Shown: piece by piece, positions 1 to 37,841 of the stretch
Layout of the letters: every line of letters begins with the position of its first letter
How positions within the stretch are numbered: the first letter of the stretch is position 1
From: Jiangella anatolica
GTDB taxonomy: Bacteria; Actinomycetota; Actinomycetes; Jiangellales; Jiangellaceae
Reading direction: 5' to 3'
Length of the DNA: 37,841 nucleotides
NCBI RefSeq assembly: GCF_003236295.1
Contig: NZ_POTW01000066.1
Coordinates: forward strand, 1 to 37,841
The notes under the pieces: generated by a model
Seen by the model: only the letters and a program-made list of their open reading frames with translations
What the model was told of the DNA's origin: nothing
Databases searched by the model: none
Program-made: the position numbers and the translations under genes

Positions 1-101
1 CACCCGGGGTCGCCGGGGAGGCGGTGGACGGTTCTGATCCTGAGCTCTCACCTTTCATCCGATCGCGGCTCCGCGGGGGGCCAAGGAACGAAGGACACAC
101 C

Positions 102-836
102 ATGGCAGAGAAGCAATCGATCCTCGGACGCATCTCCCAGCTGGCCAAGGCCAACATCAACTCGCTGCTCGACCGCGCGGAGGACCCCGAGCTGATGCTG
201 GACCAGATGGTCCGCGACTACACCGACAACATCGCCGAGGCCGAGCGGGCCGTCGCGCAGACCATCGGCAACCTGCGGCTGGCCGAGCAGGACCACGCCG
301 AGGACGTCCGCGCCGCCGCCGAGTGGGGCAACAAGGCGCTCGCCGCGTCGCAGCGGGCCGACCAGCTCCGCGCCGCCGGCAACACCGTCGACGCCGACAA
401 GTTCGACAACCTCGCCAAGGTCGCGATCGGCAAGCAGCTGGGCTTCGAGTCCGAGGCCCGCACCGCCGAGCCGATGATCGCCTCGCAGCGCGAGGTCGTC
501 GAGAAGCTCAAGGCCGGCCTGACCGGCATGAAGACCAAGCTGGACGACCTGAGGAACAAGCGCGACGAGCTGGTCGCGCGGGCCAAGAGCGCGCAGGCGC
601 AGGCGCAGGTGCAGGACGCCGTGAAGTCCATCGACATCTTCGACCCGACCAGCGAGGTGTCCCGGTTCGAGGACAAGGTGCGCCGCCAGGAGGCGCAGGT
701 CGCCGGCGCCGCCGAGGTGGCCGCGTCGTCGATCGACATGCAGTTCGAGGAGCTGGAGGACGCCTCGGCCTCGATCGAGATCGAGGCGCGGCTGGCCGAG
801 CTCAAGGGCGGCGCCCAGCCGGCCATCGGCGGCTGA
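102..836 (+). CDS. pspA: PspA/IM30-family membrane stress protein
   Basis: 244-residue, almost wholly helical protein. Its N-terminus (KANINSLLDRAEDPELMLDQM) matches the conserved start of PspA/Vipp1 (IM30) proteins, followed by long charged coiled-coil helices to about residue 225. PspA proteins assemble on the inner face of the cytoplasmic membrane and protect it under envelope stress. The ATG at 102 is chosen because a purine-rich AAGGAACGAAGGA precedes it at 83-95 and because family similarity starts there; an upstream in-frame ATG at 24 adds an unrelated Arg/Gly-rich leader. A toxin/immunity/alarmone-synthetase string starts about 50 bases downstream on the same strand. Family assignment is firm; the exact role in this organism is inferred. 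Confidence 0.9.
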   Translation: MAEKQSILGRISQLAKANINSLLDRAEDPELMLDQMVRDYTDNIAEAERAVAQTIGNLRLAEQDHAEDVRAAAEWGNKALAASQRADQLRAAGNTVDADKFDNLAKVAIGKQLGFESEARTAEPMIASQREVVEKLKAGLTGMKTKLDDLRNKRDELVARAKSAQAQAQVQDAVKSIDIFDPTSEVSRFEDKVRRQEAQVAGAAEVAASSIDMQFEELEDASASIEIEARLAELKGGAQPAIGG

Positions 837-889
837 GCCGGGCTCGTCGCTCTATCGTGGCCACCAGCGAGCAGAGAGCGGGTGGTCAC

Positions 890-1720
890 GTGGGCGACCG
901 GCCCATCCGGGACAGCGCCGAGGCACTGCGGCAGGTCCGCGACGACGACCTGCCGCGCGAGCTCGACGGCGTGCTCGAGGTGATGCGCGGCAACGCCGAG
1001 CAGGTCCGCCGGCTCGTGGAGCAGGCGGCGGGCGGCGGCCCGGCCACCCGGGCCGTCGCCGACGCCGTCGACGCCGCTGCCGGCGAGTTGCTGGCCGGCG
1101 TCAGCGGCCTCGGCGACGAGGTCGCCGCGGCGCTGTCCGGCGTGGCGGACGAGCTGACCGAGCTGGTCCGGCCGGTCGGCGCCGCCGCGACGGCGTCCGC
1201 GCCGCCCGCGCCCGCCGCACCGGCCCGGGCGCTCCCCGTCATCCACATCTCCGGCACCGACCGCAAGGACGCGAAGATCCGGGCCAAGCCGCCGCCGGAC
1301 CACGTCATCGTCGTCGACGAGAGCATGGTCTACACGACCGACGGCGCCGGCTGGGTGGTCAGCGTCGACGCGGCGCTCACCGCGCGGCCGCCGGGCAAGC
1401 GGAAGAAGTACGCGCAGCGCACCGTCGAGGGCAAGCTGCCCGGCGACGACGCGGGCCACCTGATCGCCTCGATGCTCGGCGGCATCGGCGACAAGATCAA
1501 CCTGACGCCGATGGAGGCCGACCTCAACCGGCGCCGGTTCGCCAAGCTGGAACGGCGCTGGAAGCGCGCGATCGACGAGGGCAAACCCGTCAGCGTCAAG
1601 ATCGTGCTGTACTACACCGACGGCACCCACCGGCCCGGCGTCATCACGGTGACGCACACGATCGACGGCGTCACGAAGACGGTGAAGTTCCCGAACCCGC
1701 TCCCAGGAGACCCGCCATGA
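890..1720 (+). CDS. DNA/RNA non-specific endonuclease toxin (Endonuclea_NS_2 type)
   Basis: 276 residues. Residues 1-95 are Ala/Glu/Asp-rich predicted helices, 100-115 are a Pro/Ala linker, and the C-terminal ~110 residues match the non-specific endonuclease domain of polymorphic toxins: GDDAGHLIAS (186-194, probable catalytic H190), a Gly-rich loop, NLTPMEADLN (204-213, metal-binding Asn candidate N213), then ERRWKRA and a beta-rich tail. No signal peptide, transmembrane segment or WXG motif is visible, so the export route is unknown. The GTG at 890 is a best guess; a GTG at 857 is also in frame. The stop overlaps the next ATG (ATGA at 1717-1720), which implies translational coupling with the putative immunity gene. 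The nuclease family call is strong; the antibacterial role is inferred from the pairing. Confidence 0.8.
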   Translation: MGDRPIRDSAEALRQVRDDDLPRELDGVLEVMRGNAEQVRRLVEQAAGGGPATRAVADAVDAAAGELLAGVSGLGDEVAAALSGVADELTELVRPVGAAATASAPPAPAAPARALPVIHISGTDRKDAKIRAKPPPDHVIVVDESMVYTTDGAGWVVSVDAALTARPPGKRKKYAQRTVEGKLPGDDAGHLIASMLGGIGDKINLTPMEADLNRRRFAKLERRWKRAIDEGKPVSVKIVLYYTDGTHRPGVITVTHTIDGVTKTVKFPNPLPGDPP

Positions 1721-2199
1721 GCATCCCCGACCAGGCCACGCTGGACGCCGTCGGCTGGGCCATGATCGACGCCGCCGGCGACGACTGGCGGCGCCTCACC
1801 CTCGACGTCACCGCGGCCGGCGCGGAGATCGAGGCCGGGCTGGCGATCGAGCGGACCGGCGGCGACGTCGACACCGGCACCGAGCTGGGCCTGGACCTGC
1901 TCGACGCCGTCGAGGACCTCCGCACGTCGATGGCCCGCCCCGGGCTGGGCGCCTGGTACCTCGCCACGATCACCGTCACCGCCGACCGCCGCGTGCAGGG
2001 CTCGTTCGACTTCGAGAACCCGCCGTGGGGCGGCATCCACGACGGCACCCCTGAAAGCGGCGACGCCGATCCCGAGGACCTGCTCGAGGACCACCGCATG
2101 TTCCCCCGCGACGACGCCCACCTGCCCGCCTGGCACCCGGCCCGCGCGAACGGCTCGCATACGATCGAGAGCGATGAGCGAGATCGACGACGTTCCTGA
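1717..2199 (+). CDS. YezG/DUF600-like immunity protein
   Basis: 160-residue acidic protein overlapping the nuclease gene by 4 bases. The pattern WRRLTLDVTAAGAEIE near the N-terminus, a central helix (ELGLDLLDAVEDLRTSM), then GAWYLATITVTADRRVQGSFDFENPPW resembles the YezG (DUF600) immunity family, whose members bind and neutralise nuclease toxins of the LXG/NS type. High acidity fits a partner for the basic nuclease domain. The last ~25 residues (polar, Arg-rich at the end) lie where the gene runs into the alarmone synthetase reading frame (26-base overlap) and may be a lineage-specific extension. Assignment rests on pattern and position; an unrelated immunity family is the main alternative. 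Confidence 0.65.
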   Translation: MSIPDQATLDAVGWAMIDAAGDDWRRLTLDVTAAGAEIEAGLAIERTGGDVDTGTELGLDLLDAVEDLRTSMARPGLGAWYLATITVTADRRVQGSFDFENPPWGGIHDGTPESGDADPEDLLEDHRMFPRDDAHLPAWHPARANGSHTIESDERDRRRS

Positions 2200-2923
2200 G
2201 CTACTGGCCGAGTTCCGGCAACTGCGCGACGAGTTCTCGCGGTTCATGCTCTCGTACAAGTTCGGCATGGACGAGATCACCACGAAGGTGCGCATCCTGC
2301 AGGAGGAGTTCCGCACCGTCCACGTCTACAACCCGATCGAGCACGTGTCGGCCCGGTTGAAGACGCCGGAGAGCGTGCTGGAGAAGGCCCGGCGCAAGGG
2401 CTGCGAGCCGACGTTCGAGGCGATCCGCGGGCAGATCACCGACATCGCCGGCGTCCGCGTGACCTGCTCGTTCGTCTCCGACGCCTACCGCGTCTTCGAC
2501 CTGCTCACCGGACAGCGCGACATCGAGGTCGTGACGGTGAAGGACTACATCGGCGACCCGAAGCCCAACGGGTACCGCAGCCTGCACGCGATCGTCGAGG
2601 TGCCGGTGTTCCTCTCCGACGGCCCGACGCCGGTGCCGGTCGAGGTGCAGTTCCGCACCATCGCGATGGACTTCTGGGCCAGCCTCGAGCACAAGATCTA
2701 CTACAAGTACGACAAGCACGTGCCCGACGAACTGCTGGCCAGCCTGCACGAGGCGGCCATGACGGCGGCCAAGCTCGACGAGGACATGGAGCGGCTGCAC
2801 CGCGAGGTGCACGGCGAGGACCGCGAGCAGCCGGCGTTCGAGCCGGCCGCGGGCAGCCTGGAGCTGTCCGAGCGCGTGGTGACGCAGCTGTTCCAGCAGC
2901 GCGCCGCCGCCCGCGACCGCTGA
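2174..2923 (+). CDS. Small alarmone synthetase, GTP pyrophosphokinase (RelQ/YjbM-like)
   Basis: 249-residue stand-alone (p)ppGpp synthetase. The RelA/SpoT synthetase domain spans about residues 50-180: RLKTPESVLEKARRKG (ATP side), TDIAGVRVTCSF with D90 as probable Mg ligand, KDYIGDPKPNGYRSLHAIV carrying the guanine-stacking Tyr134, VEVQFRT with E157, and WASLEHKIYYKY. No HD hydrolase, TGS or ACT domains are present, so it makes but does not degrade alarmone. Its start lies 26 bases inside the upstream immunity gene in another frame, so the genes are likely co-transcribed. It stops 1 base before a convergent gene. RelQ-type SASs answer envelope or nutrient stress; some relatives are toxins (toxSAS, CapRel), but no extra toxin-type domain is seen. 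Confidence 0.92.
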   Translation: MSEIDDVPELLAEFRQLRDEFSRFMLSYKFGMDEITTKVRILQEEFRTVHVYNPIEHVSARLKTPESVLEKARRKGCEPTFEAIRGQITDIAGVRVTCSFVSDAYRVFDLLTGQRDIEVVTVKDYIGDPKPNGYRSLHAIVEVPVFLSDGPTPVPVEVQFRTIAMDFWASLEHKIYYKYDKHVPDELLASLHEAAMTAAKLDEDMERLHREVHGEDREQPAFEPAAGSLELSERVVTQLFQQRAAARDR

Positions 2924-2924
2924 C

Positions 2925-3950
2925 TCACACCGCCAGGATGCAGGCCGGACTCGGCACGGCGACCGAGGCGCCCACCCGCTCGGGCACGCCGGTCGACGGG
3001 TCGAGGGCGAACGTCGTCAGGTCGCCGGAGCGCTGGTTGACGGCGTAGAGGTGCCGTCCGGCGACGACGAGGTCCCACGGATAGTCGCCGCCGATCCCGG
3101 TGCTGGCCCGCCGTACCGGCGCGCCGGACGAGACGTCGAACGTGTCCAGCGTGTTCGGGCCGCGGTTGGCGACGTAGCAGAACCGGCCGTCGAGGCTCGC
3201 CCGGATGGCCGACGGGTAGCAGCGGGCCGGTCCGCCGGTGTCGCCGGTCGGCACGGTGGTGACCACTCGCGGCGGCGACGCGGCGAGGTCGACGACGGTC
3301 AGCGTGGAGGCCAGCTCCCCCGCGACGTACGCACGGTCGCCGAGCACGACGAGGTGACGGGGCCCGGTCCCCGGCGGCAGCGCGATCCGGTCGAGCTCGG
3401 CGAGCCGGCCGGACCCCTCGTCGAGGCGGTACCGGTGGATCGTGTCCGTGCCCAGGTCGACGGCGAGGACGTCGCCGCGGACCGGGTCGATCGTGACCAT
3501 GTGCACGTGCGCGGCGGCCTGGCGGCCAGGGTCGGGGCCGGAGCCGGTGTGCGCGATGACGTGGCTGGCCGCTGCCGGCGCCCCGGCGGCGTCGACGGGG
3601 TGCACGGCCACGGTGCCGTCGCGGTAGCCCGCGGCCAGCACGAACGGCGCCGACGGATGGACGGCCAGGTGACAGGCCCGGCCGCCCCCGGCCGGCACCG
3701 AGCCCAGCGGCTCCAGTTCGTCGCCGGCCACCCGCCACGCGCTCAGCGTCTCGGCCGGGTCGTACGCCGCCGCGTAGACGACGTCGCCGCCCGGCCGCGC
3801 CGCCAGGTACGTCGTGTTCACCGCCGCCGGCGCGGTCCGGCCGACGAGCGTGACGTGCGGCCCGTTCAGGTTCACCACGGCGATGCCGGACACCGGCCGG
3901 CTCGGGTCGTCCATCACGGTGCCGCCGACGTACGCGCGGGTGGGGCTCAC
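2925..3950 (-). CDS. Lactonase-family beta-propeller protein (6-phosphogluconolactonase-like)
   Basis: 341 residues in the seven-bladed lactonase (PF10282) family, with recurring blades such as GPRHLVVLGDRAYVAGEL, PSAIRASLDGRFCYVANRGPNTLDTFDV and DYPWDLVVAGRHLYAVNQRSGDL. Members include YbhE-type 6-phosphogluconolactonases, but many actinobacterial relatives have no proven substrate, so the enzymatic label is tentative. The GTG at 3950 is chosen because GAGGAGG lies 8-9 bases upstream and family similarity begins there; longer in-frame extension upstream is Arg/Gly-rich noise. No signal peptide is seen, so it is probably cytoplasmic. A strong hairpin separates it from the upstream secreted propeller gene, so it may be transcribed apart from it. 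Confidence 0.8.
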   Translation of the reverse strand: MSPTRAYVGGTVMDDPSRPVSGIAVVNLNGPHVTLVGRTAPAAVNTTYLAARPGGDVVYAAAYDPAETLSAWRVAGDELEPLGSVPAGGGRACHLAVHPSAPFVLAAGYRDGTVAVHPVDAAGAPAAASHVIAHTGSGPDPGRQAAAHVHMVTIDPVRGDVLAVDLGTDTIHRYRLDEGSGRLAELDRIALPPGTGPRHLVVLGDRAYVAGELASTLTVVDLAASPPRVVTTVPTGDTGGPARCYPSAIRASLDGRFCYVANRGPNTLDTFDVSSGAPVRRASTGIGGDYPWDLVVAGRHLYAVNQRSGDLTTFALDPSTGVPERVGASVAVPSPACILAV

Positions 3951-3970
3951 AGTGCGTCCTCCTCGAATTG

Positions 3971-4009
3971 CAGGCGCCCTCGCGCCCGCCGCGGACGCGA
4001 GGGCGCCTG
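3971..4009 (-). terminator. 14-bp perfect hairpin between two minus-strand genes
   Basis: Perfect inverted repeat CAGGCGCCCTCGCG (3971-3984) and its complement (3996-4009) with an 11-base loop, 12 bases past the stop of the secreted propeller gene. There is no clear U-tract, as is common in high-GC actinobacteria. It ends just before the ribosome binding site of the lactonase gene and could act as terminator or attenuator between the two. Confidence 0.65.
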
Positions 4010-4021
4010 CCCAGTGTGGTG

Positions 4022-6058
4022 CTAGGGCGTCCAGCGCATGACCTCGGACCAGTTGCCCCAGTAGACACGGCCCGCGTCGTCGAAGGCGATGGTCCGGTAG
4101 AACGTGCCGCCGACGTCGGTGAGCGCGGTCACCGTGTCCGTCGCCGCGTCGATGCGGAACAGGGCGCCCGCGGTGAGGCCGTACACGACGCCGTCCGGGC
4201 CGGTCGCCAGCGCGGTGGCGGTGCCGAGCGGGAAGTCGCCCAGCGACGTCACCGTCCGGGTGTCCGGGTCGAACCGGAACCACCTGCCGTTGTCCGTGAC
4301 GCCGTAGACCGTCCCGTCGGCCGCCGTGGCCAGCGAGAAGATGAACTTCGCTCCGGGCGTCGGCACGAACCGTTCGGTGACCTGGTTGGTCGCCTCGTCG
4401 ATGACCATCAGCTCCACCTCGCCGGTCGCCTGGACGCCGTCGCCGTGGGTGGTGCTGCCCAGGTAGATCTCGCCGGCGCCGGCGGCGAGGGAGAACATGT
4501 TCTGGTCACCGGCCAGGTACCGCCACGACTGGACCGCGTGGGTCTCGTCGTCGATGCGGGTCAGCGCACCGCCCAGGGCGCCGTAGATCGCACCGGAGGC
4601 GACGAAGATGTCGCCGGACGAGCCCCGGATCGTGTCCCACGGCCGGTACTGCTGGTCGCCGACGGGTCCGAGGCTGAGCGGGTTGTCGGTCTCCCCCACG
4701 CCCGGATGCCAGGGCTTCGAGGGGTCGTACACCGTGACGATGTTGTGGGTATACGACGACATGTACAGCTCGTCGTCGGTGCTGGCCATCGAGAGGATCT
4801 CGCCGGACGCGCCGACGGCGACCGGGCCGAGCACCGTCGTCTGCGCGGTGCCGGGGTCGATCCGGAACAGCGCGTTGGTCTCGTAGGTGCCGCCGTAGAC
4901 GTTGCCGTCCGGCCCGGTGCGCAGCGCCCACACGTTCGTCCCCGAGCCCGGGAAGTAGCGCTGCTCGGTGATCAGCTCGCCGGTCGCCGGGTTGAAACGG
5001 CCGAACAGCCCGGCCGAGCCGATGCTCACCAGCCAGGACTCACCGTCGATCTCGACCTCGGAGATCGTCCCGGAGACCCACGACGCGTCGGTGAGCCGGG
5101 TGCACTCCTCGGTCTCGACGTTGTACTCGACCACCCCGTAGGCCTGGCCGGTGCACGCGCCGAGCGCGTAGGCACGATCGTCGTCGATCGGCGTGATGGT
5201 GTAGCCGGACAGCTGCGGGACCTCGCCGGCGAACGTCGCGCCCGAGCCGGTCAGCTCGAAGCGGAGCGTCCGCGAGTCGCCGCCCACCAGCTGGACGAGC
5301 AGGTCGTCGCCGACCCTGGTCGCGTTGTAGGCGAACGCGTAGTCCTCGTAGGCCGCGGGCAGGATGTTCGTCTTCGCTCCGGTGCGGACGTTGACGATGT
5401 TCGCCGCGGCCGGGGTGCCGCCGCCGACGAACACATGCAGCGAGTCCAGCGGCACGATCGCCTTGGCGTAGTTCCGCCCCTCCTGCACGACGCCGACGTC
5501 GCGCAGCCGCCCGGACGGCTGGTGGTACTCGTACAGCTTCCCCGACGGGTAGGTGCCCAGGTAGAGCTTGCTCCGCTCGCCCTGCTTGACGCCGAAGAAG
5601 AACGTGTGGCCGATGTCAGTCTCGGGCGAGGTCTTGACGATGCCGATCTGCTCCTTCTTCGGGTCGTAGGCCCACAGGTGCGCCAGCCCGTCACCGCTCT
5701 GCGTCGTCAGGTACACCTTGCCGTCGGTGCCGATCTCGGTGTGGTAGCCGCCCCAGGAGCCGGTCATCGGCAGCTGCTTGACGACGTCGCCGGTCTCTAT
5801 GTCGATGGCGAAGAACGTCACGCCGGGAGAGCTGGCCGCGTAGGTGCTGCCGTAGAGCATCGGCCGGCCGTCCTTGTCGACCCCCTGGACGCTGTCCAGG
5901 ATCAGGAAGCTGCTGATCGGCGTGCCGAGATTCTCGACCGTGCCCGGCAGCTGGCTCTCGGCGCCGGCGACCATCGTGCCCGGCGCCACGGCCAGCAGCG
6001 ATGCCAGGACCAGGCCGCTGACGGCACGACCGGATCGACGGCGGAACGGCAGTCTCAT
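4022..6058 (-). CDS. Secreted multi-bladed beta-propeller protein
   Basis: 678 residues. Residues 1-33 form a Sec-type signal peptide (RRRSGR, hydrophobic core GLVLASLLAVAPG, Ala-rich end near VAGAES). The rest is a run of about 40-60 residue blades with recurring TDGKVYLTTQ, GPDGNVYGGTYETNALFRIDPGT, ADGTVYGVTDNGRWFRFDPDT and GPDGVVYGLTAGALFRIDAAT patterns typical of SMP-30/PQQ-like/NHL propellers. No lipobox, anchor or catalytic motif is seen. The ATG at 6058 has GAGGAGGT upstream. It lies 97 bases downstream of an AraC-type regulator on the same strand, which may control it. Probable extracellular binding or lyase-like function; the substrate is unknown. Confidence 0.8.
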   Translation of the reverse strand: MRLPFRRRSGRAVSGLVLASLLAVAPGTMVAGAESQLPGTVENLGTPISSFLILDSVQGVDKDGRPMLYGSTYAASSPGVTFFAIDIETGDVVKQLPMTGSWGGYHTEIGTDGKVYLTTQSGDGLAHLWAYDPKKEQIGIVKTSPETDIGHTFFFGVKQGERSKLYLGTYPSGKLYEYHQPSGRLRDVGVVQEGRNYAKAIVPLDSLHVFVGGGTPAAANIVNVRTGAKTNILPAAYEDYAFAYNATRVGDDLLVQLVGGDSRTLRFELTGSGATFAGEVPQLSGYTITPIDDDRAYALGACTGQAYGVVEYNVETEECTRLTDASWVSGTISEVEIDGESWLVSIGSAGLFGRFNPATGELITEQRYFPGSGTNVWALRTGPDGNVYGGTYETNALFRIDPGTAQTTVLGPVAVGASGEILSMASTDDELYMSSYTHNIVTVYDPSKPWHPGVGETDNPLSLGPVGDQQYRPWDTIRGSSGDIFVASGAIYGALGGALTRIDDETHAVQSWRYLAGDQNMFSLAAGAGEIYLGSTTHGDGVQATGEVELMVIDEATNQVTERFVPTPGAKFIFSLATAADGTVYGVTDNGRWFRFDPDTRTVTSLGDFPLGTATALATGPDGVVYGLTAGALFRIDAATDTVTALTDVGGTFYRTIAFDDAGRVYWGNWSEVMRWTP

Positions 6059-6155
6059 GGGACCTCCTCGACGGGGTGGATGCCCGGACGCTAGTGCCGG
6101 CGGCCACCCTCCGATGCCCCCGTCCGTGCTGTCGATGACCCCTGACTTGTCCACC

Positions 6156-7307
6156 TCACCGCGGCCCGTACCGCTGGCGGTACTCGGTCGGGGTGACGCT
6201 GAAGGTTCGTTTGAAGACGTCGCGGAACCGCTTCGGCGAGTAGTAGCCGACCCGGCACGAGACCGCCTCGATCGGCAGCTCGGTCGAGGACAGCAGCTGC
6301 CGGGCATGGCCCATCCGCACCGAGGTGCGGTACTGCAGGAACGTGGTGCCGAGCTCGCGCTGGAACAGATGGGAGATGTAGTGCGGGCTCAGGTACACCG
6401 CCTCGGCGACGGTGGCCAGCCGCAGGTCCTCGGCGTAGTGCGCCTTGATGTGCTCCTCGACGACGCTCAGCACCTGGCGGCCGGGCGACGGCGCCGCGCG
6501 TTCGGCGACGATCCGGGTGAACAGCCGGCGCAGCCACAGCAGCAGGTAGGACCGCTCGTGGATCACGAACATGTCCAGCAGCTCGTCCAGCGCGAGCCGG
6601 CCGAACGACTCGATCCAGTCGGCCGAGCCGTCGGGCAGCCGGCGCCGGCCGCTGACGTCCATGGCGTAGAGCAGCTCGGCGCCGATCCAGTGCCGCAGCA
6701 GGCCCGGTGTCACGCCGTCGACGACGCTCATCCGGTCGATCCACGCCGCCAGCGCCGCGACCGCGCCGTCGGCGTCGCCCCGGCGGACGCACCGGCCGAG
6801 GTCGTCCTCCACCCGCTCCGGCGGCTGCCGGGACGGGTCGGCGACCGGCAGCTGGTCGTGCCGCCGCACCCGGTCGCCGCCGTCCACCAGCTTCGCGTCG
6901 ATGGCGCGTGCCGCCTCGGCCATCGCCTGCTCCAGCCGGCCCGGTCCGGCATGCGCGCCGCTGACGCCGACGGCGGTGGTCAGGTCGGTCCGCTGCCCGA
7001 TCAGCCGGTGCCACCGCCGGGCGAGGGCGACGCCGGCACGGTGCACCGCGGCCGGGTCGTCACCGCCGATCGCGACCAGCCACGAGTCCGGCGGGACGAA
7101 CCAGCGCCGGGCGTCGGCGCGGCCGTCCACCAGCGACGCGACGATCTCCTCGGCCCGGGCGAGCTGGCGCCGGGCCCAGTCCTCGCCGTGCGAGCGGCGG
7201 CCGGCCTCGAAGTCGTCGAGGTCGCACAGCACCACCGTCACCGCCGGTGCCGGGAGGTCGTCGACGGCCGGCATCGAGTGGCCGAGGACGGTACCGGGTC
7301 GCGACAT
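6156..7307 (-). CDS. AraC-family regulator with degenerate GGDEF-like N-terminal domain
   Basis: 383 residues. The N-terminal part follows the GGDEF fold pattern: VVLCDLDDFEAGRRSHGEDW (27-44), PDSWLVAIGG (73-82) where GGDEF would be, and AVGVSGAHAGPGRLEQAMAEA further on. The signature is lost, so cyclase activity is unlikely; a ligand or protein-sensing role is more plausible. A helical middle follows, then two AraC helix-turn-helix motifs in the last ~100 residues (LRLATVAEAVYLSPHYISHLF; PIEAVSCRVGYYSPKRFRDVFKR). ATG 7307 is preferred over the adjacent GTG 7310 because of spacing from GGGAG. It lies upstream of the secreted propeller gene, a likely target, and diverges from a GntR gene. Confidence 0.85.
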   Translation of the reverse strand: MSRPGTVLGHSMPAVDDLPAPAVTVVLCDLDDFEAGRRSHGEDWARRQLARAEEIVASLVDGRADARRWFVPPDSWLVAIGGDDPAAVHRAGVALARRWHRLIGQRTDLTTAVGVSGAHAGPGRLEQAMAEAARAIDAKLVDGGDRVRRHDQLPVADPSRQPPERVEDDLGRCVRRGDADGAVAALAAWIDRMSVVDGVTPGLLRHWIGAELLYAMDVSGRRRLPDGSADWIESFGRLALDELLDMFVIHERSYLLLWLRRLFTRIVAERAAPSPGRQVLSVVEEHIKAHYAEDLRLATVAEAVYLSPHYISHLFQRELGTTFLQYRTSVRMGHARQLLSSTELPIEAVSCRVGYYSPKRFRDVFKRTFSVTPTEYRQRYGPR

Positions 7308-7410
7308 CACGGCTCCCTGCGTCGATGGGACAGGTCGGAGAGCGGATTCAGGCCTCGATCGAGCAACAGCGGCACCACAGAACGGCCGCGGCGGCCGGTA
7401 CGCTGGGAGG

Positions 7411-7430
7411 TCGTAATATATCAGGACGCC
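7411..7430. promoter_or_regulatory. AT-rich imperfect palindrome in AraC/GntR divergent region
   Basis: TAATATATCA (7414-7423) stands out in a GC-rich 227-base divergent spacer. Eight of ten positions are self-complementary. It could be a -10 region or operator for the gntR gene or the araC gene; no convincing -35 is seen for either strand. Confidence 0.35.
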
Positions 7431-7534
7431 GAAGGGCTCCGGCCCGGCTCGTGGCGAGACCGCAGGATCGCCGCCGCACCGGACAAGAGTCCGCCTTGAC
7501 CCGGCTAGGACGACACTTTCGGGGAGACCGTTCG

Positions 7535-8182
7535 ATGGCCCTGCTGCGCGACCGCGCGTACGAGACGATCCTCCATGACATCATCTCCGGCGCGCTCGGC
7601 CCGGGCGACCGGATCTCCGAGCGGGCGATCGCGACCCGGCTGGCCATCAGCACGATGCCGGTCAAGGACGCGCTGCGGCGGCTGGAGAACGAGGGCTTCG
7701 TCACCGCGGTCCCCCGGCAGGGCGTGTTCGTCAGCGACACCGCCATCACGTCGGTCCAGGACGTCGTCGTCACCCGGGCGGCGCTGGAGGGACTGGCCGC
7801 GCGGCTGACGGCGGCGCGGTGGGCGGCCGGGCACGTCACCGGCGTCGAGCGCAGTGCCTACACCGACGTCGTCCGGACCATGACGCAGCTCGCCGACACC
7901 GGCGACCTCGACCGCGTCGTCGAGGCCAACTCGCGGTTCCACGTGACGGTGCGCCGGCTGTCCGCGAACCGTCCGATCATCCAGTTCGTCGGCGTCCTGC
8001 TCGGCGTCGACGCCGCGATGCGCCGCCACGTCCTCTCCGATCGGTCCGAGTTCGCCCTCGGCCTGCGCGAGCACCTGGGCGTGCACGAGGCGATCGTCGC
8101 GGGCGACGAGGACCTGGCCGAGCAGCGGATGCGCTCGCACATCCTGCGCTCGGCGCACGACTCGGCGTCCCGGGCGAGCTGA
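7535..8182 (+). CDS. GntR-family (FadR subfamily, FCD domain) transcriptional regulator
   Basis: 215 residues. The N-terminal winged helix (AYETILHDIISGALGPGDRISERAIATRLAIS..PVKDALRRLENEGFV) is typical GntR. The C-terminal FCD domain shows HVTVRRLSANRPI, MRRHVLS, HLGVHEAIVAGDEDLAEQRMRSHI. FCD metal sites normally use Asp-x3-His in the first helix; here the Asp position is Asn (NSRFH), with the later His residues kept, so ligand or metal preference may differ. ATG 7535 has GGGGAG 9 bases upstream. The gene is divergent from the AraC regulator and upstream of the ImmA-PIN module. FadR-type regulators often control acid or ureide catabolism, so the nearby purine genes or malate synthase are candidate targets. 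Confidence 0.87.
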   Translation: MALLRDRAYETILHDIISGALGPGDRISERAIATRLAISTMPVKDALRRLENEGFVTAVPRQGVFVSDTAITSVQDVVVTRAALEGLAARLTAARWAAGHVTGVERSAYTDVVRTMTQLADTGDLDRVVEANSRFHVTVRRLSANRPIIQFVGVLLGVDAAMRRHVLSDRSEFALGLREHLGVHEAIVAGDEDLAEQRMRSHILRSAHDSASRAS

Positions 8183-8251
8183 GCGGCCGGTCGACGACTC
8201 GTCCCGAGCGGTTACCGAGAGCTCCACGCGTGCAGATCCCTTCCGGGATCG

Positions 8252-8287
8252 TTGCCACGCCGGCAGCAGTGTGCGATATTCGCACTA
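8252..8287 (+). promoter_or_regulatory. Predicted leaderless promoter with perfect palindromic operator
   Basis: TTGCCA (8252-8257) and GATATT (8275-8280) are separated by exactly 17 bases, and the A of the ATG at 8287 falls where transcription should start. There is no Shine-Dalgarno sequence. The -10 sits inside GTGCGATATTCGCAC (8271-8285), a perfect 6+3+6 inverted repeat ending 1 base before the start codon. This suggests leaderless mRNA repressed by a dimeric HTH protein, most simply the XRE protein encoded directly downstream. Confidence 0.7.
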
Positions 8288-9384
8288 TGGCGGGCAGTGT
8301 GGAGAGGTGGGACCAGGTGGGCCGTCGCGTGCGCGAGGCTCGGATCGCGGCTGGACTCAGTCAGAGCCAACTTGCGAGTCTGTTGCGTATCGACCGTTCC
8401 GCGCTCGTGCGGGTGGAGAGCGGACAGCGCCAGGTATCGGCGCTGGAACTCTTTCGGTTGTCGGACCACCTCGGAGTACCGGCAGGTCATTTCGTCTCCG
8501 CACCGATTCCAGCGATCGTGTCCCAGCGCATGGACCTCGACGAAGCCGCTCAGCCGGCGGCACGCGACCGGTTTCGGCTGGACGCGGCGCTCGAGGCCCA
8601 CGCACGCGACGCGGAGTTCCTCCGAACCGGCGGATTCCTCCCGGACGGTCTCGCGCTCCCTTCCGGACCGGTGGCGAGCGTTGCCGATGCACGAGCTCTG
8701 GCTTTGTCGGCGCGAGCCGCCATCGCCCTCGACGACAAGCCCGTGCAAGGCATGGCATCGACGGCCGAATACTTCGGTCTCTACCTTCTGGTCGCGGCCC
8801 TGCCAGGTGAAGGGGCGTCCCTGCGCCTGGACGACCAGTTCGGTGTCGCGATCGTCGGCGGTACCGCGCCAGCGGGCCGGCGCCGCTTCACCGCCGCACA
8901 TGAGCTTGGCCATCACCTGCTGGGGGATGAGTACCAGTCGGACATCGGGGTGGCGGCCAGTCGCGACGAGCGCGAATGCTTGATCGACGCGTTCGCCGCG
9001 GCCTTCCTTCTACCGGAGACCGCCGTCACCGCTCGGTGGCCCCTGCTCCAGGGTTCCGAGCGCGAGAAGCTGGTTCAGCTCGCCGCCGAGTTCCGAGTCT
9101 CATGGGGCGCCGCGGTAAAGGCGGTCAAGCGGGCGGGGCTGGTCGACGCCCAACGCGCGGGCACCTTGAACGCCCAGACTCCGCAGCGAGGCGATTTCCT
9201 GGCGATCTTCGGAACGGAGCCGGTGGAAGACCTGCGCACGGGCGAGACCGGCGCGGCCTGGCGGCGAGCAGTGCTGGCCGCCTATCAGGACGGGACGGTA
9301 ACCCCAGCGCGGGCCATCGAACTGCTGCACGGCGCGCTCGAGGAGACAGATCTGCCCGACCGCGAGGACGATGCCGCACCATGA
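8287..9384 (+). CDS. XRE-HTH / ImmA-IrrE metallopeptidase fusion protein
   Basis: 365 residues. Residues 10-65 are an XRE helix-turn-helix (VREARIAAGLSQSQLASLLRIDRSALVRVESGQ). The ImmA/IrrE (M78) peptidase domain follows, with the zinc site AAHELGHH (H205, E206, H209) and the probable third ligand in RECLIDAFAAAFLLP. ImmA-type proteases cleave or inactivate partner repressors on a stress signal; XRE-ImmA fusions act as antitoxin-like or switch regulators. Codon use (more TTG, CTT, CGA) is less GC-biased than the flanks, suggesting transfer. The gene overlaps the PIN gene by 4 bases (ATGA). Domain calls are firm; the toxin-antitoxin role is inferred. Confidence 0.88.
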   Translation: MAGSVERWDQVGRRVREARIAAGLSQSQLASLLRIDRSALVRVESGQRQVSALELFRLSDHLGVPAGHFVSAPIPAIVSQRMDLDEAAQPAARDRFRLDAALEAHARDAEFLRTGGFLPDGLALPSGPVASVADARALALSARAAIALDDKPVQGMASTAEYFGLYLLVAALPGEGASLRLDDQFGVAIVGGTAPAGRRRFTAAHELGHHLLGDEYQSDIGVAASRDERECLIDAFAAAFLLPETAVTARWPLLQGSEREKLVQLAAEFRVSWGAAVKAVKRAGLVDAQRAGTLNAQTPQRGDFLAIFGTEPVEDLRTGETGAAWRRAVLAAYQDGTVTPARAIELLHGALEETDLPDREDDAAP

Positions 9385-9884
9385 CGATCCTGATCTGGGA
9401 CACGTCGCCCGTCCTGCACGCCGGCCGCATTGATCGCCTGGACGTCCTCGGCGACATCGCATCCGGCTGGCAGAACCTGACGACCGCCGCGGTCGTGGAA
9501 GAGCTCGAGGCTGCGGGCGTCGCGTTGCCCAGCTGGCTGGAGGTCGTCCATGTCGACGGACTGGCAGAGCTCGTGGCGCTGGGCGAGTGGCTCCAACGGG
9601 TCGCTGCCGGCGACCGGAACCGCGGCGAGGCCACCGTCCTGGCATGGGCGCAGGTCCACGGCGCCCTCCCGATCATCGACGACAAGGACGCCCGTGCCGC
9701 CGCCCAGCGCGGCGGCCTCGACGCGCATGGCCTGCTCTGGGTCGTCGCCGAAGCCGTCCGGAGCGGCAGGATCACCAGCGTCGCCTCAAGCGGGTTCGTC
9801 GATGCGATGCTGGCTTCGGGCGCCAGATACCCACTCGAGCCCGGCGGCTTCGTCGATTGGGCCAAGGCGAACTCGCTGCTCTGA
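9381..9884 (+). CDS. PIN-like domain protein, partner of XRE-ImmA
   Basis: 167 residues with a PIN-nuclease pattern: IWDTSP (D7), VVEELE (E40/E41), GEATVLAWA (E83) and IIDDKDARAAA (D100/D101, D103), the usual four acidic positions for Mg binding and RNA cleavage. It is translationally coupled to the XRE-ImmA gene. Resemblance is to the DUF3368/DUF4411-type PIN proteins that accompany XRE-COG2856 proteins rather than to classical VapC, which pairs with a small antitoxin. It is probably an RNase held in check by the upstream protein. C-terminal residues 120-167 (helical, GGFVDWAKANS) are less conserved. Confidence 0.75.
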   Translation: MTILIWDTSPVLHAGRIDRLDVLGDIASGWQNLTTAAVVEELEAAGVALPSWLEVVHVDGLAELVALGEWLQRVAAGDRNRGEATVLAWAQVHGALPIIDDKDARAAAQRGGLDAHGLLWVVAEAVRSGRITSVASSGFVDAMLASGARYPLEPGGFVDWAKANSLL

Positions 9885-9921
9885 CGTGGCCGAGGCCGAG
9901 CTGGGCCCGCCAGCGCGCATG

Positions 9922-10018
9922 TCTTCACGGTTGGTGAAGAACGGCAGATCTTCACGTCATCGGGCGCTTGCCCAGCCATCCGTCCCGGCCCACGGTTGAT
10001 GTGTCAGCAGTCTTCACG
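9922..10018 (+). promoter_or_regulatory. Cluster of TCTTCACG elements before malate synthase
   Basis: TCTTCAC occurs at 9922, 9949 and 10011, and its complement GTGAAGA at 9934-9940. The first and the complement form a perfect 7-bp inverted repeat with a 5-base spacer. The 162-base gap between the PIN gene and the malate synthase gene contains no ORF, so these are candidate operator half-sites for a regulator of the downstream gene. Confidence 0.5.
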
Positions 10019-10046
10019 TCTGCGTGGGCCAGCGGAGGAGAGCATC

Positions 10047-11360
10047 GTGACCACCACCATCCAGACCCGTCCGCCGCTTCCGGCGCCGCCGTCGGCGCCG
10101 GCCACCTCGCCGGTCCGGGTGACCGGGCCGGCCGTTCCCGGCGCCGACGAGATCCTGACGCCGGCCGCGCTGCGCTTCCTCGCCGACCTGCACCGCCGGT
10201 TCGCCGGACGGCGAGCCGAGCTGCTCGCGGCCCGGCAGGAGCGCCGGCAGCGGATCGCCGACGGCGAGAACCCGGACTTCCTGCCGGAGACGAAGGCCAT
10301 CCGCGACGACCCGGAGTGGCGTGTGCCGCCGCTGCCGGCCGGGCTGCTGGACCCCGGCGCCGACGTCGGGCGGGCCGACTTCGAGGACACGGCCACACCG
10401 CACCTCGTGAACGTCGTCACCGGGCAGCTGGACCTGCGCGCGACACACCGGCCCGCGATCGTCCGGCCGCGCGGCTGGCACCTCACCGAGAAGCACCTGC
10501 GCGTCGACGACCAGCCGATGGCCGCGGCGCTGGTCGACGCCGGCCTGTACGTGTTCCACCACGCAGGCGCCGGGCCGTGGTTCCGGCTGCCGAAGCTGGA
10601 GAGCCACCAGGAGGCGCGCCTCTGGCACGACGTCTTCGCCCACGCCGAGGACGTGCTGGGGCTGGAGCGCGGCACGATCCGCGCCACCGTCATCGTCGAG
10701 ACGATCACCGCCGCGTTCGAGGCGGAGGAGATCCTCTACGAGCTGGGCGAGCACGCCGCGGGGCTGGAAGCGGACGAGTCGGACTACCTGTTCAGCATCG
10801 TCAAGACGTTCCGCAGCCGCGGCCGGCGCTTCGTCCTGCCGGACCGGTCGGCCGTCACGGCGGACGTCCCGTTCCTGCGCGCCTACACCGAGCTACTCGC
10901 CTACACCGAACGCAGGCGCGTCGACGGCGACGGCGCCGGCCGGCGCCCCGTCACGGCCGCCGACCTGCTCGACGTCGCGGCCACTCCCGGCATGGTCACC
11001 GAGGACGGGCTGCGCGGCAGCGTCGCGGTCGCCATCGGCTACCTCGAGGCGTGGCTCGGCGGACGGGGCACGGTCACGGCCGGCGGTCTCGTCGCGGACA
11101 CGGCTGCCGCGGAGCTCGCCCGATCGCAGATCTGGCAGTGGATCGAGACCGAGACGCCCCTGGACGACGGCCGCCTCATCACGCCGCGGCTGGTCCGCTA
11201 CCTCGTCGAGGAGGAGGTGGAGCGGCTCCTCGCCGAGGCCGGCGAGGATGCCGAGCGAGGCGGCCGGGTCGAGACCGCGCGGCGGCTGTTCGAGGAGGCC
11301 GCCCTGGAGCCGGCCTACCCGACGTTCCTCACCATCGCCGCCTACGCCCGCCACGTCTGA
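10047..11360 (+). CDS. aceB: Malate synthase A homologue with internal deletion
   Basis: 437 residues, against ~530-540 for malate synthase A, which condenses glyoxylate and acetyl-CoA to malate. Clear landmarks: RADFEDTATP, RPRGWHLTEKH (R142), GPWFRLPKLESHQEARLW, IRATVIVETI (E218), ESDYLFSIVKTFR (D246), and TAAAELARSQIWQW following D351, the position of the catalytic Asp in family LMEDAATAE. After LLAYTERRR the chain jumps to VTAADLL, so about 75-80 residues are absent, including the conserved RRGxHAMGGMAAxIP segment and DGTWVAHP. The frame is open and the GTG start has GGAGGAG 6 bases upstream, so it is likely expressed; activity is doubtful. Its place beside a urate-degradation operon fits glyoxylate disposal. 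Confidence 0.8.
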   Translation: MTTTIQTRPPLPAPPSAPATSPVRVTGPAVPGADEILTPAALRFLADLHRRFAGRRAELLAARQERRQRIADGENPDFLPETKAIRDDPEWRVPPLPAGLLDPGADVGRADFEDTATPHLVNVVTGQLDLRATHRPAIVRPRGWHLTEKHLRVDDQPMAAALVDAGLYVFHHAGAGPWFRLPKLESHQEARLWHDVFAHAEDVLGLERGTIRATVIVETITAAFEAEEILYELGEHAAGLEADESDYLFSIVKTFRSRGRRFVLPDRSAVTADVPFLRAYTELLAYTERRRVDGDGAGRRPVTAADLLDVAATPGMVTEDGLRGSVAVAIGYLEAWLGGRGTVTAGGLVADTAAAELARSQIWQWIETETPLDDGRLITPRLVRYLVEEEVERLLAEAGEDAERGGRVETARRLFEEAALEPAYPTFLTIAAYARHV

Positions 11361-11617
11361 GGCCGGCGGTTCGTCACCTCGATGTCGCCGGCGGCGACGT
11401 CGAGCAGCTGGTGTGCGAGGTCGGACAGGGCGCGTGCCACGGCCAGCTCGTCGCCGATGCGCGGGACCTCGGGGTCGTCCGGGTTGCGCCGCGCCCGGCC
11501 GACACCGGCCAGGGCCGGTCGTCCCGGCGCCTGCAGCCGGGCCTCGGCGTGAGTCGTCCGGTCGTCCTGGTGCTCGTCGATGATGAGCTCGACGGTCCAG
11601 TGTGCTGCCTGCATCAT
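11342..11617 (-). CDS. DUF1876 domain protein
   Basis: 91-residue protein with the DUF1876 pattern: WTVELIIDEHQDDRTTHAEARL, a variable Gly-rich turn with GRARRNPDDPEVPRIGDELAVARALSDLAHQLLDVAAGDIE. Such proteins are small actinobacterial proteins of unknown function with a double-stranded-RNA-binding-like fold. The start is ambiguous among GTG 11620, ATG 11617 and ATG 11614; 11617 is taken for spacing to GAGGAG. The 3' end overlaps the convergent malate synthase gene by 19 bases, so the two transcripts are antisense there. Confidence 0.87.
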   Translation of the reverse strand: MMQAAHWTVELIIDEHQDDRTTHAEARLQAPGRPALAGVGRARRNPDDPEVPRIGDELAVARALSDLAHQLLDVAAGDIEVTNRRPQTWRA

Positions 11618-11660
11618 CACGACTCCTCTTTCCGCGCGGTCGCTCTCCTTCCCGCCTACC

Positions 11661-11713
11661 CGCGGCCGGCCCGGCCAAACGGCGTCCGGGTGTGGGCGAC
11701 GGGCCGGCGGGTA
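11661..11713. repeat. Imperfect inverted repeat in divergent spacer
   Basis: GCCGGCCCG (11665-11673) is repeated inverted at 11700-11708 with a 26-base spacer. The match extends outward as TACCCG/CGGGTA if a 3-base bulge is allowed. It lies between divergent DUF1876 and the 39-residue peptide gene and could fold in the leader of the latter. Confidence 0.35.
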
Positions 11714-11742
11714 CGGGCACAGGGTCGGGAGGTGAGATCACC

Positions 11743-11862
11743 ATGACGACACAGACGCAGCGGACGTTCATCTGGGTCGCCGTGGTCGCCGCCGTCATCG
11801 CCCTCTTCGTGCTCGCGATGCTGGTCGGCGGCGACGGAGGCGGTGGCGGAGGCGGCTACTGA
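11743..11862 (+). CDS. 39-residue single-pass membrane peptide
   Basis: Starts at ATG 11743 with GGAGGT 9 bases upstream. MTTQTQR is followed by a hydrophobic helix (residues 8-28, IWVAVVAAVIALFVLAMLV) and a Gly-rich tail GGDGGGGGGGY. It has the form of a small membrane protein; no family is recognised. The last 7 bases overlap the convergent allE gene end. It diverges from the DUF1876 gene. The strong ribosome binding site and the clean membrane helix support it as real, but coding by chance in a short frame cannot be excluded. Confidence 0.6.
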   Translation: MTTQTQRTFIWVAVVAAVIALFVLAMLVGGDGGGGGGGY

Positions 11863-12680
11863 TCGCCTCGAAGCGCGACGTGGCGGTTGACGTCCTTGTA
11901 GAGGAGGTAGCGGAACGGCCCGGGCCCGCCGGCGTAGCAGGCCTGCGGGCAGAACGCGCGCAGCCACATGAAGTCGCCGGCCTCGACCTCGACCCAGTCC
12001 TCGTTGAGGAGGTAGACGGCCTTGCCCTGCAGGACGTAGAGGCCGTGCTCCATCACGTGCGTCTCCGGGAACGGGATCGACGCGCCGGGCCTGAAGTTCA
12101 CGATGTTGACGTGCAGGTCGTGCCGCAGGTCCGCGACGTCCACGAACCGGGTCGTCGACCAGGCGCCGCCGGTCCCGGGCATGTCGACGGGTGTGACGTC
12201 CTGCTCGCGGGTGACGAACGCGGGTGGCACGTCGAGCCCGTCGACCCGCTGGTAGGCCTTGCGGATCCAGTGGAACGTCGCGCTCGCCCCGCTCTCGTTG
12301 ACGAGCGACCAGACAACGCCAGGGGGAACGAACGCGTAGGAGCCCGGCGCCAGCGCATACGAGGCGTCGTCGAGGGTGAGGCTGAGCGACCCGTCCACCA
12401 CGAACAGCACACCCTCCGCCGCCGGGTCGGGCTCGGGCCGGCGTGAGCCGCCGCCCGCGGAGACCTCCACGACGTACTGGCTGAACGTCTCGGCGAACCC
12501 CGACAGCGGCCGGGCCAGCACCCAGAGGCGGGTGTGCGCCCAGCCGGGCAGGTAGGACACGGTGATGTCGCTGAGCGTGCGGGCCGGGATGACGGCGTAG
12601 GCCTGAGTGAAGCGCGCGCGATCGGTGGTGAGCGCGGTCTGCGGCGGCAACCCGCCGCGCGGCACGTAGTAGTCGTTCAT
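11856..12680 (-). CDS. allE: (S)-ureidoglycine aminohydrolase
   Basis: 274-residue bicupin. The N-terminal cupin is degenerate (GVLFVVDGSLSLTLDD); the C-terminal cupin carries the metal-site pattern FPETHVMEHGLYVLQGKAVYLL with E, H, H and a downstream Gln in FCPQACYAGGPGP, then FRYLLYKDVNRH. The enzyme releases ammonia from (S)-ureidoglycine to give ureidoglycolate. It is the last gene of the xdh-all operon and overlaps allB by 4 bases; AAGGGG lies 7-8 bases before the ATG. Allantoate amidohydrolase, which makes its substrate, is not in the window and must be encoded elsewhere if the pathway runs. Confidence 0.92.
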   Translation of the reverse strand: MNDYYVPRGGLPPQTALTTDRARFTQAYAVIPARTLSDITVSYLPGWAHTRLWVLARPLSGFAETFSQYVVEVSAGGGSRRPEPDPAAEGVLFVVDGSLSLTLDDASYALAPGSYAFVPPGVVWSLVNESGASATFHWIRKAYQRVDGLDVPPAFVTREQDVTPVDMPGTGGAWSTTRFVDVADLRHDLHVNIVNFRPGASIPFPETHVMEHGLYVLQGKAVYLLNEDWVEVEAGDFMWLRAFCPQACYAGGPGPFRYLLYKDVNRHVALRGDQ

Positions 12681-14002
12681 CGCTCGCCCCTTCGCAGCAG
12701 CTTCCCGGCCGGCGCTCCGCCGACGGGCCGTCCGCGCAGCCACGTCTCGCGCACCACTCCCGCCAGCCGGCGACCGGCGTAGGGCGAGACCGGGTTCCGG
12801 TGCAGCAGCGCGGCGACGTCGACGACGAACTCCTCGTCCGGCGCGAACCGGACCAGGTCCGCGTCGGCGCCGGCCGCGATCCGGCCCTTGTGCCGCAGCC
12901 CGACAAGATCCGCCGGAGCCGTCGCCATCCACCGCACGACGTCGGCCAGTGCGAGGCCCCGCGCCCGGGCGCCCGTCCACACCGCGGGCAGCCCGAGCTG
13001 GACCGACGCGATGCCGCCCCACGCGCTCGCGAAGTCGCCCTCCTTGAGGTCCGCGGTGCACGGCGAGTGGTCGGAGACGACGAGGTCGACGTCGCCGGCG
13101 GCCAGCGCGGCCCAGAGCGCCTCCCGGTTGGCCGCGCCGCGGATGGGCGGGCAGCACTTGAGCTCGGTGGCGCCGTCGGCGATGTGCTCGGCGTCGAAGG
13201 TCAGGTAGTGCGGGCAGGTCTCGACGCTGACGTCGACGCCGGCCGCGCGGGCGTCACGCAGCGCCGGCACGGCCCCGGCGGTGCTGAGGTGGACGATGTG
13301 CGCGCGGCCACCCGTCGCCCGGGCCTGTGCGACGACCAGCTCGATGGCGGCCTGCTCGGCCTTGTCGGGGCGGGACGCGAGGAAGCCGGCGTAGTGGACG
13401 CCGTCCAGCGCGGCCTCGTCCAGCAGCCGGCCGTCCTCGGCGTGGACGATCATCAGCGCGCCCAGCCCGGCGCACTCCCGCATCGCCGACGCGAACTCGT
13501 CGGGCTCGAGGTGGCCGAACTCGTCGACGCCGGAGTCGAGCAGGAAGCACTTGAAGCCGAACACCCCGGCCCGGTGCAGCGGCTCCAGGTCGGCCCCGTT
13601 GCCCGGCACGGCGCCGCCCCAGAAGCCGACGTCCACCCAGACCTGGCCGTCGGCCGTCCGCCGCTTGACCTCCAGCGCGGCGACGGTCGTGGTCGGCGGG
13701 ACGGAGTTCAGCGGCATGTCGACGATCGTGGTGACGCCGCCCGCGGCGGCCGCCCGCGTCGCCGTGTCGAACCCCTCCCATTCGGCCCGGCCCGGGTCGT
13801 TGACGTGCACGTGCGTGTCGACGAGGCCGGGCAGCAGCACCTCGTCGTCGGCGAGGGTGACGGTGCGCGCGGCCGGCGGCGGGTCGTCGTACGCCGTGAC
13901 GACGGCGATCCGCCCGCCCGCGACGCCCACGGCGGCCGGCGCCTCGGCGCCGTCGACGACGGCCCGCCGGGCGCGGACGACGAGGTCGAGGTCAGCTGCC
14001 AC
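12677..14002 (-). CDS. allB: Allantoinase
   Basis: 441-residue amidohydrolase that opens allantoin to allantoate. Dinuclear metal-site motifs are present: GLVDTHVHVNDPGR, FGFKCFLLDSGVDEFGH with the Lys expected to be carboxylated, IVHAEDG, HIVHLSTAGA, VETCPHYLTF and VVSDHSPC. The ELKCCPPIRG loop is typical of allantoinases and separates it from dihydroorotases and hydantoinases. The GTG at 14002 starts 11 bases inside the upstream HIU hydrolase gene, so translation is coupled. It sits in the order hiuH-allB-allE. Confidence 0.95.
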   Translation of the reverse strand: MAADLDLVVRARRAVVDGAEAPAAVGVAGGRIAVVTAYDDPPPAARTVTLADDEVLLPGLVDTHVHVNDPGRAEWEGFDTATRAAAAGGVTTIVDMPLNSVPPTTTVAALEVKRRTADGQVWVDVGFWGGAVPGNGADLEPLHRAGVFGFKCFLLDSGVDEFGHLEPDEFASAMRECAGLGALMIVHAEDGRLLDEAALDGVHYAGFLASRPDKAEQAAIELVVAQARATGGRAHIVHLSTAGAVPALRDARAAGVDVSVETCPHYLTFDAEHIADGATELKCCPPIRGAANREALWAALAAGDVDLVVSDHSPCTADLKEGDFASAWGGIASVQLGLPAVWTGARARGLALADVVRWMATAPADLVGLRHKGRIAAGADADLVRFAPDEEFVVDVAALLHRNPVSPYAGRRLAGVVRETWLRGRPVGGAPAGKLLRRGER

Positions 14003-14300
14003 GGTAGGTCGTGTAGCCGTAGGGGCTGAGCAGCAGCGGCACGTGGTAGTGCTGGCCGGCGTCGGCGTCGGCGACGGCGAAGACGACGACCACCTCCGGG
14101 TAGAAGGCGCCCGCCGTGTCGAAACGGAGCACGTAGTCGCCGGCGTCCAGCGGGTCCGGGCCGAGCGCGGCGATCCGGCCGTCGGCGTCCGTCACGCCCT
14201 CGCCGAGCCGGTCGCCGGACCTGGTCTCCAGGACGACCCGGATGCCCGCCGCCGGCCGCCCGGCGGCGGTGTCGAGAACGTGCGTGGACAGGGTGCTCAC
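13992..14300 (-). CDS. hiuH: 5-hydroxyisourate hydrolase (transthyretin-like)
   Basis: 102-residue HIU hydrolase turning the uricase product 5-hydroxyisourate into OHCU. The diagnostic features are the N-terminal LSTHVLDTAAGRPAAG, the central FYPEVVVVF, HYHVPLLLSPYGYTTYRGS and the terminal YRGS that separates HIUases from vertebrate transthyretin. The GTG start overlaps the upstream uraD stop (GTGA). The length is slightly short of the usual 105-120, with a contracted loop before FYPEV. It forms a tetramer in studied relatives. Confidence 0.95.
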   Translation of the reverse strand: MSTLSTHVLDTAAGRPAAGIRVVLETRSGDRLGEGVTDADGRIAALGPDPLDAGDYVLRFDTAGAFYPEVVVVFAVADADAGQHYHVPLLLSPYGYTTYRGS

Positions 14301-14737
14301 AGCGTCGCCTCCAGGCGCAGCAGCGCGATCTCGCGCAGGTTCGACACGGTCTCGGCCCGCTCGGTGCGGTCGTCGTTGTGCAGCCGCCGGTCCAGCTCGG
14401 CGAGGATCTCGTCGGCGTCCCGGCCGGCCGCGCGGATCAGGAACACCCGGCCGAACCGCTCCTCGTACACAGCATTGCCGGCCGCCAGCCGTCCGGCGGC
14501 GTCGACGACGCCGGACTGCTCGCGCCGGGACTGCGCGCCGCCGCGCTCGCCGATCCGCGGATGGCCCGCCAGCGCCTGCTCGAGCTCCTCGTCGGTGAGC
14601 TCGCGGGCGGCGGCGTCGGCGGCCCGCAGCAGCGCGTCGCGGCCGGCGTACGGCTGGCCGGCCAGCACGTCGTCGGCCCAGCGCGGCACGGACAGGCAGG
14701 CCAGCAGCGTCTCCCGCGTCGTCGTCACGCCGGACAT
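14297..14737 (-). CDS. uraD: OHCU decarboxylase
   Basis: 146 residues. Catalyses stereospecific decarboxylation of 2-oxo-4-hydroxy-4-carboxy-5-ureidoimidazoline to (S)-allantoin. The family signature HPRIGERG with the catalytic His is present, as are SRREQSGV, NAVYEERFGRVFLIRAAGR and the C-terminal ELDRRLHNDDRTERAETVSNLREIALLRL. The ATG shares its A with the uricase stop (TGATG). It follows uricase and precedes HIU hydrolase, so the three steps from urate to allantoin are made in one transcript. Confidence 0.95.
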   Translation of the reverse strand: MSGVTTTRETLLACLSVPRWADDVLAGQPYAGRDALLRAADAAARELTDEELEQALAGHPRIGERGGAQSRREQSGVVDAAGRLAAGNAVYEERFGRVFLIRAAGRDADEILAELDRRLHNDDRTERAETVSNLREIALLRLEATL

Positions 14738-15624
14738 CAGCAGAACCCCGGCACGGCCAGCCAGGCCTCGTCGGCGGGTGGGACGTCGTCGCGCGTCACC
14801 TGCGCCTCGATCAGCCCGTACGGCCGGTCGGCGGCGACGAACACCTCGCCCTCGTTGCTGAGCCCGTCGATCTGGAAGCCGCTGAAGTCGACGAGGAAGT
14901 GGTGCAGATTGGGCGCGGAGAACCGGATCTCGGCGATTCCCGGCTGCGCGTCGAGCACGGCGCAGCCCATCGCGTAGAGCGTCTCCTGCAGCGCCCGCGA
15001 GTAGGTGCCGGCGAACGTCTCCAGCAGCGTCGCCCTCACCGCCTCGTGGGACGCGTTCCAGTCGATGCCGTCGGTGTCGGTGTGCCGCCACCGCGCCACC
15101 AGCGACGTGGCGAGGACCCGGTCGTCGGCCTCGGCCAGCGTCGTGAACTCGTCCTTCAGGAAGCCCTTGAACTCGGAGTCGGTCGTGTTGAGCAGCGCGA
15201 GGTCGCAGATGCCCGACAGCACGTGGGTGGCCTCGCGCCCGACCGTCACCACGGCCGTGCGGACGCTTCCGCCGCGGCGGACGAAGGAGTGGTCGCCGAT
15301 GCGGTCCCAGCCGTACTCCTCGACCCGCACCTGCGCCGCCTCGGCGGCCGGGCACGCGTCGAGCAGCCGCGACCCCAGCGCGAGCGCGTAGTCCTCGACG
15401 GAGCCGACGCCGTGCAGCTTGGCGTAGGCGAACGCGGTGTTCTTCTGTGTGTCCGTCGGCAGCACCGCGGCCTGGTCGCCGGTGGTGTGCGCCGCCTCGA
15501 AGTCGCCGCGCAGCGACGTCGACACGTTCAGGTCGTGCAGCTCGTGCCGCTGGGTGTCGCGGACGATCCGGACGACGCGGGACTCCGCCTTGCCGTACCG
15601 GTTGGCTCCCAGTCTGTGCGCCAT
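14737..15624 (-). CDS. uox: Factor-independent urate hydroxylase (uricase)
   Basis: 295-residue cofactor-free uricase, converting urate, O2 and water to 5-hydroxyisourate and H2O2. Landmarks: YGKAESRVVRIVRD near the start, PTDTQKNTAFAYAK (catalytic Thr and Lys region), SEFKGFLKDEFTTL, and SAPNLHHFLVDFSGF with the substrate-binding Asn and His. AGGAG lies 6-7 bases before the ATG. It is 9 bases downstream of the DUF6986 gene. The C-terminus (AWLAVPGFC) is a little extended; no peroxisome-like signal is relevant in bacteria. Confidence 0.95.
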   Translation of the reverse strand: MAHRLGANRYGKAESRVVRIVRDTQRHELHDLNVSTSLRGDFEAAHTTGDQAAVLPTDTQKNTAFAYAKLHGVGSVEDYALALGSRLLDACPAAEAAQVRVEEYGWDRIGDHSFVRRGGSVRTAVVTVGREATHVLSGICDLALLNTTDSEFKGFLKDEFTTLAEADDRVLATSLVARWRHTDTDGIDWNASHEAVRATLLETFAGTYSRALQETLYAMGCAVLDAQPGIAEIRFSAPNLHHFLVDFSGFQIDGLSNEGEVFVAADRPYGLIEAQVTRDDVPPADEAWLAVPGFC

Positions 15625-15633
15625 CGGCTGCTC

Positions 15634-16848
15634 CTAGGGGTTGGCCAGCGAGTGAAGGAGGCCGAGGTCGGCGACCTCGGCCTCGTCGACGGCGCCGCAG
15701 TCGACGGCGCGCAGCAGGAACGCCGCCAGCGCCCGCGCCGTCGCCGGCTCGTCGGCGATGCCGGTCATGGTGTCGCGCGTGTAGTCCGCCAGCCGGGCGT
15801 TCGCGCGGGCCAGCCCGTCCCGGTAGAACGCGTAGGTCGCGGCGTACCGCGTCGGCAGCTGCCCCGGGTGCAGGTCCCAGCCCTGGTAGAAGCCGCGTTC
15901 GAGCGACCGGCGGACGAGGCGGTGGTGGTTGGCCCAGGCCGCCTCGACGTCGTCGGCGCCGCCGACGGGGAGGACGTTGGTGGAGCCGTCGGACAGCCGG
16001 ACGCCGGTGCCGGCCGCGGCCGCCTGCATCACCAGCTTCGCGTGGTCGGCGACCGGATGCTCCAGCGACTGCTGCCCGGCGGCGATCCCGCAGTAGGCCG
16101 AGTAGTCGTAGGTGCCGTAGTGCAGCCCCGTCAGCCGGCGCCCGGCGGCCTGGACCATCCGCGCGACCAGCGCGGTCCCGTCCGGCCCGAGGATCGACTG
16201 CGGCGTCTCGATCTGCACCTCGAACCGCAGCGCGCCCCGGTCCAGGCCGAGCCCGGTCTCGAGCACGTGGCAGGCATGGGCCATGGCCTCGACCTGGTCG
16301 ACGCTGGTCACCTTCGGCAGCGTCACGACCCAGCGGTCCAGGCCGGCGCCGGCGGCGGCCAGCGTGGCGACGTAGGACGTCAGGGTCCGGACGCCGCGGG
16401 CCCGGGTCGACGCCTCCAGGCTCTTGATCCGGATGCCGCCGAACGGCGCCGCCGCGCCCTTCTCCCTGCTCTCCACCAGCGCCTCGGCGGAGCGGACGAC
16501 GTCGGCGTCCTCGTCGGCGTCGGAGCGGCCGGTGTACCCGTCCTCGAAGTCGACCCGGAGGTCCTCGACGGGTTCGGCGGCGAGCTTGGCCCGTACCCGC
16601 GCCACGAGGCCGGGGTCGCGCACGAGCGCCGCGAACCGGTCCGCGTGCTCGTCCAGCAGGTCCAGCGCGGCGGCGCCGTAGGCCGGGACCAGCCCGGCGG
16701 TGTGGCGGTCGGCGGGGACGTAGACCGTGTGGACGGGCTGCCGCCCCGGCCGCTCCCCCGGGTACGCCCTGGCCAGCGCCGCGTCCGCCGCCGCCAGCCG
16801 GGCGTCCAGCTGGCCGAGCAGTGACGCCGCGAGCTCATCCGACGACAT
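15634..16848 (-). CDS. DUF6986 CitE/HpcH-like aldolase-fold protein
   Basis: 404 residues related to the HpcH/HpaI aldolase and citrate lyase beta superfamily: VDFEDGYTGRSDADED, GGIRIKSLEASTRARGVRTL, RFEVQIETPQSILG with the metal-binding Glu, and GLHYGTYDYSAYCGI with the Asp. Members are annotated aldolase or DUF6986 and often sit in actinobacterial urate operons. Here it lies between xdhC (14-base overlap) and uricase (9-base gap). The substrate is not established. Superfamily members condense or cleave 2-oxo or CoA-linked acids, so a glyoxylate-handling role is possible inference only. GGGAG precedes the ATG by about 8 bases. Confidence 0.85.
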   Translation of the reverse strand: MSSDELAASLLGQLDARLAAADAALARAYPGERPGRQPVHTVYVPADRHTAGLVPAYGAAALDLLDEHADRFAALVRDPGLVARVRAKLAAEPVEDLRVDFEDGYTGRSDADEDADVVRSAEALVESREKGAAAPFGGIRIKSLEASTRARGVRTLTSYVATLAAAGAGLDRWVVTLPKVTSVDQVEAMAHACHVLETGLGLDRGALRFEVQIETPQSILGPDGTALVARMVQAAGRRLTGLHYGTYDYSAYCGIAAGQQSLEHPVADHAKLVMQAAAAGTGVRLSDGSTNVLPVGGADDVEAAWANHHRLVRRSLERGFYQGWDLHPGQLPTRYAATYAFYRDGLARANARLADYTRDTMTGIADEPATARALAAFLLRAVDCGAVDEAEVADLGLLHSLANP

Positions 16849-17652
16849 GGGTCCGCTCCCGTTCGATCGCGGCCAGCAGGGCGGCGGCCGCCGACACGGC
16901 GATGGCGGCCGGGTCCTTGCTGCTCGAGAGGCCGGCCAGCCCGATCGGCGTCTCCACCCGGTCGACGACGTCGGCCGGCAGCGACTCCTGCAGCCGCGAC
17001 CGGAACCGCGCCCACTTCGCCGACGAGCCGATCAGCCCGATGCCGCCGAGGTGGTCGCAGCGCAGAGCGGCGTCGACGATCGCGTAGTCCTCGGCGTGGT
17101 CGTGCGTCAGCACCAGCACCCGGGCGCCGGCCGGCAGGTCGGCCAGGACCAGCTCGGGGATCACCGGGATGTGGTGGACGTGCACCGCCGCGACCGCGTC
17201 GTGCAGCGGAGCGAGCGCGTCGTCGGAGAGCGTCTCCTCGCGCGAGTCCACCAGGTGCAACTCGAGGTCGTGCCGGGCCAGGACCCGGGCCAGCTCCAGG
17301 CCGACGTGGCCCAGCCCGAAGATCGCGACGGCCGGAACCACCGCCAGCGGCTCCAGCAGCACCGTCACCTCGCCACCGCAGCACTGGACGCCGTGCTCGC
17401 CCGGCGCCTTGTCCGACAGGCTCATCGTGTAGGTCTCGGGCCGGTCGCGTCCGGCGGCCAGCAGCGCGCGGGCGCGCGTGACGGCGTCGGCCTCCAGGTT
17501 GCCGCCGCCGATCGACGCCCAGGTCGACGACGCCGAGACGACCATCTTCGCGCCGGCCTCGCGCGGCGCGTGTCCGCGCACGTCGGTGACGGTCACGAGC
17601 ACCCCGGGCTCGCGCGCCGCCCGCAGCGCGGCCACCCCGGCGAACCACGTCG

Positions 17653-17656
<4 letters not shown>
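16835..17656 (-). CDS. xdhC: XdhC molybdenum cofactor insertion protein
   Basis: 273 residues. XdhC binds Moco, promotes its sulfuration and inserts it into the large subunit of xanthine dehydrogenase. The N-terminal domain has GHAPREAGAKMVV, SIGGGNLEADAV and HGVQCCGGEVTVLLEPL with the conserved Cys pair; a Rossmann-like C-terminal domain shows AIFGLGHVGLELARVLA, HDHAEDYAIV and IGLIGSSAKWARF. The start ATG 17656 overlaps the xdhB stop by 4 bases. A longer in-frame upstream stretch is a shadow of xdhB. Confidence 0.93.
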
Positions 17657-21338
<3,682 letters not shown>

Positions 21339-21358
21339 CCAACACCTCCAAGACGTGT

Positions 21359-21380
21359 CGCCCCATCGGCCGATGGGGCG
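21359..21380. promoter_or_regulatory. 22-bp perfect palindrome upstream of xdhA
   Basis: The core CCCCATCGGCCGATGGGG (21361-21378) extends by two more complementary pairs on each side. It starts 21 bases before the xdhA ATG, next to the ribosome binding site. It could be an operator for the urate/ureide regulator or a 5' leader hairpin. Distinct from the second palindrome 58 bases upstream. Confidence 0.55.
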
Positions 21381-21438
21381 TTGCCGGCTGCTGGAGGTTG
21401 GCTAGGCGCCGTGGGCGATACGGCCCCGGGTCCACGCG

Positions 21439-21454
21439 GTCGAGTGCACTCGAC
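21439..21454. promoter_or_regulatory. 16-bp perfect palindrome between guaD and xdhA
   Basis: GTCGAGTGCACTCGAC is fully self-complementary and lies about 100 bases upstream of the xdhA start and 65 bases past the guaD stop. Its position suits a promoter operator for the xdh operon. No copy of this sequence was noticed elsewhere in the window. Confidence 0.5.
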
Positions 21455-21519
21455 GGCGCACGTCGCCAGGAACCGTGGACTTCCGCATCCGTCCACGCTA
21501 GCCCGTGCGTCGCGGCCGG

Positions 21520-22809
21520 TCAACGAACCGTGACAGCGACTGGGTCGCCGTCGATCCACACCCCGGCGACGTCGGCCGCGGCGCCCAGCGTGAACGTCGT
21601 CCCCAGCGCGTCCTCCGGCCCGCTCGCGTGCCGCAGCGCCACGTCGTACGTCGAGCCCGGCGCCGGCCGCACCCAGACCGCGTCGAACCGCTGCCCGGCG
21701 GACAGGTGGCCCACGTCGGGCAGGTCGAGCGCGGCGGCGCCGGCGGTGGTCGCCAGGTACAGCAGGTGGGCCGGCGAGAGCGGGTACCCGTCCGTGCCGA
21801 GCTGCTGCTGGGTGAAGTACGCCTGCAGTCCCTCCTTCAACAGCGAGAAGCCCGACCCCGCCCCGACGTCGGAGCCGAGGGCGACCCGGACGCCGTGATC
21901 GACGTGCCGGGCCAGCGGGAACGGCCCGCTCCCCAGCGCGGCGTTGCTGGTCGGGCAGTGCGCGATCGACGCGTCCCGCGCGGCCAGCGTCTCGAGCTCG
22001 TCGTCGTCCGGGTGGACGTTGTGCGCCAGCACGGTGCGCCGGCCGACCAGCCCGCGCTGGTCGTAGCTGGCGAGGTAGGTGCTCAGCCCGAACAGCTGCG
22101 TCACCTGCTCGATCTCCTCGAGGTTCTCGTTGACGTGCGACGTGACGAACGCGCCCGGGACGTCGTCGAGCACGGCCGCGCAGGCCGCGAGGAGCGCGTC
22201 GCTGCAGGACAGCGAGAAGCGGGGCGTCACGGCGTACCGGGCGCGCCCGGCGCCGTGCCAGCGGCGGGCCAGCGCGATGCTCTCGTCGTGGGCCCGCTCG
22301 GGCGTGGTGAGCAGGTCCGCCGGCAGGTTGCGGTCGCTGACGACGAGCCCGCTGGTCACCCGCAGCCCCACGGCCGCCACCGCCCCGAACAGCGCGTCGA
22401 CCGCCGCGGGGAAGTGCGCCCCGAACACCATCGCCGACGTGGTGCCCGCGCCGACGAGGCCGCCGACGAAGTCCGCCGCAACTCCGGCGGCGTAGCCCGG
22501 GTCCGCCAGCCGGCCCTCTTCCGGCAGGGCCCGTTGCTCGAGCCAGTCCAGCAGCGGCAGGCCGATCCCGCCGATGACGCGCACCTGCGGGAAGTGCACG
22601 TGGGTGTCGACGAACCCCGGCAGCAGCAGTCCCCCGTCCAGCGTGACGACGTCCTCGTCCGGGTGCTCGCGGCGCAGCGCGCCGAACGCCCCGCGCGCCA
22701 CGATCACCCCGTCGCGCACCACCAGGCCCTCGTCCCCCGACGCCCGCAGCCCACCTCCGTCGAACGGGCTCTCAGGAGTGTCGAGCACCGCCCCGCGGAA
22801 CATCGTCAT
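21520..22809 (-). CDS. guaD: Guanine deaminase
   Basis: 429-residue amidohydrolase converting guanine to xanthine, the substrate of the downstream XDH. Signatures: LPGFVDTHVHFPQ (zinc-binding HxH), SHVNENLEEIEQV, TVLAHNVHPDDDE, IAHCPTSNAALGSG and VALGSDVGAGSGFSLL. The PQ after HVHF and the SHVNEN motif are typical of GuaD rather than cytosine deaminase. In-frame ATGs lie at 22809 and 22803; the first is taken, but the ribosome binding site is weak for both. It is 181 bases upstream of xdhA on the same strand and may share regulation. Confidence 0.93.
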   Translation of the reverse strand: MTMFRGAVLDTPESPFDGGGLRASGDEGLVVRDGVIVARGAFGALRREHPDEDVVTLDGGLLLPGFVDTHVHFPQVRVIGGIGLPLLDWLEQRALPEEGRLADPGYAAGVAADFVGGLVGAGTTSAMVFGAHFPAAVDALFGAVAAVGLRVTSGLVVSDRNLPADLLTTPERAHDESIALARRWHGAGRARYAVTPRFSLSCSDALLAACAAVLDDVPGAFVTSHVNENLEEIEQVTQLFGLSTYLASYDQRGLVGRRTVLAHNVHPDDDELETLAARDASIAHCPTSNAALGSGPFPLARHVDHGVRVALGSDVGAGSGFSLLKEGLQAYFTQQQLGTDGYPLSPAHLLYLATTAGAAALDLPDVGHLSAGQRFDAVWVRPAPGSTYDVALRHASGPEDALGTTFTLGAAADVAGVWIDGDPVAVTVR

Positions 22810-22841
22810 GCGTCACCCCCATGCACGCACGACGATAGCCC

Positions 22842-23321
22842 TCACCTCGGTCCCGCGCGTCCGGCTCGCGCACCTGCCATCCGGACGACGTCGCCCGGGC
22901 GCGCGAGGCTGATCCTCTCGTCGACGAAGCTCAGCAGCCGGATCGGCCGGCCGGACCTCGACGCGGCCTCCATCCTGTGATGCCCGTCGAGGAGGAAGTG
23001 CGCATGAACCCGCGAGCGCGTCCAGCAGTGAGTAGGCGACCGCGGTCGGCGGCACGCCCTGCCAAGGTGCCCGTTTCCCACGTGGCGACCTGCTTCTTGA
23101 GAAAGTAGTCCCGCTCACCGCCCGGGTCGATCGCCGCCGGCCGCAGTTCGAGCAGCAGCACCGTGTACGTCGACTTGGGCAGCACCCGTCCGTAGGCCCG
23201 CAGGATCTGCTTCTCGATACGGGTCAGCCCCGCGTTGAGGCTCACGTTCGCCACCTGCAGGTCCGCCGTCCGCCGCCTCCGGCACGCCGAGCTCCACGCC
23301 GTGGCGGGCATCGATCAGCAC
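22842..23321 (-). pseudogene. Decayed gene of unknown function, three or more frameshifts
   Basis: Protein-like stretches follow one another in different minus-strand frames: VLIDARHGVELGVPEA (ending near 23275), then LQVANVSLNAGLTRIEKQ through KKQVATWETGTLAG (to ~23060), then GVPPTAVAYSLLDA (to ~23020), then VHAHFLLDGHHRMEAASRSG through RISLARPGDVV (to ~22880). Read together they make one plausible ~150-residue protein. The frame changes lie near 23268, 23060 and 23015. It is either a real pseudogene or errors in the sequence. The HFLLDGHHRMEAA motif looks conserved, but I cannot name the family. Its first bases overlap the end of the MFS gene. Confidence 0.6.
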
Positions 23322-24622
23322 GCGCCAAGTCTGCCCGCTCGTCGCGCCGGACTGGTTGCGCCCGGCCTCGCGATGGCCAGTCCGGCGGCGGCGATCGCGG
23401 CGGCGAGGAGCCAGCCGGTGTGGTGGCCGCCGGTTCCGGTGAGGGCGAGCACGACGGCGACGCCGGCAGCGGTGCCGATCTGCGCGCCGGTGTTGATCAG
23501 TGCCGACGACATCCCGCGCCGGCGCTCCGGACCCGACGTCCCGAGCGTGGTGGAGCCGACGGCGGAGACGCCGAGGCCGGCGCCGAGCAGTGCGAGGCCG
23601 GCGCTGAGTGTCGCCGTCGATGGGACGGCGGCAGTGGCGGCGACCAGGGCCAGCGCGGCGGCCGCGATGGCGGCCAGCCCGGTCGTCATCAGGCGGGCCG
23701 GTCGGCCGGACGCGATCCGGGTCGCGATGGCCGATCCGGCGATGACCGCCGCGTTGAAGGAGAGCAGTACCAGTCCGCCGGCCGACGGCGACAGGCCCAG
23801 CTCGCGCTGTGCATAGCCCGCCGCGACGACGACGGCCGCGCCGGTCGAGGCGTTGTTCACCAGGGCGACCGCCGCCGCCGAGGTCAGCCGCCGGTCCGAC
23901 CACGTCTCCGGCGGGCAGATCGGGTCCCGGGCCCTCCGTTCGACCAGCGCGAACGCCACCGCCAGCAGCGCGGCCGCGGCGAGCCCCGCGACGACGGCCG
24001 GTCCATTGGCCGACACGGCGAGCACCAGCACGATCAGTGCCGCCGTGACGGTGGCGCCGCCGGCGACGTCCAGCCCGGTGCCGGGTTGCCGCGGGGCCGG
24101 GCGCACCGTCGTCGCGACCCCGATCGCCAGCACCACCGCCACCGGCACGTTCACCAGCAGGACCCAGCGCCAGCCGGCCAGGTCGGTCAGCACACCCCCG
24201 ACCAGGAACCCGCTACCGCCGCCGACCGCACCGACGGCCGTCCACCAGGCGACGGCGCGGGCGTGCCGGTCGCCGGCGTGCGCGACCAGCAGGCTCAGCG
24301 CCGTGGGGATCATCGCCGCCGCGCCCGCGCCCTGCACGCAGCGGGCGGCGACCAGCCACGGTGCCGACGGCGCCAGCCCGGCCGCCGCGGATGCCGTCGC
24401 GAACACCGCCAGGCCGGCCATCAGCACGCGTCGGTGCCCGAGCCGGTCGCCGAGACGACCGGCGAGGATCAGCAGCCCGCCGAACGCCGCCGCGTACCCG
24501 GTCACCACCAGCTCCCCGGATGTGCCCAGGTCGTCCGCGATCGCGGGCAGCGCCGGAACCACGACGGTCACACCGAGCACGTTGACCAGCTCGGCGCCGC
24601 ACAGGACGACGATCGGGAGCAT
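23315..24622 (-). CDS. MFS transporter, DHA2-type drug exporter
   Basis: 435 residues, almost entirely hydrophobic with 12-14 predicted membrane helices. The loop GRLGDRLGHRRVLMAGL matches MFS motif A, and AARCVQGAGAAAMIPTALSLL with GPSxGG-like GGGSGFLVGGVLTD matches motif C of drug antiporters. Charged loops carry ERRARDP between the two halves. Start ATG 24622 has only a weak ribosome binding site. It is divergent from a CGNR regulator, with a shared dyad between them, a common layout for an exporter and its regulator. The last residues (SPARRAGRLGAC) run into the decayed gene and may be altered. Drug specificity cannot be inferred. Confidence 0.88.
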   Translation of the reverse strand: MLPIVVLCGAELVNVLGVTVVVPALPAIADDLGTSGELVVTGYAAAFGGLLILAGRLGDRLGHRRVLMAGLAVFATASAAAGLAPSAPWLVAARCVQGAGAAAMIPTALSLLVAHAGDRHARAVAWWTAVGAVGGGSGFLVGGVLTDLAGWRWVLLVNVPVAVVLAIGVATTVRPAPRQPGTGLDVAGGATVTAALIVLVLAVSANGPAVVAGLAAAALLAVAFALVERRARDPICPPETWSDRRLTSAAAVALVNNASTGAAVVVAAGYAQRELGLSPSAGGLVLLSFNAAVIAGSAIATRIASGRPARLMTTGLAAIAAAALALVAATAAVPSTATLSAGLALLGAGLGVSAVGSTTLGTSGPERRRGMSSALINTGAQIGTAAGVAVVLALTGTGGHHTGWLLAAAIAAAGLAIARPGATSPARRAGRLGAC

Positions 24623-24650
24623 GCCGGGTTCGTTCCCGACGACGGACGAT

Positions 24651-24680
24651 TTAAACGGTATTGTGGTTGTAAACCGTTAA
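24651..24680. promoter_or_regulatory. Dyad in MFS/CGNR divergent promoter
   Basis: AACGGT (24654-24659) and ACCGTT (24673-24678) are inverted with a 13-base spacer, inside an AT-rich 30-base island (TTAAACGGT...AAACCGTTAA) in a 72-base divergent region. A -10-like TATTGT lies in the spacer. Likely operator shared by both genes, possibly bound by the CGNR protein. Confidence 0.55.
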
Positions 24681-24694
24681 GCAGGGTGGTGCCG

Positions 24695-25255
24695 ATGAGG
24701 CGGTGGAGCTGGCTCGGCGACCGGCTGGCGCTGGACTTCGCCAACACCGTCCGCCGGCGTGGCGATCACTACGTGGAATACCTGGCCACCCCCGACGACC
24801 TGCGGGACTGGCTCGCCGCCGAGGCCGGCCGCGTGCCCCCGGTCGACACCCACGACGCCGGCGCGTTCCCCGCGGTCCGGGCGCTCCGCGACGACGTCCT
24901 CGGGCTCCTGCGCGCGGCCGCGCGCGGCGAGCCCTGGCCCGCCGACGCCGTAGACAGGGTCAACGACGCGCTGCTGCGCCACCCGGTCGTGCGGCTGCTG
25001 CACACCGCGGACACCCCCGCCGAGCTGCGCCTGGCCGGCGACGGGCCCGCACCGTCCGCGCTGCTCGCCACCCTGGCCGCGGCCGTGGTCGACCTGCTCG
25101 CCGGCCCCGACGGCCGCCGCCTCGCCCTGTGCGACGCGCCGGGATGCGGCCAGCTCTACCTGCGCGAGCGCGCCAACCAACGCTGGTGCGGCAACGCGTG
25201 CGGCACCCGCGCCCGCGTGGTCCGGCATCAGAAGCGCGTCACGCGCACGCCTTGA
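24695..25255 (+). CDS. ABATE/CGNR zinc-finger transcriptional regulator
   Basis: 186 residues. The N-terminal ABATE domain (WLGDRLALDFANTVRRRGDHYVEYLATPDDLRDWL) is a probable ligand-binding stress domain. The C-terminus is the CGNR zinc finger: LCDAPGCGQLYLRERANQRWCGNACGTRARVVRHQKR, with four Cys ligands and the CGN motif. Such proteins are small actinobacterial DNA-binding regulators. ATG 24695 is used; GTG 24689 is also in frame. Divergent from the MFS exporter, its probable target. A hairpin terminator follows 12 bases after the stop. Confidence 0.9.
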   Translation: MRRWSWLGDRLALDFANTVRRRGDHYVEYLATPDDLRDWLAAEAGRVPPVDTHDAGAFPAVRALRDDVLGLLRAAARGEPWPADAVDRVNDALLRHPVVRLLHTADTPAELRLAGDGPAPSALLATLAAAVVDLLAGPDGRRLALCDAPGCGQLYLRERANQRWCGNACGTRARVVRHQKRVTRTP

Positions 25256-25267
25256 GCGTGTCGTCGA

Positions 25268-25287
25268 CGACCCGTGGGGACGGGTCG
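25268..25287 (+). terminator. Hairpin after the CGNR regulator
   Basis: CGACCCGT and ACGGGTCG form a perfect 8-bp stem with a GGGG loop, 12 bases past the stop. There is no U-tract. Likely intrinsic terminator for the plus-strand gene, in a 98-base convergent gap with the lipoprotein gene. Confidence 0.6.
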
Positions 25288-25353
25288 CAACTGCTAGCTG
25301 GGCGCTCCTCGCCCACCGCCCGGTCGCCGCCCTCCGGCCTCGAGCTCGTTCGG

Positions 25354-26001
25354 CTACTGGAGCACGTCCTCGGGCACGGAGACCAGCGAGCAGTTCCGGT
25401 CGGCCGGGCAGTGGACCCAGACGGTGACCGACCGCGGCTCGGACTCCCGAACCTGCTCGTCGTTCTCGTCCTCGTACCGGATGGACTGCACACCGGTCAC
25501 GGTCCGCGCCACCTGCCCCTGCGGACCATCTGGGGTAGCGCTGTCCTGCTCTGGCTCGACGACGCTCTCGACCTCGAAGCTCGTTCGCAGGCCTTGCTCC
25601 GCCTGACGGTCCCAGGTCTCCTCGTCCGGAATCCACTGGCCGGTGACCTCGACCAAGCTGTCGTAGTCGTCCCCGACGACGTCGGGGTCGATCGCCCCGA
25701 GCAGCACGTCACGGTAGCCGCGAACGTAGGAGTCGGCCGGGCTGAGGCCGAAGACCAGCTCGGCGATCGCCTCGGCGTACACGTCCGGGTCCTTCGTGTC
25801 AGGCAGCCTTACGGCCTGCGCGCCCGGCATCGCCGATTCGGCATCGCCCGAGTTCTCCCCAGGCAACGACGAGCCGGCCGACGGGCTCTCGTCATCGCCG
25901 CCGCAGGCCGTCAGCACGGCGATCACGACCACGGCGAGCCCGATGACCAGCCGCGAGGATCGCCGGGTGGCCATGTCTCGTGCTCTCGCCATGTCCAGCA
26001 T
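25354..26001 (-). CDS. Putative lipoprotein of unknown function
   Basis: 215 residues. A basic N-terminus (MARARDMATRRSSR) is followed by a hydrophobic stretch and a lipobox VLTAC (C33) with GGDDE after it. A Ser/Gly/Glu-rich linker then leads to a predicted folded domain: DPDVYAEAIAELVFGL, SYVRGYRDVLLGAIDP, SLVEVTGQWIPDEETW, and a beta-rich end with HCPADRNCSLV. The layout faintly recalls membrane-attached proteins of actinomycete integrative elements, but I cannot confirm it. ATG 26001 is uncertain: AAGGAG is only 3 bases upstream, whereas ATG 25992 has 12; longer in-frame starts exist. The gene lies next to VapBC, not clearly in an operon. Confidence 0.7.
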   Translation of the reverse strand: MLDMARARDMATRRSSRLVIGLAVVVIAVLTACGGDDESPSAGSSLPGENSGDAESAMPGAQAVRLPDTKDPDVYAEAIAELVFGLSPADSYVRGYRDVLLGAIDPDVVGDDYDSLVEVTGQWIPDEETWDRQAEQGLRTSFEVESVVEPEQDSATPDGPQGQVARTVTGVQSIRYEDENDEQVRESEPRSVTVWVHCPADRNCSLVSVPEDVLQ

Positions 26002-26172
26002 CTTCTCCTTGTATCTGCAGGCAGCGAACGCGGGCATCGTCGGCCGTCGACCTGAGCCCAGCGGGCTCGAGGGGCGGAGGTGATCCTAGTGCGCGAACCT
26101 GAACGCTGATGTCGGACCCGTCGGTGCGACGCCCCACGCCTGACAGTGCGGCGACGCCGGCGGCGAAGTCGA

Positions 26173-26601
26173 CTACTGAGATCGCTGCTCACCGCCCGCC
26201 GGGGTGGGAATCACAACGTCGATTCCGGCCACCGTAGCGGCGCGGCCAATCCGTTCGTCCAAGGTCACCAGGGGCACGCCGTAGCGCTGGGCGAGCGCGA
26301 CATACGGTGCATCGTACGGACTGACGTTGTGCCGCAGGTCCCAGATCATGGCGAGAAGCCACGTTTCCGGACCTGTGTACTGGACCTCGACCTCGCGGAC
26401 CGCGCTGGCGAACGCGTCAGCTTGGGCAGTGGTGATCAACCCGGCGGCCTCGTACCTGCGAATGGTCCTCAGAACCTCGATGGGGGCATGCGCCGGCGCC
26501 GCCCACTCCAGATCGTCGCTCAATGCCTGCCGGCAAGCATCACCCGAGAGACCGCCGTCGACCAGTGCCCGCACCCACACACCCGCATCGACGACGATCA
26601 T
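26173..26601 (-). CDS. vapC: VapC-type PIN ribonuclease toxin
   Basis: 142 residues with the four acidic PIN positions in place: MIVVDAGVWV (D5), APIEVLRTIRR (E42), VSPYDAPYVALA (D97) and VTLDERI (D115). The start overlaps the vapB stop by 4 bases (ATGA). VapC toxins cleave specific tRNA or rRNA sites when the antitoxin is degraded. Its target cannot be deduced. The DNA is less GC-rich than the core genes. Together with the lipoprotein and the pseudogene it lies on the 3' side of the tmRNA gene, a place where mobile DNA often inserts. Confidence 0.9.
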   Translation of the reverse strand: MIVVDAGVWVRALVDGGLSGDACRQALSDDLEWAAPAHAPIEVLRTIRRYEAAGLITTAQADAFASAVREVEVQYTGPETWLLAMIWDLRHNVSPYDAPYVALAQRYGVPLVTLDERIGRAATVAGIDVVIPTPAGGEQRSQ

Positions 26602-26861
26602 CCGGCAACCGTGCCCCGATCGACCTCGAGGCCGCCATCCCGACCCTCGCGAACGATCCGCTCGGGGCTCAACTCCTCAGGAAGCACCTGCCGATGAGCA
26701 GCCGTGGACTCGAACACGACGGCGTTGCGCGCCAAACGCGCCTCCCGCCGAAGCACATCGAGCAGGTACGCCTGCATCGACTGTCCACGCGAGGCCGCCC
26801 GCTGCGCGATGATGTCACGCACCTCGTCGGGAACATCTCTGATCTGTAGCGCCACCGTCAT
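26598..26861 (-). CDS. vapB: VapB-type ribbon-helix-helix antitoxin
   Basis: 87 residues. The N-terminal RHH domain (MTVALQIRDVPDEVRDIIAQRAASRGQSMQAYLLDVLRREAR) binds DNA as a dimer; the tail (LPEELSPERIVREGRDG) would wrap the VapC active site, with Arg residues to block it. The family is FitA/VapB-like. No Shine-Dalgarno is present; the start codon is placed exactly where transcription would begin from the -10 TAATAT, so translation is probably leaderless. Transcribed ahead of vapC. Confidence 0.88.
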   Translation of the reverse strand: MTVALQIRDVPDEVRDIIAQRAASRGQSMQAYLLDVLRREARLARNAVVFESTAAHRQVLPEELSPERIVREGRDGGLEVDRGTVAG

Positions 26862-26899
26862 GCATGCATATTACATGCAGGACGGGCCGGCCCTGTCAT
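26861..26899 (-). promoter_or_regulatory. Predicted leaderless promoter and operator of vapBC
   Basis: On the minus strand TAATAT (26873-26868) is followed by 6 bases and then the A of the ATG at 26861. The -10 lies in the inverted repeat TGCAT-GTAAT-ATGCA (26879-26865). A TGACA-like -35 sits 19-20 bases upstream. Repression by VapB at the -10 is likely. Confidence 0.6.
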
Positions 26900-27032
26900 C
26901 TCGCTGGGAGCTGACCGCACCCCGTAGATCCGGACTCGACGATCCCGGATACGTCACACAACGGCTGGCCCAACCAGAGATCGGGACACAGGCCACTGCG
27001 TAGATGCGCGCAGATCCCGCCCGCACAACGCG

Positions 27033-27089
27033 ATCAGCACCCCTCAGGCCCGAAAACCAACTGGTCAACGGGCCCGCAGGGGTGCCGAT
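27033..27089 (-). terminator. Two-part hairpin downstream of ssrA
   Basis: A 12-bp outer stem with one mismatch (27033-27044 with 27078-27089, core GCACCCCT/AGGGGTGC) encloses an inner stem GGCCCG/CGGGCC (27047-27052 and 27069-27074) with an A-rich loop. It begins 10 bases past the tmRNA 3' end and is the probable terminator of ssrA. Confidence 0.6.
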
Positions 27090-27098
27090 ACTGTCATG

Positions 27099-27467
27099 TG
27101 GAGCTGCCGGGAATCGAACCCGGGTCCTTCGTCGCTTCTCCAGGGCTTCTCCGGGCGCAGCCTGCTATGCCTCTACTCGGCTCCGGTGATCACACAGGCG
27201 AGTTCACCGTGACGAGCCCAGTCACGTGAGTGTCCCTACCGGTCCCGTGACCGTACCGGAAGGTGAGCCTCCTGAATGATGCCGAACACCGGGTTGGAAG
27301 CAACCCCGGGTCGACAGACTTCAGTTCCCTGCCTCAGGCGGCGAGGGCGAAGTCAGTGCGCTTAGCGTTGGCACTTGTAACGTTTGCCGCGAGCGTTAAC
27401 GAGATAACGCGGCCTCCTCGGCCCGCTTCCCCTGGTTCGACGAACGAAGTCGAAACCGCTCAGCCCC
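27099..27467 (-). ncRNA. ssrA: Transfer-messenger RNA (tmRNA)
   Basis: The 5' end GGGGCTGAGCGGTTTCGAC and the 3' end GGTTCGATTCCCGGCAGCTCC pair as a tRNA-like acceptor (GGGGCTG with CAGCTCC, one G-U), with a T-arm visible. CCA is not encoded, since CAT follows the discriminator A. The tag reading frame runs 27387-27334 and encodes ANVTSANAKRTDFALAA, then TGA; the ALAA end is what proteases recognise. The RNA rescues stalled ribosomes with SmpB, whose gene is about 4.3 kb away on the same strand. A TTGACA lies 9 bases before the mature end, too close to be its -35; the transcript may be processed from further upstream. Confidence 0.95.
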
Positions 27468-27606
27468 TCTGGAGTTGTCAATCCCCCGGGCGAACCCGAA
27501 GGTCTACCAAGGTTACCGCCTTCAACGCCCGCCAGGCGAGCGAGATTCCCCGCGCCGACTACCGCCCGGTAACATGGGGTACGACGCCACCGACGGAGGA
27601 GGCGCG

Positions 27607-29511
27607 ATGACCATCTCTCAACAGGTCGACGAGCGTGAGGCCCGGCGGGTCGCGGAGGCGGCGCGCGAGACGCGGTGGGACAAGCCGTCGTTCGCCAAGG
27701 AGCTGTATCTCGGCCGGTTCCGGCTGGACCTCATCCACCCGCACCCGTCGCAGGCGCCCGAGGACGAGGCGGCGACGACGGCGTTCCTGGCGAAGCTGCG
27801 CGGCGTCTGCGACGAGCTCGACGGGGGCGTCATCGAGCGCGAGGACCGCATCCCCGACGAGTACGTGAAGGCGCTGGCGCGCGCCGGCGTCTTCGGCATG
27901 AAGATCCCGCGCGAGTACGGCGGCGCCGGGCTCACGCAGGTCGGCTACAACCGCGCGCTCATGCTGGTCGGCAGCGTGCACCCTTCGATCGGCGCGCTCG
28001 TGTCGGCGCACCAGTCCATCGGCGTGCCGGAACCGGTGAAGCTGTTCGGCACCGACGAGCAGAAGCGGGCCTACCTGCCGCGCTGCGCCGCCGGCGCGAT
28101 CAGCGCGTTCCTGCTCACCGAGCCCGACGTCGGCTCCGACCCGGCCCGGCTCGCCGCGTCCGCCGTCCCCACCGACGACGGACGGTTCTACGAGCTCAGC
28201 GGCACCAAGCTGTGGACCACGAACGGCGTCATCGCCGAGCTGCTGGTCGTCATGGCGCGGGTTCCGGAGCACGCCGGTGGCCGCGGCGGGGTGACGGCGT
28301 TCGTCGTCGAGGCCGACTCGCCCGGCATCACCGTCGAGCACCGCAACGCGTTCATGGGGCTGAAGGGCATCGAGAACGGCGTCACCCGGTTCGACGGCGT
28401 CCGGGTCCCGGCCGCGAACCGGCTCGGCCGCGAGGGCGACGGGCTGAAGATCGCGCTGACCACGTTGAACACCGGCCGGCTCTCGATTCCGGCGCTGTGC
28501 ACAGGTGCGTCGAAGTGGTGCCTGAAGATCGCCCGCGAGTGGTCCGCCGAGCGGGTCCAGTGGGGCCGGCCGGTCGGCCGGCACGCCGCCGTCGCGCACA
28601 AGCTGTCCTACATCGCGGCGACGGCGTACGCGCAGGAGGCGGTCCTGGACCTGTCCGCGCACCTGGCCGACGAGGGCCGCCGCGACATCCGCATCGAGGC
28701 AGCGCTGGCGAAGCTGTGGTGCAGCGAGACGGCGTGGGTGGTCGCCGACGAGCTCGTGCAGATCCGGGGCGGCCGTGGCTACGAGACCGCCGACTCGCTG
28801 CGGGCCCGCGGCGAGCGCGCCGTCCCCGCCGAGCAGATCCTGCGCGACCTGCGCATCAACCGCATCTTCGAGGGCTCCACGGAGATCATGCACCTGCTGA
28901 TCGCCCGCGAGGCCGTCGACGCCCACCTGCAGGCCGCCGGCGACGTCGTCGACCCGGAGGTCGCGCTGGCCGGCAAGGCGAAGGCGGCGGTCAAGGCGAC
29001 CGGGTTCTACGCCAAGTGGCTGCCGCAGCTGGTCACCGGCGCCGGCCAGCTGCCCACGTCGTACCAGGAGTTCGGCGTGCTGGCGCCGCACCTGCGCTAC
29101 GTCGAGCGGGCGTCGCGGCGGCTGGCCCGGTCGACGTTCTACGGGATGGCCCGCTGGCAGGGCGGCCTGGAGAAGAAGCAGGGCTTCCTCGCCCGCGTCG
29201 TCGACATCGGCGCCGAGCTGTTCGCGATCGCGGCGTCGTGCGTGCGGGCACGGATGCTGCCGGAGTCCGGCGCGGTCCAGCTCGCCGACGTGTTCGCGCG
29301 GCAGGCCCGGCTGCGGGTCGAGCGGCTGTTCGACGCGCTCTGGCACAACACCGACGGGCCGGACGAGGCTCTGGCGAAGGCCGTGCTGGCCGGCGAGCAC
29401 ACCTGGCTCGAGGCGGACGTGCTGGACCAGAGCGAGGGCACCGGGCCCTGGATCGCCCCACCGCCCAGCGGCCCGCCGGGCGAGAACGTCGCCCGCCGCG
29501 TCGCGTTCTAG
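27607..29511 (+). CDS. Acyl-CoA dehydrogenase family protein
   Basis: 634 residues. The N-terminal ~430 residues form the flavoenzyme: GVFGMKIPREYGGAGL, SAFLLTEPDVGSDPARL, TKLWTTNGVIAELLVVMARV, FMGLKGIENGVTRFDGV, QWGRPVGRHAAVAHKL, and IRGGRGYETADS with RIFEGSTEIMHL where E422 is the likely catalytic base. A ~200-residue C-terminal helical extension (KAAVKATGFYAKWLPQLV; ARQARLRVERLFDALW) is typical of the longer FadE-type proteins. It oxidises acyl-CoA at the alpha-beta bond. ATG 27607 has GGAGGAGG 4-5 bases upstream; the gene diverges from ssrA across 139 bases, with TAACAT near 27570 as a possible -10. Confidence 0.9.
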   Translation: MTISQQVDEREARRVAEAARETRWDKPSFAKELYLGRFRLDLIHPHPSQAPEDEAATTAFLAKLRGVCDELDGGVIEREDRIPDEYVKALARAGVFGMKIPREYGGAGLTQVGYNRALMLVGSVHPSIGALVSAHQSIGVPEPVKLFGTDEQKRAYLPRCAAGAISAFLLTEPDVGSDPARLAASAVPTDDGRFYELSGTKLWTTNGVIAELLVVMARVPEHAGGRGGVTAFVVEADSPGITVEHRNAFMGLKGIENGVTRFDGVRVPAANRLGREGDGLKIALTTLNTGRLSIPALCTGASKWCLKIAREWSAERVQWGRPVGRHAAVAHKLSYIAATAYAQEAVLDLSAHLADEGRRDIRIEAALAKLWCSETAWVVADELVQIRGGRGYETADSLRARGERAVPAEQILRDLRINRIFEGSTEIMHLLIAREAVDAHLQAAGDVVDPEVALAGKAKAAVKATGFYAKWLPQLVTGAGQLPTSYQEFGVLAPHLRYVERASRRLARSTFYGMARWQGGLEKKQGFLARVVDIGAELFAIAASCVRARMLPESGAVQLADVFARQARLRVERLFDALWHNTDGPDEALAKAVLAGEHTWLEADVLDQSEGTGPWIAPPPSGPPGENVARRVAF

Positions 29512-29527
29512 GGCGCCGGCGGCCTGT

Positions 29528-29947
29528 TCACGGCCGGACGAGCGCCCGGCCGCGGCCCACCGTTCCGGCCCCGGCGACCGTCGCGACGATGGTCAGGGCG
29601 AGCCCGCTGTCCGGCTGCCGGTCCGCGACGCGGGCCTCCAGGGCCACGGCGACCCCGCCCTCCGGGACGACGACCGGGCGGAGGAACCGGAACGTCAGCT
29701 CCGTGAGCCGCGCCGGATCGCCGAGCCGGCGCGACAGCAGCCGGCTCACCAGGCCCAGGAGGAGCGTGCCGTGCGCGATCACGCCGGGCAGCCCCGCCTC
29801 GGCGGCGATCCGCGGGCTCCAGTGCAGCGGGTTGAAGTCGCGCGACGCACCGGCGTAGCGGACCAGATCGGCCGGGCTGAGCCGGTACTCGTCACCGGCC
29901 ACGAGGTCGCCGGGAACGAGCGCCGGCGCCGGCGCGGACCGCGTCAC
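29528..29947 (-). CDS. MaoC/hotdog-fold (R)-specific hydratase-like protein
   Basis: 139 residues. The hydratase-2 signature YAGASRDFNPLHWSPRIA carries the catalytic pair D37 and H42, followed by GVIAHGTLLLGLVSRLL and the ELTFRFLRPVVV strand. MaoC-type proteins hydrate enoyl-CoA or act with a partner subunit as 3-hydroxyacyl dehydratases (HadAB-like). No partner gene is visible upstream, only a 59-residue protein. The GTG at 29947 overlaps that gene's stop (GTGA). It is convergent with the acyl-CoA dehydrogenase, 16 bases apart. Confidence 0.87.
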   Translation of the reverse strand: MTRSAPAPALVPGDLVAGDEYRLSPADLVRYAGASRDFNPLHWSPRIAAEAGLPGVIAHGTLLLGLVSRLLSRRLGDPARLTELTFRFLRPVVVPEGGVAVALEARVADRQPDSGLALTIVATVAGAGTVGRGRALVRP

Positions 29948-30123
29948 CGCTGAGCCGCCACTCCGCGCCGCGTGATGACGGCGACCTCGAGCACCCGCAC
30001 GCCCTCGGCGTCCGCCGCCATCGCGGCGACCCTGCCGTAGCAGTCGCGGCGCACCCACCACCAGCGCCCGGCGACCCACTCCTTCGTTCCCCGCCCCTGC
30101 CCTGTCTGTGGTCGTCGTGTCAC
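29944..30123 (-). CDS. 59-residue basic protein of unknown function, coupled to maoC
   Basis: A GTG at 30123 with GGAGG 5 bases upstream opens a 59-residue frame ending in the GTGA overlap with the MaoC gene. The N-terminal half is basic and aromatic (GTKEWVAGRWWWVRRDCYGR), the rest alternates hydrophobic and charged residues (GVRVLEVAVITRR). No family is recognised. The coupling and ribosome binding site suggest it is a real gene. It could be the remnant or reduced form of a HadA-like partner, but nothing in the sequence shows this. Confidence 0.65.
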   Translation of the reverse strand: MTRRPQTGQGRGTKEWVAGRWWWVRRDCYGRVAAMAADAEGVRVLEVAVITRRGVAAQR

Positions 30124-30200
30124 GGTCGCCTCCGTCGGATCAACCTCACTCTTGTAAAACGAATATCCCTTCTTTTATTGGTCGGCAAGATCTTGGACGT
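30124..30200. promoter_or_regulatory. AT-rich region with 10-bp palindrome upstream of the maoC pair
   Basis: The stretch at 30150-30180 is the AT-richest part of the region and precedes the minus-strand pair, so it probably holds their promoter; no -35/-10 pair is convincing. CAAGATCTTG at 30186-30195 is a perfect palindrome and a possible operator. Confidence 0.35.
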
Positions 30201-30238
30201 GAGGCGTGGATCACGTCGGCCCGGTGGAGCGGTGCGGG

Positions 30239-30256
30239 GCGCCCTCGGCCGGGCGC
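30239..30256 (-). terminator. Hairpin after the TPR gene
   Basis: GCGCCC and GGGCGC form a perfect 6-bp stem with a 6-base loop, 9 bases past the stop of the minus-strand TPR gene. No U-tract. Plausible end of the smpB-DUF3048-TPR transcript. Confidence 0.45.
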
Positions 30257-30265
30257 GGAAGGGTC

Positions 30266-30760
30266 TTACCTCGCGGGCTCGATCAACGCCCGGGCGTAGG
30301 CGGCCATCGAGCGCTGGTAGCGCGGCAGGTGCCGGGCCAGCGCGCCGACGGCGACGGAGACGGCCTCGCGCTCGCGGCCGGCGTCGGTGAGCGCCAGCGC
30401 GAGCACGCAGCGCGCGGCGTCGTCCAGGTGATCGGAGCCGCGCTCCAGCTCGGCCGTCAGCAGCTCGACGCTCTCGGCCGGCCGGCCGAGGTTGCGGATG
30501 CTGCTGGCCAGCTGGATCACCGCCCGGCGCCGGCGTTCGCCGGGCAGCTCGCCGGCCAGCGCCTCGCGGTACAACGGCTCGGCGAGATCGGGCCGGCCGG
30601 TCGAGTCGAACGCGCAGGCCCGCTCGAACGCCGCGACGGGATGACCGTCCGGCAGGTCCCCCGCCAGCTCGTCCACGACGGCGCGGAACGTCTCATCGTC
30701 GTAGGAGTCGATCGCCGCCCACGCGGTGGTGACCCGCTGTTCCCAGTCCTTGGAAGTCAT
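30266..30760 (-). CDS. Tetratricopeptide repeat protein
   Basis: 164 residues. Several helix pairs of TPR type are visible: HPVAAFERACAFDSTGRPDLAEPLYREALAG, RRAVIQLASSIRNLGRPAESVELLTAEL and LDDAARCVLALALTDAGREREAVSVAVGAL. It resembles the actinobacterial TPR_5-type family (PF12688). Cytoplasmic scaffold; partner unknown. The start ATG 30760 overlaps the DUF3048 lipoprotein gene stop by 4 bases and the gene is followed by a hairpin. A much longer in-frame upstream stretch is a shadow of the DUF3048 gene. Confidence 0.85.
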   Translation of the reverse strand: MTSKDWEQRVTTAWAAIDSYDDETFRAVVDELAGDLPDGHPVAAFERACAFDSTGRPDLAEPLYREALAGELPGERRRRAVIQLASSIRNLGRPAESVELLTAELERGSDHLDDAARCVLALALTDAGREREAVSVAVGALARHLPRYQRSMAAYARALIEPAR

Positions 30761-31773
30761 CGCAGCGTCACCGTACCGGAGTCGGGCACCAGCTCGATCC
30801 ACACCCGCCCCGGCGGCACGGCCAGCGGTGCGCCCGACGCGTCGGCCAGCGTCAGCGGCGCGGCCGGCGCCGTCTTCGACCAGGTGCCGTCGACGGCGGT
30901 CCCGGCGGTGAGCAGCGTCGCGGCACCGGAGCCGACGAGGACGGTCTCGGGCACCGGGTTGCCGGCCGGGTCCTCGTAGCCGGCGTCGCGCACCGTCACC
31001 CGCAGCACCAGCACCGTCGCCGGCCCGAACCGGTCGCCGTCGGCCGCGTGGTCGCCGTCGAGCACCCAGACGCCGTCGGACCAGGTCCAGCTCGACGTGC
31101 GGGCGGCGGAGAACGTGACGTCGGCACCGCCGACCGGCCGGCCCGCGGGCGGCGCGCCCCACGGCAGGTACGAGCCGGCCGGGACGCCGGCGCCGGCGGT
31201 CAGCCCGGCCACCGCCTGGGCCGGATCGAGCATGACGTTGTACGGCGCGGGCCGGCTGTGGTCGCGCGACAGGCCGTTGCCGCCGCCGCTGAGCACCGTC
31301 ACCCCGGCCTTCTCCAGCGCCCGTAGCACGCGGCCGGCCCCGCCGGACGCGACCAGCACGCCGCCGGCCGGCAGCGCGATCCCGGCGTCGGTGGTGCGTA
31401 CCGACCGCACCGGCCCGGCGACCGGCGGCAGCGCCGACTGGAACATCACCGCCAGCCGGGTCAGCCCGCCTTCGACCAGCTCCTCGACCACCAGGTCGGC
31501 GGACGACAGGCCCAGCTGCGGCGCGGCCGGCCGGGTGTTGTCGATCTTCACGACCAGCGCCGGCCGGGCGGCGTCGGCGGCCGACGGCGCGGGCAGGCCG
31601 GTCAGCGGCCAGGCCGGCACGGGGGTCGGCGTCGGCGACGGTGTCGGTGACGGCGTCGTCGTGGCGGGCGGCGCGGACGAGGGCGGCGCCGTCGACCCGT
31701 CGTCGCCGCCGCAGCCGGCGACCAGAAGCGCCGCCGCCAGGACCGCCGTCAGCACCCGCCGCCGCGGGCTCAC
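30757..31773 (-). CDS. DUF3048 domain lipoprotein (YerB-like)
   Basis: 338 residues. Signal peptide with lipobox LVAGC (C21), a Pro/Thr/Ser-rich linker (29-50), then the DUF3048 fold: [67 protein letters not shown], and a second domain with [26 protein letters not shown] and TVDGTWSK-like residues. YerB-type proteins are envelope proteins, likely linked to cell wall function. The GTG start at 31773 overlaps the smpB stop by 4 bases. Surface location is inferred from the lipobox; the reaction is unknown. Confidence 0.9.
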
Positions 31774-32243
31774 CGCTTGCGGCGAGCGTTCGCCATGGCC
31801 CGCTCGGCCTCGCGCTTGGCCTCACGCTCGGCGAGCGTGTGCCGCTTGTCGTAGGCCTTCTTGCCGCGGGCCAGCGCCAGCTCGATCTTCGCGTAGCCGT
31901 CCTTGAAGTACAGCGACAGCGGCACCAGCGTGTACCCGGTCTCGCGGGTCTTGCCGATCAGCTTGCTGATCTCGTCCTTGCGCAGCAGCAGCTTGCGGGA
32001 GCGGCGCGGCGCGTGGTTGTTCCAGGTGCCGAGGTCGTACTCGGGGATGTGCACGTTGCGCAGCCAGACCTCACCGTCGCGGACGTCGGCGAACCCGTCG
32101 ACCAGCGACGCCTTGCCCGCCCGCAGCGCCTTCACCTCGGTGCCGGTCAGGACGATGCCCGCCTCATAGGTGTCGTCGATGTGGTATTCGTGGCGGGCCT
32201 TGCGGTTCTGGGCCACCACGGTGCGTCCGCGCTCTCGTGCCAT
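31770..32243 (-). CDS. smpB: SsrA-binding protein SmpB
   Basis: 157 residues with the full SmpB pattern: [122 protein letters not shown] and a basic C-terminal tail that enters the mRNA channel. It binds tmRNA and loads it onto stalled ribosomes. It follows the M23 peptidase gene by 43 bases, keeping the order prfB-ftsE-ftsX-M23-smpB seen in many actinobacteria. Its RNA partner ssrA is encoded in this window. Confidence 0.97.
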
Positions 32244-32286
32244 GCCCCAAGGATCTCACTTCGAGTGCCGTCGGGACGACTGCGTT

Positions 32287-33663
32287 TCAGCGGCCGAGGT
32301 AGTTCATCGGGTTCACGCGCTCGCCGTTGACGTAGAGCATGAAGTGCAGGTGGCAGGCGGTCGAGCTGCCGGTCGTGCCGGAATAGCCGATGACCTCGCC
32401 CTGCGAGACCCGCTCGCCGTCGCCGACGGCGAACCGCGAGAGGTGGCTGTAGGTCGTGACCATGCTCCGGGAGGCGACGGCGACCTGGTTGCCGTAGGCG
32501 CCGCGGTAGTAGGCCCACTCGACGGTGCCGGCCGCGGCCGCGCGGATCGGCGTGCCGCAGTAGGCCCGGAAGTCGGTGCCGTCGTGCAGCTTGTAGACGC
32601 CGGTGACCGGGTGGACGCGCATGCCGTAGGGCGAGGTCACGTACGGGTTCGCGGTCGGGAAGGCCAGGGTGACCGAGCCGCCACCGCCGGAGCCGCCGCT
32701 GTCCTGCTCGGCCTGCTCCTGCTCGGCGGCCTCCTGCTCGGCCTGCCGGCGCTGGATCTCGGCGATCTCGGCCTCGATCTGATCCCGCTCGGCCGACCAC
32801 TGCGCCGTCTGCGCCTGGTCCTCGGCCTGCGCCGCGTGCGCCGCCGACACGGCGCCGTCGCGGGCCGCGACCAGCTGGTCGACCTGGGCCTTCGCCTGCG
32901 CCGCGGCGTCGGCGGCGGCCTGCGCCGAGGCGCGGGCCTGCTCGGCCTGCTGCTCGCGCTGCTCCGTCGTCTGCAGAGTCTCGGCGGCGAGTTGGCGGGC
33001 CCCCTCGGCCGCGGCCTCCAGGTCCTCCAGGATGACGCGCTCGTTGGCCAGCTCGGCGCGGTCGTCCTTGAGGTCGGACATGATGCTGTTCTCGGCCGTC
33101 AGCACCGACGTCGACGCCGCCGCGCTGGCGGCCAGCTCGTCCATGCTCTCGGCCTGCATGAGGATGGTGAGGCTGGCGAGGTCGGCGCCGACGCCGCGGG
33201 TGTAGGCCTGCACGGCGACCTGGCTGATCGAGGCGCGCTTGCCGTCGATGCGCTCGGTGACGTCGTCGATCTTGGCGACCTGGTCGGCGACCTTCTGCTC
33301 CGCCTCGGCCAGCCGCTGCGCCGCCGCCTCGTCGGCCGCCCGGGCCGCCGCGACCTCGCCGCGGGCGACCTCCAGCTCGTGCTCCGCCGCGGCCAGTCCC
33401 TGCTGGGCGGTGGCCAACGTGGCCTCCGCGCCCGGCAGTTGCGCCGTCGCCGCCTGGTAGGCGGCCGTCGCGTCGGCCAGCGCCTGGGTGGACTCGGCCA
33501 GCTCGTCCTGGGCACGGGCGAGGCTGGACTGCGTCTCCTTCAGGCGTCGCTCCGCGTCGGAGGTGGCCGCGGCCTGGCCCAGACCGGTGCAGAGCAGGCC
33601 GAGGGTGACGACGAGCACGGTCACACGCCGCACCCACGACGCCTCAGTAGCCACAGCCTTCAC
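32287..33663 (-). CDS. EnvC-like coiled-coil M23 peptidase
   Basis: 458 residues. A signal peptide spans residues 1-33 (VTVLVVTLGLLCTGLGQAAA), then a long Ala/Glu/Gln coiled coil to about residue 300, a short GGSGGGGS linker and a C-terminal M23 domain with HDGTDFRA and ACHLHFML metal-binding motifs. M23 endopeptidases cut peptidoglycan cross-links, and those with coiled coils downstream of ftsX are controlled by FtsEX through the coiled coil. GTG 33663 is chosen for GGGAGG 5 bases upstream and the clean signal peptide. The gap to ftsX is 159 bases and holds no gene or clear riboswitch. Confidence 0.9.
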   Translation of the reverse strand: MKAVATEASWVRRVTVLVVTLGLLCTGLGQAAATSDAERRLKETQSSLARAQDELAESTQALADATAAYQAATAQLPGAEATLATAQQGLAAAEHELEVARGEVAAARAADEAAAQRLAEAEQKVADQVAKIDDVTERIDGKRASISQVAVQAYTRGVGADLASLTILMQAESMDELAASAAASTSVLTAENSIMSDLKDDRAELANERVILEDLEAAAEGARQLAAETLQTTEQREQQAEQARASAQAAADAAAQAKAQVDQLVAARDGAVSAAHAAQAEDQAQTAQWSAERDQIEAEIAEIQRRQAEQEAAEQEQAEQDSGGSGGGGSVTLAFPTANPYVTSPYGMRVHPVTGVYKLHDGTDFRAYCGTPIRAAAAGTVEWAYYRGAYGNQVAVASRSMVTTYSHLSRFAVGDGERVSQGEVIGYSGTTGSSTACHLHFMLYVNGERVNPMNYLGR

Positions 33664-33822
33664 AGCGGCCTCCCTCGCACCACTCGTGCACGACCGTAAC
33701 ACCTATCACTCCGGGCGCGAAGCAGCCTCGGATAACTACATCGGTGTCATTTGCGCAGGCGAGGGCCCTGAGGGGACATCTCGGACGAACTGACGGCGAA
33801 CGCGGGCGTGGCGCCCGGCCGG

Positions 33823-34728
33823 TCAGACGCGCAGGTAGCGGCGCAGGGTGATGAACGAGGCCAGCACCGAGATGACCACGCCGGCGGTCAGCAGCCAGGG
33901 CGTCGCGGCCCAGACGTCGGCGCTGTCGACCCACGAGGTGAACTGCAGGTTCGGCGCGATGAACCGGCCGACGACGAACTCCACCCCGCCGAACAGCGCG
34001 ACGACGCCGAGCAGCGAGCCGAGCAGGCCGGCGATGGCCGCCTCGAGGATGAACGGCAGCTGGATGTAGAAGTTCGACGCGCCGACCAGCCGCATGATGC
34101 CGGTCTCGCGGCGGCGGTTGAACGCGGCCAGCCGGATCGTGTTGCCGATCAGCAGGACGGCCGCGATGATCTGGATGCCGGTGATGATGAACGCGGTGAT
34201 CTGCATGCCGTCGAGCGTCTGGAACAGCGGTTCGAGCAGCTGGCGCTGGTCGGTGACCTCTTGCACACCCGGCAGGCCGGACACCGCCGAGACGACGCCG
34301 TCGTACTCCTCCGGGTCCTGCAGCGCGACCCGGAACGACTCGGGCAGCTGGTCCGGCGTGATGATGCCGCCGATGTCGGAGTCGTCGAACTGCTCGCCGA
34401 ACCGCTCGAACGCCTGCTCCTGGTTCTCGTAGAACACCTCGTCGACCTCGGGGTGCGACTCCAGCGTCTGCCGGATCGTGTCGCGCTGCGCGTCGGTGAC
34501 GGCGCCGTCGGCGCACCCTGCCCCCGTCGAGTACGCGTTGCACATGAACACCGAGATCTCGATGCGGTCGTACCAGTAGCCCTTGGTGGTGTCGGCCTGG
34601 GACCGGACCAGCAGACCGGCGCCCAGCATGGCGATGGAGATCGCGACGACGATGACGAGCGCGATGGTCATCGTCAGGTTGCGGCGAAGACCGGTGGCGA
34701 TCTCGGACAGGACGTACTGGAAGCGCAT
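33823..34728 (-). CDS. ftsX: Permease-like cell division protein FtsX
   Basis: 301 residues. A first membrane helix near residues 20-45 (MTIALVIVVAISIAMLGAGLLV) precedes an extracellular domain of ~120 residues with FDDSDIGGIITPDQLPESFRVAL and two Cys in FMCNAYSTGAGCADG; three more helices follow (FIITGIQIIAAVLLIG; FILEAAIAGLLGSLLGVVALFGG; LLTAGVVISVLASFITLRRY). It transmits FtsE ATPase action across the membrane to peptidoglycan hydrolases. The gene starts 37 bases after the ftsE stop and is followed by the M23 peptidase gene, its probable effector. Confidence 0.95.
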   Translation of the reverse strand: MRFQYVLSEIATGLRRNLTMTIALVIVVAISIAMLGAGLLVRSQADTTKGYWYDRIEISVFMCNAYSTGAGCADGAVTDAQRDTIRQTLESHPEVDEVFYENQEQAFERFGEQFDDSDIGGIITPDQLPESFRVALQDPEEYDGVVSAVSGLPGVQEVTDQRQLLEPLFQTLDGMQITAFIITGIQIIAAVLLIGNTIRLAAFNRRRETGIMRLVGASNFYIQLPFILEAAIAGLLGSLLGVVALFGGVEFVVGRFIAPNLQFTSWVDSADVWAATPWLLTAGVVISVLASFITLRRYLRV

Positions 34729-34765
34729 GGTTTCTTCCGGGTCGGCGGGTCGGGACGAAGGGGCG

Positions 34766-35455
34766 TCAGCGGGTGTAGCCGTAGACGCCGCGCGACTGGT
34801 CTCGGACCAGCTTGCCGTGCTCGAGCTCGATGACGCGCTTGCGCATCTGGTCGACGATGGACTGGTCGTGGGTGGCCATGACCACGGTGGTGCCGGTGCG
34901 GTTGATGCGGTCCAGCAGCTTCATGATGCCGACGCTGGTGCCGGGGTCGAGGTTGCCGGTGGGCTCGTCGGCCAGCAGGATCAGCGGCCGGTTGACGAAC
35001 GCGCGGGCGACGGCGACCCGCTGCTGCTCGCCGCCGGAGAGCTGGTCGGGCAGCCGGTCCTCCTTGCCGTCGAGCCCGACGAGCTCGAGGACGGCGGGGA
35101 CGTCGCGGTTGATCTGGCGGCGCGGCTTGCCGATGACCTGCAACGCGAACGCGATGTTCTCGAACACCGTCTTGTTCGGCAGCAGCCGGAAGTCCTGGAA
35201 GACGGTGCCGATGCGGCGGCGCAGGTGCGGGACCTTCCAGTTGGACAGCCGGTGCAGGTCCTTGCCGGCGACCCGGATGCGGCCCGCCGTCGGCTTCTCC
35301 TCGCGCAGCGTCAGCCGCAGGAACGTCGACTTGCCCGAGCCCGACGGCCCGACGAGGAAGACGAACTCGCCCTTCTCGATCTCGAGCGACAGGCTCTCCA
35401 GGGCCGCCTGGTTCTGCGTCGGGTACAGCTTGCTGACGTTGTCGAAAAGGATCAC
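34766..35455 (-). CDS. ftsE: Cell division ATP-binding protein FtsE
   Basis: 229 residues, the normal FtsE length. ABC motifs: Walker [10 protein letters not shown] (36-44), Q-loop in VFQDFRLLP, signature [15 protein letters not shown], Walker [14 protein letters not shown] and the H-loop in VVMATHDQ. The GTG at 35455 gives the family N-terminus ([12 protein letters not shown]), and CGAGG-like purines precede it; a longer frame extends upstream without similarity. It works with FtsX at the division septum. Confidence 0.96.
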
Positions 35456-35549
35456 GATGCCTCGCCGATCTGGATGTGTGACGCTCCCGCGATGGTCCTG
35501 ACCGCTTGAAGCTCGTCTGTGAGTGTACGTCCGGTGGTGACCGCACGCT

Positions 35550-35586
35550 GGGAGAACCAACGCGGCGTGCCGCCCCGATGGTTCCC
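35550..35586 (-). terminator. Hairpin between prfB and ftsE
   Basis: GGGAGAACCA (35550-35559) pairs imperfectly with TGGTTCCC (35579-35586), enclosing a GCGGC/GCCGC stem (35562-35566 and 35569-35573). It lies 18 bases past the prfB stop. Could terminate or attenuate prfB transcription ahead of ftsE. Confidence 0.4.
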
Positions 35587-35603
35587 GTGTCGTCGCTGGC
35601 CCG

Positions 35604-36722
35604 TCACTGCGACTCGGCCTGCTCCTGCTGCTTGCGCCAGCGGATGCCGGCCTCGAGGAAGTCGTCGATCTGGCCGTCGAACACCGCCTGCGGGTTGCCG
35701 ACCTCGTGCTCGGTGCGCAGGTCCTTCACCATCTGGTACGGGTGGACGACGTAGGAGCGCATCTGGTCGCCCCACGACGCCTTGACGTCGCCGGCCAGCT
35801 CCTTTTTCTGCGCCTGCTCCTCCTCGCGGCGCAGCAGCAGCAGCCGGGACTGCAGGACGCGCATGGCGGCGGCGCGGTTCTGGATCTGCGACTTCTCGTT
35901 CTGCATCGACACGACCAGGCCGGTCGGGAGGTGGGTGATGCGGACGGCGGAGTCGGTGGTGTTGACGCTCTGCCCGCCGGGCCCGGACGAGCGGAACACG
36001 TCGATGCGGATGTCGGTCTCGGGGATGTCGATGTGGTCGGTGGTCTCGATCAGCGGGATCACCTCGACCGCCGCGAACGACGTCTGCCGGCGACCCTGGT
36101 TGTCGAAGGGCGAGATGCGCACCAGCCGGTGCGTGCCCGCCTCGACGGACAGCGTCCCGTACGCGAACGGCGCCTTGACCTCGAACGTCGCCGACTTGAG
36201 GCCGGCCTCCTCGGCGTAGGAGGTGTCGAGGACCTCGGTCTTGTAGCCGTGCCGCTCGGCCCAGCGCAGGTACATGCGCAGCAGCATCTCGGCGAAGTCC
36301 GCGGCGTCGACGCCGCCGGCGCCGGACCGGATCGTCACGACCGCCTCGCGCTCGTCGTACTCGCCGGACAGCAGCGTGCGGATCTCGAGGTCGGAGATGA
36401 CCCTGCGGAGGTCGTCGATCTCGCGGTCGACCTCGGCCATCGCGTCCGCGTCGCCCTCGTCGCGGCCCAGCTCGACCATGACCGGCAGGTCCTCGATGCG
36501 CTGGCGCAGCTCGGTGAGCTTGCGCAGCTCCGCCTGCAGGTACGACAGCTGGCTCGTGACCTGCTGCGCCTGCTCGACGTCGTCCCACAGGTCCGGCGCG
36601 GCAGCGTGCGCCTCGAGGTCGGTGATGCGCTCGCGCATCTTCTCCGGCTCGAGGACGTTCTCGATGCTGGCCAGGGTCTGGGAGAGGTCGGCGATCTCGG
36701 CGTCTATGTCACGTGCTGCCAC
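35604..36722 (-). CDS. prfB: Peptide chain release factor 2
   Basis: 372 residues from GTG 36722. RF2 features: N-terminal helical domain, the stop-codon recognition tripeptide SPF in [15 protein letters not shown], the GGQ motif in [26 protein letters not shown], and the [20 protein letters not shown] helix. It terminates translation at UGA and UAA. No in-frame early stop or frameshift site of the E. coli type is seen. A TTG at 36731 has better spacing to GGGAG, so the exact start is unsettled between the two. It heads the prfB-ftsEX-M23-smpB string. Confidence 0.95.
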
Positions 36723-36811
36723 GTCGCACAAGGGTACGCGCTCCCTCGGCGACGGCCCGCATCCGCGCGTTCGACGAGGCCGAGGTCACTCTGCCAGCCC
36801 GTCCGCCGTGG

Positions 36812-37576
36812 TCACGCCGGCCGAGGAGCCGGCAGGCCCGCGGCGTCGGCGACCAGGCGCATGCTGGAGGTGAAGATGGCGTCGCGGGCCTCCATCGGCA
36901 GCCAGTCGAGGTGACCGTAGGCCTCGAGGCTGGCGAAGCCGTGCACGCAGGCCCAGCAGTGCAGCATCGCCTGAAACGTCTCGGCCGGGATCGGCGGGCC
37001 GTCGATCGGCGAGACCTTCTCCTCGGCGTGCTCGGTCAGGAGCCGGCCGATGACGCCGCCGTCGTCGGGGAGGCGGGGCGGTCGCAGCATCCCGGCCTGG
37101 GCGGCCTCGTAGAACAGCGCCTTGAGCTGCGCCATCGCCCGCTGCGCCGCCTCCGTCGTCGGGCCCTCCTCGGGGGCGTGGTAGCCCGGCACCGGCAGAC
37201 CGAGGATGAGCGCGAACCGCCCCGGCTCCTCGCGGGCCCAGCGGCGGTACGACTCGGCGACCGCGACGAACCGTCCCCCGGGATCGTCGACGGGGATCTC
37301 GTCGCGCGGCCCGGCGACGGCGTTGCCCAGCTCGTCGTACGCGTCGACGATGAGCGCGGTGAGCAGCTCGTCGCGGTCGGCGAAGTAGCGGTACAGAGCG
37401 GGCGCGGTCATGCCCATCAGCCGCGCGATGTCGGAGAACCGGAAGTCGGTCGTGCCCTGCTCGCGCATCAGGCCCAGCGCGGTCCGCTTGATCTCGTCGA
37501 TGGTCGCGGCACGAGCGCGTTCCCGCCGCGACGGCGCCCTGTCCTGCCCGTCACCGGGCTCCGTCGGGTCCACCAT
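36812..37576 (-). CDS. TetR/AcrR-family transcriptional regulator
   Basis: 254 residues. The N-terminal HTH (SRRERARAATIDEIKRTALGLMREQGTTDFRFSDIARLMGMTAPALYRYFADRDELLTALI) is typical TetR. The C-terminal helical domain (YHAPEEGPTTEAAQRAMAQLKALFYEAAQAG; HCWACVHGFASLEAYGHL) is of the TetR_C_33/WHG kind. ATG 37576 is chosen because GAGGAGGT lies 7 bases upstream; longer frames extend across the divergent promoter. It probably controls the divergent gene at 37727 through the palindrome at 37694. Confidence 0.92.
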   Translation of the reverse strand: MVDPTEPGDGQDRAPSRRERARAATIDEIKRTALGLMREQGTTDFRFSDIARLMGMTAPALYRYFADRDELLTALIVDAYDELGNAVAGPRDEIPVDDPGGRFVAVAESYRRWAREEPGRFALILGLPVPGYHAPEEGPTTEAAQRAMAQLKALFYEAAQAGMLRPPRLPDDGGVIGRLLTEHAEEKVSPIDGPPIPAETFQAMLHCWACVHGFASLEAYGHLDWLPMEARDAIFTSSMRLVADAAGLPAPRPA

Positions 37577-37644
37577 CCGTGCCACCTCCTCGTTCGCGTC
37601 GTTGGGAGCCGAAGCGTGAAGCATCGTCACAGAAGTTAAGGCTC

Positions 37645-37710
37645 TTGACAAGTTTAGCCGCTTCGTGTTTGTTATTTGGCGTAACACTTCTAACGCTACG
37701 TCACGTAACG
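37645..37710 (+). promoter_or_regulatory. Promoter and near-palindromic operator in tetR divergent region
   Basis: TTGACA (37645-37650) with a weak TTGTTA-like -10 about 18 bases on is the likely promoter for the rightward gene. CGCTACGTCACGTAACG (37694-37710) is self-complementary at 14 of 16 arm positions and fits a TetR operator; TAACGCT occurs twice around it. Confidence 0.5.
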
Positions 37711-37726
37711 CTTTGAGGGGCAGACG

Positions 37727-37841
37727 ATGGACGAGTCCACCACCAGCGACGGAGACCGGTCCGGCGCCGCGGCCGGGATGGATGAGCAAGGGAACGCCGG
37801 GACTCTCGGGTCTGCCGGGCAGCGGGCCGAGGGGCTGGGAG
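37727..37841 (+). CDS. Start of a gene cut by the window end
   Basis: ATG 37727 with GAGGGG 6-8 bases upstream opens a frame to the window edge. The 38 visible residues begin MDESTTSDGDRSGAAAG and stay Ser/Gly/Asp-rich with no membrane segment yet. Such disordered leaders precede many actinobacterial transporters, so it may be the target of the divergent TetR regulator. No family can be named from this part. Confidence 0.6.
   Translation, partial: MDESTTSDGDRSGAAAGMDEQGNAGTLGSAGQRAEGLG

What the first reader, a model, noticed from the sequence alone, without database searches (positions are those of the whole stretch)
8287..9884. XRE-ImmA fusion coupled to a PIN-domain protein: possible protease-controlled RNase module
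A repressor-protease and a PIN protein are translationally coupled (ATGA), have lower-GC codon use than the flanks, and have their own operator. ImmA proteases respond to stress by cleaving partners, so PIN activity may be released or restrained by proteolysis, unlike classical VapBC. Pairings of XRE-COG2856 proteins with PIN-like proteins have been proposed as toxin-antitoxin systems, but the mechanism is not settled to my knowledge.
Basis: partly seen in the sequence, partly recalled or inferred. Interest (0 to 1): 0.62.

Follow-up and report, generated by a model that had tools for sequence, protein, structure and literature searches.

The report
Protease-controlled bacterial toxin–antitoxin gene pair
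This is a bacterial toxin-antitoxin gene pair in which the antidote protein is also a DNA-binding repressor and a zinc protease, so stress can probably make the antidote cut itself and free an RNA-cutting toxin; a counterpart has just been worked out in another bacterium, so it is a well-supported new member of a known kind.

Summary
In detail: in a Jiangella genome, an XRE-HTH/IrrE-type zinc-peptidase fusion (8287-9384) overlaps a PIN gene (9381-9884) by ATGA, with a perfect GTGCGA-N3-TCGCAC palindrome abutting the start codon. Comparative data make it a toxin-antitoxin pair. Among 99 classified family loci, both genes are intact in 72, the fusion is intact but PIN broken or absent in 21, both are broken in 6, and PIN is never intact with the fusion broken. 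The two proteins co-diverge (Mantel r 0.90). HExxH...E is kept in 91 of 91 fusions, the four PIN acidic residues in 67-70 of 70. The operator is conserved in 84 of 91 loci (controls 0 of 89). The mechanism is already in print for an architecturally matching pair, VapBC52: single-stranded DNA triggers antitoxin autocleavage (PMC13273310). So this is a new member of a known kind. Not met in the passages I read: an invariant arginine (R342) in the fusion's tail, a remote link of that tail to UPF0175 antitoxins, absence of the cysteine switch, and an operator sitting on an apparently leaderless promoter.

The parts
8271..8285 (+). operator-like palindrome GTGCGA-TAT-TCGCAC; its centre (8275-8280, GATATT) sits where some relatives have a -10-like hexamer (TATAAT/TAGAAT), and the start codon follows one base after the palindrome
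   Evidence: sequence; only exact match in the window; conserved in 84 of 91 family loci at >=10 of 12 positions, 0 of 89 control windows; upstream sequences
8287..9384 (+). XRE-HTH / IrrE-ImmA-type (M78) zinc-peptidase fusion, 365 aa, predicted antitoxin, repressor and sensor
   Evidence: H205, E206, H209, E230 in 91 of 91 intact fusions, window included
8329..8484 (+). HTH_3 (XRE) DNA-binding domain, residues 15-66
   Evidence: Pfam PF01381 7.4e-12; SinR/C.AhdI/ImmR/CapH-like fold, Z 12-13.6, in the joined model of a relative
8764..9123 (+). Peptidase_M78 domain, residues 160-279; HExxH at 205-209 (codons 8899-8913), third ligand E230
   Evidence: Pfam PF06114 6.1e-17; CapP-like fold Z 11.6 over 156 residues in the relative's model
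9238..9372 (+). C-terminal helical tail (residues about 318-362) with the family-invariant R342 (codon 9310-9312); inferred PIN-neutralising domain, remotely similar to UPF0175
   Evidence: R342 in 91 of 91 and the only residue at 100% in 318-362; tail-to-tail profile match to distant PIN-paired tails, of which 7 of 18 match UPF0175 at E <= 1
9381..9384 (+). ATGA overlap of stop and start (translational coupling)
   Evidence: -4 overlap in 38 of 69 intact pairs, -1 overlap in 5, other overlap in 2, gaps of 0-60 nt in 23, no start codon found in 1
9381..9884 (+). PIN-domain protein, 167 aa, predicted RNase toxin; acidic site D7, E41, E83, D100, D101

Best explanation
A self-contained toxin-antitoxin operon of the XRE-COG2856/PIN kind, the kind to which VapBC52 belongs. 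The first protein is antitoxin, repressor and sensor in one chain. Its HTH binds the palindrome that overlaps the -10 region and start of an apparently leaderless promoter, and it holds the co-translated PIN RNase inactive by direct contact; the tail with R342 is the likely active-site plug. On stress (single-stranded DNA in the published counterpart; zinc or redox in IrrE) the peptidase cuts off its own HTH domain. That both derepresses the operon and frees PIN, which cleaves RNA and arrests growth, probably as defence against phage or DNA damage. Shown here: gene architecture, conserved catalytic residues in both proteins, co-divergence, one-way decay, conserved operator. Inferred: DNA binding, binding interface, self-cleavage, trigger, RNA target, phage defence.
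For: One-way decay: 21 loci with the fusion intact and PIN broken or absent, 0 the reverse, of 99, although the fusion is 2.2 times longer. PIN-seeded searches agree: fetched intact close PINs are next to a fusion (one search compared). Co-divergence Mantel r 0.90 over 69 pairs, 0 of 2000 permutations. Antitoxin-first order with overlap or a gap of at most 60 nt in 68 of 69 intact pairs. In the flanks held (about 1-1.5 kb a side) no third gene recurs in more than 6 other loci of 92. Operator conserved 84 of 91. HExxH + E230 91 of 91; PIN D7 67, E41 70, E83 69, D100 69 of 70. A read-through chain of a relative's two proteins models as one confident unit, pLDDT 90.1 and pTM 0.87. The 1.62-kb block of operator plus both genes is shared with two other Jiangella genomes at a different site, the flanks not being shared. 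Published counterpart: Rv2514c toxic and rescued by Rv2515c in M. smegmatis (PMC6504116 passages); VapBC52 crystal structures, ssDNA-triggered autocleavage, tRNA cleavage, phage resistance (PMC13273310). XRE-COG2856 next to PIN was listed by Makarova 2009.
Against: No experiment on this pair. One-way decay is also expected if PIN merely depends on the fusion without being toxic. In VapBC52 pull-downs the N-terminal domain, not the C-terminal one, was critical for binding, so the tail may not be the main grip. The cysteine-switch ligand described for VapB52 is not conserved: Cys lies within 16 residues after HExxH in 5 of 92 rows (the window counted twice), and the window has Ser at the equivalent spacing. 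The 'FR' cleavage motif is present in the window (F56-R57 by position) but not conserved (F in 14, R in 57 of 91). Direct sequence homology to VapBC52 was not tested. No copy was found in the plasmid or phage collections.
Confidence: 0.72

Rival explanations
1. Toxin-antitoxin pair in which the peptidase is only a zinc-stabilised scaffold: neutralisation and repression occur, but release comes from general proteases (Clp, Lon) as in classical type II systems.
For: The VapB52 HEXXH mutant still binds VapC52 (PMC13273310 section 27). The cysteine switch is not conserved here.
Against: H205, E206, H209 and E230 are kept in 91 of 91 fusions at a mean identity of 38%, which is hard to explain without catalysis; the catalytic E206 is not itself a zinc ligand in HExxH peptidases (recalled).
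Confidence: 0.15
2. The fusion is a trans-acting protease and anti-repressor (ImmA-like) that cuts another repressor; PIN is a regulated effector of that pathway rather than an addiction toxin.
For: ImmA cleaves ImmR and IrrE cleaves DdrO in trans (Makarova 2009 passages; PMC7907104 abstract). XRE-M78 proteins without a PIN neighbour are common in related genomes.
Against: No third gene recurs beside the pair in the flanks held; the operator lies on the fusion's own promoter; PIN is never intact without an intact fusion in the 99 loci.
Confidence: 0.1
3. A RosmerTA-type phage-defence system in the narrow sense, with PIN as one more RmrT toxin.
For: PADLOC RmrA models are the best hits of the fusion (2.7e-20, aligned over residues 13-297). 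Ernits 2023 reports the ImmA antitoxin node D25 paired with PIN-like domains (PMC10440598 passages).
Against: The PIN protein's PADLOC hits were PDC-S70 only; whether that library holds RmrT models I did not check. RmrA models also match distant XRE-M78 proteins. This overlaps with the best explanation and differs mainly in label and in the claim of phage defence.
Confidence: 0.2

Closest known systems
VapBC52 of Mycobacterium tuberculosis (Rv2515c antitoxin / Rv2514c toxin; PMC13273310)
   Same: Large antitoxin with an N-terminal domain like XRE-type DNA-binding proteins, an IrrE-type HEXXH peptidase and a C-terminal helical domain; PIN toxin; antitoxin gene first. There, ssDNA triggers HEXXH-dependent autocleavage of the N-terminal domain and the C-terminal domain occludes the PIN active site.
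   Different: No cysteine-switch ligand here (Ser218 at the matching spacing; Cys in 5 of 92 rows); FR motif present in the window but not conserved in the family; direct sequence comparison not made.
XRE-COG2856 with PIN, predicted by Makarova et al. 2009 (PMC2701414)
   Same: Zn-peptidase fused to Xre HTH in an operon with PIN; 42 PIN-COG2856 associations listed.
   Different: They proposed the protease cuts an Xre repressor in a three-component system; here the HTH, peptidase and inferred neutralising tail are one chain.
RosmerTA (RmrA/RmrT) and the D25 node of NetFlax (PMC10440598)
   Same: RmrA-like XRE-M78 antitoxin; D25 reported with PIN-like partners.
   Different: The RmrT characterised there depolarises membranes; here the partner is PIN.
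UPF0175/DUF3368 pairs (COG2886-COG2405, VapBC-like)
   Same: The PIN is remotely of the DUF3368 group (7 of 19 family members match at E <= 1); the six distant PIN relatives without a fusion have a UPF0175-like gene just upstream (3 above Pfam's cut-off, 3 weaker).
   Different: Antitoxin here is 365 aa with HTH and peptidase; its tail is only remotely UPF0175-like.
CapP/CapH of CBASS
   Same: IrrE-type sensor peptidase and XRE substrate domain (capP 2.8e-15, capH 1.1e-5 in one chain; CapP fold Z 11.6 in a relative's model).
   Different: One chain here, beside PIN instead of CBASS.

Membership tests
XRE-COG2856/PIN toxin-antitoxin (VapBC52-like) | XRE HTH and M78/IrrE peptidase in one chain with HExxH...E | tested here: met
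XRE-COG2856/PIN toxin-antitoxin (VapBC52-like) | PIN gene directly downstream, antitoxin first, coupled | tested here: met
XRE-COG2856/PIN toxin-antitoxin (VapBC52-like) | PIN fold with acidic metal site | tested here: met
XRE-COG2856/PIN toxin-antitoxin (VapBC52-like) | separate C-terminal helical domain that occludes the PIN site | tested here: inconclusive
   tail present with invariant R342; joined model of a relative pTM 0.87, but coordinates could not be inspected
VapBC52 itself, as described in print | cysteine-switch ligand 9 residues after the second His of HEXXH (described for VapB52 and CapP; not a feature of the wider XRE-COG2856/PIN kind) | tested here: not met
   Ser218 in the window; Cys within 16 residues in 5 of 92 rows
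XRE-COG2856/PIN toxin-antitoxin (VapBC52-like) | toxicity, neutralisation, ssDNA-triggered autocleavage, RNA cleavage | not testable with these tools
   published for VapBC52 only
RosmerTA | RmrA-type antitoxin | tested here: met
   PADLOC RmrA 2.7e-20; models broad
RosmerTA | RmrT-type toxin | tested here: inconclusive
   no hit named RmrT for the PIN protein, but RmrTs are described as diverse and the library's RmrT coverage was not checked
classical VapBC | PIN-fold toxin | tested here: met
classical VapBC | small RHH/AbrB/Phd/UPF0175 antitoxin gene | tested here: not met
   365-aa XRE-M78 fusion instead
UPF0175/DUF3368 pair | UPF0175 antitoxin | tested here: inconclusive
   window-family tails 0 of 18 Pfam hits; distant paired tails 7 of 18; unpaired tails 0 of 20; hhalign 38% window family, 22% unpaired, 6.5% and 2.6% on longer stretches

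The most novel reading that the evidence does not exclude
The fusion's tail is an old UPF0175-type antitoxin domain: a plain UPF0175-PIN pair was rewired by joining its neutralising domain to an XRE-IrrE sensor protease, turning a degradation-controlled pair into a self-cleaving alarm, with R342 plugging the PIN metal site and a non-cysteine switch (D214/D219 region) gating the peptidase. The HTH that is cut off also sits on the -10 of a leaderless promoter, so one cleavage would free the toxin and derepress the operon at once.
Probability: 0.3. Interest if true: 0.6.

Novelty: new member of a known kind. Interest (0 to 1): 0.42.

Why it matters
It moves a protease-controlled PIN toxin-antitoxin kind, now explained in one pathogen, into a broad actinobacterial family (fusion hits at E <= 1e-40 in 67 of 200 genomes of one family and 19 of 200 of another; a few of these are the distant branch), including Jiangella. 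It names testable residues (R342, D214, D219, E206) and an operator, and suggests how a classical PIN antitoxin domain may have been coupled to a DNA-damage or phage sensor. The 21-to-0 decay asymmetry is an independent, experiment-free argument for which gene is the toxin.

Tried and rejected
Weak PDB sequence hits for PIN led nowhere; the fold search settled it. The idea that the UPF0175-like tail is specific to PIN-paired fusions was weakened by my own control: tails of unpaired XRE-M78 proteins also match the distant paired tails (hhalign 89.9%) and weakly UPF0175 (22%), all above 100 column-shuffled decoys, so it may be a general helix-turn-helix tail; on longer stretches window-family tails matched UPF0175 at only 6.5% and also matched the unpaired set at 96.6%. 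For these tests I used 18 of 27 distant paired tails and 20 of 28 fusions without a PIN neighbour; left out were L045, L077, L093, L104, L106, L126, L132, L133, L139 and L107, L110, L120, L122, L123, L134, L135, L137. L110 has a paired-like tail but no PIN hit. Frameshifts in PIN near residues 22-45 in several unrelated loci were read for a shared slippery site or programmed frameshift; positions and sequences differ, so they are taken as decay. An empty-site test with the downstream malate-synthase-like gene failed because the other Jiangella genomes hold only a more distant copy. A first synteny check was too small and its tblastx E-values were inflated by summed scores; it was redone with 18-19 kb of two relatives. 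The window itself holds fewer near-matches (up to 2 mismatches) to the operator motif than shuffles, 3 against a mean of 6.4, so the support comes from conservation and position, not from rarity of the near-motif. Plasmid and phage collections gave no match. PMC3968373 states COG2856-Xre is absent from M. tuberculosis (passages), whereas PMC2701414 and PMC13273310 describe Rv2515c as this architecture; I follow the latter.

Rows left out of the 99-locus table: L157 (PIN cut by a contig end); distant matches L177, L178, L180 and the seven f17 matches of 142-152 bits other than G180 that were not fetched; G019 (both broken), G021 (PIN remnant alone), G698 (PIN fragment 60-171, no fusion listed) and the G111 N-terminal fusion fragment (L123), none of which is an intact PIN without a fusion. 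L076 was scored 'PIN intact' by the script and reclassified by hand as broken because the middle of PIN lies in another frame; it also counts among the 70 PIN rows. The table is mostly fusion-seeded; searches are the PIN-seeded checks, and their locus lists are capped, so some weak hits (for example G090, G130, G323) were not fetched there. In one search six distant PINs (E 1e-10 to 7e-21) have UPF0175 instead of a fusion; L100 is a fragment and was not classed. Of the 84 operator matches, L204 scores at an unusual distance and may be chance.

Full report
What is there. At 8287-9384 a 365-residue protein joins an XRE helix-turn-helix (HTH_3, 7e-12) to a Peptidase_M78/IrrE domain (6e-17) with HELGH at 205-209. 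Its stop overlaps the start of a 167-residue protein at 9381-9884 by ATGA. The second protein is a PIN domain: Pfam gives only DUF3368 at 0.0019, PADLOC's candidate PDC-S70 matches at 2.8e-15, the AlphaFold model has pLDDT 95, and its best structural neighbours are PIN and VapC chains (Foldseek 1y82 1e-4; SSO1118 Z 12.6 and VapC Z about 12). D7, E41, E83, D100 and D101 are invariant in 19 of 19 aligned sequences, window included.

Linkage. A PIN-seeded search found hits in 34 of 345 genomes of the class at E <= 1e-3. Every fetched intact PIN there lies directly downstream of an XRE-M78 fusion; the exception is the remnant in G021. In 200 genomes of one family (f17), the PIN-seeded list (60 of 200 genomes), compared by eye with the fusion-seeded list (67 of 200), shows no intact close PIN (above 100 bits) away from a fusion; one fragment (G698, residues 60-171) has none listed. 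In 296 genomes of the phylum, six distant PINs have no fusion; all six have a UPF0175-like gene immediately upstream instead, three of them above Pfam's cut-off. In the Jiangella genus 3 of 12 genomes carry the close pair. Against 18-19 kb of the two others, blastn aligns the window only over 8243-9862 (76% identity), while those two share flanks with each other: operator and genes form one block that sits at a different site here. No plasmid or phage record matched. In the short flanks held for 92 loci, no other gene recurs in more than 6 further loci.

One-way decay. Classifying 99 family loci by reading-frame coverage gave 72 with both genes intact, 21 with the fusion intact and PIN frameshifted, truncated or gone, 6 with both broken, and none with PIN intact and the fusion broken (L076 judged by hand; exclusions listed under Tried and rejected). 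The fusion is 2.2 times longer, so neutral decay would favour the opposite. If the 21 asymmetric losses were independent and proportional to length, the chance would be about 3e-11; that is my arithmetic, and independence is assumed because the lesions I read differ between loci. This is what a toxin needing its antitoxin predicts. It would also follow if PIN were merely useless without the fusion.

Constraint. In intact fusions H205, E206, H209 and E230 are kept in 91 of 91 and D214 in 91 of 91, D219 in 87 of 91; PIN D7 in 67, E41 in 70, E83 in 69 and D100 in 69 of 70. Mean identity is only 38% and 37%, and pairwise distances of the two proteins correlate at r 0.90 over 69 pairs, 0 of 2000 permutations reaching it. 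In the tail of the fusion (318-362), R342 is the single residue at 100%. An arginine from the antitoxin reaching into the PIN acidic site is known from FitAB and other VapBC complexes (recalled, not from a call), so R342 is my candidate plug.

Operator. GTGCGATATTCGCAC occupies 8271-8285, one base before the ATG. Of 91 loci, 84 score at least 10 of 12 fixed positions within about 75 nt upstream; 0 of 89 windows 300 nt further up do, and 0.3% of shuffles. In some branches the arms change together to GTTCTA...TCGAAC, and the centre reads TATAAT or TAGAAT, with the start codon a few bases on: an operator lying on the -10 of what looks like a leaderless promoter. Leaderless transcription is inferred from spacing only.

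The tail. PIN-paired fusions from distant branches match UPF0175 in their C-terminal part: 7 of 18 tails at E <= 1 (best 1.3e-7; the 18 were taken from 27), against 0 of 20 unpaired XRE-M78 tails (taken from 28) and 0 of 18 window-family tails. Profile comparison restricted to the last 75 residues links window-family tails to the distant paired tails (92.9%) and weakly to UPF0175 (38%), with no column-shuffled decoy of 100 as good; but unpaired tails also match the paired tails (89.9%) and UPF0175 weakly (22%). So the UPF0175 link is a reasonable hypothesis, not a result. It gains weight because UPF0175 is the neighbour of sister PINs and because the published VapB52 C-terminal domain occludes the PIN active site; against it, pull-downs there put the critical grip in the N-terminal domain. 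UPF0175 does not occur in the main text of that paper, and a full-text search for UPF0175 with toxin-antitoxin and PIN gave two papers only, neither of which links it to COG2856 in the passages I saw.

Complex. In one relative (L024) the two genes are in the same frame separated by a single stop. The chain read through that stop, aligned with 34 further rows (3 joined, 15 fusion-only, 16 PIN-only), gave pLDDT 90.1 and pTM 0.87 for 564 residues.

What is known. Makarova 2009 listed COG2856-Xre fusions beside PIN and RelE toxins and proposed a protease-controlled three-part system (passages). Ernits 2023 found the ImmA antitoxin node of RosmerTA paired with PIN-like domains (passages). TASmania reported that Rv2514c is toxic and rescued by Rv2515c (passages). 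In June 2026 VapBC52, the same pair, was solved: N-terminal and C-terminal domains both contact the toxin, the peptidase is proposed to be gated by a cysteine switch, ssDNA triggers HEXXH-dependent loss of the N-terminal domain, the toxin cleaves tRNAs and its overexpression gives phage resistance (PMC13273310: abstract, sections 26-28 and 39 and passages read). IrrE of Deinococcus is triggered by free zinc under oxidative stress (PMC7907104 abstract). PDC-S70 is an unvalidated defence candidate encoding a PIN domain (PMC12988326 passages).

Same and different. By architecture the window's pair works like VapBC52 and I file it with the XRE-COG2856/PIN kind. It departs in one tested feature of VapB52: the cysteine at the switch position is absent (Ser218; Cys within 16 residues after HExxH in 5 of 92 rows). 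The FR motif occurs in the window (F56-R57) but not across the family. Three loci of one family (L085, L086, L088) carry HTH and peptidase as two ORFs in one frame split by a single stop, with PIN third, a three-gene form close to Makarova's idea.

Verdict. Interest 0.42.

Noticed in passing
window 10047-11360: A malate-synthase-A-like paralogue of 437 aa that matches the family model in three stretches but below its cut-off (400 of 594 bits); the genome's other copy lies at G000:C66 (open frame 542 aa). It may lack an internal segment.
   Followed up: partly
L085, L086, L088: HTH and M78 parts of the fusion lie in two ORFs in one frame, split by a single stop, with PIN as third gene: a three-gene form of the module.
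   Followed up: partly
L103, L105: XRE-M78 followed by another protein that looks PIN-like by eye but that the PIN profile does not recognise: possibly another PIN branch with the same kind of antitoxin.
   Followed up: no
L127, L136: Unpaired XRE-M78 proteins directly followed by similar-looking proteins of about 390 aa: candidate partners of another XRE-M78 system.
   Followed up: no
L190, L191, L196, L202, L203 (upstream of the fusion): Operator arms switched from GTGCGA/TCGCAC to GTTCTA/TCGAAC, with mixed forms elsewhere: a natural series for HTH specificity change.
   Followed up: no
L053, L163, L170, L191, L203: PIN genes broken by frameshifts at differing places beside intact fusions in unrelated genomes; no shared slippery sequence was seen.
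   Followed up: partly
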